Virus record (IMG/VR): IMGVR_UViG_3300001242_000029
Span: 1-57,387 of that record
From: a virus
Direction: 5' to 3' (one strand)
DNA: 57,387 nucleotides
Shown in pieces: positions 1-57,387 of this stretch. A program made the translations under genes and the position numbers. The notes under the pieces are model-generated. The model saw only the letters and a program-made list of their open reading frames with translations, did no database searches and was not told the origin of the DNA. Position 1 is the first letter of the stretch. The number at the start of each line of letters is the position of its first letter.

Positions 1-186
1 TTGACAGGCCTTTCTTGGGTTATCAGTGGGGATGACTTGGCTATTTTTGGTTCCAGGGACTCAGGAAATAGGGTTATCTCTTTTCAAGCCGCTTACGATT
101 CATCCGCTGGAACGGATCTACCTCTTACGGCAGAATGTGTTTTTACCATTGATAAATTGGTTGGGCAAACGGATATTGTGAGCTAA
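1..186 (+). CDS. C-terminal end of a truncated gene, probably virion structural
   Basis: An open frame enters at the left edge and stops with TAA at 184-186. About 61 residues are visible and the true start lies outside the window. The peptide looks like a beta-rich end of a structural protein, but no family is recognised. Its place just before the lysis genes fits a distal tail or fibre-region gene; this is inferred from phage gene order only. Confidence 0.45.
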   Translation: MTGLSWVISGDDLAIFGSRDSGNRVISFQAAYDSSAGTDLPLTAECVFTIDKLVGQTDIVS

Positions 187-255
187 TTATAAAAAGAGCC
201 TCCTCTGAATGGAAAGGATGAATAAAGTATTTTTAATTATACTGCTGGAGGGATT

Positions 256-285
256 TTTAAATTTTGAATAGTGGTGTTGTATAAT
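256..285 (+). promoter_or_regulatory. Promoter-like element before the lysis genes
   Basis: TTTAAA at 256-261 and an extended -10, TGTATAAT, at 278-285 are separated by an 18-base spacer. The same arrangement occurs three times on the minus strand (14984-15013, 23544-23572, 28499-28528). The element lies 20 bases before the first lysis gene. Activity is inferred from the match to a sigma70-type extended -10 and from its recurrence. Confidence 0.55.
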
Positions 286-304
286 AAAATAAAAGGAGCC
301 CTGA

Positions 305-574
305 ATGCCCATAAATGAATATTCGAAAGAAGTTTTTGATGAGGCACCGGTTAAAACAAAACTTGGGATGTTGTTCGTCATGAATTTAAGGATCATAGAG
401 CAGCTTGACAAACACCCAACCAACTGCAATGAACGGTTTAAAGCTATTGAAAAAGACACAAAATTTTTATTGAAACGGAAAACGATAGATTCGGTTATTG
501 CTATTTTTTCAGCTATAGGTATCTCTGTGGGTATGGTTATTGCATTCTTTAAAGGCTGGACTCCGTTTAAATAA
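305..574 (+). CDS. Small protein with a C-terminal membrane segment, XhlA-like lysis accessory candidate
   Basis: This 89-residue protein has a charged N-terminal two thirds that should form a helix, followed by one hydrophobic segment (about residues 62-82) and a short tail. The layout resembles XhlA/haemolysin-type membrane-anchored accessory proteins found next to holins and endolysins. AAAGGAGCC lies just upstream of the ATG. It is the first gene of the lysis cassette and follows a promoter-like element. Function is assigned from topology and neighbours, not from a catalytic motif. Confidence 0.6.
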   Translation: MPINEYSKEVFDEAPVKTKLGMLFVMNLRIIEQLDKHPTNCNERFKAIEKDTKFLLKRKTIDSVIAIFSAIGISVGMVIAFFKGWTPFK

Positions 575-589
575 ACGATAAGGGGGATT

Positions 590-952
590 ATGATATCACC
601 AACAGGCAAAGGCATCAGAAATGATAAAGAAGGCTCCGGGGAATACGGGGCATCCAGGGGGAACCGGCTACATAATGGCGTTGATTATTTGTGTGACGAG
701 AATCAAATTGTTGTTGCTCCATTCGATCTTATAGTCGAGCGAGAAGCTATCCCGAAAGCTGGTTCACCTCTTTCTGGCATAGCATGGACTCGTGGGATGT
801 CTAAGGGCAAGATGTTTTACTTTAAACCGCATAAATGGCTGATTGGTAAAGGCGTTAAGGCGGGTGAAAGCATAGGTATTGCTCAGGCTGTTTCGAAAGA
901 TTACGGCCTGCCACGGATGAAAGATCACATCCATTTCCAGGTGGATGGCTGA
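590..952 (+). CDS. M23-type peptidase (lysis endopeptidase)
   Basis: This 120-residue protein has the LytM/M23 zinc-peptidase core without extra domains. HNGVDY near residue 29 supplies the first His and the Asp, and HIHFQ near residue 114 supplies the C-terminal HxH pair. M23 enzymes cut peptide cross-links in murein, and the protein is short because it lacks a binding domain. AGGGGG lies seven bases before the ATG. It sits between two small membrane-protein genes in the lysis cassette and overlaps the next gene closely, so cell lysis is the likely role. Confidence 0.8.
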   Translation: MISPTGKGIRNDKEGSGEYGASRGNRLHNGVDYLCDENQIVVAPFDLIVEREAIPKAGSPLSGIAWTRGMSKGKMFYFKPHKWLIGKGVKAGESIGIAQAVSKDYGLPRMKDHIHFQVDG

Positions 953-953
953 T

Positions 954-1190
954 ATGTTCGTCACTTGTCCTAACTGCAACGGTAATTTAATAACAGCGGA
1001 CCATAACAATTTCGGAATTGTGCGGTGTTGGTGTGTGGTTGGGTGGGTGAATGAGCATACCGGCCTGCCTGGATGGATGGATGATTTACAAGAACTGATT
1101 AGAGAGGATTCAAATGAAAAAGTTGTTTTTGATTTTAATCGCAGCAATGTTTTTAATGACGGGATGCGGTGTATTGAATACTGCCGTTGA
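954..1190 (+). CDS. Small cysteine-rich protein, zinc-ribbon-like
   Basis: This 78-residue frame begins one base after the M23 stop. The N-terminus carries CPNCNG and then CWC, a possible zinc-ribbon. Its last 77 bases overlap the start of the lipoprotein gene at 1114 in another frame, which is long but possible in a lysis cassette. An in-frame ATG at 945 would overlap the upstream gene; 954 is preferred because GGTGG lies before it. No family is recognised. Confidence 0.45.
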   Translation: MFVTCPNCNGNLITADHNNFGIVRCWCVVGWVNEHTGLPGWMDDLQELIREDSNEKVVFDFNRSNVFNDGMRCIEYCR

Positions 1191-1395
1191 AATTACGGAC
1201 ATTTTAACGAGGGAAACCCCGGTCCATTCCGCCATGGTCCAAAGCATCACCATAGGCAAGGATAAAGCCACGCTCTTTTTTGAGGACGGGTTTAATTACG
1301 AAGTCCGGGACGCGGATTATATCAAACCTGGCGATAAGGTGAATATTTTTGAAACAAAAACCGGATTCAGGGCGGAGATGTCAAATGAAAAATAA
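1114..1395 (+). CDS. Lipoprotein 1, spanin-like candidate
   Basis: This 93-residue protein has a lysine-starting signal peptide and the lipobox LMTGC (Cys at residue 18), so it should be lipidated. GAGAGG lies before the ATG. The mature part is predicted to be a small beta-rich domain with no recognised motif. Lipoproteins in lysis cassettes are often outer-membrane spanin subunits that disrupt the outer membrane. No proline-rich Rz1-type region is seen, so the spanin call is tentative. The next gene has an almost identical lipobox region. Confidence 0.65.
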   Translation: MKKLFLILIAAMFLMTGCGVLNTAVEITDILTRETPVHSAMVQSITIGKDKATLFFEDGFNYEVRDADYIKPGDKVNIFETKTGFRAEMSNEK

Positions 1396-1633
1396 AAAAT
1401 ATTTATTGGCTACCCTGCTGTTGATATTTTTGATGACGGGATGCGTGGCTGAATTTGCAGGATTCCAGGGCAAGACTGATAACGGATTTTTTATGACAGT
1501 CAAGGATAAAACAGGCAACGAGATTTCCACCGGAGCTTCCATTAATGATCCGGAGCAAGTCCTGGAACTTAGGGCCATGTATGAAGTCTTGGTGAAGGAG
1601 CTTTCCAAAATTATGAAGGAGCAACGCCAATGA
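1385..1633 (+). CDS. Lipoprotein 2, spanin-like candidate
   Basis: The chosen ATG at 1385 overlaps the end of lipoprotein 1 by 11 bases and follows GGAG at 1375. The 82-residue product has a signal peptide ending in the lipobox LMTGC. Its mature part ends in a charged helix (about residues 55-82) that could form a coiled coil. The signal-peptide DNA resembles that of the preceding gene, suggesting duplication. A membrane-fusion (spanin) role is inferred from context. Confidence 0.65.
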   Translation: MKNKKYLLATLLLIFLMTGCVAEFAGFQGKTDNGFFMTVKDKTGNEISTGASINDPEQVLELRAMYEVLVKELSKIMKEQRQ

Positions 1634-1833
1634 AAGATAAATGGTTTTTAAGATATCTGCTTGCGATTCTGATTGTGCTGTTGTCATTCGGGTATGTGTT
1701 TATCATCACCCTTGTTGATTCAGCCCGGCCGAATGAGGTTATCCTTGGGTTTATTCTGGGAACGGGGCTGACGGGGATTATAACTTTCTTTTTTGGATCT
1801 TCTGACAAAAAGGGAAAGGAAGATATAAAATGA
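1630..1833 (+). CDS. Holin-like protein with two membrane segments
   Basis: This 67-residue protein has two hydrophobic segments (about residues 9-28 and 37-55) and ends with FFFGSS followed by a lysine-rich tail. That end is typical of small phage holins of the GTA/3-TM group. It overlaps the preceding lipoprotein gene by four bases (ATGA) and the following gene by four bases, so translation is probably coupled. It is the best holin candidate in the window. Confidence 0.7.
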   Translation: MKDKWFLRYLLAILIVLLSFGYVFIITLVDSARPNEVILGFILGTGLTGIITFFFGSSDKKGKEDIK

Positions 1834-2342
1834 CATTGGCATTACCAAGAACACTTGAGTATGTTCAGTTTCAGGGGGTATCACTTACCTCTAAAATAAT
1901 CCAGAAATTTACCCGTGACCAGGATTCCCATTCTGCCGTTATGGATCGGGAAGTCCATGGAACTAAACAACTTATTGAACAGTGGCCTCACCAAGGCGGA
2001 ATAAAGGCGTGGATGGATTATGCCGATTGGTCCGGACATACCAAAGGAACGCCCTATGAAATCTGGTCGTTGAAAGTTTCTCCGGAATGTTATGATTTTG
2101 TTATGGGATATTACAGGGAATCCGCGTCCAAGAAAAGGGAATATGATTGGTCTGGTATTGTGGCTTTCGGACTAAAAGGCAAAGACGATCCGGACAAGAC
2201 CTTTTGCTCTGAAGAAATGATCACCCCGCTTTGTCAGTGGTTCAAGTGGGACCGGATCAATCCGGCTTTGGTTTCTCCGGGGATTTTTAGAATGATTATC
2301 CAGGCTAAAGGGGCCAAATTGACCGGGAAAGCGATCACTTAA
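1830..2342 (+). CDS. Permuted NlpC/P60-like (YiiX/C92-type) hydrolase
   Basis: This 170-residue protein has a His-containing strand first (DSHSAVM near residue 31) and the Cys-containing helix later (FCSEEM near residue 130). That order matches permuted papain-like enzymes of the YaeF/YiiX group; the His-before-Cys order is seen directly. Members act as cysteine peptidases, amidases or acyltransferases. Its place behind the holin suggests a wall- or lipid-directed role. It converges with the minus-strand block, and its last bases overlap the end of a minus-strand gene remnant. Confidence 0.6.
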   Translation: MTLALPRTLEYVQFQGVSLTSKIIQKFTRDQDSHSAVMDREVHGTKQLIEQWPHQGGIKAWMDYADWSGHTKGTPYEIWSLKVSPECYDFVMGYYRESASKKREYDWSGIVAFGLKGKDDPDKTFCSEEMITPLCQWFKWDRINPALVSPGIFRMIIQAKGAKLTGKAIT

Positions 2343-2503
2343 TTTCTTTTATCGTAGAAAATCCTTTTGTTTGTTTTACTTCAAAGAGTTTATCTGCATA
2401 TTCAATAATATCTTCCCGGGCTGCTCGTTCATCATTAATACAGATGATCTGCAGCCCTAACTTTTCAGAAAGCATTTTCATTAATCGGAGGACTCTTTTA
2501 TTT
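2336..2503 (-). pseudogene. Second copy of the Rad50-like ATPase C-terminal end
   Basis: On the minus strand an open frame runs to TGA at 2336-2338 with no start of its own. It contains KMLSEKLGLQII and YADKLFEV, which match KMLSEKLGLQII and YADKIYKV in the intact gene at 3106. About 50 residues are recognisable. The conserved ITH of the intact copy is IND here, so the switch histidine is missing. The HNH frame at 2481 runs into this remnant in a different phase. It is read as a leftover or donor copy brought together with the nuclease gene. Confidence 0.7.
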
Positions 2504-3059
2504 TCTTTTTCCCCCTTTTTAAAGAAAGAATATACTTTTTTATTTTTATTTGTATTTTTGTTGCTGTTTTATTATTCACTTTCACGGCTTCTGTTGAACC
2601 GCAATAAATACAACGTCCGTCTCTTTCTTTTATTTGGGTTGAAATTGTGCTAAACCAACGTTCTCCGTATTCTTGCATTCCTCCTTGCCAATTTGGGGCA
2701 AATTCTCCTACTCTTGGGTTATTTCTTTTTGTTTCCCTCATTTTTTGTTTGGTTTTTTCAGAATGTTTAAATCCCAGGAGCGTGTTTGCTATTTTTTGTT
2801 TAGTTTCTTCCGATAATACTCTGGACCTGTTGCTTTTTATAACTTTTTCGCGGTGTTCTTGCGTTTTATTATACGTTGTAAAAAATCCACGTTGTTTGGC
2901 GATTTCTCGCATTTTATCTCGGGTTTCCACCGAAACTTGCCGCCCCCTTACCCAATGTCCTTTTAAATACGGATTCCATTTCTTTTTTGGGATGCTCCAT
3001 TTTACTGGCATCCCACATCCACATTTGCATAATGGCGCTTTCTTTTTTCTAATTACCAT
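2481..3059 (-). CDS. HNH-type homing endonuclease with NUMOD3-like repeats, probably 3'-truncated
   Basis: This 192-residue protein has an N-terminal CKCGCG zinc-like motif, then repeated NUMOD3-like DNA-binding segments (for example SEETKQKIA and SEKTKQKMRE), then the start of an HNH fold with CIYCG near residue 150. The His-rich part that should follow is absent and is replaced by a lysine-rich AT-biased tail, so the nuclease is probably inactive. AGGAGG precedes the ATG. It lies between an intact Rad50-like gene end and a second, diverged copy of that end, as expected after homing-type recombination. Confidence 0.75.
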   Translation of the reverse strand: MVIRKKKAPLCKCGCGMPVKWSIPKKKWNPYLKGHWVRGRQVSVETRDKMREIAKQRGFFTTYNKTQEHREKVIKSNRSRVLSEETKQKIANTLLGFKHSEKTKQKMRETKRNNPRVGEFAPNWQGGMQEYGERWFSTISTQIKERDGRCIYCGSTEAVKVNNKTATKIQIKIKKYILSLKRGKKKIKESSD

Positions 3060-3105
3060 GTTCCTCCTATAATAATATATTTCGCGCCATTATACCTTAA
3101 TTATT

Positions 3106-3726
3106 TTAATAAAGCAAGTCTTTTACTTGATGAACCTTTGAAACATTATTCTGCATTGTAACCTTATAAATTTTATCGGCATACCTGCTCATTATTTCTG
3201 AATGGGTTATCATTATAATCTGCAATCCTAATTTTTCAGAAAGCATTTTAACCAGTGCGCCGACCCTTTCATGATGATTAACAGAAAGATGCTTAAACGG
3301 CTCGTCAAGTAACAATGTATTCCGGTATTTTTTTACCATACTCCAAGAAGCACACCGTAAAGCAAATGCAGCCACATCTGCAGCCCCCAGTCCCGAAAAC
3401 AATAAAGGGTCAACCAATTCTTCTTGTTTTTTGAAGAACAGGTCACACTCAGTTTTATCCCTGCGTAGTTCAAACTTTACAAGAAACTCATACGCTTGGT
3501 CAAACACGGTATTCAAACCAGTTGAAACCATATCCCCGAGCTGAAATTCTAATTGTCCTTGTGTTTGTATCGCAATTTCTTTGATGAACTCAAGCGCCCG
3601 CTGTTCCTGTAATAAAAGAACCTTTTGCTTTTTAATACTTATTTCTAAGCTTTGAATTTCATTTTGGATGTATTCTTTTTGGGCTTGTTTTTTGTTTAGG
3701 AATGTCCGGAGCTTTTTAAGATTCAT
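3106..3726 (-). CDS. Rad50/SbcC-like ATPase, separate C-terminal lobe
   Basis: Starting at ATG 3726, the 206-residue protein has an N-terminal coiled coil (about 1-60), an ABC signature-like segment FSGLGAAD (110-117), Walker B LLLDEP (138-143) and a switch His in ITHSE. There is no Walker A. This is the C-terminal half of a Rad50/gp46-type ATPase; the N-terminal half with Walker A is a separate gene at 6012-7133. The two should pair to form one ATPase head. The start overlaps the preceding coiled-coil gene by 11 bases. Earlier in-frame ATGs lie deeper inside that gene and are less likely. Confidence 0.8.
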   Translation of the reverse strand: MNLKKLRTFLNKKQAQKEYIQNEIQSLEISIKKQKVLLLQEQRALEFIKEIAIQTQGQLEFQLGDMVSTGLNTVFDQAYEFLVKFELRRDKTECDLFFKKQEELVDPLLFSGLGAADVAAFALRCASWSMVKKYRNTLLLDEPFKHLSVNHHERVGALVKMLSEKLGLQIIMITHSEIMSRYADKIYKVTMQNNVSKVHQVKDLLY

Positions 3727-4018
3727 CGGACTCACCAGATTCATTGGCATCCTCAATCTTTGCATATTCTTCTTCGATTTCTTTCATTAAGGCATTCAGA
3801 CGTGCATTGGTTTCATCAATAGCTGCTTGCAATTCTTCTACGACTTTGTTAGCTTCTTCCAGTATTTCTTCTTCCGTTTCTTTGTCTACCTTGAGTATTT
3901 CATTCAGTTTTTTAAAATCAGACTCCAATGACCCTTTTACCCGCTCAGCTTTTTTACCGAGGTTTTCCATCTCTTCTTGATATCTAAGCAGGGTGCTTTT
4001 AATTTGTGTTTGGTTCAT
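3716..4018 (-). CDS. Small acidic coiled-coil protein
   Basis: This 100-residue protein is almost all charged helix with heptad-like spacing and ends in an acidic Glu/Ser/Asp tail. AAAGGA precedes the ATG. It lies between the Mre11-like gene and the C-terminal Rad50 lobe, overlapping the latter. It may belong to the same complex, for example as a coiled-coil extension. No enzyme motif is visible and the role is inferred only from position. Confidence 0.65.
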   Translation of the reverse strand: MNQTQIKSTLLRYQEEMENLGKKAERVKGSLESDFKKLNEILKVDKETEEEILEEANKVVEELQAAIDETNARLNALMKEIEEEYAKIEDANESGESDES

Positions 4019-4140
4019 TTGTCATCCTTTGCTCTATTTCTATTGATCCCAGTGAGTGTCCTCAAAATCATTTTAAAGCATTTATTCATATCATTTTCAA
4101 ACGACACTTCTGATTGCCAGTATAACCAGTGCCAAAACAT
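4015..4140 (-). CDS. Tiny protein of 41 residues, unknown
   Basis: AGGTGA lies five bases before the ATG at 4138-4140, and the stop overlaps the next start as ATGA. The product is aromatic at its N-terminus (WHWLYW) and basic at its C-terminus. The ribosome site and the four-base overlap support translation. No family is recognised. Confidence 0.5.
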   Translation of the reverse strand: MFWHWLYWQSEVSFENDMNKCFKMILRTLTGINRNRAKDDK

Positions 4141-4218
4141 AAATCACCTATTCACCCATTTTAAATATGACAGTCTCCCATGTTATTTTCTTGAAATGGC
4201 GCCTTGATGTTCATTTTA

Positions 4219-4440
4219 CTAATCCTTTACATCTTCTTTTGCAGGTTTGTCAAAATATTCTTTTAAAGGTACTGTATTTTTTCTTTTCTTTTTCCTGGAT
4301 AATAAAACTTTTAGAGCTTCATCAAATTTCTCTCCTACGGTAACTTCCTGATCAAACATACAATCATTCAACGGAGCATACACATTAAACCAATTTTTGC
4401 GGATGTGTTTTAGCACCCTGGCAGCTTCTTGTTTTTTCAT
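4219..4440 (-). CDS. Small basic protein, unknown
   Basis: The ATG at 4440 overlaps the stop of the metallophosphoesterase gene as ATGA; an upstream in-frame ATG four codons earlier lies inside that gene. The 73-residue product has a central run of basic residues (RKKKRK). It is cotranslated with the Mre11-like gene, but nothing in its sequence points to a function. Confidence 0.6.
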   Translation of the reverse strand: MKKQEAARVLKHIRKNWFNVYAPLNDCMFDQEVTVGEKFDEALKVLLSRKKKRKNTVPLKEYFDKPAKEDVKD

Positions 4441-5339
4441 TTTCCCACCCATTTTAAAATTATTTCTTTGATGCTTTGGGGTACTTTATTTTTTTCCAAA
4501 GCACGTTCAATATTTTCTTCAAAAGACAGGCTGACTTTCCATGACCCTTGCAGTTTCTCCATAAAATCGTTTACTTGTTTTTCTTTTCTTTTCCGGTCTT
4601 TAATGTGTTCTCTGGACATCGCATTTTCGTTAATCCTTAGGTAATGGATGTCAAACGAGTTATCTTCCGCGTACCAAAGGAATACACATGGCTTGTGGTC
4701 CATTTGATCTGCATCATGGCGGGTTAAAGACCCTGGATTGATAAGAAGTTGCTTGCCCTTTTTAGCCGTAAATGTTTTATGATTATGCCCGGTTATAATT
4801 AGATCAGCCCCTGGAAATAAATCAAATAATTTATTGCATTGCGGGTCTTCACAGCCTGGGTATGGTAATTCATCTTTCCAGGTCATCGTATGCAGTATAA
4901 CTGCTTTTTTCTTTACCACTTTCCCAGTGGCATAATCACGCAGTCGTACTGGGTATAAGGAATCTAATTCTACCCCCCAATGGCCAGCATTTAAAATAGG
5001 ATGAATCAATTCAGACCTGAAAAGTATTTCGATACCTGTTTTATGCAACAGCCCAAGACTGTGTTGTGCAAGATCATGATTCCCGATAATTGTTTGCATG
5101 TGTTTAGGAAAATGGGCAAAACAAGCATTAATTAAATTTGGGGATGCTTTCCAATGGTCAAACAGGTCACCAGAAAGCTCTACGGGGCATTCATGCTCTT
5201 TTTGTAGCTCAGATATTTGGTCCACTTTATTCCACTGTGCTTCCCAAATAGAATCCAGGCGGCAAGGGGGAGTTCTTTCTTCCTCCATCAAATGCCAATC
5301 CCCTGAGATAATGGCATCTGCTTTTCTTTTCTTTTTCAT
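4437..5339 (-). CDS. Mre11/SbcD-like metallophosphoesterase nuclease
   Basis: The 300-residue protein carries the ordered calcineurin-like motifs: DWHL near residue 15, GDLFDHW near 57, GNHD near 87 and GHNH near 189. These bind two metal ions. With the split Rad50-like ATPase genes on either side (3106 and 6012), it should form an SbcCD/gp46-gp47-type complex that processes DNA ends for recombination. The C-terminal helical part may be the ATPase-contact region. AAGAGG precedes the ATG. Confidence 0.88.
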   Translation of the reverse strand: MKKKRKADAIISGDWHLMEEERTPPCRLDSIWEAQWNKVDQISELQKEHECPVELSGDLFDHWKASPNLINACFAHFPKHMQTIIGNHDLAQHSLGLLHKTGIEILFRSELIHPILNAGHWGVELDSLYPVRLRDYATGKVVKKKAVILHTMTWKDELPYPGCEDPQCNKLFDLFPGADLIITGHNHKTFTAKKGKQLLINPGSLTRHDADQMDHKPCVFLWYAEDNSFDIHYLRINENAMSREHIKDRKRKEKQVNDFMEKLQGSWKVSLSFEENIERALEKNKVPQSIKEIILKWVGK

Positions 5340-5348
5340 TTCAGCCTC

Positions 5349-5801
5349 TTAATTATGATGCGAGTTTTCTTTTTCTCTCAATTGGTATTCTGTATCAGCA
5401 GCGTAGCACAATCCACCGTCTGCCATGTTTTCAGCCATCCATAAAAGGTAATTGGATGGCAGTTTTGAAATTCGGGTACCTTTGTATTTGCCAAATGGCA
5501 TTACAGGGTCCTCTTTTTCTCTTTTCTTTTTGTTCGTTTGCATGCAGCCTCCTTTATTTCTGCTTAAAAATGGGAGAGCGATACATATGGCATCGCACAA
5601 AGCTGTTTTAAATTGGTCAATTGCTTTTTGAAATTGGTACAATTCCGGAATAAATAGCTTTCCATTTATTGTTACGTATTCAGCGATATACTGCAGTGAT
5701 ATTTGGTAAGTATCACTTACCTCAATAGCTGTATTTAGTTCCTCTGGCGATACTAACTGTTTTAAAGTACAATACGCATTTTCTTCTTCCATTGTTTGCA
5801 T
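5349..5801 (-). CDS. DUF3820-like protein with an unknown N-terminal half and an internal start
   Basis: The 150-residue frame has a C-terminal segment MPFGKYKGTRISKLPSNYL typical of the DUF3820 (exonuclease X C-terminus / QSregVF) family. The first 86 residues are unrelated and helical. In the middle, AAAGGAGG lies five bases before an in-frame ATG at 5543, so a shorter DUF3820-only product is likely made too. It may be two fused genes or one gene with a nested start. It lies among recombination genes. Confidence 0.65.
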   Translation of the reverse strand: MQTMEEENAYCTLKQLVSPEELNTAIEVSDTYQISLQYIAEYVTINGKLFIPELYQFQKAIDQFKTALCDAICIALPFLSRNKGGCMQTNKKKREKEDPVMPFGKYKGTRISKLPSNYLLWMAENMADGGLCYAADTEYQLREKENSHHN

Positions 5802-5802
5802 A

Positions 5803-6003
5803 TTATAAAATCCTTTTTATAATTTGAAAGTCTGTTTTAATTGATTCCCCTGCTGCTAATGTTAAAATATAGTTTTCCCAAAACCATCGTTGATCCATAG
5901 TAGATCCTTTGATTGAATTAACACTTGTAAGCCAGTCTGGCGCAGTGTTTTCATCAAATTCCTGAGTAGTCCTGAAAAATCTATGTGTCATTTCAAATTT
6001 CAT
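5803..6003 (-). CDS. Small protein, unknown
   Basis: The chosen ATG at 6003 follows AGGA and lies outside the upstream gene; an in-frame ATG at 6033 would overlap the Rad50-like N-terminal gene. The 66-residue product is mildly acidic with several Trp and Phe residues and no recognised motif. It is part of the same tightly packed operon as the Rad50/Mre11-like genes. Confidence 0.6.
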   Translation of the reverse strand: MKFEMTHRFFRTTQEFDENTAPDWLTSVNSIKGSTMDQRWFWENYILTLAAGESIKTDFQIIKRIL

Positions 6004-6011
6004 AAAACGTC

Positions 6012-7133
6012 CTATTTCCCGCAGAGCGGACATTGTTCCGGCATTAATTCTTTGAACTTGGTTTTAGTTTCTTTGTATTTCTTTAGCATCATTTTCACTT
6101 CGTTTTGTTGCTCTGTTATTTGCCGTACCAGCAATTCTAATTCTTTCTTTTTATCCAGTTTCCCCTGAATAATTTTAAAGAAAACTGAAGCCCGGTCAAC
6201 CAGTCCAGATACAGTAAGTTTTTTGCTTATAAAATTTAATGTTTCCTGATTTTTAATAACCTTACCTACCTGCATTTCAATCTCGTTTTTTTGCTTTAAA
6301 TTTTCCTTTGTTTTATTATACAAGATATCCGCCTTTTTTATAAAAGGAATAAGCTTTAATTTTTTATTCAAAGGGAATAATTCCCTTTGCTTTTTTTGGA
6401 TATCGTATACCAAATCCTGTATTGCCTGAAATTGTTCATTTTTATTTGTTATCTTTTCTTGTTGCTTTTCGGCTTTAACCAGCAGCATATTTAACCTGAT
6501 ATACTGCACATACTTTGCCAATTCTTCTGTTTTGCTCTTATGGATTGATTTGAGTTCATTCAGTTTTTGCTCGTTCACCCGGATAGATGATTTCCCTTTA
6601 GCAATGGCAGAATCAATCACATCAAACCCGGCAACAGAATTAAAATGCTTTGCAACATCCCCTGGGCTTTCCGCAATTAAAAAGATAGGCACCCCCCTTT
6701 CCAGTTGTCTTTGGATATTTACTTTTTGATCCATATTCAAGATCTTGGCAATTTCTTCTGGAACATTTTGGCCAAATGCTTTAAACTGTATTTCATCTTT
6801 CCCGGGTTCTTTTAAGAAATATGCTGCTTGACTGGCTTTTTCATACCTGATTTTTGTTTGATTGCTTAATATCATTTCAATTTCAGATTTCTTTGAATGC
6901 CATGTTCTCCATTCATCACCTGCCGGCCTGTTGGAAATGATTTTGTAAAAAGCATTAAAGATTGCAGATTTACCGTGGTCGCTTGGGCCGATAATCATAT
7001 TCACACCGGGGCTGAAATTTAATAAAGCATGTTTATGGCATTGGACGTTCTTTAATTCGATAGATTGTATATATTGGATTGGGGGGATTGTTGAAGTGGT
7101 CACTGGCCGTGTTGTTTTATTTTTACGTTTCAT
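6012..7133 (-). CDS. Rad50/SbcC-like ATPase, separate N-terminal lobe ending in a zinc hook
   Basis: This 373-residue protein has an N-terminal ATPase lobe with Walker A GPSDHGKS (49-56), a Q-loop region, then a long coiled coil from about residue 190, and it stops directly after CPLCGK (368-373), the CxxC zinc hook. A normal Rad50 continues through a return coiled coil into the second lobe; here the second lobe is at 3106-3726. The gene order is N-lobe, three small genes, Mre11-like, three small genes, C-lobe. The start overlaps the upstream gene as ATGA. Confidence 0.85.
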   Translation of the reverse strand: MKRKNKTTRPVTTSTIPPIQYIQSIELKNVQCHKHALLNFSPGVNMIIGPSDHGKSAIFNAFYKIISNRPAGDEWRTWHSKKSEIEMILSNQTKIRYEKASQAAYFLKEPGKDEIQFKAFGQNVPEEIAKILNMDQKVNIQRQLERGVPIFLIAESPGDVAKHFNSVAGFDVIDSAIAKGKSSIRVNEQKLNELKSIHKSKTEELAKYVQYIRLNMLLVKAEKQQEKITNKNEQFQAIQDLVYDIQKKQRELFPLNKKLKLIPFIKKADILYNKTKENLKQKNEIEMQVGKVIKNQETLNFISKKLTVSGLVDRASVFFKIIQGKLDKKKELELLVRQITEQQNEVKMMLKKYKETKTKFKELMPEQCPLCGK

Positions 7134-7363
7134 TTTCCATCCTCTGGTTCAATCTCATACAAAATATAGTATGGATCGTCGCCTGAAATTTCTAATATCC
7201 AATTAGCATAGTGCCACTGCATAGTCATGCCATCATTTTCATTTTTCATGGTAGCCATTAAACAAAAGTCAGGCATTTTTATTTTTGTAGCGTTTACAAA
7301 TTGATCAAGAAAAGCAGTCATACTATCTGGGGCACAATCATCCTGTTGTAATAGTTTTTTCAT
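7130..7363 (-). CDS. Small acidic protein, unknown
   Basis: The 77-residue product follows GAGGGAG and overlaps the Rad50-like N-lobe gene by four bases. It is acidic at its end (IEPEDGK) and otherwise mixed alpha/beta in character. No motif is recognised; coupling to the ATPase gene is the only clue to its role. Confidence 0.6.
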   Translation of the reverse strand: MKKLLQQDDCAPDSMTAFLDQFVNATKIKMPDFCLMATMKNENDGMTMQWHYANWILEISGDDPYYILYEIEPEDGK

Positions 7364-7365
7364 AT

Positions 7366-8148
7366 TTACTCCCTCTCATCCATAAAATATTCTGTGATTA
7401 TTTGTTGCCAGGTTTTACCGATCTTGCCTTTATGCGGATAACCCGGCAAGGCCCTTTTCGGGTATTTCTTTTTATGCCATTTCAAAATCTTTTTATATTT
7501 TCTTTTCCCGAATACTTCTGCTTTTTCTTTTTCATTCGGGTGGATGTATTTGGATGGTAACCGGGTACTTGGCGGACATTCCAGATAATCGGCCAGGTTC
7601 CGGAGTAAAGCAACCAAATCAATAAATTTATGCAGGCCGTATCGTTTGTATGTCTTGTAGACTTTTCCTTCAAAAGAATTCGCTTGAAAATGCAACACAC
7701 CACGGATAAGCCCTTTTCCTTCTGGGCCGGATAATTCACTTTTCAATTTATGCTGATGGTCTAAGGTGGTATCACCCCATTTAATTCTTTGTTTTATAAT
7801 AGGGCAATATCCATCCTGGAGCAGGTAAAGTTTTTGTTTTAATTCTTGGGCAGTTTTTTGCGTTAATTGGATGCAATCTGGGGCATGCCTTTCCTTATCT
7901 ACAAACTTGCCCCAATCTATTTTTTTTACTGGCCTGTTTCTGGCAGTTATTATCGGTAGTATTGGTGGTTTTACTTCTGGTTTGGTGGTAATATGTTTTA
8001 CGGATATTTTTACTTTCCGTTTGGGTTTTACTTCTGGTTTGGTGGTAATATGTTTTACGGATATTTTTACTTTCCGTTTGGGTTTTATTCCTGGTTTTGT
8101 TTTTCGTTTCATTACCCGTTTCATTATCCGTTTCATTATCCGTTTCAT
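7366..8148 (-). CDS. Endonuclease VII-like Holliday junction resolvase with a repeated basic N-terminus
   Basis: The 260-residue protein has a nuclease core with LDHQHK (near residue 129) and RGVLH with a following AN/EG pattern, as in recombination endonuclease VII (T4 gp49 type). Only one of the usual zinc cysteines is obvious (CPI), so zinc binding may be lost. The first 60 residues are basic tandem repeats: MKRI/MKRV heptads and two copies of a 19-residue unit encoded by an exact 57-bp repeat. Resolution of branched DNA before packaging is the likely job. Confidence 0.72.
   Translation of the reverse strand: MKRIMKRIMKRVMKRKTKPGIKPKRKVKISVKHITTKPEVKPKRKVKISVKHITTKPEVKPPILPIITARNRPVKKIDWGKFVDKERHAPDCIQLTQKTAQELKQKLYLLQDGYCPIIKQRIKWGDTTLDHQHKLKSELSGPEGKGLIRGVLHFQANSFEGKVYKTYKRYGLHKFIDLVALLRNLADYLECPPSTRLPSKYIHPNEKEKAEVFGKRKYKKILKWHKKKYPKRALPGYPHKGKIGKTWQQIITEYFMDERE
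7969..8082 (-). repeat. Two exact 57-bp tandem repeats inside the endonuclease VII-like gene
   Basis: Units at 7969-8025 and 8026-8082 are identical as read and keep the reading frame, adding 19 basic residues each. Exact identity suggests recent expansion. Confidence 0.85.
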
Positions 8149-8161
8149 TATTTAGATTTTC

Positions 8162-8728
8162 CTATTTATTGTAAGAACCGATCCGGAAATGCATTTGAAA
8201 CGCTTTGATAATTTTGAGATACTTTCTTGGCTCTGTTATTTTTCGCCATTTACCTTCTTCTTCACCCCATTTAGCAACCGGGGTCGGCATTGATTTATGG
8301 CTATTCATTTCAAAAATAAAATTGCCTTTTCTTTGTAATGGTACATTCAGGGTGGCAATCATATATTGAGGATGATATACAGATAAAAACTTATTTTTAG
8401 CAGCCCCTTTCAATGTCCCAATAACAAATTGTCTATTCATGCATTCCTGCTCCACAGCCAATTCATCCAGGCTCAGAATTGGTAAAGGGCCAAGGAAGGC
8501 CAAAACCATTTCACTGCAAGCCCAGGCCCCCATAGAATAATGACAGATTTTCATTCCTGCTGGAGGGAAATTATCATGGGCCAAAGGGGGATAATGTTTA
8601 AAAAAAATAACATAAATGCCATCCAAAATAGGAGTGCCAAATTGAATATGTTTTGTGAATATATCACCAGGTAAAGATAGTTGATACCCTTGCCCTTTAG
8701 ATGATATTCTTTTGCTTTTTATTTTCAT
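8162..8728 (-). CDS. Conserved-looking protein of unknown function
   Basis: This 188-residue protein has no recognised domain. It contains hydrophobic strand-like segments and aromatic residues, and begins with a basic stretch. It sits directly downstream of the RecA-like recombinase gene and upstream of the resolvase, so a link to recombination is possible. A weak purine-rich site (AAGGC) lies before the ATG. Confidence 0.6.
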   Translation of the reverse strand: MKIKSKRISSKGQGYQLSLPGDIFTKHIQFGTPILDGIYVIFFKHYPPLAHDNFPPAGMKICHYSMGAWACSEMVLAFLGPLPILSLDELAVEQECMNRQFVIGTLKGAAKNKFLSVYHPQYMIATLNVPLQRKGNFIFEMNSHKSMPTPVAKWGEEEGKWRKITEPRKYLKIIKAFQMHFRIGSYNK

Positions 8729-8740
8729 AATACCGGTGCC

Positions 8741-9883
8741 TTAAAACTTTCTTTTACGGTTTAACTTCAGCTTTTCTTCCAGTTCATTCCAGCACGATTG
8801 AACGGCCTTAAAAAGGATTTTTTCTTTTCCTTTTTCTTCAATGTATTGGATCAGTTTTGGCTGGGTCATTTCAACGTTTAATTCGGTGGCTGTGATGGTC
8901 TGTTTTGGCTTCACCCAGTATTTATTTGTGACCAGAAAATCCAGGCAGGATTCAATATCGTCAATCCCATAATCATAATAGATTGGGAATCCGACTTCCC
9001 GGAGCTTTCCGGTGAATTTGTTCTTTGAGATCTTTATGACTGTTTTAACCCCAATTTTATGGGGTACCCCGGCAACCGTTTTGGTGATTGCTCCGGCATA
9101 CGTCAGCCAGGCTTCAATGCTGGAATAAAATTTTAAAGCTTTTCCTCCGGCCCTGTATTGTTTAACAAACGAAAATGCATCCAGGTTATCCCTGGTTTGG
9201 CTAATGATAATCAGTATTGATTTTGTTTTGGAAAGCTTGCCGCAAATCTGCCGAAACATCTGGGAAGCTTTCTTCTGTTTGGTTGCCTGAAAGCTGCCTT
9301 TTATTTTAGATAAATTGCCTTTCTTTCGGTGCTCCCTGTTTTCAAGTTCTTTTGCTATTTCGGCGTCGGCATCAATTGCATCGAATGAATCCAAAATGTA
9401 AATAAAGGGCTTTTCTGAATCAACAGCATCCATAACATGGTCAAAGAACTGTTCAATGGTTGATGAAAAAACAAGCTCTCCTGTTTCAGTATCAATGGAA
9501 GGGGGTTTCACCCTGGAACAAAAAGAAGACCCGAAAAGTTTTTCATGATCAAACGAATCTGCAAATTCGGCATCATCATAGATCAACGCATAATCAGCGT
9601 ATTTCTTGCTGTTTGCCATTGCGGCCATACCGGATAAGGCAAGAAAGGATTTCCCAGAAGAAGAATCTCCAACCAGGTTAATCATCCGGCCTTCCAGGTA
9701 CGCACCAGAATATCTGTCAGAACAAGCAAGGTTAAAAAGAATAGAACCAGAAGGAACCCACAATTTACCATTTTGACTTTCTGGTTTCACCTCTTTTTCT
9801 TCTTTCACATGTTCCCGGATTTGTTCCCTTAGGTTATCCCCTGAAGATGGCCTGGACATAGATTTAACTTTTCTTTTTATCAT
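8741..9883 (-). CDS. RecA/UvsX-like recombinase
   Basis: The 380-residue protein has Walker A GDSSSGKS (72-79), Walker B FIYILDSFD (near 160-168) and a segment with an ISQTRDN strand followed by GGKALKFYSS, as in the RecA/UvsX core. It should form ATP-dependent filaments on single-stranded DNA for strand exchange. The N-terminal 40 residues are charged and variable. A second in-frame ATG eight codons later is possible. AAAGGAAC lies upstream. It fits with the ssDNA-binding protein and UvsY-like gene upstream in the same block. Confidence 0.88.
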   Translation of the reverse strand: MIKRKVKSMSRPSSGDNLREQIREHVKEEKEVKPESQNGKLWVPSGSILFNLACSDRYSGAYLEGRMINLVGDSSSGKSFLALSGMAAMANSKKYADYALIYDDAEFADSFDHEKLFGSSFCSRVKPPSIDTETGELVFSSTIEQFFDHVMDAVDSEKPFIYILDSFDAIDADAEIAKELENREHRKKGNLSKIKGSFQATKQKKASQMFRQICGKLSKTKSILIIISQTRDNLDAFSFVKQYRAGGKALKFYSSIEAWLTYAGAITKTVAGVPHKIGVKTVIKISKNKFTGKLREVGFPIYYDYGIDDIESCLDFLVTNKYWVKPKQTITATELNVEMTQPKLIQYIEEKGKEKILFKAVQSCWNELEEKLKLNRKRKF

Positions 9884-9915
9884 TTATCATGTTCCTTTTG
9901 TTCCTTTTATTCTTT

Positions 9916-10329
9916 TTATTCCTTTACCGGGATTTCCCCGTATTCAAGTATTTCCAGCCGTTGAATGATCTGCTGCAACAAATGCTGGTCAAGTTTTTTC
10001 TTTTTAAATTCAGTGATTACTTCTTCTTTATACTCATTCCATCGTAGGGACATTTGGTCCGCTGATTTCCATCCGATTTGACTTGCGTTCTTAATACATT
10101 TATCTTGCCACTCCCGCACTAAATAAACAGTCACTTGTTCCAATAAAATTTCAAGTTCTGGGAGTTTTTCAATGAAAGGGAGTAATAACTCCTGGAAAAC
10201 TTCAGAACGAGTTTTTGAGGATAAAATAGCATGGAGAGCGATTCGATGGGAATCAGCCCTGGCAATATAACAGCCGACTAACTTATCTGGTGCGGGGGGC
10301 TTAAGGAATCCATTTTTATACTGTGCCAT
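9916..10329 (-). CDS. Protein of unknown function, helical
   Basis: The start at 10329 follows a purine-rich AGAGAAAGAAG. Longer frames reach into the adjacent tRNA-like gene, where the translated T-arm gives the typical artefact AGSNPAP, so they are rejected. The 137-residue product is mainly helical with charged segments. It lies between the tRNA-like gene and the recombinase. No family is recognised. Confidence 0.6.
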   Translation of the reverse strand: MAQYKNGFLKPPAPDKLVGCYIARADSHRIALHAILSSKTRSEVFQELLLPFIEKLPELEILLEQVTVYLVREWQDKCIKNASQIGWKSADQMSLRWNEYKEEVITEFKKKKLDQHLLQQIIQRLEILEYGEIPVKE

Positions 10330-10352
10330 CTTCTTTCTCTCCATACTATTTA

Positions 10353-10432
10353 TTGTTGGGGCAGGATTTGAACCTGCATACAAGTACCTTCCGCCTTGCC
10401 TGATCTGCGTCTACCTATTCCGCCACCCAACA
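10353..10432 (-). tRNA. tRNA-Leu-like gene with an abnormal anticodon arm
   Basis: The 80-base element has a perfect 7-bp acceptor stem (TGTTGGG with CCCAACA), a leucine-type D arm (GCG, loop with AGGTAGA, CGC) and a perfect T arm (GCAGG, TTCAAAT, CCTGC). CCA is not encoded. Between D and T arms lie 29 bases that do not form a 5-bp stem with a 7-base loop; positional counting puts CAA (Leu) at 34-36, but U33 is absent. It is either a decayed tRNA or a tRNA-like RNA. Confidence 0.65.
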
Positions 10433-10461
10433 ATTTTGGTTATTGGTTAATTACCTGGTAG

Positions 10462-11847
10462 TCATTCATCCTGCATTGAATCGTATTCATCAAAACAAGC
10501 ATCATGCTTTTTACAGGTGTCTTCATCGCATTCATCATGATCCCCGAATTCCTCACCAAATACATGGCCGTGCGGACATTTGCCTGAAGCCCCTTTCTTG
10601 GCTTTTTTATCCGCTCCCTTGCCGGATTTGTCTTGCTTTTTGGATTTCGGTGGGGGATCATCTTCTTCTTCATCCTCGTCATCATCTTCTTCTGGCTCCG
10701 GCTTCTTTTTACCGGATTTTGCAGGCTTTGTGGATTTGGAGGTTTCTTTCTTTTTACCCTTTTTCGGTTTTTCAATCCCAAGTTCTTCCGCCAGGGCCTC
10801 TCGCAGGGCATCCTCAGAATCAATTTCATCTTCATCAATTTCAAAGTCCAGGGATTCGGCAAGGGCAACCAGTTCATCTTCATCCATGGATTCTAATTCA
10901 TCCCAGGATTCCGGCTGTTCTACTTCTTCCGAATCACTATCATTGTCGCCGTCATCATCGTCTTCCGGCTCTGGTTCGGGTCTTTTCTTTCCCTTTGCCG
11001 GTTTGGATTTATCTGCTTTCCCGGCTTCCCTGGAACCTTTTTTTGTTTTTCTGGAAGTTTTTTCATCTTCATCATCTTCCTCCTCAGAATCATCATCTTC
11101 ATCCTCGTCCATACCTTCCAGAATTGCCTGGATTTCCTTAAACGTCCGGATATTCGGCAGGATCACATCATCCAGGCAGGGAACTTCTTCCAGAATGGAT
11201 TCATCGTAGTCATCCCGTTCGATAAAGTCAATCCGATCACATTTGGAAAATTTGGTTTTGTCAAATACTTCTTCCAACAACCGGATCTTTAAAGAATACC
11301 CGCCTTCCAGCAGCGGGAAGTTTTCCCATTCTTCTTCACCGTTTTCCAGTTCAACGCAAAGCTGCTCAAAGAACAAGAAATCAGAAATGTCCCACAAAAC
11401 GATCTTGCCTTTCAGTTCTTTGTTACCGGATAGCATCTTGAGAGCAAACAATGATCGTTCTGATGCCCGGTAAGCTCCGGCAAGTTTGTTGTCCAGGTCA
11501 GGGTCATCGAAAATCTCCTGCCGTTTCTGGCATAACGGGCACGGTTTTCCGATAGTTGTTGGGCATACGATATCCATTTTATTCGGCCCAACATTTCTGT
11601 GCAGTTTGTACGGCATCCTGTACCAAATACCTTCCGTGATGTATTCACCTTCCATATGTAATTTTGGGTTTTTCACTTCATACGGGAGGATATCAACCTT
11701 GTACAACCCAGGTTCCTCTTTCCAGAGTTGCATTCCTTTTGGGATACTGAGCCATTTTTTCCCAAGTTTTCTATTTTTTCTGGATTCCCTGGCTCCGGCA
11801 CCCATTGAGGCCCCACGCCTCTTGTTTTCACGTTTACTCTTTTTCAT
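10462..11847 (-). CDS. gp32-like single-stranded DNA-binding protein with a long acidic tail
   Basis: The 461-residue protein has a basic N-terminus, a core with a CPLC zinc-like motif near residue 102, and a very long acidic, lysine-patched low-complexity tail from about residue 245. It ends with a Cys/His cluster (CPHGH, then C-x4-C-x3-H-x2-C). The basic N-terminus, zinc-containing core and acidic tail match T4 gp32-type proteins, but the core is diverged and the tail is unusually long. AAGGAG precedes the ATG. It heads the recombinase group and is preceded by a UvsY-like gene. Confidence 0.65.
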   Translation of the reverse strand: MKKSKRENKRRGASMGAGARESRKNRKLGKKWLSIPKGMQLWKEEPGLYKVDILPYEVKNPKLHMEGEYITEGIWYRMPYKLHRNVGPNKMDIVCPTTIGKPCPLCQKRQEIFDDPDLDNKLAGAYRASERSLFALKMLSGNKELKGKIVLWDISDFLFFEQLCVELENGEEEWENFPLLEGGYSLKIRLLEEVFDKTKFSKCDRIDFIERDDYDESILEEVPCLDDVILPNIRTFKEIQAILEGMDEDEDDDSEEEDDEDEKTSRKTKKGSREAGKADKSKPAKGKKRPEPEPEDDDDGDNDSDSEEVEQPESWDELESMDEDELVALAESLDFEIDEDEIDSEDALREALAEELGIEKPKKGKKKETSKSTKPAKSGKKKPEPEEDDDEDEEEDDPPPKSKKQDKSGKGADKKAKKGASGKCPHGHVFGEEFGDHDECDEDTCKKHDACFDEYDSMQDE

Positions 11848-12014
11848 TTGTTCTCCTTTCGTTCTGTTTCTACTGTTTGTCCTTCTATTTTCTTCACTAT
11901 TTCCGCAATTTGATGTAAAACCCCTAAGGCAAAATTACGCCCAGCTAAATACGCCATCAAAATAATTGCAAGCGTGCCGCAAATGGAAATAATTAATGTT
12001 TCTAAAAAATTCAT
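11844..12014 (-). CDS. 56-residue single-pass membrane protein
   Basis: This gene is shorter than 60 codons. Its ATG overlaps the upstream stop as ATGA and its own stop overlaps the next start as ATGA. One hydrophobic segment (about residues 5-24) is followed by a charged helix. Tight overlaps on both sides support translation. Function is unknown. Confidence 0.65.
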   Translation of the reverse strand: MNFLETLIISICGTLAIILMAYLAGRNFALGVLHQIAEIVKKIEGQTVETERKENK

Positions 12015-12562
12015 GCTTTTTTCCTTTTGAACCCGCTGAACTTATTTTTTAGGTTGCTGGCAGTTTTTTTCTTTGTTTCTTCTGCTTGTTCTTTTCTTTC
12101 CCTTCTTTTTTCCATTTCTCTGTTTAAGTTCCTGGGAGTCGTTGGCCCGATAAAATAAGATTGTGAATGCAAACTGACTAATTGCTCCAGTGCTTTTGTT
12201 TTGGTATATGTCATCAGGTTTTTCATGTCTTCTGCCACAAGTGCCGCATCTGCTGCCTGGATAGCTGCCTCTTTTGCTGCTTTATACTCATCATTGCTGC
12301 GATAATAAGCTTCAATATCCGCAGCATTCGGTTTCTCTTTCCCACAGCATCCAATTGGATCATTATTTGCTTCCAAGATAAGTTCTGACCTGGTTGTTTT
12401 GACTTCCTCTTCATCCAGCCGGGCCTGTTTCCTTAATTCTGCCAGTTGTTCGATGTACATCAGGCATTTTTCCGGATGTTCTGCCCATTCCACATCCAGG
12501 GCTTCTGTATCTATTTTTACGTCTTGTTTGTAGTCAAGACGTTTTTTATTCAGTAAGCCCAC
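12011..12562 (-). CDS. UvsY-like recombination mediator candidate
   Basis: A GTG at 12562 preceded by AGGAGG four bases away is the best start, giving 183 residues; an ATG at 12604 lies inside the upstream gene without a ribosome site. The layout is typical of a common phage family: short N-terminal DVKID segment, EW-x4-P near residue 25, a long charged helix, a KP segment, a second helix pair and a LVSLHSQSYF-like end. This resembles UvsY-type mediators in length and pattern. The call rests on pattern and on the neighbouring gp32-like and RecA-like genes. Confidence 0.5.
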   Translation of the reverse strand: MGLLNKKRLDYKQDVKIDTEALDVEWAEHPEKCLMYIEQLAELRKQARLDEEEVKTTRSELILEANNDPIGCCGKEKPNAADIEAYYRSNDEYKAAKEAAIQAADAALVAEDMKNLMTYTKTKALEQLVSLHSQSYFIGPTTPRNLNREMEKRRERKEQAEETKKKTASNLKNKFSGFKRKKA

Positions 12563-12872
12563 ATTTCCTCCTGTACGTTTCTTTTGTGGATTCTTCTTGT
12601 GCATTAAACCATTCCAGCATTTCTTTTATGGTATACACAAACACGTCAGACCGGTATTGGCCAGGCCAAGTATGAAATATTGTGGTGTCTTCAGGCAACT
12701 CAAACAATGTGGCAGTCATATCTTCTTTTCTTATCTCGTTGCCTTGGACCACGATGAAAGGACTGATTTGCTTTTTCATTGTGAACATGTATTTTGGAAA
12801 GTAATGATCCAGTTCTTTTCTGAATCCAGCTTTATTGATTTTGAATTTTGAAACACTTGGTTTTCTTTTCAT
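12546..12872 (-). CDS. Protein of unknown function
   Basis: The 108-residue product starts with a basic stretch and has alternating strands and aromatic residues. Its 3' end carries the AGGAGG that serves the next gene. GGGGC lies before its ATG. No family is recognised; it belongs to the same replication operon. Confidence 0.6.
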   Translation of the reverse strand: MKRKPSVSKFKINKAGFRKELDHYFPKYMFTMKKQISPFIVVQGNEIRKEDMTATLFELPEDTTIFHTWPGQYRSDVFVYTIKEMLEWFNAQEESTKETYRRKCGLTE

Positions 12873-12879
12873 TTTGCCC

Positions 12880-13215
12880 CTACCTTTCCTCTTTTAGTAT
12901 TTCTTTTATGCTTGGATGCGGGATTGACCCCATATCTTCCTGTACCTCATAAAGCACCCGTGCCAAAGTTTTTACCAGCTTTTCTAATCGGATAATTCGT
13001 TTGAAATTAGTTTTCTTGGCCATCCTGCTTTGGCATCTTGCGCTTTTTGGCCTACCGATAATAGTTTTAATTCCCAATAATTGTAAATACCGGTACACTG
13101 TCCTCTCACAAATGCCCAGGGCAATGCAAATTTCAACTTTTTTAATCTTCCCTGTTTGTATCTTTTCTTTGTTGCTTATCAAGTATGCCATGATTTCATC
13201 AGGATTAGGGCGCAT
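12880..13215 (-). CDS. Helix-turn-helix DNA-binding protein
   Basis: The 111-residue product has a central helix-turn-helix (KVEICIALGICERTVYRYL, about residues 26-44) followed by a basic segment and a C-terminal helix. The HTH resembles those of small phage regulators and terminase-small-type proteins. AAAGGA precedes the ATG. A regulatory or DNA-structural role is likely; the target is unknown. Confidence 0.65.
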   Translation of the reverse strand: MRPNPDEIMAYLISNKEKIQTGKIKKVEICIALGICERTVYRYLQLLGIKTIIGRPKSARCQSRMAKKTNFKRIIRLEKLVKTLARVLYEVQEDMGSIPHPSIKEILKEER

Positions 13216-13263
13216 TTAAAGAAATCCTTTGTTATGGTTATTATACCCGGGAGGCCCCGTCAT

Positions 13264-13467
13264 TTAATTTCCAGTAATTATAATTGGGCAATTTTTAGAA
13301 CAGCAAAGACACACAAAATTATTAACGTGATTACACTCATAATGGTGAACGATATTGTCTGCGTTATTCACAAAAACTGGACCTGCCCATTTACAAGCAT
13401 CCGATGTTGTTTTTATCTCCCATTCAACAAGATCTTTTACTTTTTTTAATTTTTTGTTATTTCTCAT
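13264..13467 (-). CDS. Small Cys/His-containing protein
   Basis: The 67-residue frame lies alone between the HTH gene and the clamp loader gene. The C-terminal half has HH, CNH and C-x-CC-x3-C, which could bind zinc. The ribosome site (GAGAAA) is weak. No family is recognised. Confidence 0.45.
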   Translation of the reverse strand: MRNNKKLKKVKDLVEWEIKTTSDACKWAGPVFVNNADNIVHHYECNHVNNFVCLCCSKNCPIIITGN

Positions 13468-13476
13468 ATTTTCTCA

Positions 13477-14424
13477 TTAACATGGAGGCTCAATTCCTTG
13501 ACAAATGTTATAACAAAACTGGGTAATCAATGGGAATCCAGCATCGTACGTGTTCTTGTAAAGAAACCATCCCAAGATTAATGATGCTGATTCATTTCCA
13601 TTTAGTAATACCGCTCCAGCGTACCCGATAATTTGCCGGCGAATGCTTTCAGGGTCTTCCGTTTTTAACCCTTGGAGAACCTTTTTCACTTTACCCCATT
13701 CCCCTGTTTTCAGCATCGCTTGGCATAATTCATTTACCGCAGCGGATTGATCCAGTAATTCAGATTTAACAGCTTCCAGCATATCTTTTTCGTCAGTGAG
13801 GTTCAGGGCCTTTTCCAATAACTGTAAAGCGTTTCTTGGGCTCCCTTCTGCGTACGTAATAATTTGTTTTATAACTTTTCCGGGCAAAACCTTCCGTTCT
13901 TTTTTGCACACCTTTTTAAGTAACAAAATCATCTCTGATTCGGAAAGAGTCTGCAATTGAATTTCAACACATCTACTTTTTACGGTAGATATGACACGTT
14001 CTGGATTTGTTGTGCATAAAATGAAATGAACATGTTTCGGCGTGTCTTCCAGAGCCTTCAATAAGGCATTCTGGGCTTCATTTTTTTCTTCCATCCCTTT
14101 GCCAACCATGTGAAATTCATCCAACAAAAAAACTTTGCATTCACTCTTAATTGGTAAGAACTTCATTTGTTCCCGTATTTCACGCATTGTATCAATGCCA
14201 CGAAATACAGCAGTGTCCAACTCTTTATAATCACAATCAGCGCAATTCAATTCAGTTTTCAGGATTCTGCCGAGGGTTGTTTTCCCGCACCCTTTTTGCC
14301 CTGTGAACATAATGGCATGGGGTAAATTCCCCTCTTTTAAGAAAGAAGTGAGCAATTGAACATTTGCTTTATTTCCGACCATATCTGATAACACCCCCGG
14401 CCTGTACTTTTTGTACAACTCCAT
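13477..14424 (-). CDS. Clamp loader ATPase (DnaX/RFC-like)
   Basis: The start at 14424 follows AGGAGA; the earlier ATG lies inside the upstream gene. The 315-residue protein begins with the KYRP signature, then Walker A GQKGCGKTT, Walker B FLLDEFH, a sensor-1 CTTNPE and the SRC box (KSRC). These are the full set of AAA+ clamp-loader motifs. It should load the sliding clamp encoded at 21792-22532 for the phage polymerase. No second clamp-loader subunit was recognised, so it may act as a homo-oligomer or with a small partner. Confidence 0.9.
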   Translation of the reverse strand: MELYKKYRPGVLSDMVGNKANVQLLTSFLKEGNLPHAIMFTGQKGCGKTTLGRILKTELNCADCDYKELDTAVFRGIDTMREIREQMKFLPIKSECKVFLLDEFHMVGKGMEEKNEAQNALLKALEDTPKHVHFILCTTNPERVISTVKSRCVEIQLQTLSESEMILLLKKVCKKERKVLPGKVIKQIITYAEGSPRNALQLLEKALNLTDEKDMLEAVKSELLDQSAAVNELCQAMLKTGEWGKVKKVLQGLKTEDPESIRRQIIGYAGAVLLNGNESASLILGWFLYKNTYDAGFPLITQFCYNICQGIEPPC

Positions 14425-14425
14425 T

Positions 14426-14929
14426 TTAATTTTTCTCCTGTGCTTTTTGGGCGCGAGTAAATCGATCCCAACACAAAGATTTTTTACTGGCATAATTACA
14501 ATTTGGTATGTGCCCTATCCAGCCCCGCCCATCCAATTTTTTGCATTGTTGTACAAACCCATCAATAGCATGGCATGCACCTTGATCGGCAAGCATTGGG
14601 CAACACAATTCTTGGATATGCGCAGGCATTTGCCCTGACAAAAATTCTGTGTAACTGACTCCTTTTTTGTCCATATCAATTTCACCAATACCAACAAAAT
14701 TTATTTTGCCCAACCCTATTTTATACCCATACCCAGATTTGTATACGCGACTAATTCCATCTTTAGTCCGTTTACCTTTAAACTCGTTGTACGTGAAGGT
14801 GTACTCAAATGCGCCTGAACCTTTACAGGTTGTGCAGACAACACCACAACCGTGACCTTCAGCCATTCCTTGGTACACCCCGGTGCCGGAACAACTCTTG
14901 CATTCGATTAATTTTTTAATTGTGGGCAT
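14426..14929 (-). CDS. DnaJ-type zinc-finger protein
   Basis: The 167-residue product has two CxxCxGxG motifs near its start (CKSCSGTG and CTTCKGSG), the hallmark of DnaJ cysteine-rich domains. The rest contains three more cysteine clusters without a recognised fold. There is no J domain. It may be a folding or nucleic-acid-binding accessory for the replisome, since it directly precedes the clamp loader. It is the first gene after a promoter-like element. Confidence 0.6.
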   Translation of the reverse strand: MPTIKKLIECKSCSGTGVYQGMAEGHGCGVVCTTCKGSGAFEYTFTYNEFKGKRTKDGISRVYKSGYGYKIGLGKINFVGIGEIDMDKKGVSYTEFLSGQMPAHIQELCCPMLADQGACHAIDGFVQQCKKLDGRGWIGHIPNCNYASKKSLCWDRFTRAQKAQEKN

Positions 14930-14983
14930 TCTTTTCTCCAGTTTATAATTTTAATTTTCTACATCTTTACCGTATTCTGTAAT

Positions 14984-15013
14984 ATTATACAAAATGATTT
15001 TAATTTTTTTAAA
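14984..15013 (-). promoter_or_regulatory. Minus-strand promoter-like element 1
   Basis: On the minus strand TTTAAA and an extended -10, TGTATAAT, are 18 bases apart (TATAAT complement at 14984-14989). It lies in an AT-rich gap of 110 bases before the DnaJ-type and clamp loader genes and matches two further minus-strand copies almost base for base, including TTAAAATCATTTTG between the boxes. Confidence 0.65.
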
Positions 15014-15039
15014 AGTTGTTTAAAAGTTGTCATCTTTAT

Positions 15040-16458
15040 TTATTTGGCAATTTTAACAACATAAGAAGCTGATGACCAAGGGGCGTCAACTTCAAAAACA
15101 TTTGCTTCAATTTCTAAAGGAACAATAATCCAAGGCCATTGTTTTGGCAACCAAATACACGCAACAGATCGGATCATATCAAGTATTTGGTCTTTTTCAT
15201 CAGGTTCATTTGTAAAAACAAGCTCGTCGTGTATTTGTCCAATTAACCGGGTCTTTAATCCTTGGTATTCAATCCTTTTTGAAATTTCAATGAATGTGGC
15301 AAGAGTACAATGGAATGCTGGGCCTTGTATTGGGTAATTGTTTATTTCGTTTTTGCCCATCAACCCAGAGCAGGTAAACCCGGTTAATGTTTTTAAGTAT
15401 CCCCTTTTATAATACTCCGCAACATTATCTAATTTCCATTGATTGTATGCCTTAAATCTTTGTTTCCAAAAATGGTTTTGTACATCTTGAATATGGTCTT
15501 CAAATTCTTCGTAACAAGTTATGCCCTTTCGGATTAAGTGCTCTCCAAGGGTCATTCCAGTTATTAATGGCAAACCGTCTGATTTTTCCCAAGAACCGGA
15601 AGAAGGCAATCCACCCCAGTGCAAAAGAATTGGGGCATTGTTCCCGTAATAATCGCCGTAGAATTGAGGAAATACAAATCCATTTTTGGCGCCTTTCCTT
15701 AGTGTTTTTTCAGATCCTTCTTTTTGAAATTTATCCAGCTTATAGCAATCGACGGCAAGATCCCGGTGCATATCAGTTTTTTTGTCTGTTACATACTTTA
15801 TCATTTTGGGATCTTTATGATTGCAGCAAGAAATAGCAACTTCAATCCCGGAAAAGTCTGCTGTAAGAAACCGATGTCCTTTGTGCGGGATAAATGCTGT
15901 CCGGATGATTTTCTTTTGAATGGGATCTCTATTCGGCTGGTTCTGGAAATTGATATTGGCGCTGCTGGATCGGAATGTTTTGGCAGTATGCAGGTGGAAG
16001 AATGGGTGAAGAAACCCATCCACTTGTTCTTTTATGATACCTGAGATATAAGTGTTCAAAACCTTATCATATTTTTTATAACTGATATACGGCAATAAAT
16101 CTTCATTCTGTTTGCTTAACAGTTCTAAAGTTTCATTGTTTACAACAGGCTGGCCGTTTGGGTATGTAACACTGGGTTCGGTTTTTTTGACTTGTGGGAG
16201 GTGTAATTTTTTAAACAAGATATCCCGAAGTTGCATATCAGAATTGAAATTGGCATTCCGGTAAATTTTTTTCCATAGTTTACCGGTCCTGGTTTCTTTA
16301 AATTCAGTGATTAATTTTTTTAGTTTCAGGGTAAGTATTTTTTCTTGCTTCAAGCAGTATTTGATATCAATGCCAATACCTTCAATTGAGGCATTTGATA
16401 AAGTAATTAACCCTTCTGTGATCAATTTCCGTGCATCTTCAGTAGTTGCTTGAATCAT
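15040..16458 (-). CDS. Family A DNA polymerase, polymerase domain only
   Basis: The ATG at 16458 overlaps the upstream stop as ATGA and follows AGGGAAG. The 472-residue product has motif A DFSGIE (201-206), motif B from R254 to Y267 (RKGAKNG then FYG) and motif C HDE (410-412). It lacks an exonuclease domain; that domain is in a separate gene at 16919 fused to a UDG-like domain, with one small gene between. The two proteins probably assemble into the replicative polymerase. Confidence 0.9.
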   Translation of the reverse strand: MIQATTEDARKLITEGLITLSNASIEGIGIDIKYCLKQEKILTLKLKKLITEFKETRTGKLWKKIYRNANFNSDMQLRDILFKKLHLPQVKKTEPSVTYPNGQPVVNNETLELLSKQNEDLLPYISYKKYDKVLNTYISGIIKEQVDGFLHPFFHLHTAKTFRSSSANINFQNQPNRDPIQKKIIRTAFIPHKGHRFLTADFSGIEVAISCCNHKDPKMIKYVTDKKTDMHRDLAVDCYKLDKFQKEGSEKTLRKGAKNGFVFPQFYGDYYGNNAPILLHWGGLPSSGSWEKSDGLPLITGMTLGEHLIRKGITCYEEFEDHIQDVQNHFWKQRFKAYNQWKLDNVAEYYKRGYLKTLTGFTCSGLMGKNEINNYPIQGPAFHCTLATFIEISKRIEYQGLKTRLIGQIHDELVFTNEPDEKDQILDMIRSVACIWLPKQWPWIIVPLEIEANVFEVDAPWSSASYVVKIAK

Positions 16459-16901
16459 TTTATCTTCCCTTGTGATTTTAAATAATGGTACCGCACCCCA
16501 CATTCAGCACAACAAAACCTCTTGATCCCCCAGTTTTGGTCTTTTTGTGTTCTGTGCCTGGAAAACCACCCTTCTATTTTTTCATTTTTACATTGAGTTG
16601 GGTCTACCTGGTACATCAGGCATTGTTTTCTTTTAGGGGCCTTTATTTTTTCTTTCCCGTTACTGTGGTATTTTTCATAATTTTTCTTCCCTTCTGGGCA
16701 TTCAAAACAATAGTAAAATGCATCGATGGTATGGTTAATTGCAGAGACCCCGTTTTTGTTTGTTTTGTTTGCTTGATGGTACATATGTGCACAAGCTTTT
16801 TTTGTTAATTGGAGTTTGATAGGTTTTATGCATTTGAATATTTGAAGGCTTTCTTTCTGTAACAATTCAGAATTGGTCTGCAATTTCTTTTTCCGTTTCA
16901 T
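16455..16901 (-). CDS. Cysteine-rich protein between the two polymerase genes, unknown
   Basis: The 148-residue product is basic and has scattered CxxC-like pairs (CFEC near 68 and CCAEC near 132) that could bind zinc. It lies between the exonuclease and polymerase parts of a split polymerase and overlaps the polymerase gene by four bases. A linker or processivity role is possible, but no family is recognised. Confidence 0.55.
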   Translation of the reverse strand: MKRKKKLQTNSELLQKESLQIFKCIKPIKLQLTKKACAHMYHQANKTNKNGVSAINHTIDAFYYCFECPEGKKNYEKYHSNGKEKIKAPKRKQCLMYQVDPTQCKNEKIEGWFSRHRTQKDQNWGIKRFCCAECGVRYHYLKSQGKIK

Positions 16902-16918
16902 TGTAGGTTTCTGCCTGG

Positions 16919-18166
16919 TTAAAAGGGAATTAGTTCGTTTGCTACTTTATTTTCAATATCTTGTTTTTGTTTTTCTGTGAGCCAATATCCGTATAATGAA
17001 TCCAAGGCGCAATAAGTCAAAACTGGTTTTATCCCGAATTTTTTAATGAATTCTTTTATTCTGTTTTTTGCATTGGCCCCCTGATCAGGTGGGCTTTCTA
17101 AGTATGGTTCTATTTGAGAATTATAATCGATAACCCCGAAATTAACATATGCTTGGAATTTTAATCCACAAATGCCTTGCCTGTTATCCAAGATATGGGC
17201 CGTGTTCATGCTGCACCAATCCCAGCCACGGACTCTGGTTTTCATTAATACTGCACTCCATAATTGCTCGAAAGAAAGGTTGTGTGATGATTTTTTTATT
17301 TTTCCTTTTTTCAGGATCATAGACCATACCTTTGCCCTGTATTCATCATTCTCCCAAACAAATACTTTTTTACTGGATACTGCAACGCTGACACAAATTA
17401 TCTCATGTCCTGGTGCATGTGGTTTCAGCCCGGTAGTTTCATAATCAAAAGAAACCCAAGGAGCACGGTTGATCTCTTTAATAGCTTGCCGGAAATCTTC
17501 ATTATTTTCAACGTAATGAATGCATTTGGTATCATCGGAAAATTGAATTTGTTCTTGTATGCTTATTGCGGATGTTAAATCTTCTAGCCAAAGATTCTCT
17601 GCCATATTACTGTACTTTTCTTCACTTTGTTCAATAAACCAAGGAGCGAATACTGGGCAAACCCAAGCTTGATAGTTCCTGTCTGGTATTTGCCAACCTC
17701 TCCAATTCTGTATTCCGCTGATGTTCTTTTTCCAGTAATGGCCAATCAATGCATCAAGTGATTCTCCCCCAAAGGGGATTATCACATTTGGTTTATGTTG
17801 GCGGATCGTTTGTACCAGTTTTGTTTTGCAGCAAAGAATTTCTTTTGGTTTGACTTTTTCTTCTGAATAACAAGCAACAGAATAGACAACAAGGCAATCA
17901 CTGGCAACATCTACCCCTATTTGTTTTAAAGCACGAACAATTTTTTTCCCGTGCCGGCTTTTAAGTGGTTCACCAAGTTTATCGTCAGTCACACTTGGTG
18001 ATTCAACCAAAAGCATGATCTTTTTCTTAAATCCACCAAACGGCTTCATTCTTGGAGTTTTGCATCCACGGTACCTGCCACAAGTTGAGCAAGTATTACC
18101 TCTTCCAACAAAGGAATTAAATGTTTGCACTTTTTGTTTTCTTTCTGGGAAAAAGAATCCGGACAT
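16919..18166 (-). CDS. Uracil-DNA glycosylase-like domain fused to a 3'-5' exonuclease
   Basis: The 415-residue protein starts with a cysteine cluster (C26, C29, C35) and a segment LLVESPSVTDD resembling the type 4/5 UDG motif GEAPG-x-ED; PFGGESLDALIG follows. From about residue 235 comes a DnaQ/PolI-type exonuclease with FDYETTGL, a middle SSHNLSFE segment and a final YCALDSLYGYW. UDG-like domains on phage polymerases are known from SPO1-type phages. The UDG catalytic residues are changed, so it may be structural. TAATG couples it to the gene upstream. Confidence 0.75.
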   Translation of the reverse strand: MSGFFFPERKQKVQTFNSFVGRGNTCSTCGRYRGCKTPRMKPFGGFKKKIMLLVESPSVTDDKLGEPLKSRHGKKIVRALKQIGVDVASDCLVVYSVACYSEEKVKPKEILCCKTKLVQTIRQHKPNVIIPFGGESLDALIGHYWKKNISGIQNWRGWQIPDRNYQAWVCPVFAPWFIEQSEEKYSNMAENLWLEDLTSAISIQEQIQFSDDTKCIHYVENNEDFRQAIKEINRAPWVSFDYETTGLKPHAPGHEIICVSVAVSSKKVFVWENDEYRAKVWSMILKKGKIKKSSHNLSFEQLWSAVLMKTRVRGWDWCSMNTAHILDNRQGICGLKFQAYVNFGVIDYNSQIEPYLESPPDQGANAKNRIKEFIKKFGIKPVLTYCALDSLYGYWLTEKQKQDIENKVANELIPF

Positions 18167-18978
18167 TACTCCTTCCTCCCGCTAAAAAGCCAATCAGTGT
18201 TTCCTTTTCTTTCCTTGTTTTTGAAAGCTTTTTTCCACAAAATATTAACGTCTGTTCGGTATAGGGAATTTATACCACCCCATTCTTCCTTACCTTTTTT
18301 TGCCTTTATTTTAACGATGCCAGGGTGAAGTTTACTTAATGCTATAGCAGCTTCTTTTTGCATTTCAAACGTCCGATAGGTTGAACACCCACCCCTATCG
18401 CCACTCTTCCCTTGTCCCCAGCAATACTTGTACGACACCCGGTTTTTGTATCCTGCAGCAAGTAAAGACAAAGTCATGTCAAAATCTTCCATTATCGGCA
18501 ATCTATCAAACCTGATTTTTTCTTTATTCACAATTTTGGTGTTGTACGCATAAACATTATTCATACGGGTCACTTCCAGGTAATCTTCTGCTATCCGGTT
18601 ATTCCCAAATCTTTGACTGACCCCTACGTGGATAAGCCCTTCTTCCAGCCAAAAAAGTAATAATTTGTACATTCCGTACACATCTATTTTTTCAGCTTTT
18701 TTAAGTTTACCTTCTTTCCGTACACCAAAGGACATATCATCATCAAAAAATAAACTGAAATCACTGAGGCTATTTTCAATAATGTACTGGCGTACTTGGC
18801 CGATGTTTGTTACTTTTCTTTCCACAACCATGATCATTTTTTTAGAAACACGTTCGCAATACACCCCGTATTCTTCTTTGTTCACAACCAAACGAACCTT
18901 TTCCATCAATTTATTTGGGATGTGCTTTAATGTCTCTTGCTTATTCGGCCTGCTGTACGTGGGAATATAAATGTGCAT
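18166..18978 (-). CDS. GT-A glycosyltransferase-like protein, TET-associated type
   Basis: The 270-residue protein begins with IPTYSRP, has an FFDDDMSF strand near residue 78 as a metal-binding DXD motif, and a C-terminal half with ED and aromatic residues. This pattern matches GT-A-like enzymes described as TET/JBP-associated glycosyltransferases in phages, which are proposed to sugar modified DNA bases. No TET-type oxygenase was seen in this window, so the acceptor is unknown. It overlaps the polymerase exonuclease gene by one base (TAATG). Confidence 0.6.
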   Translation of the reverse strand: MHIYIPTYSRPNKQETLKHIPNKLMEKVRLVVNKEEYGVYCERVSKKMIMVVERKVTNIGQVRQYIIENSLSDFSLFFDDDMSFGVRKEGKLKKAEKIDVYGMYKLLLFWLEEGLIHVGVSQRFGNNRIAEDYLEVTRMNNVYAYNTKIVNKEKIRFDRLPIMEDFDMTLSLLAAGYKNRVSYKYCWGQGKSGDRGGCSTYRTFEMQKEAAIALSKLHPGIVKIKAKKGKEEWGGINSLYRTDVNILWKKAFKNKERKGNTDWLFSGRKE

Positions 18979-18990
18979 AATACACCTGTT

Positions 18991-20322
18991 TTATTTTGTT
19001 AAATCGATACCTTCTTTTTTCCATTGTGCTTCATAATCATGTGGGGCATACTCAAAAACTAAATTGCCCTTACTGTCCTGGTCAACCGGAACAACTTTCC
19101 CATGGAAATAGTTCCTGGGATTTCCAGGACTGTGTAAATTATTCCAGGACCGTTGTGTGATTTGTTTTAGATTGGTGTTCCGGACCCTGGCGTGTGACAT
19201 TCCAACAGTACATGGGTGGTCATTGGCAAAACGCCATTCTTCCAGGTATGTTTCTTTACCACTGTTGTACACTTTATCAAAATAAAGCCTTTCAAGCTTT
19301 CCTGTTTTGTGATATGTTTTCCTGATTTCTTTCAGGTGGTATGTCAATTGGGATGTAGTCCAGTTTTGCATTTCCGGGTTCTTTTTAAAATTATCCGGCA
19401 TGGCACAACATGATCCAGAGGTGTTCAACTCTTTAAAGTCAGGGTCACTGATCCCACAAACCAAATTATTTTCAATGCAGAATTTATAGATCTTTTTGAT
19501 ATATGGCTCTTTTACAAGCCTATTGAGCCTCCGGTACCCGCCACGTTCTTTTGGGCTGAGCACCGTGTAATATTCATGCATATTTTTTATCCCGGTTAAC
19601 TGGCCCAGCCAATCATACCTGGTCTTCATTCCGATATTTGCTCTTGCATCCATGGCAAAAAACTCGCAACTGACACCGTTAATACCAGCAGCGAGGGCAT
19701 CGTTTAATAGTTCATCAAGGCCAACATCAGAAATTCCAACAATAAAAGGACGTAATCTGAGGATAGTCCAATACCCCATATCACTGAGTTCTTTCAATGC
19801 TTTTAATCTTTTTGTTGGGCTTGGCACCCCAATTTCAACCCGTTTTGCCATATCATCATCACGGGTTATAATGGATGCCTGGAAAGCAAAATTTGACTGT
19901 TTTTGGTATTTCTCAAATGTTTTGAGGTAGTTCTTTTCTAAGATTGTTGGTCCTTTGAATGAAAAGAGGGTTGGGTAATTTAATTTCCCCAGCCCTTTAA
20001 TTAATTCAAGCCCGGTTCCGTTTGTTTTTTCAAATGAACAAAATGGATCTGCCAATCCACCCCAATGCAACAAGAATTTTCTTTTATAAAAATGCCGGTA
20101 CATTACATCTTGCGGTGATTCACCATTCATTTTTTTCAACAACCTTTTTACATTCACTTGTTTGAGTTCATGTGTTTTCATGCTTGGGTTGTTGCTCTTA
20201 AAGAAGTATGAAAAACAATTATGCACAAGCACACCATTGGCATAATAATTATTATGTTTAGACGTTTCAATGTTATGGACTCTGAAAGTCCCTTTTTTTA
20301 TAACAATGCTTTTTATGCGCAT
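18991..20322 (-). CDS. Split-intein C-terminal part plus C-extein of a radical SAM protein
   Basis: The ATG at 20322 follows AAAGGA seven bases away. Residues 1-35 are a short IntC with VHNIE, YYANGVLVHN and the junction Asn-Cys (N35, C36). The remaining 408 residues are the C-extein, similar to the SplB/Rv2578c-like radical SAM group. C36 becomes the third cysteine of the cluster motif after trans-splicing with the N-part at 20558-21439. The start overlaps the nuclease frame by ten bases. The activity may be DNA repair of the photoproduct lyase type, but the substrate is not known. Confidence 0.85.
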   Translation of the reverse strand: MRIKSIVIKKGTFRVHNIETSKHNNYYANGVLVHNCFSYFFKSNNPSMKTHELKQVNVKRLLKKMNGESPQDVMYRHFYKRKFLLHWGGLADPFCSFEKTNGTGLELIKGLGKLNYPTLFSFKGPTILEKNYLKTFEKYQKQSNFAFQASIITRDDDMAKRVEIGVPSPTKRLKALKELSDMGYWTILRLRPFIVGISDVGLDELLNDALAAGINGVSCEFFAMDARANIGMKTRYDWLGQLTGIKNMHEYYTVLSPKERGGYRRLNRLVKEPYIKKIYKFCIENNLVCGISDPDFKELNTSGSCCAMPDNFKKNPEMQNWTTSQLTYHLKEIRKTYHKTGKLERLYFDKVYNSGKETYLEEWRFANDHPCTVGMSHARVRNTNLKQITQRSWNNLHSPGNPRNYFHGKVVPVDQDSKGNLVFEYAPHDYEAQWKKEGIDLTK

Positions 20323-21187
20323 TTTGCAATCCTTTCGGTAAGCAACTTACTAAACTGGGTGACAGGTAATTTTGTTTCGTCTCTATGTATACGAACAGTA
20401 ATTATGCCATGTTTTTGATACAACCAATTATCACGTTCATGATGTTTTTCTTGCCCCTTTTCTGTATAATGCTTACTGTGCCCATCATACTCTATTACAA
20501 TATTTTTATCAGGCAAGAAAAAATCAAGCGTGTATTCTCTTTTTGGTCCTGGTATTTTCATTTCATGAATAAAGTTTTCACCGAGCACACGTAGTGCTTT
20601 CCGTACCTTTTTTCACCGATTGAAATTCTTCCATTTTCAAGCCATGTTTTTACTGATTTTTGCAATGTCTTTCTTCTGATGGTTGGGTCCTTCATCGGAT
20701 TGTTTGTCAGCATCCTATGTTTTGCGTCTGGTTTTTCTTTTCCTAACCAATATGGAGTTAATTCACCACTGGCATACCGTTTTTTTAATGTTTTCGATGT
20801 TCTTTCTGTGACACCAGCAACCCACCTTGGATTATTTTTCTTCATGCGTTTTGATACATTTTTTCTAAATTGGTATTCTTGGTTCCGTGCAACTAAATAC
20901 GGCTTTTCTACAAAATCAACTTCATCAGTTAGCTTTAAGTCTTTTACGCATTTCCATTCAGAATTATTCACCCAAACAGGATGTTCACCTGTGATATTTA
21001 ACTTCCGCCCATTTTCAAGTTCAATCTCATAAATCTCATGCACTGTCCTTTCCATGGTGGCTGTTATTTCTGTTACCTCCATTTGCATTGTTTCGACGTT
21101 CCTGCTGTAAATACTATCTCCTACCATAAGATGTTCAATTGGTTTATTCCCACCAACAACAGAAATTGGAGTCCCTGCAATAGTGCA
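20218..21187 (-). other. Split intein locus, IntN to IntC
   Basis: The splice junctions are Cys1 encoded at 21185-21187 and Asn at 20218-20220, followed by Cys+1 at 20215-20217. IntN carries block A (CTIAGTPISV) and block B (ITGEHPVWV). IntC carries block F/G (YYANGVLVHN). The pieces lie in different frames, with a homing-nuclease frame between them and a separate ribosome site for IntC. This is the arrangement known as a fractured gene. Confidence 0.85.
20313..20588 (-). CDS. Vsr/EDxHD-like homing endonuclease domain
   Basis: The frame encodes a PD-(D/E)xK-type nuclease: LDFFLPDKNIVIEYDGH gives the D and E-Y-D-G core, then HHERDNWLYQKHGI and TVRIH. This is the very-short-patch-repair/DUF559-like fold used by split-intein homing nucleases. 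A GTG at 20588 could start it, but the sequence continues upstream to a run of six A (20620-20625), where a -1 shift would fuse it to the N-part frame. It probably promotes movement of the split intein. Intact catalytic residues suggest recent activity. Confidence 0.75.
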   Translation of the reverse strand: MLGENFIHEMKIPGPKREYTLDFFLPDKNIVIEYDGHSKHYTEKGQEKHHERDNWLYQKHGIITVRIHRDETKLPVTQFSKLLTERIAKCA

Positions 21188-21439
21188 ATAGCAACAGCCG
21201 AGTCCACAGTAACTATACTGATCAAATGTCATCGGCATACTGCAATCAGGTAATTCACTGCTCACCCGTGGGGAACCATATGTTCCGTGGGCTGTCCTGT
21301 CTGTATTCTCAAGAAGCCATTTGTTTGCTTCTTTTAAGATGTCGGAGTTTAGTGGAGGTAATATTCCGTTTCCGATCTGATCTTCTTTCGTCATGTTCTG
21401 GCTCTGTTTGGTACTTGAATTTTCGTTTTTCCGAATCAT
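20558..21439 (-). CDS. N-extein of a radical SAM protein plus IntN and NUMOD-like segment
   Basis: The 293-residue frame has an N-extein (1-84) ending in YCGLGCCY, then IntN from C85 (CTIAGTPIS, block B near 152), then a basic region with NUMOD3-like modules (NNPMKDPTIRRK) that belongs to the nuclease. Splicing joins Y84 to the C-extein Cys and recreates C-x3-C-x2-C, the radical SAM cluster motif. AGGGGAAA precedes the ATG, which lies inside the upstream gene (131-base overlap). Without splicing the cluster motif is incomplete, so enzyme activity should depend on the intein. Confidence 0.85.
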   Translation of the reverse strand: MIRKNENSSTKQSQNMTKEDQIGNGILPPLNSDILKEANKWLLENTDRTAHGTYGSPRVSSELPDCSMPMTFDQYSYCGLGCCYCTIAGTPISVVGGNKPIEHLMVGDSIYSRNVETMQMEVTEITATMERTVHEIYEIELENGRKLNITGEHPVWVNNSEWKCVKDLKLTDEVDFVEKPYLVARNQEYQFRKNVSKRMKKNNPRWVAGVTERTSKTLKKRYASGELTPYWLGKEKPDAKHRMLTNNPMKDPTIRRKTLQKSVKTWLENGRISIGEKRYGKHYVCSVKTLFMK

Positions 21440-21779
21440 AAGATATTTCCCCTGATTTCAATGCTGCGATAAAATCTAAAAGCAAATTAATCCTGTACAG
21501 TGATTGCTTCACCCCGAGTGATCTGCGAGAAGTTACAGAGAAAAACTGCTTGAAGTTTTGGATGTCTTCTTCATTTGCAAAAACAACTTCAATAATTCTG
21601 TCATCAATAGATGCTGCGTGGTTCACTTGTGTTGTTTTCTGCAACTTTTCCGGGCGGAGGTATTGCATTTCCAGGACACGCAATTCTTCTTTCGATGTGC
21701 ATTTTTTCTTTGCCAATTCAAATTTGCTCATTTTTGAAAGCACCCTACTCTTAATTGGCAAGAATTCTTCTATGTTCAT
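21309..21779 (-). CDS. Protein of unknown function, helical and basic at its end
   Basis: The 156-residue product follows AAGGAGG and overlaps the radical SAM N-part by 131 bases. It is helical, with a charged C-terminal third. It sits between the sliding clamp and the fractured gene. No family is recognised. Confidence 0.6.
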   Translation of the reverse strand: MNIEEFLPIKSRVLSKMSKFELAKKKCTSKEELRVLEMQYLRPEKLQKTTQVNHAASIDDRIIEVVFANEEDIQNFKQFFSVTSRRSLGVKQSLYRINLLLDFIAALKSGEISYDSEKRKFKYQTEPEHDERRSDRKRNITSTKLRHLKRSKQMAS

Positions 21780-21791
21780 TTTGGTGCCTCC

Positions 21792-22532
21792 TTAACTTTT
21801 GAGTGGCACCAGTGACCAAAAGTTTTCTTTTTGTTTTATGACCGTTGGGACGTCAGTGCCAAAGAACATTGTTACTTTTTCACTCCAGTCTAGGATGCCA
21901 AGGATTTTCAAAAAATGTTCTGTCAGGATTTCCGTTTTGCATGTTTCATCAGTTTCCGCTTTACCTAAAAACAGTTTAAATTGCTGCTCATCGTATTCAT
22001 TGCTGTGCAGCATTGTTTTCTTCTTTTCGGAAACAATAAAAATGCTGGTAGGGCTGACTATGGAAGAATAGTACGTAAATTCGTCGTACATCTTTTTGGT
22101 GAAGTCGATGGAGTTACTGCATTGTTTTTTGAGGTCAGAAAATTTAAGCTTTTCTGTGATGCTGGTTGGGACAGATTCAGGAGGAGATAGAATACATTTC
22201 AATTGGGCTTTGTGTTTTTTGAGGATAATCCAGTCATCTTCAAACCGGTACTGGACTTCTTCGCTGTTTTCAAAGAATTTAATCAGGCCGGGTAAATTGT
22301 TTAGCCCAATAGTGAGGTCCTCTGTTATACCAAGGTCTTCAGTGCAAGAAAGGAATACACTGGAAGTCATATCAATTGCCTGGATTTCTCCAACCCCGTT
22401 TTTTACAGTCAGGACAACTTCATTCAACAACCCACGCAGGTTTGCATTTGTGAGTAAGGCGCTGAAGTTTTTTCCATTCTTGATTATCGTGTTATCTCCT
22501 GCGTGGTCACTTTTCTTTTTTAGTTTTCCCAT
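21792..22532 (-). CDS. Sliding clamp-like protein
   Basis: The 246-residue protein has the strand-rich pattern of phage gp45/PCNA-type clamps: an N-terminal NLRGLLNEVVLTVKN helix-strand, an IQAIDMTSSVFLSC strand pair and an interdomain middle region (ITEKLKFSDLKK). Length fits one gp45-type subunit. AAGGAA precedes the ATG. A clamp loader gene is present downstream. Sequence motifs of clamps are weak, so the call rests on pattern, length and the presence of a clamp loader. Confidence 0.65.
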   Translation of the reverse strand: MGKLKKKSDHAGDNTIIKNGKNFSALLTNANLRGLLNEVVLTVKNGVGEIQAIDMTSSVFLSCTEDLGITEDLTIGLNNLPGLIKFFENSEEVQYRFEDDWIILKKHKAQLKCILSPPESVPTSITEKLKFSDLKKQCSNSIDFTKKMYDEFTYYSSIVSPTSIFIVSEKKKTMLHSNEYDEQQFKLFLGKAETDETCKTEILTEHFLKILGILDWSEKVTMFFGTDVPTVIKQKENFWSLVPLKS

Positions 22533-22565
22533 TTCCTTATTTCACCCTCATTATTGATTTTGTGC

Positions 22566-22603
22566 GAAAAATGCCGCCCATTAATGCATATTTGGGCGGC
22601 ATT
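22566..22603 (-). terminator. Rho-independent terminator, minus strand
   Basis: An 11-bp perfect stem (AATGCCGCCCA with TGGGCGGCATT) with a 12-base loop is followed on the minus strand by a run of T. It lies between the repeat-containing gene ending at 22637 and the sliding clamp gene. Confidence 0.85.
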
Positions 22604-22636
22604 CAATCATTGTTTTACTTGGCTCCGTTGGCAGTG

Positions 22637-23461
22637 CTATTCCATGTTGGGATGTTTTTCTTCTTTGGATTTGATCTTCCCGTTTTTTTCGGTAATTGTG
22701 ATCCCTTCCTTTTTCAACTGCTTCATATGGCCATGCAGCCTGGCAGTGAGTTGTTTCACATCCTTTCCGGGAAATTTTTCAGTGAGTGTTTTGAGGATGT
22801 CTTCTTCTGTGGTACCTTTGAAGAGCAATTCATCAATCACACCAACAGCAGAAGAAAGCAACCGGCCGTATCTGGATTTTCCAGCTTCTTTTTTCGGGCC
22901 TTTTGCAGGTTTTTCAGCCGGGTCAATTCCGAGGATTTTCAGCATTTTGGCTTTCAATTCACGTGGGCCGGCAAGACCTTTATAATCACTGAGGCCTTTG
23001 CGCAGTTTTTTGAATTCATCATTGTTGTTCACCAGGATTTTCATGTCGTCAAGCTTCTTTGCTGCTTTTACCTGGTCGGCCAGGGACAGTTCCGGACCAT
23101 CATCATCTGCATCATCATCTGCATCATCATCTGCATCATCATCTGCATCATCATCTGCATCATCATCTGCATCATCATCTGCATCATCATCTGCATCATC
23201 ATCTGCATCTTCTGCTTCCGGGATTTCAACCCCCAGGATTTCAAGCACCTCTGCCAAGTTTTCAGAAATTTCATCGTCTTCAGTGAGTTCTGCGGCGGCC
23301 TCTGTCACTTTGTCACAGATTTCCTCAATGGACCCTTTATTCAGTTCAACAGGGTTTCCATCATCATCTTCCAGGTCAAGCAGGCCCTGGAGCTCATCCG
23401 CAGCTTTTCGCAGCTTTTTCGGGTCAATCTGCGGTGCTTTTTCTTTACTTTTCTTTCCCAT
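22637..23461 (-). CDS. Acidic-repeat protein with a wHTH-like C-terminal module
   Basis: The 274-residue protein has a helical acidic N-terminal part, a run of Asp/Ala repeats encoded by nine 12-bp units (about residues 85-125), and a C-terminal module beginning RYGRLLSSAVGVID and ending LKKEGITITEKNG. The same module ends the gene at 33728-34411. It looks like a small winged-helix or modulator domain. AAGGAG precedes the ATG, and a promoter-like element lies 80 bases upstream; a terminator follows. It is probably highly expressed; function unknown. Confidence 0.6.
   Translation of the reverse strand: MGKKSKEKAPQIDPKKLRKAADELQGLLDLEDDDGNPVELNKGSIEEICDKVTEAAAELTEDDEISENLAEVLEILGVEIPEAEDADDDADDDADDDADDDADDDADDDADDDADDDADDDGPELSLADQVKAAKKLDDMKILVNNNDEFKKLRKGLSDYKGLAGPRELKAKMLKILGIDPAEKPAKGPKKEAGKSRYGRLLSSAVGVIDELLFKGTTEEDILKTLTEKFPGKDVKQLTARLHGHMKQLKKEGITITEKNGKIKSKEEKHPNME
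23101..23208 (-). repeat. Nine 12-bp tandem repeats encoding Asp-Ala units
   Basis: Nine identical units of CATCATCTGCAT (plus-strand reading) lie head to tail. They keep the frame, so length changes add or remove four acidic residues at a time. Slippage during replication is expected here. Confidence 0.95.
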
Positions 23462-23543
23462 TGTCGTTCTCCTTTTTTCTTTGTTACTGTTAGTAACTCT
23501 TGGTTAAATTGGAATATGATTAAATTCATTTCCTCGTCATTAT

Positions 23544-23572
23544 ATTATACAAAACAATTTTAATTTTTTAAA
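23544..23572 (-). promoter_or_regulatory. Minus-strand promoter-like element 2
   Basis: TTTAAA and TGTATAAT are 17 bases apart on the minus strand, with TTAAAATTGTTTTG between them. It precedes the acidic-repeat gene by about 80 bases and matches elements 1 and 3. Confidence 0.65.
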
Positions 23573-23596
23573 AATTTATTTTGCTCCCTCCTTTAT

Positions 23597-24046
23597 TTAT
23601 TTTTCAATTGACGCATAGTACAGTAATTGTACACCAGCTTCATTGAACATTTGTTTTGTTGACAGTATATCCACACCCCATCTTTTGATATGTTCTGTAC
23701 TTGGTTCTATTGTGACAACAAGGGTAATTCCAGATTGGATAATCATACCGGCACATTGGCTGCATGGAGGCATAGGAACTACATATAATGTACATCCAGC
23801 TAAATCCTTTTGGGCAAATAAAATTGCATTCTTTTCTGCATGGATCACCCTACGGTATTTTTCTTCCCTGTTGTCATAAAGCCCGGTATCGTCAGAAGTT
23901 CCTTTAGGAAATCCATTGAAACCAACGGAGATAATCCTTTTATTTTGGTCAACAATCACAGCGCCACATTTAGTGCTTGGATCTTTACTCCAAGAAGCAA
24001 CTAAATAAGCAAGATCAATAAATCTTGCATGCCATTTGAACGGCAT
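23597..24046 (-). CDS. dCMP deaminase-like enzyme
   Basis: The 149-residue protein has the cytidine/deoxycytidylate deaminase zinc motifs HAEKNAI (near residue 71) and PPCSQCAG (near 94), plus the N-terminal STKCGAVIVD strand. It should convert dCMP to dUMP, feeding the ThyX gene two genes upstream for dTMP synthesis. GAGGAGG precedes the ATG. Confidence 0.88.
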   Translation of the reverse strand: MPFKWHARFIDLAYLVASWSKDPSTKCGAVIVDQNKRIISVGFNGFPKGTSDDTGLYDNREEKYRRVIHAEKNAILFAQKDLAGCTLYVVPMPPCSQCAGMIIQSGITLVVTIEPSTEHIKRWGVDILSTKQMFNEAGVQLLYYASIEK

Positions 24047-24048
24047 TT

Positions 24049-24249
24049 CTACCTCCTCAAATATCTCCCAGGTTTAAAGTTTTTCTTCCTGAGTTGATAA
24101 TTTGCTTTTCCTTGCCCCCATACACTGCTCATATCAATCCCATGCCCATGAATTTGGATATGCTCGTATACAGGGCAGGGCATAAATTCTGCAATGTTTA
24201 TTATAGTTGGCCACAGAAAAAGCATAAATATACAGATAACAATTTTCAT
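24049..24249 (-). CDS. Small secreted or membrane protein
   Basis: The ATG at 24249 overlaps the ThyX stop as ATGA; longer frames run inside thyX and are rejected. The 66-residue product has an N-terminal hydrophobic segment (about residues 2-20) and a basic C-terminal half with histidines. It may be a signal peptide or a single membrane anchor. Function is unknown. Confidence 0.55.
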   Translation of the reverse strand: MKIVICIFMLFLWPTIINIAEFMPCPVYEHIQIHGHGIDMSSVWGQGKANYQLRKKNFKPGRYLRR

Positions 24250-24962
24250 TCCTGTACCCCATCGAATACAACAGGGATTTTTTCTTTTAATTCTTTTAAG
24301 AGCGGCAGCATTAAGGCCCTCATCTGTGGGTGTGCTGCTTTGGAAGTCCTGAGGGTTAAGACATGATGCCATTCCCGGAGGTTTGCTTTTACCACGATTT
24401 CGGTTTTAAGCGAATTGGGTAAAACTTCTCTGGCCTGTTCTGGCCTCCAGCCCGCATCTAATAATTGCAGATAGTATCCTTCCGCATATCGCATTGCCCT
24501 AAGCCATATAGTATCTGCAATTAAAATTTCTTTGGTTTGTTCAAGGTGTGTGCACGATGTTGGATAACCCCAAACAGGCCGGATAAATTCCATATTTCCA
24601 TCATACTTCACGTACCGGGTGCTTTCCTGGGCAAAAGAACACATCCGGTGCCGGACCAGTTCATGCGTCACTCCCCGATTGGTAATAAACTTGACGGTAA
24701 GATCCGCAAATTCAATCATTGCATGGTGGCCTCTGTTTTGCAGCATCTTAACAAATTTTCTTGATGAATGGTGCTGACATTCCGAGGTGCAAGAAAAATA
24801 CCAATGCAGGTCAGGGCAATTTTCATGACCTTGCTGTTCTTCTGGAATTGAACATCCAATTTTATTCTCTGATTTATAGCAGGTTCTCCCGGCACGTTCG
24901 ATCATTTCCAATGCCTGTTCTGGCCAATTTAAAATTTCATAGCTTTGATTAATTATTTTCAT
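24246..24962 (-). CDS. thyX: Flavin-dependent thymidylate synthase ThyX
   Basis: The 238-residue protein contains the ThyX signature RHRMCSFAQESTRY (104-117) and the usual length of the family. ThyX makes dTMP from dUMP using methylene-tetrahydrofolate and FAD. The dCMP deaminase gene nearby supplies dUMP. An insert near residues 35-62 with several cysteines and histidines is longer than usual. AGGAGG precedes the ATG. Confidence 0.92.
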   Translation of the reverse strand: MKIINQSYEILNWPEQALEMIERAGRTCYKSENKIGCSIPEEQQGHENCPDLHWYFSCTSECQHHSSRKFVKMLQNRGHHAMIEFADLTVKFITNRGVTHELVRHRMCSFAQESTRYVKYDGNMEFIRPVWGYPTSCTHLEQTKEILIADTIWLRAMRYAEGYYLQLLDAGWRPEQAREVLPNSLKTEIVVKANLREWHHVLTLRTSKAAHPQMRALMLPLLKELKEKIPVVFDGVQE

Positions 24963-24973
24963 TATAAATCCTC

Positions 24974-25393
24974 CTACTCTTCGTTTGGTGGTTCAACGAA
25001 TATAAATTCTTTTTTCAGCCCGAAAACATCTAAGGTGCTGACATAGATTTTTTCTTTTTTCATTTTTCCAGGCCGGTTATCTAATTCAGGGTGGTTCAGC
25101 ATTGTGTGTGCCATACAGAGGATGCTGAATAATGCCCCGCCTAAATGAGTCTTGTTAATCCCCAGTTTTTTGGCATCAGGGTCGAAATCTTCTCCATCAT
25201 AGAAATGGGCAGATAGGTGTCGCTGCGCCGAATCCATCATTATTGTTGTGTGGAATCCTTCTCTCCATGATTCCCGACGATATTTGATTAGCCCTTCCCT
25301 GTAAGCTGGTTCAAGGATCTTAATCAGCAGGTCCAGTGGGATCAGGCTGGGTTGGGGTTTATTTTCTTGTTCATTGTTCTTTGGTGCTGTCAT
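24974..25393 (-). CDS. dATP/dGTP diphosphohydrolase-like protein (DUF5664 type)
   Basis: The 139-residue protein has SLIPLDLLIKILEPAYREG with a downstream helix SAQRHLSAHFYDGEDFDP and a HLGGALFSILCMAHT helix, the pattern of the phage DUF5664 dGTP/dATP pyrophosphohydrolase N-terminal family. Acidic and His residues in the second helix could bind metal. It may adjust purine dNTP pools. It lies directly upstream of thyX. No PurZ-type gene for a Z genome was seen here. Confidence 0.6.
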   Translation of the reverse strand: MTAPKNNEQENKPQPSLIPLDLLIKILEPAYREGLIKYRRESWREGFHTTIMMDSAQRHLSAHFYDGEDFDPDAKKLGINKTHLGGALFSILCMAHTMLNHPELDNRPGKMKKEKIYVSTLDVFGLKKEFIFVEPPNEE

Positions 25394-25548
25394 TTATCTC
25401 CTCCTTCCTCTTTTATTTCTACTTCATACCCAACCGCTAATAATCCATTTTTTACATTTTCAGCTTCTTCTACTGTTAAACAACGTCGAGTCACATACTG
25501 GAAAATAGGGTGGTTTCCCAATACTAAATATTTAAATGGTTTATTCAT
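25390..25548 (-). CDS. Tiny protein of 52 residues, unknown
   Basis: This frame is shorter than 60 codons. AGGAGG lies upstream of the ATG at 25546-25548, and its stop overlaps the next start as ATGA. It has a strand-helix-strand character and an acidic end. Ribosome site and overlap support translation. Confidence 0.6.
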   Translation of the reverse strand: MNKPFKYLVLGNHPIFQYVTRRCLTVEEAENVKNGLLAVGYEVEIKEEGGDK

Positions 25549-25565
25549 TTTCTTTCATTCCTCCT

Positions 25566-27128
25566 TTAAAAAAAACTATTAATGATTGGCCGTCCTATTT
25601 GCAGACGGTGTGTAACGTAGCACCAGTTTGCGCCTTCAGTATCCCTGGCCACAATATCATTGATGCGCATAATGCCCTTCTTCTTTTCCTCTTTGGTCAT
25701 GTTCAGCCCGACCATTGCGGTAACATGGTCAAGCTTCCTGCGGTCTTCTGAAAAATTCTTTTTGGATAAAAACTTTTTATCGAATCCCTCCGTATCGCTT
25801 TGGCTGGCAGATAGTAACAAACATTTGCGGTCCTGGCTCAACCGCCTGGCACGCATCCATTTTTTATTTTCTTGATCCCTGGGCTTCAGCCCTGTAGCAT
25901 CATAGTCCGGGGCGATCAAGTCCATGTAATCAATGATGATGATTTGCGGGAAGAACCCACTTTTCTCTAAAATATCCAATTCGGCATTGATTTTAGACAT
26001 AGTCAAAGATTCGCTGGAATATGTGATAAGCTTAATCCTGTTTATCAAAGTTTTATGCCTTTTTTCCAAAGTCCTGTGGACTTCTTTCCAGCTTAATGGT
26101 TCAACGGCTTTTCTCTGTTTATACCACAAAGCACCTTGAAACCGGTTCTTTTTAAATCTGAGGCAATTGTAACAAGGAGTATGCTCCGGCATTTCTTCAA
26201 AAGCCTCTTTCAGTTCTTTTAATGTTAAGTCATGGATTTGTTCTGGCTTTTTCTTGTAAAACGGGCCATCATCCCCTTTTTTGCCTCCTGCCCTAAAATC
26301 TAATTCACATTCATCATTTTGATTCCAGATGCAATCCAGGGCCGGAATCAATAAAGGGCCGCAATACTGCTGTAAATCTGATTTCTTGGATAAATAAATT
26401 GCTTGGCGTCGTTCTTGTTGTGCTTGGGACATATCCCCGGCTTGGATAAAAACAACTTGCTTCCCTTGTTTGGCTGCTCGCATGGCGGCATCCATTAAGA
26501 AGAACGATTTACCTCCTTTATTCTGGCCCAGGAAAACAACAAAGGATTCCTGGACCATATATTGGTTGATCAGTTGCCCTAATGCTCCAGGATATTTTAT
26601 TAACGGGTCTTTGTAACTTTCAAACGCCTGTTTCCGCTGCTCAACTGTCCCTAAAGGGGTGACGGCATTTGATTTGAGATGTTCTACTGGTTTAAAGTTC
26701 ACAAGCAATTGTTCCGCTTCCAGAATTCTTCCGGATTCAACTTCCTCTTTAACCCGGTCAGCATACATATTGATCTTACATGCTTTCCCATATTTTTCAG
26801 TCTGGTCTAACAAATATTCCAGGTTAGTATTGCTTTCATTCTGACTTTCTTCTGATAAATCAGCGAGGACCCATTCAATGATTTCAGCCTGGGCTTTATG
26901 GATCTTTTTGGTCCGGAGCTTTTCCATGAAAATATCTTGGATATTCATCCCTGGAGCCAGTTTATATGTTTGGAAATAATCGTACACCCATGAAATAATG
27001 ATTTTAGCTTCCGGAGATTGAACCCATGAAATATCTATGAGTTCAATCGCTTGTTTTAAATACTCCGTATACAGAATCAGCCCGATCACAATTTTCCGTT
27101 CAATTTGGAGGATTTCTTTTGTTTTCAT
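25566..27128 (-). CDS. DnaB-like replicative helicase
   Basis: The ATG at 27128 overlaps the upstream stop as ATGA. The 520-residue protein has an N-terminal helical domain, Walker A GQNKGGKS (201-208) and Walker B IIIIDYMDLI (near 400). An insert of about 100 residues between them contains a possible zinc knuckle (CYNCLRF). RecA-fold architecture fits the DnaB/gp41 group. It should unwind DNA at the fork and work with the primase at 28538. Confidence 0.85.
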   Translation of the reverse strand: MKTKEILQIERKIVIGLILYTEYLKQAIELIDISWVQSPEAKIIISWVYDYFQTYKLAPGMNIQDIFMEKLRTKKIHKAQAEIIEWVLADLSEESQNESNTNLEYLLDQTEKYGKACKINMYADRVKEEVESGRILEAEQLLVNFKPVEHLKSNAVTPLGTVEQRKQAFESYKDPLIKYPGALGQLINQYMVQESFVVFLGQNKGGKSFFLMDAAMRAAKQGKQVVFIQAGDMSQAQQERRQAIYLSKKSDLQQYCGPLLIPALDCIWNQNDECELDFRAGGKKGDDGPFYKKKPEQIHDLTLKELKEAFEEMPEHTPCYNCLRFKKNRFQGALWYKQRKAVEPLSWKEVHRTLEKRHKTLINRIKLITYSSESLTMSKINAELDILEKSGFFPQIIIIDYMDLIAPDYDATGLKPRDQENKKWMRARRLSQDRKCLLLSASQSDTEGFDKKFLSKKNFSEDRRKLDHVTAMVGLNMTKEEKKKGIMRINDIVARDTEGANWCYVTHRLQIGRPIINSFF

Positions 27129-27373
27129 TTGCCAGAGTCTTTCCATTTTTCCAGGACTTGGCCTGACGCACTACTTTTGATTATGTCCCTGTGCAGCAGG
27201 TCTTTTATTTCCATTAACAACTCATTTGTGCGTTTTGCGGATTTTTTCATTTGCTTCAGGTGGTCAGTCCGTTCATTAATTTTCCAGTACCAGCAAACAA
27301 TTTCTCGGCAAATGGCAAATAGAACTAAAAACACAACAAGTGCTGGAATGAGTGTTGAATTTGGATCTTCCAT
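27125..27373 (-). CDS. Small membrane-anchored protein
   Basis: The 82-residue product has an N-terminal hydrophobic segment (about residues 8-28) followed by a charged helix. AAGGAG precedes the ATG, and its end overlaps the helicase start. Such proteins could tether replication proteins to the membrane, but this is a guess from topology. Confidence 0.6.
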   Translation of the reverse strand: MEDPNSTLIPALVVFLVLFAICREIVCWYWKINERTDHLKQMKKSAKRTNELLMEIKDLLHRDIIKSSASGQVLEKWKDSGK

Positions 27374-27403
27374 TTTAAATCTCCTTTATTTTATTGTTGT
27401 TAA

Positions 27404-28366
27404 TTAATCTGTCATATCTTTCCAGGATTTGTATTCAGGTTTACGTAAACCGTCATACTCATCTTCTGGTTCTTCTTTTTCATTGTATTGTTTATTCCTC
27501 CCGGCATATCCGTAATCATCATTCTTTTTTGGGAAAACACCGATCCATGAATTCATTATGGATCTTTCCAGGGCTTCAATTATTTCATCTTCTGAAAAAT
27601 TACGCAATTTATTTACTAATATAACAATAGCTTGTTTAGTTTTTATTGGGTTCCCTTGTTCCCATCTATATGCTGCGTATTCATACATAGTATGGAGGAT
27701 ACTTTCAGATTTCATTTCTTCTGGACATATTTGCATAAAAACTTCCATTGGATCAAATAGTTTTTTATTTATTTTATTATTTTTTTTCTTTTTGAGAGGT
27801 TTTTCTTTTTGAGAGGTTTTTCTTTTTAGAGGCGGATTTTCCAATATTGGGTTTTCCAATATTGGGTTTCCCATTTTTAGGTTTGGACTGGTTAGCTTTT
27901 TACAAACCTGTTGAAACACTTCTTTTGAATTCTGCGTAGAAGGAGTAAATCCCCATCCTTGCTTCCTTATCCACTTTGTAATATAATTTAATTCAAATTT
28001 GAATGGGTGCGCAGTATATGCAAAGAAAGAACCTCGCACTTTCTTCTTTTCATCGTAATAACGGAAACGAAGAACATACCCAAGTAATTCAAGTTCAGCA
28101 AGCCCTGAAGATACGGAATCCTTTTTATCTTTTTTTGCTTGGATCACACTGGACGTGTACGTATGCCATCCTTTTTTGTTTTTATTCCGTAGAAGAAATA
28201 CTAAAATACCCAAACTTTTCCAAGATAAGTTCAGGTCTTCAATTACTGTATTTGGTACTTGCGTAAAATTGTCTGGTGTTGGATCTGCGTAGATTGCATC
28301 TGGGGGGATATTATACTTTATTGTTGTTTGAATGGTTGTTTGATTTGCCACAGATTTTCTTTTCAA
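27404..28366 (-). CDS. DnaD-like replication initiation / primosome protein
   Basis: A TTG at 28366 with AAGGAG seven bases upstream is the best start (320 residues); an ATG at 28429 lacks a ribosome site. Residues 40-110 form a winged-helix replication-initiator domain (LSWKSLGILVFLL, then a recognition-helix segment). A low-complexity linker with repeated NPILE and lysine-rich runs follows, then a helical C-terminal domain. The build matches DnaD/gp59-like primosome proteins of phages. It is the first gene after promoter element 3 and precedes the helicase gene. Confidence 0.65.
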   Translation of the reverse strand: MKRKSVANQTTIQTTIKYNIPPDAIYADPTPDNFTQVPNTVIEDLNLSWKSLGILVFLLRNKNKKGWHTYTSSVIQAKKDKKDSVSSGLAELELLGYVLRFRYYDEKKKVRGSFFAYTAHPFKFELNYITKWIRKQGWGFTPSTQNSKEVFQQVCKKLTSPNLKMGNPILENPILENPPLKRKTSQKEKPLKKKKNNKINKKLFDPMEVFMQICPEEMKSESILHTMYEYAAYRWEQGNPIKTKQAIVILVNKLRNFSEDEIIEALERSIMNSWIGVFPKKNDDYGYAGRNKQYNEKEEPEDEYDGLRKPEYKSWKDMTD

Positions 28367-28470
28367 TCTTTTTCTCCTTGTAGAGCCATTAAAGATGATG
28401 CTTTTTGGGTGGGTGGCTCGGAAGATCATAACAGGGCGAAATGATCTAACCCACCCTTTATCCTTTCGGA

Positions 28471-28488
28471 CTTACCGGGCCAGGTAAG
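28471..28488 (-). promoter_or_regulatory. Short leader hairpin
   Basis: CTTACC and GGTAAG pair around the loop TGGCCC on the minus strand, just after promoter element 3 and upstream of the primosome gene. It may stabilise the transcript's 5' end. Confidence 0.4.
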
Positions 28489-28498
28489 TAAGCAATAT

Positions 28499-28528
28499 AT
28501 TATACAAAATGATTTTAATTTTTTTAAA
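28499..28528 (-). promoter_or_regulatory. Minus-strand promoter-like element 3
   Basis: TTTAAA and TGTATAAT are 18 bases apart on the minus strand and share the spacer TTAAAATCATTTTG with element 1. It lies between the primase gene end and the primosome gene start, so it would boost replication genes independently of the upstream block. Confidence 0.7.
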
Positions 28529-28537
28529 AATTATTTT

Positions 28538-29473
28538 TTATCCTATTAAACAATCCTCCCCGAGCACATCACGGAGTATTTCCAGGCCCATTTCACCGGG
28601 ATCTATTTTCTTTTTCCCTTCCGGTGTTTGGTAAAGCACCTTCCAAACATCAACCCCAGAGAACAGCAGTTGTTTGTATAGCAAATCGGCTTTGCTTTGG
28701 CCAGCAACATCAGGGTCAAAAAAGATTAGAACCTTTTTCATTTTCATCAACCTGAAGATTTGTTCTTTGGTTAATTCAACCCCGAACCCGCAGATAGCTC
28801 GGTATCCAGCCAAGGTTACTTTCCAAACATCAAACACGCCTTCACAGAGCACTGCTTCATCACCCCCATCATCATTGTAAAAGATATGCTTGTGGTGGAT
28901 AAGTTCCCGGGCCTCCGGACAGGAGATATACTTCAAAGGAGAATTGCCAGACATATCCCTGGTTTGCCAAGAAACAACTTTCCCTTGGTACTTAATCGGA
29001 ATCAAAACCCGGTATGATAAATCCATTTGGTCGATGACCGCGCCTGGCTGAGTTATTTTAAGCTCAAAAAGGGATTCTAATGATAATGCTTCCTTTAAAC
29101 TGAAACCACGTTTTTTGAAGTAAAATTTACCTCCAGGGGACTCGTTTAAGGGCACCGCGTGGGGTAAAATAAATGATTTTCGTTTAAGGGTTAATTTTTT
29201 AGCTGGATTGTGGGACTTCCCTTCATACTTTCTGATCAGTTCTTTCGCCTTTCTCCAGTTTACCCCAAGGAGCGTTTCAATTACTTTCGTAACAGGTTTA
29301 TGTCCGCAACGCCAGCAGAAGAAATATTCTTGTTCGATATTGTATCCCAAATGATTGCCAGGGTTTCCTGTACAATAGGGGCACGGGATATTTATCCACC
29401 CAGGCCGATAATGTGGTGCACCTTCAGGGGCGGAGGAAATACCGTGGTCTTGAAATAACCTAAGCAGGTCCAT
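28538..29473 (-). CDS. DNA primase (zinc finger plus TOPRIM)
   Basis: The 311-residue protein has a DnaG-type zinc finger near the N-terminus (CPYC then CWRC) and a TOPRIM domain with LCEGVFDVWK near 220 and FFDPDVAG near 258. It should lay RNA primers for the phage polymerase. It is short compared with DnaG because the C-terminal helicase-binding domain is absent. AAGGGGG precedes the ATG; its start overlaps the upstream gene by 14 bases. Confidence 0.85.
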   Translation of the reverse strand: MDLLRLFQDHGISSAPEGAPHYRPGWINIPCPYCTGNPGNHLGYNIEQEYFFCWRCGHKPVTKVIETLLGVNWRKAKELIRKYEGKSHNPAKKLTLKRKSFILPHAVPLNESPGGKFYFKKRGFSLKEALSLESLFELKITQPGAVIDQMDLSYRVLIPIKYQGKVVSWQTRDMSGNSPLKYISCPEARELIHHKHIFYNDDGGDEAVLCEGVFDVWKVTLAGYRAICGFGVELTKEQIFRLMKMKKVLIFFDPDVAGQSKADLLYKQLLFSGVDVWKVLYQTPEGKKKIDPGEMGLEILRDVLGEDCLIG

Positions 29474-29804
29474 ACGGAGAACCCCCTTTCAGAAAAGATT
29501 TCCAATTTTGTGCATGCTGTTTCCAGGGAATTGGGTCTTTTGGATGCCAATAAAATGCCAGGTAAAAAGCATTGGCAAAGTTAAACCTGGTCGCATGAAG
29601 CCATTCCACGTAATTTTTAATATCTTCGCAGCCATTTCCAGCGTGTCTTTTTTTGATATTTTGGATAAAAGGTACCGTAATACCATTTTTACTGAGGAAC
29701 TCTTCAAGCAATTTTGTTCGTTTCATTAACAACGAGTTTCTGTCCAGTTCTTGCGTTTCATTCATGTTTGGTATTACTTGCTGTGCCGGCATCACGTTTG
29801 GCAT
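29460..29804 (-). CDS. Protein of unknown function, helical
   Basis: The 114-residue product starts at an ATG preceded by AAAGGAGG, and overlaps the upstream gene by 47 bases and the primase gene by 14. A central aromatic-rich helix (FANAFYLAFYWHP) and a C-terminal Gly/Pro end are visible. Coupling to the primase suggests a replication role. Confidence 0.6.
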   Translation of the reverse strand: MPNVMPAQQVIPNMNETQELDRNSLLMKRTKLLEEFLSKNGITVPFIQNIKKRHAGNGCEDIKNYVEWLHATRFNFANAFYLAFYWHPKDPIPWKQHAQNWKSFLKGGSPYGPA

Positions 29805-30084
29805 TTCTTTCCTCCTTTAATTGTTGCAGGTATTCTTTTCTCCGTTGGCATTTTTGTGGGCAATCAATACAGATTGCTAAATCAATCCAGGGCACGTTCT
29901 TTTCAGTAAAAAACTGAATCCAGCCTGGCCGGTAGCAGTCTTTTGGTGGAAATGGTAAATGACCACCTACCGGCCTTTTATATGTTGTCGGTGGCGGTTC
30001 AGTTGGTTTTTCTTTTCTTTTTATTTTAAATTTTGTCTTCACCGGGCTTTCTGCTTTTTGCTTTATTTTTGTCCTTCTATTCAT
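29758..30084 (-). CDS. Small basic protein with a cysteine pair
   Basis: The 108-residue product has a basic, proline-rich N-terminus and a CIDCPQKC motif near residue 72 that could bind a metal. AAGGGGG lies before the ATG. No family is recognised. Confidence 0.6.
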   Translation of the reverse strand: MNRRTKIKQKAESPVKTKFKIKRKEKPTEPPPTTYKRPVGGHLPFPPKDCYRPGWIQFFTEKNVPWIDLAICIDCPQKCQRRKEYLQQLKEERNAKRDAGTASNTKHE

Positions 30085-30094
30085 TCAAGCCCCC

Positions 30095-30592
30095 TTATAG
30101 TTGTTCGATGTATCTCCATGCTCCCCAGATATCTTTCCATTTGAATCCCATGGCAAAAAGCTTATCAGAGAGCCACCCTTTGAATCCCTTTTTTTGTTCT
30201 TGGTATCCCTTTTGTTCCGTCAGTAACAGGTCTTTTATCGCGTTCATCACAGGGTCTTTTTCAATAAGGTCCTTTAAAATTACCAGCTTTTCAGGGCTTG
30301 GCTGTAGTTGGGCTATTAAATCCATAATATCAGACAGCGTCTCATTTTTCCTTTTCATCGCTGACCGGGCTGTCATGCTGTTGATAATATGGCTGTGGAC
30401 GCAGCAAAATAAAAAGGTGGTGAAGGCCCCTCTTTCTGGCTGCCAGGATTTGACGGAATCCCAGAAAATCATATTGATGTCGCTTAGGGCCTCATCAAAA
30501 CTGCAATTCAATTTCTTGGATAATTTCCACGCTTGGTATCTAATAAGATTTTGATATTTGACGTATAATTCTGTCATTGGGTCTTTTTCCAT
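30095..30592 (-). CDS. Sigma-70-family-like RNA polymerase sigma factor
   Basis: The 165-residue protein has a region-2-like helix set with RYQAWKLSKK, an FDEALSDINMIFWDSVKSW helix and a FTTFLFCCVHSHIIN segment, as in small phage or ECF-type sigma factors. The C-terminal part (WLSDKLFAMGFKWKDI) could form the region 4 HTH. AGGGGG precedes the ATG. It may direct late transcription from the shared motif at 34874 and 42202; this link is inferred. Confidence 0.65.
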   Translation of the reverse strand: MEKDPMTELYVKYQNLIRYQAWKLSKKLNCSFDEALSDINMIFWDSVKSWQPERGAFTTFLFCCVHSHIINSMTARSAMKRKNETLSDIMDLIAQLQPSPEKLVILKDLIEKDPVMNAIKDLLLTEQKGYQEQKKGFKGWLSDKLFAMGFKWKDIWGAWRYIEQL

Positions 30593-30619
30593 GATTATTC
30601 CCCCTGTTTATTTCATTCT

Positions 30620-32041
30620 TTAAATTTTGATTCTTTCAATTCCTAATTCCTGATATTTTTTCAATCGGGCCTTCACTGACCGCCCTAACACCGGTTCCAT
30701 ATTATCCCAGTAATCCAGGATGAGGGCCTCTTTTTTTCCTTCGTGAATCCTTGTTACTCTGCCAATCACCTGAGTCAGAAAATCAACATCTTTAATTGGT
30801 GTTGCCATATGCAGCACGGATAATAAAGGTTCGTCGAATCCTTTACCAAGTAATTGTTCAGTTGCGAAAAGTATCTTCAATTTACCAGTAGCGGCTTCTT
30901 TTACTATGGTTTTTCTGTCTTCTTTGGATACCTGCCCAACCAAAATACGGCTTACCATTTTTATTAATGGGGGCAAAAGGTTTTGGATTAAATAAAGATG
31001 CTGGACTGACCTGGAAGTCACCAATTGAATTCCAAACCAGTCTATTTCTTTTTCAATATTTTGAGCGATCAACTTATTTACTGTTTGATCAAGTAATCTC
31101 GATTTAACCCCAGCCTGATAGTTCCTCCTAAAATTGATATCCGTTTTAAATTGAGTAGGGATTACTTTTACTTTGGCGGGGCATCTTTCCGCATCTTTAT
31201 AATTAACAACAATTCGGATAGGACCAAGCAGCCATTTCATTACTTCTGTTTTTCCATCCTTCCTCACTGGGGTAGCGCTCAGCCCGTATACGTATTCTCC
31301 GGTGAAAACATTGATGATTTTTTCATACGATTCAGTTGCCGCGATGTGACATTCATCTACGATCAAACAATCAAACGAGTTTATTGCCTTTTCCTGTTCT
31401 CGTAATGTCTGCATTAATGCAACGGAAATAGGATGCACTTTGACATCTCCAGCGCCTATTTTTCCAATTTTAGAAACTCCCAAAAACTGTTTAATCCGAG
31501 CAATCCATTGATTCATCAATTCAGTTGTATCAACAACGATACAGGTTCTCACTGAGAATTTGGCTACCAGCCATAAAGCCATTACTGTTTTCCCTGATCC
31601 TGTAGGAGCCTGAATTATCCCGTTCTTGTGGGATAATTTTTTGATTACGGGCTGTCCTTTATTTTCTGATAATTCCCCTTTAAAAATAAAAGAGGCCTTT
31701 TTTACTTGGTGTTTTTCGTTAGTAACGGGCCTCTTTAATAATCTTTTTAACTGCCACATTGCGCCTCTTGGTAGAACAACCTGCGTCCGATTATCAAAGT
31801 CCCAGTAATATAGTTCAACCGGTATTGCTTTTGTTGTCCAGCGTCCTTTTACTTTATTTCTGGTGATATAGTATCCTTCTTTGATAAATTTACCCCAATC
31901 TTTTTCTTTGATCCGTTTGAATTCCATCATTTTACGGAATTCTGGATTGATAATAGTAAAAGCCTTTTTGATTTCTTCCAATTTTTCTTCTGGTACATCA
32001 TCCGGCAACCGGATTCTGTTATTGATAATAATTGGTTTCAT
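30620..32041 (-). CDS. SF2 DNA helicase, UvsW-like
   Basis: The 473-residue protein has Walker A APTGSGKT (near 146-153), a DECH box (VDECHIA), a SATP motif III and a C-terminal QVIGRVTRI motif VI. This is a full SF2 helicase, of the type phages use for fork regression and recombination (UvsW). The N-terminal 120 residues are a separate domain that may bind branched DNA. Its start is coupled to the tiny gene upstream as ATGA. Confidence 0.88.
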   Translation of the reverse strand: MKPIIINNRIRLPDDVPEEKLEEIKKAFTIINPEFRKMMEFKRIKEKDWGKFIKEGYYITRNKVKGRWTTKAIPVELYYWDFDNRTQVVLPRGAMWQLKRLLKRPVTNEKHQVKKASFIFKGELSENKGQPVIKKLSHKNGIIQAPTGSGKTVMALWLVAKFSVRTCIVVDTTELMNQWIARIKQFLGVSKIGKIGAGDVKVHPISVALMQTLREQEKAINSFDCLIVDECHIAATESYEKIINVFTGEYVYGLSATPVRKDGKTEVMKWLLGPIRIVVNYKDAERCPAKVKVIPTQFKTDINFRRNYQAGVKSRLLDQTVNKLIAQNIEKEIDWFGIQLVTSRSVQHLYLIQNLLPPLIKMVSRILVGQVSKEDRKTIVKEAATGKLKILFATEQLLGKGFDEPLLSVLHMATPIKDVDFLTQVIGRVTRIHEGKKEALILDYWDNMEPVLGRSVKARLKKYQELGIERIKI

Positions 32042-32163
32042 TTTCTTTTTATCCTTCTTTTGCTTGCTTTCTTTTTTTCTTTATACCGGCCCCAAACTAA
32101 CATTACGAATAACATAACCGGCCAAAAGAGTGCTTCTCCTGGAAAATTACTGACAAATTCCAT
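32038..32163 (-). CDS. 41-residue single-pass membrane protein
   Basis: AGGAGA lies before the ATG at 32161-32163, and the stop overlaps the helicase start as ATGA. One hydrophobic segment (about residues 11-25) is followed by a lysine/arginine tail. Function is unknown. Confidence 0.6.
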   Translation of the reverse strand: MEFVSNFPGEALFWPVMLFVMLVWGRYKEKKKASKRRIKRK

Positions 32164-32182
32164 TATTTTCTCCTATTTTATT

Positions 32183-32410
32183 CTATTTAAAGTTAATAAA
32201 TCGGATACTTGCCCTGGTTCTGTTTCTTTTGGGTTTGGTAGTATGCCTGACCTCTTCAGTGTAAACACCATCCCGAATTTTGATTTTGAGCCCAGGTACC
32301 CTTCGCCAGGACTTCTTACTAATCTCTTGAGAATTCCAGCATGGGCTGTTCCTATTTTTGGAAGCAGCCCAGATGTGATTGATTTTCTTCCTGTTTACAT
32401 TCTTGATCAT
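32183..32410 (-). CDS. Small basic protein, unknown
   Basis: The ATG at 32410 overlaps the upstream stop as ATGA. The 75-residue product is very basic throughout and could bind nucleic acid. No family is recognised. Confidence 0.55.
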   Translation of the reverse strand: MIKNVNRKKINHIWAASKNRNSPCWNSQEISKKSWRRVPGLKIKIRDGVYTEEVRHTTKPKRNRTRASIRFINFK

Positions 32411-32901
32411 TCTTCCTCCTTGTTTGCCCAATCAGGTTTTTTTCTTTTAGTCCATTTAGGATTCTCACTTTTCCATTTTTCAATGAGGCATTGTCGATAT
32501 GCTTCTGTGGTGCTGATGATATGTTTATGGTTTTTGGTGCAGTTTATAAACGGCATTCTCCGGTAATTAAAAAATAGATGATTTTGTGCTTTAAAATCAT
32601 GCAGCATTAAAGAAGTTTTATGTATTTTATTAAACCTGTGTTTGTACTCTTCACAGCAATCTGTTAAATACGACATTGCTTTAAAATAATAATATTTGCA
32701 ATTTTGTATTATTGGGTGATTTTCATGTGTGGGCAAATAAATGCAATCCATTGCTGTTAAGGTTTCTCCAACATCACAGTTTTCAATCCATATTGCAGTG
32801 CTCAGGATTTGTCCAAGCTCGATGATTTGTTTGTTTAATCTTTTGTCATCTAAATCTTCTGATGATTTAGTACTATCATTTCTGGTCCAAAAGATTTGCA
32901 T
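32407..32901 (-). CDS. Pyrimidine-dimer DNA glycosylase-like protein (MSMEG_6728 type)
   Basis: The 164-residue protein begins MQIFWTRND and has LDDKRLNKQIIELGQIL near residue 17-33 and HENHPII near 60, which matches the phage family annotated as pyrimidine-dimer glycosylase-like. Such proteins may repair UV lesions. GGGGGTG precedes the ATG. The family's activity is poorly tested, so the functional call is weaker than the family call. Confidence 0.55.
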   Translation of the reverse strand: MQIFWTRNDSTKSSEDLDDKRLNKQIIELGQILSTAIWIENCDVGETLTAMDCIYLPTHENHPIIQNCKYYYFKAMSYLTDCCEEYKHRFNKIHKTSLMLHDFKAQNHLFFNYRRMPFINCTKNHKHIISTTEAYRQCLIEKWKSENPKWTKRKKPDWANKEEE

Positions 32902-32985
32902 AACACCCCCTATTTACGTGCGTTTAATTGCATTTAACTCTTCACATAGGCATTTAACCCCCTAAATTAAATGCCGAATCAAAAG

Positions 32986-33153
32986 TCAAATATATTCACC
33001 GGTACGGACAAAACGTTTTTTCTTCTTATGGATTTTAACCACATTCACATTGATCCAGCGGTATAGGTCCACAATTGCAGTCATTTTATTTTCTGATATT
33101 AACCGACCTTTAGTTCTTTTACCACCCATATCAAATTCCACAATCTCTTTCAT
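32986..33153 (-). CDS. Tiny basic protein of 55 residues
   Basis: AAAGGAGG lies before the ATG at 33151-33153. The product is basic with a strand-rich middle and a KKKKR stretch. It overlaps the upstream gene by 23 bases. No family is recognised. Between this gene and the start of the next upstream neighbour (32901) there is only an AT-rich spacer. Confidence 0.55.
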   Translation of the reverse strand: MKEIVEFDMGGKRTKGRLISENKMTAIVDLYRWINVNVVKIHKKKKRFVRTGEYI

Positions 33154-33637
33154 TATCCCTCCTTTTGTAAGCCTTGTTCACAATTTTGCAAATGCTTAAT
33201 AATTCGGCTTTGTTTTCTCTCCAGAATTTCAGGGCATCGCCATTCATTTTAGATATCTCACCATCAGAGAAATTTTTCCACTCTGAAATCAGGTGCATCT
33301 CGCAGCCGATTTTCATTGTGCTGTTAAAAATGAATACAGGCCACCTTTTGGATGATATTGTCAGCATGGAAACAATCTCGACGCCGAACATTTTTTTAAT
33401 TTTTCCTATTATGTTTTTTGCACGGATACCTCCCCCGGCCTCGATCTCTTCCCCGGCCTCGATCTCTTCCCCGGCAATGATCCCTTTCCCGGCCCTGATC
33501 CCTTTCCCGGCAATGATTCAACCGGTAACGGAAAGAGATATCTTTATTTCCAAGAATTCCGTTGATATCAGATCTTTTTTCAGCTCCCAATATCCTTTCT
33601 TCTCTTCCAGCCCTGGTGTGGTTTGATCAATAATCAT
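33131..33637 (-). pseudogene. Gene with one in-frame TGA and I-x-A-G repeats
   Basis: AAGGAG precedes ATG 33637. After 39 codons a TGA occurs at 33518-33520, and the same frame stays open to 33131. Directly after the TGA come about seven six-residue repeats of the I-x-A-G type (IIAGKG, IRAGKG, IEAGEE), as in hexapeptide or filament-like phage proteins, then an unrelated C-terminal 86 residues. Joined through the TGA, the product would be 168 residues. It is either a nonsense-inactivated gene or a readthrough product; no restart site in frame was found after the TGA. Confidence 0.65.
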
Positions 33638-33673
33638 TATGCTTCTCCTTTTTTAAACGCCCAAATCCTGTTT

Positions 33674-33704
33674 TTATAAAAGGGCAGAATAATTTCCTGC
33701 CCTT
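33674..33704 (-). terminator. Terminator-like hairpin, minus strand
   Basis: AAGGGCAG and CTGCCCTT pair around a 9-base loop and are followed on the minus strand by TTTTATAAAAA. It lies after the gene at 33728-34411 and would separate its transcript from the following genes. Confidence 0.7.
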
Positions 33705-33727
33705 ATTTAATGGTTGCATTCACAAAG

Positions 33728-34411
33728 TTATTTTTTAATTTTACTCCCAATTTTAACAGCTACAACACCGTTTTTTTCAGTGATTTTTACCCCTTCTTTT
33801 TTCAACTGCCTGAGATGGGATTTCATCCTGTTGACGATTTGTTGTTTTGTTTTCTGGGGAAACTTTTTCTGGATGGCATTGATAATCTCGTCTTCAGTTG
33901 TGGTGCCAGCAAGCAAAAGAGAATCAATCACACCAACAGCAGAAGAAAGCAACCGGCCATACTGAGACCTTGGGCGTTCAACCTTTTCTTTCGTTTTTCC
34001 AATGCTGATTTTTGTACGGGCCTTTTTGCCGGCATTAACCAGTTTTTCTTTAAGGGATGGTACAGCAACTTCAGCAAGGGTGGGAATGGGCTCAACAACA
34101 GGAGCAATAATAGGTTCCGGGGCTTCTTCTACAGCCGCTTCCTCAACCTCAGAAACATGCTCAATTTCCTCAGGCAGCGGTTTCAGTGCACACATGTTCC
34201 AGCAGATCAGTTTGTTGATACTCAGTTTCTCAATTGCCCCTTCCTTTTCCAATTCCTTCAAGGCGTCAGTGATTGTTGTTTTGCCGGCGATTGTCAGGCA
34301 TTCTTTGATGAGAAATGTCTGATCCACATTTTCATTTTTGCTCAGGTGCTGCATAATGCTGATTTTGACTTGATCTTTTTTGGTTGGGGTTGCTGTAGTT
34401 GATGTTGCCAT
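33728..34411 (-). CDS. Early regulator-like protein with two wHTH-like modules
   Basis: The 227-residue protein has an N-terminal helix-turn-helix-like segment (about 14-60), a proline/valine-rich acidic linker (about 85-120) and a C-terminal module (RSQYGRLLSSAVGVID to VKITEKNG) shared with the gene at 22637. GGAGA precedes the ATG. It is the first gene of the minus-strand block and follows a ribozyme-containing leader, so a regulatory or abundant DNA-binding role is likely. Confidence 0.6.
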   Translation of the reverse strand: MATSTTATPTKKDQVKISIMQHLSKNENVDQTFLIKECLTIAGKTTITDALKELEKEGAIEKLSINKLICWNMCALKPLPEEIEHVSEVEEAAVEEAPEPIIAPVVEPIPTLAEVAVPSLKEKLVNAGKKARTKISIGKTKEKVERPRSQYGRLLSSAVGVIDSLLLAGTTTEDEIINAIQKKFPQKTKQQIVNRMKSHLRQLKKEGVKITEKNGVVAVKIGSKIKK

Positions 34412-34431
34412 GACGGTCTCCTTTTCCTTTT

Positions 34432-34490
34432 TTAATTGTTTCGGCCTTTACACGGCCTCGTCAGTGTATCATCTATATACAGACAATTAA
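34432..34490 (-). ncRNA. Type III hammerhead ribozyme
   Basis: On the minus strand all core parts are present in order: stem III 5' strand TTAATTG ending in GTC (cleavage after C at 34482), stem I TGTAT/ATACA with loop ATAGATG, core CTGACGA (34458-34464), stem II GGCC/GGCC with loop GTGTAAA, core GAAA (34439-34442) and stem III 3' strand CAATTAA. All three stems are perfectly paired. It lies about 20 bases upstream of the gene at 34411 and would cut its leader RNA. Confidence 0.9.
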
Positions 34491-34694
34491 GTTTTTGTAC
34501 CTTATTTAACGTACAAATCTAATTCGGTTTACTTTTGATGGTTTACTCAAGGGTTTTCAATCATTTCCCCAAAAGCCTTTACCTCTTTAGATCCTGCTCA
34601 GTCCGTCTTTTCAGGTCCTTGTCACTCACCCCTCCTGTATCGGGGGTAAGGCTGAAACATTTCATCTTGGAGTTTGGCAGGCCCCTCTCACTTT
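34491..34694 (-). ncRNA. Structured leader RNA upstream of the hammerhead
   Basis: No gene is seen here. On the minus strand CUUACCCC pairs with GGGGUGAG, GGACCUG with CAGGAUC (one mismatch), and UUUGUAC with GUACAAA. AGCCUUACC can also pair with the later GGUAAAGGCU, which competes with the first stem and hints at a switch. No known riboswitch class was recognised. Confidence 0.45.
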
Positions 34695-34700
34695 AGATAC

Positions 34701-34729
34701 ACTATACATCATCTAAACAAGAAAGTAAA
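34701..34729 (-). promoter_or_regulatory. Early promoter of the minus-strand block
   Basis: TTTACT (34724-34729 complement) and TATAGT (34701-34706 complement) are 17 bases apart on the minus strand, matching the sigma70 consensus at 4 of 6 and 5 of 6 positions. It lies about 290 bases before the first early gene and would include the structured leader and the hammerhead in the transcript. Confidence 0.55.
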
Positions 34730-34734
34730 GACTT

Positions 34735-34873
34735 TTTAAAAGGTTTTAAAAACTTTTTTTAATATTTTTTACACTAATTTTATTTAATTAAAACATGTAC
34801 TTACAAAATATTTCCAAAAAACAGCAAAAAATAAAGCAAAAAAATCGAAAATATTTTATTTAGAAAAACAAAG
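34735..34873. other. AT-rich divergent spacer, no gene seen
   Basis: This stretch between the divergent early and late blocks consists mostly of A and T runs, with TTTAAAAGGTTTTAAAAAC near its left end. No reading frame, hairpin of note or iteron array was found. It could hold a bent DNA or origin region, but nothing proves it. Confidence 0.35.
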
Positions 34874-34890
34874 AAAAAGGTTATAAGCAA
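34874..34890 (+). promoter_or_regulatory. Candidate late promoter motif 1
   Basis: AAAAGGTTATAAGCAA lies 25 bases before the first late gene. A copy differing at one base (AAAAGGTTATAAACAA) occurs at 42202 before the protease/capsid genes. The TTATAA core could be a -10 for the phage sigma-like factor. Confidence 0.5.
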
Positions 34891-34915
34891 TTAAATTAAA
34901 AAAGGAACCTTATAT

Positions 34916-35668
34916 ATGAGAAGAAGAAATACACCCAAAGTAAAAAACCCCCAGGGGATAATCAACCCCCCCACCCCCTATACTACTCCCATGATACCCA
35001 CCATAACAGTGGATGAACAAGTATTCGTAAATCAGATTATATTAAACCGAGATCCTGCCGTAACCCTCAGGCAAATGAGAATAGTTCCAAAGGATGCCCC
35101 CCAGGAAGAAATAGAAAGGACAGTCCAGCAATATTTAAAAAACCCCAGGGTACAAGAAGCCCTTTTAAAAGCAAAAGCAGATCAGATACAAAGACTCAGG
35201 GTAACAGATACTTCTGTAATAGCCCAATTATCCAGATTTGCATTCATAGACCCCTTGGACTTGTATGATTCCAGGGGTAGATTAAAACCCTTAAAGAAAA
35301 TCCCATACGAAGCAAGAGTATGCATCCAGTCAATAGAAACTCAAACAGTGGGAGGGGTAAGGTCCCCTGAAGTGCAAATAACAAAAGTAAAACTCAATTC
35401 CCAGATAGACGCATTAAAAACCCTTTTGGAAAAGATTATTCTGAAAGACCCTCCGAAGGATTCCCCGATACAGATTGGCACTGTGAATATCCAGAACAAT
35501 GCCCAAATAAATCACACACAAACAATTAATCCAAAGCAATTAACCAAAGAACAGGTACAAATCCTGCTGGAATTAAAAGGATACAAGCAAACTGTATTGG
35601 GATATCAGCCCGCAGAAGTCCCAAGTAATGCAGAGGCAGACCAGGAGTTTGGTTCCTATGCCAGTTAA
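34916..35668 (+). CDS. Terminase small subunit-like protein
   Basis: The 250-residue protein lies directly before the large terminase gene. It has a helical DNA-binding-like segment (NRDPAVTLRQMRI and a following helix pair, about residues 45-100) and a C-terminal part with QIGTVNIQNNAQINHT. This build fits phage small terminases that carry an extended C-terminus. AAGGAA precedes the ATG. It would recognise the packaging start on DNA. Confidence 0.7.
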   Translation: MRRRNTPKVKNPQGIINPPTPYTTPMIPTITVDEQVFVNQIILNRDPAVTLRQMRIVPKDAPQEEIERTVQQYLKNPRVQEALLKAKADQIQRLRVTDTSVIAQLSRFAFIDPLDLYDSRGRLKPLKKIPYEARVCIQSIETQTVGGVRSPEVQITKVKLNSQIDALKTLLEKIILKDPPKDSPIQIGTVNIQNNAQINHTQTINPKQLTKEQVQILLELKGYKQTVLGYQPAEVPSNAEADQEFGSYAS

Positions 35669-37250
35669 AATAAAAAGGTACCACCGCAGAACTATCCCAA
35701 AGAACCAATGGCCAGATATTACCCAGTTAGTTAATTCTATTTCTGACAGGGATTTAAAGGCCCAGGAATGTCGGACATCTTTATTTGCATTCACCAAGAA
35801 TTTCTGGGAAGAAGCAGGGATTCACGATAAACCGGTATGGAATTGGCATATAGAGCAATTATGCTTAGAACTGGAAAAGATTGCGTACCGGGTGGCAGCA
35901 GAACATCCAAACGAATACGATATGGATGTGAATATCCCCCCAGGCACAACCAAATCCCTTTTATTCACAGTTTTCTTCCCTGCATGGGTATGGACAAATT
36001 GGCCCTGGATGAAGTTTATTAAACTCTCTTATTCTGCCACATTGGCATTGGAGCATGCAGAAGTTGCCAGGGAAATACTCCGATCAGAGAAATACCAGTT
36101 ATTGTTTACTGATATCAAAATAAAGAGAGATAAAGATCAGAAAAGTAATTTCCGTATCCAGTATTGGGATGAGAAAAGAGGTATATGGCGTTTAGGTGGT
36201 GCTTTATTTAGTACCAGTATCCGAGGTACAGTCACTGGGATGCATGCCCATTTTATATTGGTGGATGATCCCCTGGACCCATTTAAATCTTTTTCTACAG
36301 TGGAATTAGAGGCCACAAATAAGTGGATTCAGAACGTCCTTCCTACGCGGAAGATAAATAAAGCTGTCACCCCTACAATAATGATTATGCAACGGACGCA
36401 TCCAAATGATCCCAGCGGGCAGAATATTGCATTAAAGAAAAAGGGCCTGAAATTAAAAAGAATTGTATTGCCTGGTAAAATAGGGGCAAAAGATTCATCG
36501 GATAATACTCGTCAGCTTGTGAAGCCTAAAAGATTCCTGCAATACTATGATACCAATAATGGGTATTTAGATCCTATAAGGCTGAATGAATCTGTCTTGC
36601 AGGAATTACAGCTAAAATTAGGGCAGTATGGGTACATGGCCCAGGTGGAGCAAAACCCGTCAGCCCCTGGAGGTGGTTTATTTAATACTGAGAACTTTGA
36701 CCAGTACATCGATTCTAGCGTGTTAAATTGGGATTTGTATTTCCATAATCATATTCGTTTTTGGGATAAAGCAGGGACAACAGACGGAGGTAAGTATACA
36801 GCAGGAGTAAAGATTTGTAAAATGGCGAATGATAAAAGCGGCACCCCCAGGTATTGCATTTTGGATGTAGTGAGGGGCCAATGGGCAGCAAATCAACGGG
36901 AAGCAGTGATCGAAACAGTGGCAGTAGAAGATGGCCCGGATACAATGCAATGGATTGAGCAAGAACCCGGCTCCGGTGGAAAAGAATCAGCAGAAGCCAC
37001 AGTTGAAAGATTAAGTAAAGTAAATATTATTTGCCAGGCGGAAAGGCCTGTGGGGGATAAGTTCTTTAGGGCAGACCCTTTCTCAGTTGCGTGGAACAGG
37101 GGGCAAGTTTATCTTGTAAAAGCAAAATGGAATAAACCATTTTTGGATGAGCTGGCAAACTTCTCCCCAAGTGCAACATATAAAGATCAAGTAGATGCAG
37201 CAGGAGCAGCATATAGCAAAGTACATAAAATAAATGGAGGGACGTGGTGA
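35658..37250 (+). CDS. terL: Terminase large subunit
   Basis: The ATG at 35658 (after AGGAG) is preferred over one at 35628 inside the preceding gene, giving 530 residues. Walker A-like PPGTTKS, Walker B ILVDDP and a C-terminal nuclease with FWDKAGTTDGGKYTAG and a later DQVDA segment are visible. The enzyme translocates and cuts DNA during packaging. It overlaps the small subunit gene by 11 bases. Confidence 0.92.
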   Translation: MPVKIKRYHRRTIPKNQWPDITQLVNSISDRDLKAQECRTSLFAFTKNFWEEAGIHDKPVWNWHIEQLCLELEKIAYRVAAEHPNEYDMDVNIPPGTTKSLLFTVFFPAWVWTNWPWMKFIKLSYSATLALEHAEVAREILRSEKYQLLFTDIKIKRDKDQKSNFRIQYWDEKRGIWRLGGALFSTSIRGTVTGMHAHFILVDDPLDPFKSFSTVELEATNKWIQNVLPTRKINKAVTPTIMIMQRTHPNDPSGQNIALKKKGLKLKRIVLPGKIGAKDSSDNTRQLVKPKRFLQYYDTNNGYLDPIRLNESVLQELQLKLGQYGYMAQVEQNPSAPGGGLFNTENFDQYIDSSVLNWDLYFHNHIRFWDKAGTTDGGKYTAGVKICKMANDKSGTPRYCILDVVRGQWAANQREAVIETVAVEDGPDTMQWIEQEPGSGGKESAEATVERLSKVNIICQAERPVGDKFFRADPFSVAWNRGQVYLVKAKWNKPFLDELANFSPSATYKDQVDAAGAAYSKVHKINGGTW

Positions 37251-37468
37251 TGAAAAAACCTTTACTTGGAATAAAGGAGGCGGTGATGGGCGCAAACAAA
37301 ATCATAACAGGTGGGTGTGATAAATGTAGAAAAGGTAATTTTTGTAATATTCACGTAGATAAATTAAAAATTAACAATTGCCCTATTTGTAAAGTTGCTA
37401 AGGTCCATCCGGGGTTGTGTTCTGATTGTTTTATAATGAAAAAGTTACTATACAGGAGTTTAAAATAA
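37250..37468 (+). CDS. Small cysteine-rich zinc-finger-like protein
   Basis: The ATG at 37250 overlaps the terminase stop as TGATG and follows GGAGG. The 72-residue product has CDKCRKGNFC and CPICKV-x8-C-x2-C, giving two possible zinc sites. No family is recognised. Confidence 0.6.
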   Translation: MKKPLLGIKEAVMGANKIITGGCDKCRKGNFCNIHVDKLKINNCPICKVAKVHPGLCSDCFIMKKLLYRSLK

Positions 37469-37471
37469 TAA

Positions 37472-37777
37472 ATGCCGAAATTTAGCCCAATAAAATTAAG
37501 CGCAATAGAAAATAGACATGGGTTTTCTTTTACTTGCCCTGGGTGTAAAACTGCGCATTTTATCCAGATAAACCCTGAATTTAGCCCATGTTGGATATTC
37601 AATGGTAACATAAATAAGCCATCGGTATCCCCAAGTATTTTGGTTCGTTCTGGGTATGTTGATCAAACGCCCACTACACGGTGCCACTCTTTTATTACGA
37701 ATGGGCAAATCCAATTTCTTGGGGATTGTACCCATGCGCTGAAAGGGCAAACGGTTGATTTACCAGATTGGGAATAA
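37472..37777 (+). CDS. DUF6527-like protein
   Basis: The 101-residue protein shows the DUF6527 pattern: FTCPGCKTAHFI, W-x-FNGN-x-x-PSVSPSIL, CHSFITNGQIQFLGD. It is a small beta-rich fold with a possible Cys/His metal site. The family often sits near phage packaging genes; its function is unknown. Confidence 0.7.
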   Translation: MPKFSPIKLSAIENRHGFSFTCPGCKTAHFIQINPEFSPCWIFNGNINKPSVSPSILVRSGYVDQTPTTRCHSFITNGQIQFLGDCTHALKGQTVDLPDWE

Positions 37778-37797
37778 ATATTAAATAGGAGGAATAA

Positions 37798-37998
37798 ATG
37801 AAAAGAAAAGAGACTGAAAGTTTTGAAGAATACAAACAAAGACGAATAGAGGCCCGGTTGGTGCAGGAAACAATGCTTAATGGGGTATTTAAGTCAAAGG
37901 GAAATACCCAACCAGTATATGCCTCTGTCGAATATGCCAAACGGAAATACCAAAGGCTGATGCAGAAGCTCAATAGAAGAAAAGGAGTGCCGGCATGA
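37798..37998 (+). CDS. Small helical basic protein
   Basis: AGGAGG precedes the ATG. The 66-residue product is a charged helix pair with many Lys and Arg and overlaps the portal gene by four bases. It may bind DNA or the portal; no family is recognised. Confidence 0.55.
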   Translation: MKRKETESFEEYKQRRIEARLVQETMLNGVFKSKGNTQPVYASVEYAKRKYQRLMQKLNRRKGVPA

Positions 37999-40283
37999 AA
38001 GTAAACCGAAAGAATTTACCTGCCCCTGAACCTGACCCCCAGCAGCAGATCCAGGTATTGCAGCAGCAATTAACAAATAATAGCATCCTTATGGCCCGGA
38101 TGCAGTTCGCTTTTGAATTGGGGGTTACATTCGGAGGGGCCAGAAACCTTTACCAAGTCCTTGGGTACAAGAAACAACTTACTTTCCAGGATTATTACCT
38201 TCAGTACCAGCGGGAGGATTTGGGCAAAGTCGTCATTGATAAAGTAGTAAATGGCTGCTGGGCGAATAAGCCCCAATTAAAAGACGAAACAGGCACGGAT
38301 GAATCACCCTTTGAAAAGGAATACGATGCTTTTGCCAAGCAATTTAAGCTTTACAGCATCCTGAATCGCTTGGATAAACTCCTGGGTTTGGGGGATTATG
38401 CTGTGTTACTCCTGGGATTTGATGACAACCTGGACTTTTCCCAGCCGGTGCAGCCCAATGCACAAATCAAATATTTGCAGCCTTATTCCTGCAACTCAGC
38501 AACCATCACCTCATTTGAGAGTGATAAAACCTCCGAGAGATTTGGCAAGCCCGTGATGTACCAAATCCAGGTAAACCATGAAACGAGTTCTTTTGACAGG
38601 GAAAAGACATTAACGACAATCACCATCCAGTGTCATTATACTCGGTTGATCCATGTTGTGGAAGACCCCCTGGAATCCAGTATATACGGAACCCCCAGAA
38701 TGCAGTCGGTTTTTAATCGGTTACAGGACGTCCAGAAGATTCTGGGGGGAAGTGCTGAGTCTTATTGGAAAAACGTGTCTCCCGGGCGAGTAGCAAAGCT
38801 GGATAAAGACACAACTTTACTCCCGGGGGATAAAGAGGACTTAAAGACCCAATTTGATGAATACGATCACAACCTCAGGAGATGGCTGCGTGTCCGTGGA
38901 ATGGATATTCAGGAATTATCCACCACAATTGCAGACCCTGAAAAAGCAATGGAAGTGCAAATTAATGTGATCTCTGCTGCAACTGGCATTCCTAAAAGAA
39001 TACTGATGGGGTCCGAGAGAGGGGAACTGGCTTCTTCACAGGATGAAAAGGCATGGAACTCACTATTATATAATAGGATGGTAAACTTCTGCGAGCCTTG
39101 CATCCTCCGACCTTTGGTGGATAGCCTCATTGAGCACAAAAGTATCCCAGACCCAGTGGGAGGATATATTGTTGAGTGGCCGAAGATGTCTGCTTTGGGA
39201 GAAAAGGAAGTTGCAGAAATAGGCTCTTCAAAGATGGAAGCCATGAGTAAATACTTGGCTGCTCCTGGTGGTACTGATATTCTGCCTTTGGAAATCTTCT
39301 TCCGGGATATTATTTCTTTACCGGAAGATACCGTAAAAGAAATTATGCTGAAGATTGAGGACGCAGGCGGGATTGAGGCATTGGAAGAAAAGATGAACCC
39401 GGAACCAGAAGAACTTGACCCTGATAAAGTTACTGACAATCTTTTATCCGTTTTGGGTGGGTCTGGCAGTGGTAACCATGGACATGCAGGAAGGCCAGGT
39501 AAGGTTGGAGGCAGCAGCATTGGAAGTAAAGGGAGTGGTAAATCTGCGGACAAGCCGGCAGATAAGCAAGAGAAAAGCACTCTCTCCGGAGAGCAAACGA
39601 AACGGGTAAGCAGAACTACAAAATTGGATAAACCAACCATCACCGTAAAACCCGTGGCGTCAAAACCACCCAAGCCAGAAAAGGACGTAAATCAATTTGT
39701 TGGTTTGTCTGTTAAACAAGGCACAAAAGACCCCAAAACAGCCAAAGCGTTAAACGAAATAAATTCGCATATGGAAGAGGTTTTATCCCGTAGGCCTGGG
39801 TTAAAAAATATATTGGATGATATGGGGCCACCGACTGAATTGGTATTAGAAAAAGGGACACATGTGAAATACACCAATTCAGAAGGGCAAAAAAGAACGA
39901 CACTGGGACTATACCGGCCAAAAGAAGACACCTTGCATATCCCAATAGAAGGTGGTTCAAAAGACATTGCAAAGGCATTTGTTTTGGGTACTAAAGCATA
40001 TACAGTCGGGGGGAATGGGGCAATGGCTACTGTCCGGCACGAATTTGGCCACGCTGTTTTAGCAAAAAGCCCAGAGATAAAAACAGCTTTTATACTTCAG
40101 GTATGGAAAAATAATAATAACGGAAAAGTTGCATTTTCTGGGGTCAGCCGGTACGCAACGCTTAATGCATCAGAAGCTTTTGCTGAAGCCTTTTCTGCCT
40201 GGTCTTCTCCATACTATAATACTGGGAAAGGAACAACGTTACCTAAAAATATTGAACAGTGGTTTGATAATAATTTAAAATAG
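37995..40283 (+). CDS. Portal protein (DUF1073-type) fused to a zincin-like metalloprotease domain
   Basis: The 762-residue protein has a portal part (about 1-470) with a clip/wing pattern and IYGTPRMQSVFNRLQD, as in DUF1073 portals. Near residue 488 comes a linker GGSGSGNHGHAGRPGKVGG. From about 600 to the end a separate domain contains RHEFGHAV (near 680), an HExxH-like zinc site, and NASEAFAEAFSAW as a third-ligand helix. The first residue of HEFGH and the Glu are intact. The fusion suggests an effector or processing activity delivered with the virion. Confidence 0.75.
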   Translation: MKVNRKNLPAPEPDPQQQIQVLQQQLTNNSILMARMQFAFELGVTFGGARNLYQVLGYKKQLTFQDYYLQYQREDLGKVVIDKVVNGCWANKPQLKDETGTDESPFEKEYDAFAKQFKLYSILNRLDKLLGLGDYAVLLLGFDDNLDFSQPVQPNAQIKYLQPYSCNSATITSFESDKTSERFGKPVMYQIQVNHETSSFDREKTLTTITIQCHYTRLIHVVEDPLESSIYGTPRMQSVFNRLQDVQKILGGSAESYWKNVSPGRVAKLDKDTTLLPGDKEDLKTQFDEYDHNLRRWLRVRGMDIQELSTTIADPEKAMEVQINVISAATGIPKRILMGSERGELASSQDEKAWNSLLYNRMVNFCEPCILRPLVDSLIEHKSIPDPVGGYIVEWPKMSALGEKEVAEIGSSKMEAMSKYLAAPGGTDILPLEIFFRDIISLPEDTVKEIMLKIEDAGGIEALEEKMNPEPEELDPDKVTDNLLSVLGGSGSGNHGHAGRPGKVGGSSIGSKGSGKSADKPADKQEKSTLSGEQTKRVSRTTKLDKPTITVKPVASKPPKPEKDVNQFVGLSVKQGTKDPKTAKALNEINSHMEEVLSRRPGLKNILDDMGPPTELVLEKGTHVKYTNSEGQKRTTLGLYRPKEDTLHIPIEGGSKDIAKAFVLGTKAYTVGGNGAMATVRHEFGHAVLAKSPEIKTAFILQVWKNNNNGKVAFSGVSRYATLNASEAFAEAFSAWSSPYYNTGKGTTLPKNIEQWFDNNLK

Positions 40284-40308
40284 CACGTATAGCGTAGGGG
40301 GAAGCGAG

Positions 40309-41094
40309 ATGATACAAGAACCAAATTGTTTTAAAAGAGGTTGTATTCATAATATCAGGGTAGAACAGCCGGATGGAACTGAAGAAACGGAAGTAAATGC
40401 ATGTGATGCATACCCGGATGGAATACCAGAAGAAATTGCATACGGAGATGAATTGCATTTAGAAGTCCGGGATGACCAGGATAATGATATTGTGTTTGAG
40501 GAAGATACAGCATCAAAAAAAGTAATGGCCAACGAGACTAATGAAGAACTGTCCATACTCGGTGGCTCTGGCAGTGGACATTACGGGCATGCGGGGAGGC
40601 CTGGTAAGAGAGGTGGATCAGTAACAGGCGGAGGAGGAGGTACTCCCTGAGTTGCAGAAAAAAATGGCAAGAAGGATTTCGATAACACCCAAGCAGTTAT
40701 TAACGACATCCATAGTAGGGTTGACTCCAAGGATGGTTTGGTGTATGGTTTACGGGTTATCCCGGGAGAGGCTGGCTACACCCCAAAGATAGGTGATATT
40801 CAGCGCCCGTCAAAAAAATGGGTGAATGGGTATGAAACAGATATTGATTTGCTGGGAACCAGTGCCGCATTAGTAAAAAAGAATAAAATTGAGCAAGCTT
40901 TAAAAGATATTGGGGTGATAGCTGGCGGTCAAAATGGGTATTATTTTGGGGATACCGTTGTACTTATAAAAGGGAGAAAGGCCAAGTCAGGTGAAGATGT
41001 TGGGGAAATACTATTAAAATCTCCTGAGATTGTAGCTGTGTATAAAAAACAATCTAAAGGTGAATCCAATATAACTAAGCGTGTATTACCATAA
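40309..41094 (+). pseudogene. Linker-containing head-associated gene with one in-frame TGA
   Basis: The frame starts at 40309 (AGGGGG before the ATG), contains GGSGSGHYGHAGRPGKRGG near residue 84-102 and stops at TGA 40648-40650. The same frame then stays open to 41094 and encodes 147 more residues of unknown alpha/beta character. Readthrough would give a 260-residue protein with the same linker as the portal. No ribosome site with start was found just after the TGA. It is either a nonsense mutation or a programmed low-level extension. Confidence 0.7.
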
Positions 41095-41112
41095 TCAGTT
41101 AAGGAATAAACG

Positions 41113-42081
41113 ATGTTAAGTCAATATCAGCCTCATGTGCATGCGCTGCCAATATTGCCCAAAATGCCCAGGATCTCAGTGAATGCAGCCTTCCGGAGAG
41201 ACCCCACAAGGACTTTATCTCTCCGGAACCAATTCAGTGCCCAAATGAAAATGCGGTTCAAGAAACTCAAGCAATTAATCCAGACAAGCGTATTGGACAA
41301 TGATTGTTTTGGGCTGAATATTAACTGGGCACAGGGGCCTTATGATCCTTTTACCAGGAACCAAGCCCTCACTGATCAAATATTTGCCTTTGAAAGAAAC
41401 CCAGCCAAAGTAACCAAATTTATGGAATGGCTGCAAGAGCAAATAGAGAATGAAGTCCTGGAAACAATCCCTGGCCAGCAATTAGGGCAAGCGGTAGAAG
41501 CAGCATGGACAAATACTTATATCCAAACAGCATATCAAAAAGGGATGCTCCGGGGCCGGCAAGAACTCAAAGGTAATTCTATAACCGGGTACCAAGACAT
41601 CCCACCGTATGGCTCGCAATATGGTTCTCTGCAGAAAGCGTTTAATTCTCCTTTCCACGCGGATAAGGTTGGATTAATATATACCCGAGCCTATGAGGGG
41701 TTAAAGGGCATTACCAATGAAATGAGTAAGCAGATTTCAGGGGTTTTAGCCCAGGGCATATCGGAAGGCTGGAACCCTAAAAAGATTGCAGAGAATCTAA
41801 CAGACCGTGTTGATAAAATAGGGATTACCAGGGCAACTATATTGGCCAGGACAGAAGTAATAAGGGCGCATCATGTTGCTATAGTACAGGAATACAAGAA
41901 CTGGGGCGTCCAGGGTGTTATTGTTCAGGCAGAATGGACAACCGCAGGAGACAGCCGGGTATGTCCTATTTGTTCTTCCTTGCAAGGAAAGGTTTATACT
42001 TTAGAACAAATTGAGCCACTAATTCCTCGGCACCCGCAGTGCAGGTGTCTTGCGTTGCCTGTGGATGTTACGGATAAATAA
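41113..42081 (+). CDS. MuF-like minor head protein
   Basis: The 322-residue protein has the Mu gpF/MuF pattern: a helical N-terminal half, then IGITRATILARTEVIRAHH (near 240), WTTAGDSRVCPICSSLQGK and a final PRHPQCRCLALPV. MuF proteins sit near the portal inside the capsid. AAGGAA precedes the ATG. A terminator follows, closing the packaging/portal unit. Confidence 0.85.
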   Translation: MLSQYQPHVHALPILPKMPRISVNAAFRRDPTRTLSLRNQFSAQMKMRFKKLKQLIQTSVLDNDCFGLNINWAQGPYDPFTRNQALTDQIFAFERNPAKVTKFMEWLQEQIENEVLETIPGQQLGQAVEAAWTNTYIQTAYQKGMLRGRQELKGNSITGYQDIPPYGSQYGSLQKAFNSPFHADKVGLIYTRAYEGLKGITNEMSKQISGVLAQGISEGWNPKKIAENLTDRVDKIGITRATILARTEVIRAHHVAIVQEYKNWGVQGVIVQAEWTTAGDSRVCPICSSLQGKVYTLEQIEPLIPRHPQCRCLALPVDVTDK

Positions 42082-42119
42082 TCCTACCTTAATAAATTCA
42101 ATAATCCCACCAATAAAAT

Positions 42120-42176
42120 AAGTCCTACTTAATTAAAGGTTTTTTATAAAAATTAAGTAGGGCTTAAATTTTTTAA
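42120..42176 (+). terminator. Rho-independent terminator after the MuF gene
   Basis: AAGTCCTACTTAATT and AATTAAGTAGGGCTT pair over 15 positions (with G-T pairs) around a 16-base loop, followed by AAATTTTTT. It separates the packaging unit from the capsid unit. Confidence 0.8.
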
Positions 42177-42201
42177 AAATTTCTCTTTTAATTTTTTTTA
42201 T

Positions 42202-42217
42202 AAAAGGTTATAAACAA
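42202..42217 (+). promoter_or_regulatory. Candidate late promoter motif 2
   Basis: AAAAGGTTATAAACAA directly follows a terminator and lies 66 bases before the protease gene. It matches the motif at 34874 at 15 of 16 bases. Confidence 0.55.
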
Positions 42218-42282
42218 GCCATTAAAGTCAAATTTATTTTTGATTACCGAACCTTACGTAAGAAAATGAGAGGGAACATGTA

Positions 42283-43836
42283 GTGAATCTACCCAATTTA
42301 CAAAGTATCTTAACTCAAAATCAGCAAGTTCAGTCCAGGCAGGAAACATTGGATAATATTATTTATTCGGTGTTTCCTGTAGTCATGTTGACAGAAGGCG
42401 TCCATGCTGGTTCCGGTGGCCCTGTTCTTTACACTGCGCAAACCCTTGCCAATTTCCACCAAACCTGGAATGGCACCCCTGTTACATTAAAACACCCTGA
42501 TCTCAATGGCACCCCTGTCAGCGCAAACCAGCCTGAAATCTATAAAACCCAAGTTGTCGGTACCGTATTTAATACCACCTTCCAAGACAATAAACTGAAA
42601 GCGGAACTTTGGTTGAACGAGCAGAAATTGGAAATGCTTGCTCCTGGACTATTAAATGGACTCCGGGTTGGGATGAAGCTGGATGTGAGCACAGGCCTAT
42701 TTGATGAAGGGCCGAAAGTTACTGGGAATTTTAACGGACAGGATTATGTGGCGGTTGCTCACAATATCCGACCCGATCATTTGGCCCTTTTACCAGGGGA
42801 AACTGGGGCTTGTTCCTGGAAAGATGGGTGTGGCGTGAGAGCCAATATAGCGAATACCGAGAATAAAGAAGGAAAGGAGGTGAAACCAAAAATGAGAAGA
42901 AGAAAACCCCCGGTGGTTAATTCTACCGGTATCGATGAGAACACTGAATTCATCAAACAGGAAGAAGCCCTTATCCCCCTTGCCTTCACCATCAATTTCG
43001 GAGAAGAATTAATCCATCCTTCTGAGAACAAAGCGAAAGACCCCCAATCGTACCAAGGGATTATGGACGCTTTACGTGCAGCCCTTTATCCTAATGATAT
43101 TAATGGTGAAGTATACCATTATATAAGGGCAGCGTATCCGGATTACATCGTGTATGAGAGGGAATCTAAATTCACTGGCACAAAGCTTTTCAAAAAAGAA
43201 TACAAAATGATGGATGGTAAGGTGGAATGGACTTCCGAGCCAGTTGAGGTTCAGCAGGAAATTACGTACAAAGAAATTCAAACCAATGTAACAGCAAACG
43301 AAATAAATAACAAGAAGAACGAGGAGAACGAAATGAAGACAATGCGTGAATGTTGCCCGGCAAAGGTCGATGAGCTGATCAAGGCCAATGCCAAATTCCA
43401 GGAAACGGACAAAGAGATGCTCCTGAATATGTCAGAAGATGCTTTTGCCCGTGTTATTGACCTGTCCGCCCCCACTGTTGTGGAAAAGGAAGTGGTCAAG
43501 GTCGTTGAAAAAGAAGTCAAGGTCAATGCAGAATCCAAAACCTTTGATGAACTGCTGGCAAATGCAGACCCCAAGCTTCAGGAATCCATCCAGCACGGAC
43601 AGCGTCTTGTTGCCCAGGAAAGAGAAAACCTGGTTTCCCGGATCAAAACCAATAAGGCCAATTCCTTCAGCGATGATGAATTGAAGGCTTTCAGCCTGGA
43701 TATGCTTGGTAAACTCGCTGCCATGGTTCCCGCGCCCGTAAATTGGGCCGGCAACGGCGGTGCCCGGCAGGTTATCAATTCCGAAGGGGTTGAACCCCTC
43801 CCTGAACTGGAAGACGCCTGGAAAGACGCAAAATAA
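42283..43836 (+). CDS. Prohead protease (DUF2213) fused to scaffold
   Basis: The start is GTG after GAGAGGG; the ATG just before it runs into a stop. The 517-residue protein has an N-terminal DUF2213-type protease (HAGSGGPVLYTAQTLANF, then VTLKHP) and a C-terminal coiled, acidic scaffold (about 351-517, with repeated VEKEVVK). The His in HAGSG and in LKHP fit the family. Internal ribosome sites allow separate shorter products. Confidence 0.8.
   Translation: MNLPNLQSILTQNQQVQSRQETLDNIIYSVFPVVMLTEGVHAGSGGPVLYTAQTLANFHQTWNGTPVTLKHPDLNGTPVSANQPEIYKTQVVGTVFNTTFQDNKLKAELWLNEQKLEMLAPGLLNGLRVGMKLDVSTGLFDEGPKVTGNFNGQDYVAVAHNIRPDHLALLPGETGACSWKDGCGVRANIANTENKEGKEVKPKMRRRKPPVVNSTGIDENTEFIKQEEALIPLAFTINFGEELIHPSENKAKDPQSYQGIMDALRAALYPNDINGEVYHYIRAAYPDYIVYERESKFTGTKLFKKEYKMMDGKVEWTSEPVEVQQEITYKEIQTNVTANEINNKKNEENEMKTMRECCPAKVDELIKANAKFQETDKEMLLNMSEDAFARVIDLSAPTVVEKEVVKVVEKEVKVNAESKTFDELLANADPKLQESIQHGQRLVAQERENLVSRIKTNKANSFSDDELKAFSLDMLGKLAAMVPAPVNWAGNGGARQVINSEGVEPLPELEDAWKDAK
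43333..43836 (+). CDS. Nested scaffold protein from an internal start
   Basis: GAGGAGAACGAA precedes an in-frame ATG at 43333, giving 167 residues that cover only the coiled scaffold part. Lambda C/Nu3-type nested scaffolds are known. A further in-frame ATG at 42892 follows GGAGG eleven bases upstream. The 43333 start coincides with the domain border, which supports it. Confidence 0.55.
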   Translation: MKTMRECCPAKVDELIKANAKFQETDKEMLLNMSEDAFARVIDLSAPTVVEKEVVKVVEKEVKVNAESKTFDELLANADPKLQESIQHGQRLVAQERENLVSRIKTNKANSFSDDELKAFSLDMLGKLAAMVPAPVNWAGNGGARQVINSEGVEPLPELEDAWKDAK

Positions 43837-43895
43837 CCCTGTGGATTTGCATTGAACAACCAAATACAAGATAAATAGCAATAAGGAGAAATACG

Positions 43896-44393
43896 ATGAG
43901 TTCCAAGAATACGATTTATCTGCGCCAGGGACAGTCCCAGAGAGTGCAGCTTGAACGACTGGCAAATGCGGCTTTGAAGCCCGGCCACCTTATCGAACTG
44001 ATGAGCACCAATAAATTCCGGATGCATGCTACTGCTGGTGGACAGGTGTCCCCGGTAATGTTTGCCATTGAAGATGAGCTTCAGGGGAAAGACGTTGGCG
44101 ATACCTATGCTGCCGGTGATAATGTTGTCGGTATTATACCCCAGAGAGGTGATTTCATCCAGGCCTGGCTTAAAAACGGCCAGAATGCCTCCATCGGTTC
44201 CAGGTTGGAAAGCGCAGGGGCTGGCCTGCTCCAGGTACACGTTGCGGATGATTCAAATGACCCACATTTGACGGAACAGATCGTTGGCATTGCAATGGAA
44301 GCGGCCAACCTTTCCTCCTCTTCCGGAGCAGATGCTGCAATCGGTACCACTGATGGCGCCGGCAACGTAGCTGTTTGGATTATGATTATCTAA
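43896..44393 (+). CDS. Head decoration-like protein
   Basis: The 165-residue beta-rich protein lies between the scaffold and the major capsid gene, where decoration proteins normally sit. Gly/Ala-rich strands and a small-residue end (GAGNVAVWIMII) are visible. AAGGAG precedes the ATG. The call rests on position and composition. Confidence 0.6.
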   Translation: MSSKNTIYLRQGQSQRVQLERLANAALKPGHLIELMSTNKFRMHATAGGQVSPVMFAIEDELQGKDVGDTYAAGDNVVGIIPQRGDFIQAWLKNGQNASIGSRLESAGAGLLQVHVADDSNDPHLTEQIVGIAMEAANLSSSSGADAAIGTTDGAGNVAVWIMII

Positions 44394-44461
44394 TCCAAAG
44401 TAAGATTTACTGAGACACAGAATAAATTAAATTGAAACATAAATGTACAAGGAGAAAATAG

Positions 44462-45526
44462 ATGGAAGCGAATACCACTTTTGTTGATCCTCAGAGCGGA
44501 AGATTTTCTGATTCAGAAGTCGGAAGCATGTTGGGGACATCGTTTAACGTGAATGCCATGCGCCCGTATTGGCACAAAGGCCATGTATATATTAACCAGA
44601 AAGGCTTTGACGGCAAAATGAAAGCGGTAAAGGTAACCGCTAATGCTGCCCTGCTCAGAGACGAATGGATAGAAATTGATAAAGTTGTCCAGAAGGTTTC
44701 CCGTGAGCGCCTTGTTGGTGCTGCTGATCTTCTCGGCCGGGGCCTCACATACAATCTGACCAATCCCATGGGTAAGACCGTGTTTGAATACCAGGATATG
44801 GATGACCCCGGTGAAGCAGCAATGAGCATGGACGGGGCAACTCAGGGTAAAGGCGACCGGCCTGATTTCCAGACCAAATACCTGCCCATCCCCATTATTC
44901 ATTCTGATTTCACCATCGGGCAGAGGGCACTGGAAGCCAGCAGAAACTCAGGTGATGCCCTTGATACGACCATTGTTGAAGCACACACCCGCAGAGTAAC
45001 GGAAAAACTGGAAGACCTCCTGTTCACCAATACCACTTATGCGTTCGGGGGCGGAACCATTTATTCCTATCTGTCCTTCACTTCCAAGAATGAAGTGACC
45101 CTTTCCGCAAATTGGGATGCTGCTGGTAAAACCGGCGCACTCATTCTGGCTGATGTTTTGAACATGATCGAAGCATCCATTACAGCAAAGCATTATGGCC
45201 CCTGGGTTCTTTATATTCCTACGGCATATCAGACAAAGATGTCGGAAGACTATGCAACCGGGTACCCCAAGTCCATTATGCAGCGTTTGATGGAGATTGA
45301 AGGTCTTACTGCTATTAAGGTTGCCGACAGACTCACTGCGAACAAAGTTATTTTGGCGCAGATGACATCGGACACCGTTCGTTTGATTAATGGGTTCAGC
45401 CCCAAAGTCATTCAGTGGTCCAGTCAGGGCGGCATGATCCATCATTTTAAGGTTATGGCCATCCAGGTGCCCCAGATGAGAGCAGACCAGGCAGGGAATA
45501 GCGGTATCACAGTCCTTTCCGCATAG
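44462..45526 (+). CDS. Major capsid protein
   Basis: The 354-residue protein directly follows the scaffold and decoration genes, has the expected length and pattern of HK97-fold capsids (charged helix, E-loop-like region, FEYQDMDDPGEAAMSMDG, then IPIIHSDFTIGQR), and AAGGAG at good spacing. The P-domain part (ADVLNMIEASITAKHYGPW) resembles encapsulin-like subunits. A hairpin follows. Confidence 0.85.
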   Translation: MEANTTFVDPQSGRFSDSEVGSMLGTSFNVNAMRPYWHKGHVYINQKGFDGKMKAVKVTANAALLRDEWIEIDKVVQKVSRERLVGAADLLGRGLTYNLTNPMGKTVFEYQDMDDPGEAAMSMDGATQGKGDRPDFQTKYLPIPIIHSDFTIGQRALEASRNSGDALDTTIVEAHTRRVTEKLEDLLFTNTTYAFGGGTIYSYLSFTSKNEVTLSANWDAAGKTGALILADVLNMIEASITAKHYGPWVLYIPTAYQTKMSEDYATGYPKSIMQRLMEIEGLTAIKVADRLTANKVILAQMTSDTVRLINGFSPKVIQWSSQGGMIHHFKVMAIQVPQMRADQAGNSGITVLSA

Positions 45527-45564
45527 TTTCAGTGAAGGCCCTTAATACCACGTATTTAATTAAC

Positions 45565-45584
45565 AATGGGTAATCAAGCCCATT
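45565..45584 (+). terminator. Weak hairpin after the capsid gene, possible attenuator
   Basis: AATGGG and CCCATT pair around an 8-base loop, followed by TTGT. The stem is short. It could reduce read-through into the modification island. Confidence 0.35.
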
Positions 45585-45612
45585 TTGTAAAGATAAAACA
45601 AGAGAGGTTCAA

Positions 45613-46107
45613 ATGATAAAAAGCACACAGAAACCCGGAGATAATCAAACACCCGGCCGTAAAGTTAAAATTGCAAAACCGGCACCCAAGCCCGTGCCTG
45701 AAAGAAAAAAACTTCGGTATAAGAAAGTGACCGGCGGCATTTTCTTTTCTGCCACAAAGCAACCTGTCCGTAAAAATGAGATCTTCCTCGCTTACCCAGA
45801 AGAAATCCCAGCAGGGTTTGCTTCCAGTTTTATTTGCTTGGATGAAATTACAGCCTCGGCAGACCCCGGTATTAAAGTAGGGCTGGCACCTGCCGGCAAG
45901 AACTGCTGGAATGTAATTAATATCCTGACCGGCGATATCCTTAACGACTCCCCATTGGATGCCACATCCGCAAAAGCTTTTTTGGAAGAAGGCCAATCCC
46001 TTCCAACTGGCCCTGAGCCCCTGGAACCACCTGAGAAGAAATCCACGGAAACCAAAGGCAAAGAGCCTGAGGAAAAGGAAGATGACGAGGAGGAATACGA
46101 CGACTGA
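45613..46107 (+). CDS. Protein of unknown function with an acidic tail
   Basis: The 164-residue product has a basic proline-rich N-terminus, a central folded part and a C-terminal tail of Glu and Asp. AGAGAGG precedes the ATG, and its stop overlaps the next start as TGATG. It lies between the capsid gene and the glycan genes and may be a virion protein. Confidence 0.55.
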   Translation: MIKSTQKPGDNQTPGRKVKIAKPAPKPVPERKKLRYKKVTGGIFFSATKQPVRKNEIFLAYPEEIPAGFASSFICLDEITASADPGIKVGLAPAGKNCWNVINILTGDILNDSPLDATSAKAFLEEGQSLPTGPEPLEPPEKKSTETKGKEPEEKEDDEEEYDD

Positions 46108-46868
46108 TGCTTTGGTCTATCCCACAAATATGGTCTGGCTATTGTTGGATATTGGGCGGAGGGGTTTCCGTAGCTGATCAATTTGGTGTGCCTGAAACCC
46201 TTATTCCTACAACCCGGGAAGAATACTATGAATTCGGTTCTTACTTGGAGCCAATTATGCGTGATCATGTCATTGGGGTAAACGTAGGTGCTTTCGTTTC
46301 TGATGCAATACCGGTGGCATTTTTTGGTGATTCCGACACGTATAGTGACTTCCGGAGTTGGTATGATGATTTTGGAGGGATTAAAGTTTCTGGGGCCGGT
46401 AAGTTCGTCGAGCCCATGTTTACTTCCATTTATCACGTGTACAAGAGCCATAAACACGGCATTACCAGGAAACCGAATGAAGTGTCCTGGGTTGCTTACA
46501 ATTCCGCTTGTGGTGCCATCAGTTTAGCATACCATTTGGGGTGCAGGGAAATATTTCTTTTGGGGATTGACCTTAAAGAAACCAGAGGCCGGGTTCATTG
46601 GCATTCTGGGTACCCGGATAAGGGTAAAACCCCCACAATAAAACACCTGCACAAAGGTATCCCCACAAAAGAAAGCCCAGTGCCTTTTAAAATCCATATG
46701 CAGAATTATCATTTTATCGCCAGTGATGCTGAAAAGCTCGGGGTTAAAATCTGGAATGTATCGCCTGATTCTGCTTTGGATTGTTTTGAAAAGATAGATT
46801 TAAAGACCGCTTTAAAGAAAGCCTTGACTCTAACCAAGAAAGCAAGGAGCAATAATGTTAACAGATAG
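46107..46868 (+). CDS. DUF115/MptE-like protein, glycan-associated
   Basis: The 253-residue protein starts with a CWILGGGVSVAD loop, has a FFGDSDTY strand, NSACGAISLAYHLGC and HWHSG motifs. This resembles Rossmann-type proteins of the DUF115/6-hydroxymethylpterin pyrophosphokinase-like and sialyltransferase-like group that sit in glycosylation clusters. It opens the modification island directly after the capsid gene group. The reaction is not known. Confidence 0.55.
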   Translation: MLWSIPQIWSGYCWILGGGVSVADQFGVPETLIPTTREEYYEFGSYLEPIMRDHVIGVNVGAFVSDAIPVAFFGDSDTYSDFRSWYDDFGGIKVSGAGKFVEPMFTSIYHVYKSHKHGITRKPNEVSWVAYNSACGAISLAYHLGCREIFLLGIDLKETRGRVHWHSGYPDKGKTPTIKHLHKGIPTKESPVPFKIHMQNYHFIASDAEKLGVKIWNVSPDSALDCFEKIDLKTALKKALTLTKKARSNNVNR

Positions 46869-47598
46869 TCTGACCATAAATACCAAGACGCAGATTTTAT
46901 GTGTGTATAAGACCGGGGGGCCTTACACGGATGAATATGTTTTGCGTCTTTTGGAAGGAGTACAACGGTATTCTACTGAAAATATTTCCTTCCTTTGCCT
47001 GACTGATGATGAAGCGTTTATTTCCAAAAAAGTATGTAAGACCAAAAAACTGAAACACGGTTGGCCGGGTTGGTGGTCCAAGATTGAGTTATTTCGGCAG
47101 GACTTGCCCAAAATTCCTTCTGTTTATTTTGACCTTGACACCATCATAAAAGGCAATATCGACGCACTTACCCAGCAAGCTCATTCTCATTCTTTTATTG
47201 TATTGAGGGGGTTCAGCAATAAGTTCAGGAAGCCTGGAAGCCTGAATTTTGCCAGCGGGATTATGGCAGGTTCTTTCTGGGAGTATTCGCCCGTGTATGA
47301 GTTATTCCTTGAAGACCCTGAAAGATTTATGACCATCAAACAAGAAAATTGGATGCACGGAGACCAGGGTTTTATTGCTTCCGTAATAGGGGTTGATAAC
47401 GTCCCCAGACTGCAAGAGCACCTCCAGGAAAACTACATTGTCGGTAAAAGAATTATCCATCTGGCCAATAAGATCCCGGATGAAGCTTCTGTGATTGCTT
47501 GGTCTGGTGAACCCAGGCTGCATGAATTAAACAATGGGAACGATATCATTCACCAGGAATTATCGTCACTTTGGAATGGGTATAGGTGGCACAAATGA
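46855..47598 (+). CDS. GT8-like glycosyltransferase
   Basis: The 247-residue protein has VYFDLDTIIKGNID near residue 89-102, the DXD-containing strand of GT8/LgtC-type enzymes, and a C-terminal HGDQGFIASVI segment typical of the fold. It transfers a sugar from a nucleotide donor. It overlaps the preceding gene by 14 bases and the next by four (ATGA), so the island is translated as one chain. Confidence 0.75.
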   Translation: MLTDSLTINTKTQILCVYKTGGPYTDEYVLRLLEGVQRYSTENISFLCLTDDEAFISKKVCKTKKLKHGWPGWWSKIELFRQDLPKIPSVYFDLDTIIKGNIDALTQQAHSHSFIVLRGFSNKFRKPGSLNFASGIMAGSFWEYSPVYELFLEDPERFMTIKQENWMHGDQGFIASVIGVDNVPRLQEHLQENYIVGKRIIHLANKIPDEASVIAWSGEPRLHELNNGNDIIHQELSSLWNGYRWHK

Positions 47599-48569
47599 AT
47601 CCAGTTGATAAAGTAGTTTCATATTCATCTGCGAACACTCTCCCAGGGAAATTGCTTAGAATTGCCAGGACTTGTTTGACGTATGATTTATTTATCAAAC
47701 CAATTCATTTTCAATTGTGCCCAACAAATGCATGTAATTTGAATTGTGCTTTTTGTTCTTGTTCCGCCAGGGAGAAATCGCAACAGCTTTCTTTAAAACA
47801 GGTGCAAAATCTTTCAGATATCTTTTATTCTTTGGGTTCAGCGGCTGTGACAATAACTGGGGGTGGGGAACCTTGCTGTCATCCGAATCTACCTGAGATA
47901 ATCCGTTGTTTAAGCGGTGCCCGGTTTAAATTAGGGCTTGTCACTAACGGATATCTCATTGAAAGGATTTTAAAGGAAATTTCACTCCTGACTTGGTGCC
48001 GGGTGAGTGTATCTGATGACAGGGATTTAGACAAACTCTTTTCCATTTTATTTCCTTTGGTCACAGAGAATAAAATTGATTGGGCATTCAGTTATGTCGT
48101 CACCAGGAATTTTAAAATTCAGAAGTTTGCCAAGGCAGTCCAGTTTGCAAACGATCATGGATTCACCCACGTGAGGGCCGTGAGCGATCTCCTTGACCTT
48201 GATCGGGTTCCATCGCCGGTTTTTATCCGGGAATTAATGAAAGAATACGGAGTGGATGATTCTATCGTCATTTACCAATCCCGGCAGGAATACAGCATGG
48301 GAACGAGTAAATGTAAGATCAGTTTACTGAAGCCTGTGATTGCTCCTGATGGATTTGTTTACCCTTGTTGTGGTGTTCAGTATGCTTTGCCTGAAACACA
48401 GGGCGTTTTCCCGGAAGAAATGCGGATGTGTCATATTGAGGATATTCCTACTTATTTTGCTTCTCAGAAAGTTTATGAGGGTTCCAGTTGCTATAGATGC
48501 TATTACCAAGAGTATAATACGGCTTTGGATTGCATGACAACCGAATACGACCATTTGGAGTTTGTGTGA
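47595..48569 (+). CDS. Radical SAM/SPASM-type protein
   Basis: The 324-residue protein has the C-x3-C-x2-C cluster motif in CPTNACNLNCAFCSC (near residue 38), a GGGEP glycine motif and a C-terminal cysteine cluster (CGVQ and later CYRCYY) as in SPASM-like auxiliary cluster domains. Members modify peptides or sugars by radical chemistry. Its place among glycosyltransferases suggests glycan or side-chain modification of a virion protein. Confidence 0.75.
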   Translation: MNPVDKVVSYSSANTLPGKLLRIARTCLTYDLFIKPIHFQLCPTNACNLNCAFCSCSAREKSQQLSLKQVQNLSDIFYSLGSAAVTITGGGEPCCHPNLPEIIRCLSGARFKLGLVTNGYLIERILKEISLLTWCRVSVSDDRDLDKLFSILFPLVTENKIDWAFSYVVTRNFKIQKFAKAVQFANDHGFTHVRAVSDLLDLDRVPSPVFIRELMKEYGVDDSIVIYQSRQEYSMGTSKCKISLLKPVIAPDGFVYPCCGVQYALPETQGVFPEEMRMCHIEDIPTYFASQKVYEGSSCYRCYYQEYNTALDCMTTEYDHLEFV

Positions 48570-49237
48570 TGATTTCCTTTATCCTTTCATATAAAGCGGC
48601 GGATCAATTCAGGGAAGAAAACATCAAATTTGTTTTGAAACGGATAGAAGCTTTACCGATTGAAAAACAAATTATTGTGGTAGAGCAGGGCGTAAAACAA
48701 ACTTTTTTTAAAGAAGGTATTGAGGTTATCTTTGTTAACGATCCAGGGCTATTTTACAAATCCTTTTTGTATAATTTGGGTGCCCTGAACGCTAAGTATG
48801 CCATTCTGTTTTTCCATGATATTGACCTGGTGGTATCAGAAGATGTTTACTTAACCACCATCAAAGATATCCAGGAAAATGATGTGGTTGATCCCTATGG
48901 GAAGGTTGTCTATGTAGGAAATATACCCAGCGCGGTAATCCTCGCGGGATTTGATGTAATTGTCAAAAACCCTATCAAAATCCAAGATTCTTCAGTAATT
49001 TCTGGTGGATGTTTTTGCATTAAAAAGGATGTTTTTATTCAGGTGGGTGGATTTCCGGAACAATGTATCGGTTATGGTCATGAGGACACCGTTTTTGATA
49101 TTAAGCTGAAAATACATAAATGTAAAATAAAACGCAATTTATCTTATTCCGTTATCCATTTATGGCATACCCCTCAGTTGGATGAAAAAAGGAATCTTCC
49201 TATTTTTAAGGCGTATAAAAGAAAATGCAAAGCATAA
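48569..49237 (+). CDS. Glycosyltransferase, GT-A (GT2/GT7-like)
   Basis: The ATG at 48569 overlaps the upstream stop. The 222-residue protein has FFHDIDLVV (DXD-type strand near residue 80) and GGFPEQCIGYGHEDTVF near 165, the G-x-G-ED motif of galactosyltransferase-like enzymes. It should extend the same glycan as its neighbours. Confidence 0.75.
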   Translation: MISFILSYKAADQFREENIKFVLKRIEALPIEKQIIVVEQGVKQTFFKEGIEVIFVNDPGLFYKSFLYNLGALNAKYAILFFHDIDLVVSEDVYLTTIKDIQENDVVDPYGKVVYVGNIPSAVILAGFDVIVKNPIKIQDSSVISGGCFCIKKDVFIQVGGFPEQCIGYGHEDTVFDIKLKIHKCKIKRNLSYSVIHLWHTPQLDEKRNLPIFKAYKRKCKA

Positions 49238-49980
49238 AATATACTTTTTTATTTCCTTATTTGGATAGGATTCCCCAAACCAGGGCCACTTTAGTTTCTT
49301 TGGTTACTTTTTATGGGACCAGGGAAGATGTAGAAATCTTATTTATTCTGGATCAAAAACAAACCCTGGTGATGACCAGGGAATTATTGAACTTGGTTGA
49401 TGCTTTTCATGCTTTCTTTAAAATACGACTTATACCTTGTAGTGCAAAGATTGCGTATGATCCGGCAACCGCTTATAATGATGGAGCCAAAGAAGCGAGA
49501 GGAGACTTTCTTATTCTAAGCAGCCCTGAATGTCAGCACGATGTGGATATTTTAAAAGGGCTGGATGCAGAATTTCAAAAGAACATGGGAGCGTATGTGA
49601 TCTGTTCTTGCAAAGCAACCAATCCTGATGGCTCTTTTAGACGATGGTATCAACATAGTATCCACGGAAACCGGGCTTTGAATTTTTGCACTGCTTTATC
49701 CCGGGAGAACTTTAATTTGGTAAAGGGTTTTAACGAGGAATACACCATTGGCTATGGGTATGATGATGACTCATTCCGAGATAGGGTTTTTTACTCAAAT
49801 ATCCCTTTTGTATTTCGGGATGATCTTCAAGTTACGCATCAATGGCACGAGAAGCCCCGGCCCAATAATTTTTCACAGTTATTTACTCGAAATAAGATTA
49901 TTTACTCCAAAGAACGTTTAGATCAAGTAATGGATAAGGAATTGCCCTTTTTATCTACCAAGATCGCAAGGACTTTATAA
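49225..49980 (+). CDS. Glycosyltransferase, GT2-like
   Basis: The 251-residue protein starts with FLFPYLDR and a RATLVSLVTFYG segment, has AYNDGAKEARGDFLILSSPECQ as the nucleotide/metal region and GFNEEYTIGYGYDDDSF near 175. This is the GT-A pattern also seen in the previous gene, so the two may be distant paralogues. Confidence 0.75.
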   Translation: MQSIKYTFLFPYLDRIPQTRATLVSLVTFYGTREDVEILFILDQKQTLVMTRELLNLVDAFHAFFKIRLIPCSAKIAYDPATAYNDGAKEARGDFLILSSPECQHDVDILKGLDAEFQKNMGAYVICSCKATNPDGSFRRWYQHSIHGNRALNFCTALSRENFNLVKGFNEEYTIGYGYDDDSFRDRVFYSNIPFVFRDDLQVTHQWHEKPRPNNFSQLFTRNKIIYSKERLDQVMDKELPFLSTKIARTL

Positions 49981-50051
49981 TGCTAAAAAGAAACAGCGAT
50001 TTGTTTGCCAAAGAGCGTAAAGAATTCACCAATGTGAGGACAGTCGCATGA
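49980..50051 (+). CDS. Possible 23-residue coupling peptide
   Basis: An ATG overlaps the upstream TAA as TAATG, and its TGA overlaps the next ATG. The short basic peptide may only pass ribosomes to the kinase gene. No ribosome site of its own is seen. Confidence 0.3.
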   Translation: MLKRNSDLFAKERKEFTNVRTVA

Positions 50052-50443
50052 ATCAAGTTATTTTAATAACAGGGAAAGCTGGTGCGGGTAAAACTACATT
50101 GGCAACTTCTTTGGCAAAAAATATTGATGCTGTGCTGTTAGACAGTGACGCTATCCGGGCAATTTATCCCACAGGATTTTCTGACCAAGATCGAGAACAG
50201 CATTTATTCAGGATGGCAAGTCTTGCAGCACTTATCCGGGAGCAAGGTAATAATGTTATCATAGCAGCAATAATGCCGAAAAAATCATGGCGGCAAATGA
50301 TGCTTGAAAAAGTCCCTGGGGCAGCATTAATTCATATCCCGGGTGGAACATTGTGGCCTGGTACAGAATATGAGGAACCGGGTGAGGACGAAAACCCTTT
50401 ATCTTTATATCAAATGAAGAATTTGAGGAATTTAGTATGCTAA
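50048..50443 (+). CDS. Adenylylsulfate kinase-like protein (CysC type)
   Basis: The 131-residue protein has Walker A GKAGAGKTT (9-17), LDSDAIRAIYP, GFSDQDREQHLFRMASLAALI and VIIAAIMP, which follow the APS kinase pattern. APS kinase makes PAPS, the sulfate donor. It is shorter than host CysC (about 200). The next gene encodes a sulfotransferase-like protein, so a two-gene sulfation module is plausible. Confidence 0.7.
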   Translation: MNQVILITGKAGAGKTTLATSLAKNIDAVLLDSDAIRAIYPTGFSDQDREQHLFRMASLAALIREQGNNVIIAAIMPKKSWRQMMLEKVPGAALIHIPGGTLWPGTEYEEPGEDENPLSLYQMKNLRNLVC

Positions 50444-51156
50444 AAGACTATTCCAGTAAACCAATCTTAATCACTGGTGCGGCTCGTTCTGGAACTTCTA
50501 TGGTTGCTGCTTGTTTCCACCTGTGTGGCGCTTGGAAAGGTGATACCGGAGGCCCGTCTGCATACAATGAGAAGGGGATGTTTGAGAACCTTCCTTTGCG
50601 GCAAGAGATTGTAAAGCCTTTGTTTAGGGATTTAGGATATGATCCTCTGGGCCAATTTCCATTGCCTCCTACAAATAAAGTGAAGATCCCGTTTGATTTA
50701 CGGCAGAGGGTTTTGGCCAATATTACAAAACAAGGATGGACCCCGGAAACCATTTGGATGTACAAATGTGCAAAGATGTCTTTGTTATGGCCTGTTTGGG
50801 CTTTTGCCTTTCCTGAAAGCAAATGGATCATCGTTCGCAGGAGAAAAGAGGATATCATATTCTCATGCATGCAAACTGCTTTTATGCGGAGTTTTAACCA
50901 GCCACATATTCTGCGCAGAATGGGGTTTAAACAACCGGAAGAAGGATGGAATTACTGGGTAGAATTTCACGAAAATAAATTTAATGAGATTATCAATCAA
51001 GGGATCAATACCAAAGTAATTTGGCCCGAAAAGATGGTCAAAGCAGATTATTCTGAATTGAAAGATGCCATTGAATGGGCAGGATTGCAGTGGAATGGCC
51101 AAGCAGTTATGGAATTTATTGAGCCACGGCTTTGGCGTGCCAGGAGGAACAAATGA
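50437..51156 (+). CDS. Sulfotransferase-like protein
   Basis: The 239-residue protein begins with ILITGAARSGTSMVA (the 5'-phosphosulfate-binding loop) and has WIIVRRRKEDIIFS near residue 130, which fits the 3'-phosphate-binding R-x-S/E-D region. It would transfer sulfate from PAPS to a sugar or tyrosine. It overlaps the kinase gene by seven bases. Confidence 0.7.
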   Translation: MLKDYSSKPILITGAARSGTSMVAACFHLCGAWKGDTGGPSAYNEKGMFENLPLRQEIVKPLFRDLGYDPLGQFPLPPTNKVKIPFDLRQRVLANITKQGWTPETIWMYKCAKMSLLWPVWAFAFPESKWIIVRRRKEDIIFSCMQTAFMRSFNQPHILRRMGFKQPEEGWNYWVEFHENKFNEIINQGINTKVIWPEKMVKADYSELKDAIEWAGLQWNGQAVMEFIEPRLWRARRNK

Positions 51157-51533
51157 GCAGAACAAATCATGTAGAGGTTCAGGCAATTATCCCGGATACA
51201 ATTTCCTCAATTGTGATTGATGCTTTTATCGTGCTTGCCTCCACTATGGTTGACAATACCGTTGCAACCTCTGGTATGGATGACACTTTACTGGAGCAGA
51301 TCGAGCAGTTTTTAACTGCCCACCTCCTTTATACCACGGTTAAAAGACAGGTACAAAATAAATCCGTTGGTGACGCATCTGAAAGTTACGCGAAGCTTGG
51401 TGAGGGTTTAAAAGCAACGACGTATGGTGTGATTGTAGCTCAGTTAGATTATACCGGTATTTTGGTGGATACCGGGAAAAGTACAGCAAAGATTGAAGCT
51501 ATACCATCATTTGATGACAGTGAGGTCCTTTAG
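51153..51533 (+). CDS. Head-tail connector-like protein
   Basis: The ATG at 51153 overlaps the sulfotransferase stop as ATGA. The 126-residue helical protein has ETL-like gp6 connector features: a helix pair with TLLEQIEQFLTAHLLY and a beta hairpin end. Position after the island and before the stopper gene fits a connector. Confidence 0.6.
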   Translation: MSRTNHVEVQAIIPDTISSIVIDAFIVLASTMVDNTVATSGMDDTLLEQIEQFLTAHLLYTTVKRQVQNKSVGDASESYAKLGEGLKATTYGVIVAQLDYTGILVDTGKSTAKIEAIPSFDDSEVL

Positions 51534-51878
51534 ATGTTAAGCGGGGCATTAAATCAAGCAGCAGTTTTGTGGTCTAAAAATACCACTGATGGATACGGAA
51601 AGATTACGTACAACACTGCTGTTTTATTAGATGTCCGTTGGCAAGAAAGCTCAAAATTGTTTATCAGCCAAACCGGGAAAGAAGAAGTCAGTGCACATGT
51701 AGTTTACGCAGAAACTTCTATTGATTTTGATGATTATTTATGGCTTGGGAGTTTAGCTTCTTTATCTGCTGGACAAAAGGCAGACCCAATGCTTGTTACA
51801 GGTGCTTTGCCAGTCAGGGGCAGGAATAAATCATACGATTTGCAGGGCGGGACGTTTGTTTCGAAGGTGTTTTTATAA
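51534..51878 (+). CDS. Head closure / stopper-like protein
   Basis: The 114-residue beta-rich protein starts directly after the preceding stop and has WSKNTTDGYGKITY and WLG-type strands, as in phage stopper (SPP1 gp16-type) proteins. The call rests on size, strand pattern and position. Confidence 0.6.
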   Translation: MLSGALNQAAVLWSKNTTDGYGKITYNTAVLLDVRWQESSKLFISQTGKEEVSAHVVYAETSIDFDDYLWLGSLASLSAGQKADPMLVTGALPVRGRNKSYDLQGGTFVSKVFL

Positions 51879-51879
51879 A

Positions 51880-52299
51880 ATGTATCCAGCAAAATACTTA
51901 AAGGGATTGGATGACGTTTTGGGCAAATTAAAAAAAGCCACAGACGCTATCCCAGGTAAAACTCTAAAAGGGTTAATCCGGGCAGCAATAATTGTCCGTA
52001 GGGATATGGAACAAACGAAGCCTAAAATACCAGTAGACACTGGGAACTTGCGCTCCAGTTATTTTTTGGTTACCAGTAATGGTGATACGCGGGATGGTTC
52101 GAATCCAGGAGTACCAAAACAAGCAGTCCCTGGCCCTTACGTAGCTTTAGGTTTCTCCGCTAATTATGCTGTGAAAGTGCATGAAGCAGTAAATGTTACT
52201 TTTCAGAGGCCCGGTTCCGGGGCAAAGTTTTTGGAAAGTGCTTTAGACAGGAATGCAAAATCTATATTGGAAATGATACAGAAAGAGGCAAAAGTATGA
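51880..52299 (+). CDS. HK97 gp10-like neck protein
   Basis: The ATG at 51880 follows the stopper stop by one base; longer frames overlap that gene. The 139-residue product has IPVDTGNLRSSYF near residue 52 and FSANYAVKVHE, the typical gp10/minor-tail completion signature. It overlaps the next gene by four bases. Confidence 0.75.
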   Translation: MYPAKYLKGLDDVLGKLKKATDAIPGKTLKGLIRAAIIVRRDMEQTKPKIPVDTGNLRSSYFLVTSNGDTRDGSNPGVPKQAVPGPYVALGFSANYAVKVHEAVNVTFQRPGSGAKFLESALDRNAKSILEMIQKEAKV

Positions 52300-52697
52300 G
52301 TCAAGTAAATCCACCCAGTTTAGATTTGAAAGACATGTTGGATAATTCAAATTCTGGACTGGTGTTGACTTTTGGTACCAATTTATTTTTGTCCTCTTTG
52401 CCTGATATGCCGCATAATGCTGTATGTTTGTATGATACTGGAGGATTACCTCAGTTACAGTATGCATTAGAACGGCCAAATGTACAAGTCCGTGTCAGAA
52501 ATATTGATTATTTAACTGGGTACCGTTTAATTCGGGACATTAAATACTATTTGCATCAAGCAAGAAATGGGGAAATCTGGAATGGGACAAGATACATCCA
52601 GATTGAAACTCGCTCCGATATTTTATATATTGGGCAAGATGAAAAAAATAGGCATTCTTGGACACTGAATTTCAGTATTTGGCGGTCTGGGAATTAA
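52296..52697 (+). CDS. Tail terminator-like protein
   Basis: The 133-residue protein has the pattern of a tail-terminator or completion protein: an N-terminal helix, strands with NAVCLYDTGG, VQVRVRNIDYLTGYRLI and a C-terminal SDILYIGQDEKNRHSWTLNF strand pair. It precedes the tail-tube gene. Confidence 0.65.
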   Translation: MSQVNPPSLDLKDMLDNSNSGLVLTFGTNLFLSSLPDMPHNAVCLYDTGGLPQLQYALERPNVQVRVRNIDYLTGYRLIRDIKYYLHQARNGEIWNGTRYIQIETRSDILYIGQDEKNRHSWTLNFSIWRSGN

Positions 52698-52724
52698 CAC
52701 AACTGTGCACAAGCACTATATAAT
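52694..52724 (+). promoter_or_regulatory. Promoter-like element before the tail-tube gene
   Basis: TTAACA (52694-52699) and TATATA (52717-52722, overlapping TATAAT) are 17 bases apart. It lies 15 bases before the tail-tube gene and could increase its expression. Confidence 0.4.
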
Positions 52725-52738
52725 GTAAGGAGAATATA

Positions 52739-53173
52739 ATGGCTTCAGAAGCAAAAAGTGGCGTTGGTGCTCTTGTAAGGTATTACAGTGGAGCAGCTTG
52801 GGTAAGTTTTGGGGAAGTGACAAACATTACTGGCCCGTCAATGACCAAAGCAACGCATGATGTCACAAGTTTGGCAAGTACAGGTGGATTTCGGGAATTT
52901 ATTGTTGGATTGAAAGACCCAGGCACCCTCCAGTTTACGATGTGGTTTAACAGGGCTGACTTTGATGCCGCCCTGGCTAATTTCAATTCGGATGATTTGG
53001 TTGACTTTGAGATTATCCTCCCCGATGATGACCATACAACATTGGAGTTCTCTGGGTTTGTGACGGATCTCCCGTTGACAATCCCTGAAGGCCCCATGAG
53101 TATCAATGTAACGGTTAAGATTTCAGGCCCGGTGACAGTTAATTCCGGATCGGGCACAGTGACACACGCATAA
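52739..53173 (+). CDS. Major tail (tube) protein
   Basis: The 144-residue beta-rich protein has VTNITGPSMTKATHDVTSL and a GLKDPGTLQFTMWFN strand, typical of siphovirus tail-tube proteins. AAGGAG precedes the ATG. No sheath gene accompanies it, supporting a non-contractile tail. Confidence 0.85.
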   Translation: MASEAKSGVGALVRYYSGAAWVSFGEVTNITGPSMTKATHDVTSLASTGGFREFIVGLKDPGTLQFTMWFNRADFDAALANFNSDDLVDFEIILPDDDHTTLEFSGFVTDLPLTIPEGPMSINVTVKISGPVTVNSGSGTVTHA

Positions 53174-53285
53174 CCGGTATTACCAATTGTCAGACGTATG
53201 AAATGTAATTAAAAGATAAAAAGAAAACCTAATCAAAGGTTCACCAAATTAAACAAATTTAACAAATTGAACAGGAGAAAACAAA

Positions 53286-53756
53286 ATGACTGAAATCAAC
53301 GGAACCAATCAGGCTCCTACAGCAGCAACCTTTCTAACAGCAGAAGAACTCAGAAACATCATTTTACAGGCGAATGATTTGCCTGTGATCCCCCAGGTTG
53401 TTCCGGAATGGGGCGGGGTTACTGTGTATGTGCGTTCAATGACCGCAAAAGAACGTGACGACTGGCAAGCGTCCTATTTTTTCTTGAATAAAGATGCACA
53501 GGAATCAGCAGACGGAACCCCTGGTAAAGTGACTGTGAAAAACCTTTCCGCTTCTTTACTGGTTAAAATGCTTTGCGCAGACCCGGAAGGAAAGGTTCTT
53601 ATCTTCAAAGAATCGGATATCGACGCTTTAGGGGATAAGTCAGCCGCAGTCATCAACCGGCTTCAGGAGGCACTGAGAGCGGCTTCTGGCGTAACAAAAG
53701 AAGACGAGGACGCCATTGAAAAAAACTTAAACGCCCAGAGCGTCGTTTCTGGTTAA
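53286..53756 (+). CDS. Tail assembly chaperone G
   Basis: The 156-residue helical protein lies between the tail tube and the tape measure. AGGAG precedes the ATG. Its end carries an A AAA AAC heptamer (53720-53726) in the correct phase for a -1 shift into the T frame. Chaperone function is known for this arrangement. Confidence 0.85.
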   Translation: MTEINGTNQAPTAATFLTAEELRNIILQANDLPVIPQVVPEWGGVTVYVRSMTAKERDDWQASYFFLNKDAQESADGTPGKVTVKNLSASLLVKMLCADPEGKVLIFKESDIDALGDKSAAVINRLQEALRAASGVTKEDEDAIEKNLNAQSVVSG

Positions 53757-54268
53757 CAGAAGCACGTAGGGCGGGACAATATAATATGGATGCATTTATG
53801 GGCAGCATGACAGCAAAACAAGCACTCGAATGGGAAATATTTGCGAAAGACAATCCGTCTTTTGAGGATGTTATTCTGCTTCAGATCGCATATGTTGCCC
53901 AATTATTTGCATCCGCAACAGTTAAAAGAAAAGATGGGGCTGAATTCAGTATTGAGGATTTCATGCCCTGGAAAAAGAAAGCCAAGACAACTTCCAGTAA
54001 AGCAGCAAAGAAAGAAGTTGCTTCAGGTTTGTTATCCTCTTTTAAAAACATTTTGTTGAAATCAGGGGATGAAAAAGCAAAGGCTTGGGCAAAGAAAGAT
54101 GAAGTTGAAGTTAAAAAAGTTCAAGGCACTGACGGAAAATGGTACAATTATGCCTTGGAAGAGTTTGCAACAAGGACAAAGCCCCCCAAACGGCTTTCCC
54201 AAGTTCAACCAGCAGCGTCAGTAAGAAAACCCAGACGGCTTAAAACAAATGGGGATACAGGTAAATAA
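53286..54268 (+). CDS. Tail assembly chaperone GT, -1 frameshift product
   Basis: After the slip at 53720-53726 the -1 frame reads LKRPERRFWLTEARRAGQ and continues without stop through ATG 53786 to 54268. The T part is helical and lysine-rich. The fusion product is needed in small amounts for tape measure folding in siphoviruses. Confidence 0.85.
53720..53726 (+). other. Programmed -1 frameshift site A AAA AAC
   Basis: The heptamer spans codons GAA-AAA-AAC of the G frame in canonical X XXY YYZ phase, ten codons before the G stop. Confidence 0.85.
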
Positions 54269-54277
54269 GGACAAATA

Positions 54278-57200
54278 ATGGATATCGGCAGCTTACTTGC
54301 AACAATCGGTGCAGACATAACAGACCTGAAATCCGCTGTGGCTCAGGCAAATTCTGAACTGGAAAAGTACTCCAGGAAGACAGATGATGCCTTGTCTAAA
54401 GTGAATAGGGGTTGGGGGAGTTCATCTGCCTTTATTGTAAAATCAGTAGGGTTGATTGGTACTGCTTTTGCCGGCTTGCAGTTAAAGACATTTCTACAAG
54501 ATGTTGCAATGGCTGGCGCCAGGTACGAGACCCTTGGAGTGGTATTAACCCAGGTTGGTAAAAATATGGGGTACTCCTCCCAGGAAATGAATAAATACGC
54601 TGCTGGAGTAAAAGACGCTGGTATCCAGATGGATATTGCCAGACAGGTTACAATCCGTATGGCACAAGCCCAAATCGACTTGTCGAAATCGCAGCAGCTT
54701 GCTCGTATTGCGCAGGATGCGGCTATTATTGGAAATATAAATTCATCGGAAGCACTTGAAAGGATGATTCATGGTATCCAGACAGCTCAAACTGACGTAT
54801 TGAGGTCTATTGGTATCAATGTTTCTTTTGAAGCTTCTTACGCTAAATTGGCGAAGGAACTTGGTAAAACCTCAAATGCATTAACTGAACAAGAGAAAAT
54901 GCAAGCGCGTACCAATGCGGTTATGGAAGAAGGTGTTAAAAAAATTGGCACGTATGAAGCTGCGATGGAAACCGCTGGAAAACAAATCACTTCTTTACCC
55001 AGGTATATCAATGATTTTAAGATCGAAATGGGAGAGGCATTTAATCCAGCAACCGCCGATGCCGTAAAAGCAGTAACCAATTTAATGAAGGATTTGAATA
55101 CAGCAATTGTTCAGCCGGAAATTCAAGCAGAGTTACAGCGAGTTTCTCAAGAATTTGCGAATTGGGTTGATAATAATTCTGAATTAATTAAACAGCATTT
55201 ACCAGAATTAATCCAATCTATTGCGGTAACGTTGCGTGGAGTGGCTGCTGCTGGGCAAGTTGCGGCAGCAGCATTGTCCTTGGTGAACACTGCGTTAGAT
55301 AGTGTTATGGTTAATTCTAAAGCTGCTGGCATGGTTGCTGGTGGGCAAATGTCTTTAGCCGAATTTTTAACTTCCAGCACGAACCAAATGCGGCAGCGTG
55401 TTCTGGATTTTGATATTAGTTTAAACGGGGTGAATAAAACTATTTCCGAGAGTACCGATGGGTATTCGGAATATGCTGGCACAATATCTGGGGTTGTTGC
55501 CTCGGCAGTCAAAGAAAGTATCGCTCTGACCAAAAAACAAATAAGTGCAAATGAGTCTGTCGCAAAATTGTTAGCACAATTACAAATAAGCACCGGAGGT
55601 TATGCTGACGCAGAAAAGCAATTAAAATATCTGGAAGTAGATAATTGGCGTAAAGAAAAAGTAAAAGTAATCGGAGCAACAAATGAAGGTATAGAAGAAA
55701 CTGCCCGATTAATGAAGCTGCTCGCTGACCAAGAAGAGGGCTTCAAAAACAGATATTCCAATATGGCACTTGGTATGGCCTGGGACGATTCCTTCTTAAC
55801 CCAGGAGGCTCAGATTGCTTACCTGGCAGAGAAAGAATTGAAAGCCGTTGAAGATCGTAAGAAGGCTGAAGAAGATCTTGCAAAGTTCCGGGAGAGATGG
55901 GCCAAGGAGTATAAAAAATCTCAGGAAAAATCTCTTGAAGCTTACACTGATTTTTCTGACACCATAAAAGATAATATTAAGGATATTATTGAATCCCATG
56001 AAAATATGGCTGATAAGATTGTCAGCATCTTCAAGGACATGCTTTATGAGATCGCCGCTTCAATAATTGCTCAGAAATTCGTTATTCCTATTGGTTTACA
56101 AATTGGTTCCGCTTTGGGCGCAACTTGGAATGGGACATCCTTTTCAAACATGTCCGGGGCCAGTTCTAATATTCTCAGTACGGCTTCAGGGGCCAATTCC
56201 ATATATAATGCTTTCAACGGAGGAACTTCCCAATTTCTAACAACTGGCCTTGGGGGAAAAGTAGGCTCCAGCATATTCGGTAATTCCAATTGGTACGGGA
56301 CAGGCGCTTCAATGGCGGGTACGAGTGCTGCTTATTATGGTGGAGCTGAATATATGGTCGCGGCCGGAGCTGAAGCTGCCGGAACAGCGGGTATAGCTTC
56401 TACGCTTTCTGCCATCGCTCCTTATGCGGCTATTGCAGCCATAGCTATCCCGTTGATTACTTCTCTCTTTGAAGATGATCCGACCCCGGCAATAGGAATA
56501 CAAGGTGGGTCTTGGGAGGAAGAATCTCCATCGACAGGGAGCCTGAACTCAACCAAATACAATTACAAACTCTTTGCTCAGGACATGGGGGGTGAATCTT
56601 CTGCCACCCTTTTGGAGTTTTTTGATACTCGGTTTGCTGCGGTAGATGAAGCACTTTCCGGGGCATTCGCCGAAACCCTGGAAAAATACGATGCAGGGGC
56701 CAAAAATAGGGGTTGGGTGTACACTGAAGGCATGGATACCGACGCAATCCTGGAAGCGGTTAGCAACAATGTTTTTGAAGGTATTTTAGACGGTTTAAAA
56801 ACGGTAACGATGGGTGCCGGGTTCGAATCTTTCGGGGTTGATTTTTTTGAATCTATAAAAGGGGATGATGAGGACCTTTTTCAGGCGTTTATAGATTTTA
56901 ATACGGTTGTTGAAGGGACTACTGATTTCCTTGAAAAGTTTTCCGGGCAGATGGCAGCTTTGGGGGATGATTCTTTGCAGGCTTTTTTGAATTTGGAATC
57001 GATCATGGGTGTTTTTACGGAAATGGATGCCATGATGGACCCATTGATAAAAATTACAGATCCCCTGGTTCAAATCATTGATCAGTTTGAGACGTGGATT
57101 GACGCCCTTAATGATTCTTTGGCTACGCTGGAAGAGGTCACGGAAGCTGAGAAAAATCGCACCACGGCCTTGGGTATGCAGGTCAGTGGGCTAACTGCCA

Positions 57201-57387
57201 CAAACGTAAGCTCGGCCTTGCAACAGGCAATAATGGGCGGAGATACCGGGAGCTTGATTTCTGATATCATGAAACAGTCAGTATCCTCCTCTTTGGCTGT
57301 TTCGTTGACAAACGAAGTCATTGAAAAATATATCACTCCTTTTAATATTAAGCTGGGGGAAGTTTTTGATGCCGTGGGCGGTGATGT
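54278..57387 (+). CDS. Tape measure protein, 3' end outside the window
   Basis: The frame starts at ATG 54278 (AAGGA before it) and runs open to the right edge, more than 1036 codons. It starts with MDIGSLLATIGADITDLKSA, has a coiled-coil and Ala-rich hydrophobic segments (about 600-740) and the alternating helical pattern of tape measure proteins. It fixes tail length and forms the inner tail channel. The gene is truncated only by the window end. Confidence 0.9.
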   Translation, partial: MDIGSLLATIGADITDLKSAVAQANSELEKYSRKTDDALSKVNRGWGSSSAFIVKSVGLIGTAFAGLQLKTFLQDVAMAGARYETLGVVLTQVGKNMGYSSQEMNKYAAGVKDAGIQMDIARQVTIRMAQAQIDLSKSQQLARIAQDAAIIGNINSSEALERMIHGIQTAQTDVLRSIGINVSFEASYAKLAKELGKTSNALTEQEKMQARTNAVMEEGVKKIGTYEAAMETAGKQITSLPRYINDFKIEMGEAFNPATADAVKAVTNLMKDLNTAIVQPEIQAELQRVSQEFANWVDNNSELIKQHLPELIQSIAVTLRGVAAAGQVAAAALSLVNTALDSVMVNSKAAGMVAGGQMSLAEFLTSSTNQMRQRVLDFDISLNGVNKTISESTDGYSEYAGTISGVVASAVKESIALTKKQISANESVAKLLAQLQISTGGYADAEKQLKYLEVDNWRKEKVKVIGATNEGIEETARLMKLLADQEEGFKNRYSNMALGMAWDDSFLTQEAQIAYLAEKELKAVEDRKKAEEDLAKFRERWAKEYKKSQEKSLEAYTDFSDTIKDNIKDIIESHENMADKIVSIFKDMLYEIAASIIAQKFVIPIGLQIGSALGATWNGTSFSNMSGASSNILSTASGANSIYNAFNGGTSQFLTTGLGGKVGSSIFGNSNWYGTGASMAGTSAAYYGGAEYMVAAGAEAAGTAGIASTLSAIAPYAAIAAIAIPLITSLFEDDPTPAIGIQGGSWEEESPSTGSLNSTKYNYKLFAQDMGGESSATLLEFFDTRFAAVDEALSGAFAETLEKYDAGAKNRGWVYTEGMDTDAILEAVSNNVFEGILDGLKTVTMGAGFESFGVDFFESIKGDDEDLFQAFIDFNTVVEGTTDFLEKFSGQMAALGDDSLQAFLNLESIMGVFTEMDAMMDPLIKITDPLVQIIDQFETWIDALNDSLATLEEVTEAEKNRTTALGMQVSGLTATNVSSALQQAIMGGDTGSLISDIMKQSVSSSLAVSLTNEVIEKYITPFNIKLGEVFDAVGGD

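What the first reader, a model, noticed from the sequence alone, without database searches (positions are those of the whole stretch)
18991..21439. Fractured radical SAM gene with a split intein replacing the third cluster cysteine
Two genes encode N- and C-exteins joined only by trans-splicing. The junction is exactly at the third Cys of C-x3-C-x2-C, so the mature iron-sulfur site appears only after splicing. IntN and IntC are about 95 and 35 residues, with a nuclease frame between them and a separate ribosome site for IntC. This matches the fractured-gene arrangement known for split inteins with Vsr-like homing nucleases, but on a radical SAM host gene.
Basis: partly seen in the sequence, partly recalled or inferred. 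Interest (0 to 1): 0.92.

Follow-up and report, generated by a model that had tools for sequence, protein, structure and literature searches.

The report
Split-intein-fractured phage radical SAM gene
A phage radical SAM enzyme is encoded as two separate genes whose protein halves carry a self-splicing split intein that would join them exactly at an iron-binding cysteine; the same trick recurs in other uncultured phages, but here the homing nuclease that normally travels with it looks broken.

Summary
Gene 1 (21439-20558, minus) encodes the N-extein plus IntN. Gene 2 (20322-18991, minus) encodes IntC plus the C-extein. Splicing would give ...CGLGCCY-CFSYFF..., so the third C-x3-C-x2-C cysteine is intein residue +1. 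Of 184 homologous loci fetched (129 distinct sequences), nearly all read straight through this junction. Every family-invariant residue is present across the two window halves.

The finding is not isolated. L116/L146 have the same site and an intact free-standing nuclease gene. L070 is split at the first cluster cysteine. L121 has a split intein at cysteine 1 and a contiguous one at cysteine 3, and its phage has a further fractured radical SAM gene. In L116/L146 the C-half shows 19 synonymous and 0 replacement changes, so the fractured gene is under selection. The intein region there is identical inside diverged flanks, which suggests recent homing.

Corrections: the nuclease is not an intact gene here. 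Its N-terminal part is fused to IntN and the domain is cut by a -1 frameshift at an A6 run, so it is probably decayed. A contiguous intein in a radical SAM family is already curated (NF038136). Trans-splicing is inferred, not shown.

The parts
20558..21439 (-). Gene 1: N-extein + IntN + nuclease-derived tail, 293 aa
   Evidence: upstream sequence AGGGGAAATATCTT-ATG
21188..21439 (-). N-extein, residues 1-84, carrying cluster cysteines 1 and 2 (C78, C82)
   Evidence: 56-58% identical to the N-terminal part of uninterrupted homologues L004-L006
20903..21187 (-). IntN, about 95 residues from Cys85, with block B TGEH
   Evidence: Pfam Intein_splicing E=3.3e-11; 45% identical with IntC to the split intein of L116
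20609..20890 (-). Remnant of the nuclease N-terminal (NUMOD-like) region and its conserved Glu, in frame with IntN
   Evidence: tblastn of the intact L116 nuclease, residues 111-208, 45% identity, E=3e-16, frame -3
20608..20613 (-). A6 run at which the nuclease domain passes from the IntN frame to the -1 frame
   Evidence: PHROG scores rise when the two frames are read as one domain
20313..20612 (-). Rest of the Vsr-like/EDxHD nuclease domain in the -1 frame; possible starts GTG 20588 or ATG 20561, neither with a convincing ribosome site
   Evidence: DUF559 E=1.4e-4; L116 nuclease match, frame -2, E=1e-21; fold of the L116 homologue matches I-Bth0305I
20330..20335 (-). AAAGGA, ribosome-binding site of the IntC gene, inside the nuclease 3' end
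   Evidence: L116 has AAAGGA at the corresponding place
18991..20322 (-). Gene 2: IntC + C-extein, 443 aa
20218..20322 (-). IntC, 35 residues, ends LVHN
   Evidence: TIGR01443 above cut-off
18991..20217 (-). C-extein, begins with Cys+1 (third cluster cysteine), 408 aa
   Evidence: 54-59% identical to L004-L006
18166..18978 (-). Neighbouring TET-associated glycosyltransferase, context for the extein's function
   Evidence: PF20691 E=6.6e-14; phrog_842 E=6.7e-45

Best explanation
This is a naturally split intein of the fractured-gene kind in a phage radical SAM gene. Two separately translated proteins, N-extein-IntN-tail and IntC-C-extein, associate through the Hint fold and splice in trans. The excised intein leaves Cys+1 as the third ligand of the C-x3-C-x2-C cluster, so the [4Fe-4S] site can be complete only after splicing. 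The element once carried a free-standing NUMOD/EDxHD nuclease between the halves, as in L116; in this phage part of that gene has become fused to IntN, and the domain is broken by a -1 frameshift, so the nuclease is probably dead. Splicing survives that decay because IntC has its own start and ribosome site. The enzyme most likely acts in DNA base hypermodification. Shown: anatomy, homology, empty sites, recurrence, selection on the C-half in L116/L146. Inferred: trans-splicing, nuclease loss, substrate.
For: Intein signatures in both halves; empty-site homologues; all 50 residues invariant in the first 17 homologues retained in the window halves; same-site split intein with intact nuclease in L116/L146; IntC start site conserved; 19 synonymous and 0 replacement changes in the L116/L146 C-half gene; identical 2035-base tract around that element with diverged flanks; further cases L070, L121, L258; nuclease fold I-Bth0305I/Vsr; frame break inside the nuclease domain; extein fold nearest spore photoproduct lyase; modification-gene neighbours.
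Against: No splicing experiment. The window lineage has no diverged sister, so selection on its own halves cannot be measured. The IntN protein carries an extra 114-residue tail not present in L116. Read-level support for the frame break was not available. Radical_SAM Pfam score of the joined protein is weak (E=0.058).
Confidence: 0.82

Rival explanations
1. Contiguous intein whose frame breaks are sequencing or assembly errors; the protein is really one chain.
For: The nuclease domain does continue across the A6 run, and the second break lies near an A4 run.
Against: Two breaks would be needed, both inside the intein, with intact exteins; the second assembly agrees; L116/L146, L070, L121 and L258 are split at the same place with separate IntC starts.
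Confidence: 0.07
2. The frame break is programmed: slippage at A6 makes an IntN-nuclease fusion as a minor product, so homing is still possible.
For: A6 run at the exact point where the domain changes frame in the -1 direction; the catalytic parts on both sides are conserved relative to L116.
Against: The A6 run is not in phase for an X-XXY-YYZ heptamer, A6 is short for transcriptional slippage (own knowledge), downstream RNA structure is no better than shuffles (z=-0.57), and L116 uses a free-standing nuclease gene.
Confidence: 0.07
3. A dead gene: the intein no longer splices and the two halves are pseudogene fragments.
For: The nuclease looks decayed.
Against: Both extein frames are intact at full length with every invariant residue; intein catalytic residues are intact; the related fractured gene in L116/L146 is under strong purifying selection.
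Confidence: 0.04

Closest known systems
Fractured genes with split inteins and Vsr-like homing endonucleases (Dassa et al. 2009, doi 10.1093/nar/gkp095; known to me from memory and from citations, paper not held)
   Same: IntN and IntC on separate genes with a Vsr-like nuclease between; L116, L121 and L258 fit directly
   Different: Host gene is a radical SAM enzyme; junction builds the cluster motif; in the window the nuclease is fused to IntN and frame-broken
gp41-1 and NrdJ-1 split inteins
   Same: Similar IntN/IntC sizes and alignable Hint sequence
   Different: Different host proteins; low sequence similarity (bits 21-25)
NF038136, intein-containing Rv2578c-family radical SAM protein
   Same: Intein in a radical SAM gene; window halves align to it on both sides of the intein, consistent with the same site
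   Different: Contiguous intein; scores 35-38 bits against a cut-off of 700; insertion site compared only through profile coordinates
I-Bth0305I, EDxHD homing endonuclease
   Same: Best PDB fold match of the L116 nuclease (3r3p, E=9e-4, TM 0.73 by target length); NUMOD-type DNA-binding region described for the family (PMC3943268)
   Different: I-Bth0305I is intron-encoded; the window copy is not one open frame
Spore photoproduct lyase
   Same: Closest solved fold to the intact homologue L004 (TM about 0.6 by target length)
   Different: 13-15% identity; phage genes sit with DNA modification genes, so a different reaction is likely

Membership tests
Naturally split intein | Nucleophile at intein position 1, block B TxxH, C-terminal HN, Cys/Ser/Thr at +1 | tested here: met
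   C85, TGEH, LVHN, C+1
Naturally split intein | IntN and IntC encoded on separately started ORFs | tested here: met
   IntC frame open only back to 20346, own ATG and AAAGGA site
Naturally split intein | Uninterrupted homologues at the insertion point | tested here: met
Naturally split intein | Trans-splicing activity | not testable with these tools
   needs coexpression
Fractured gene with free-standing homing endonuclease | Intact nuclease ORF between the halves | tested here: not met
   In the window the domain lies in two frames; met in L116, where the ORF is 2986-3918
Fractured gene with free-standing homing endonuclease | Nuclease of the Vsr-like/EDxHD family | tested here: met
   44% identity to the L116 nuclease, whose model matches 3r3p and 1vsr
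Fractured gene with free-standing homing endonuclease | Homing activity | tested here: inconclusive
   Co-conversion-like tract in L116/L146; nothing comparable for the window
Radical SAM superfamily | C-x3-C-x2-C cluster motif | tested here: met
   Only in the joined product, C78-C82-C85
Radical SAM superfamily | Fold and family profile | tested here: met
   NCBIfam radical SAM profiles E=1e-7 to 1e-9 but below curated cut-offs; model of homologue L004 matches radical SAM enzymes; Pfam alone weak
Radical SAM superfamily | Binds [4Fe-4S] and SAM | not testable with these tools
   -
NF038136 intein-containing Rv2578c radical SAM | Score above the curated cut-off of 700 bits | tested here: not met
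   35-38 bits

The most novel reading that the evidence does not exclude
The cluster cysteines of phage radical SAM enzymes are a recurrent home for fractured split inteins, and trans-splicing controls when the iron-sulfur enzyme becomes active during infection, rather than being a neutral scar of homing.
Probability: 0.12. Interest if true: 0.8.

Novelty: new variant of a known kind. Interest (0 to 1): 0.63.

Why it matters
Natural split inteins are few and widely used as protein-joining tools. Here several new ones, in unrelated radical SAM genes, all sit in the cluster motif, at its first or third cysteine, so splicing is coupled to building an enzyme's active site. The set holds apparent stages of one life cycle: empty sites, a split element with signs of recent homing (L116/L146), and a split element with a broken nuclease (the window), which makes the origin and persistence of split inteins testable by comparison. 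Cultured phages in the collection searched had no close relative.

Tried and rejected
Programmed frameshifting: no phased slippery heptamer and no downstream structure. Pfam DUF559 did not gain from reading the two frames together; PHROG models did, and the intact L116 homologue settled it. H2 (MT836326) looked like a second intein in a radical SAM gene but is a HINT domain in an RHS-like protein; H1 (MT835521) is a distant uninterrupted radical SAM gene. L026/L027 appeared stop-ridden but fit TGA read as glycine. Searches of cultured phages with the intact homologue L005, the L116 nuclease and the L116 C-half found nothing. NF038136 could not be sought in bacteria because the window is a virus record, so its exact insertion site was not read directly. 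Dassa et al. 2009 is not held. No paper found on inteins in phage radical SAM genes.

Full report
Observation. The minus strand carries gene 1 at 21439-20558 and gene 2 at 20322-18991, with a third frame ending at 20313 between them. Gene 1 has an N-extein of 84 residues and then an intein N-part beginning CTIAGTPIS; Pfam Intein_splicing matches at E=3.3e-11. Gene 2 begins with a 35-residue IntC ending VLVHN followed by Cys (TIGR01443 above its cut-off). The two parts joined score better than either alone (51 bits). Spliced, the product reads YCGLGCCYCFSYFF, so the third cysteine of C-x3-C-x2-C is the +1 residue.

Empty sites. Uninterrupted relatives are common in IMG/VR: L004, L005 and L006 read ...YC-FAYFFKSNNP or close variants in one frame and are 53-59% identical over both halves. 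Of 184 loci fetched in three radical SAM scans (129 distinct sequences; some contigs were fetched twice), 180 continue C-x3-C-x2-C-Phe; the exceptions are the window lineage, L116, L146 and one with an unusual motif, L064. L070 counts as continuous there because its insertion lies just before the first cysteine. All 50 columns invariant in the first 17 homologues are also kept in the window halves.

The same arrangement elsewhere. L116 has an intein at the same cysteine: gene 1 to 2972, a nuclease ORF 2986-3918 behind a strong ribosome site, then IntC starting at 3896 inside the nuclease 3' end. Its IntN+IntC is 45% and its nuclease 44% identical to the window. L070 is split at cysteine 1 with a different nuclease. 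L121, found on four contigs that are identical where compared, has a split intein at cysteine 1 and a contiguous mini-intein at cysteine 3 of the same gene; its phage has another fractured radical SAM gene, L258, with a further NUMOD-type nuclease.

Function of the fractured form. L116 and L146 come from different metagenomes and are 98.9% identical. Their IntC-C-extein gene differs by 19 synonymous and no replacement changes, against about 78% replacement sites. A C-half lacking two cluster cysteines is therefore maintained, which is best explained if it is spliced to the N-half. A 2035-base stretch spanning the whole element has no differences, while the flanks have 55 differences over the aligned 5 kb; the longest gap in 20,000 random placements was 1137 bases. 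This resembles co-conversion by homing, though other recombination could do it.

The nuclease in the window. Read across the frame break, PHROG homing endonuclease models rise from 36 to 47 bits (phrog_559), 24 to 34 (phrog_9084) and 24 to 35 (phrog_4538). The intact L116 nuclease matches the window in two frames that meet at the A6 run 20613-20608. The N-terminal part, with the Glu that aligns with the conserved Glu of T7 endonuclease I, is in the IntN frame; the rest is in the -1 frame. An AlphaFold2 model of the L116 nuclease (mean pLDDT 69.8, domain core higher) matches I-Bth0305I best and also Vsr. Relative to L116, the window lacks the nuclease N-terminus and its separate start. The most economical reading is decay of the nuclease after fixation of the element, with splicing preserved because IntC has its own start. 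Programmed frameshifting finds no support in sequence or structure.

The host enzyme. The intact homologue L004 models at pLDDT 91 and is nearest spore photoproduct lyase among solved structures. The window gene lies next to a TET-associated glycosyltransferase; L116 lies next to an amino acid:DNA transferase and a P-loop nucleotide kinase of Pfam families PF18724 and PF18751. By tblastn, 67 of the 184 loci have a glycosyltransferase, kinase or transferase of these kinds in the fetched flanks. A role in DNA hypermodification is an inference from this context. Phage hypermodified thymidines made through a 5-hmdU kinase are documented (PMC6449724).

Known or new. Split inteins in fractured genes with Vsr-like nucleases are a known kind, and an intein in a radical SAM family is curated as NF038136. 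What is new here, as far as the held literature shows, is the radical SAM host in phages, the repeated use of cluster cysteines 1 and 3, and a nuclease-decayed intermediate.

Limits. No splicing, cleavage or enzyme assay was possible; reads were not available; the window is a fragment of unknown source; recurrence counts depend on peptide-pattern scans that return at most 80 loci each.

Noticed in passing
L127:3085-6123: A B12-type radical SAM ORF of 1012 aa carries a contiguous intein at the third cluster cysteine (CPFPCSFC|LSENT ... LLAHN|CYWGQ), and a NUMOD/Vsr-like nuclease ORF (4016-4690) sits in an overlapping frame inside it.
   Followed up: partly
L258 (G004:69500-73200): The L121 phage has a second fractured radical SAM gene; the motif there reads GCSAGCNWMC, a spacing unlike C-x3-C-x2-C, and the charge pattern of its IntN and IntC is opposite to the other four.
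   Followed up: partly
L026, L027: Radical SAM relatives readable only if TGA codes for glycine, as in Absconditabacteria/Gracilibacteria; one contig is from the same metagenome as the window's twin assembly.
   Followed up: no
L096, L114: The A1-scan matches of two further radical SAM relatives span one and two stop codons under table 11, and an ORF of L114 seems to read on; not examined for a changed code.
   Followed up: no
window 14975-15030, 23535-23590, 28490-28545: A ~40-bp AT-rich repeat (TATTATACAAAA...ATTTTAATTTTTT) recurs in three places outside the main ORFs and may hold a promoter.
   Followed up: no
window 7967-8097: 57-bp tandem repeat whose copy number differs between the window and the 137-kb assembly.
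   Followed up: no
window 23098-23209: 12-base tandem repeat coding for an acidic (DADD)n stretch in ORF 22637-23461.
   Followed up: no
L064: Radical SAM relative with an unusual cluster region, CGFGFGKQCAGCLYCF.
   Followed up: no
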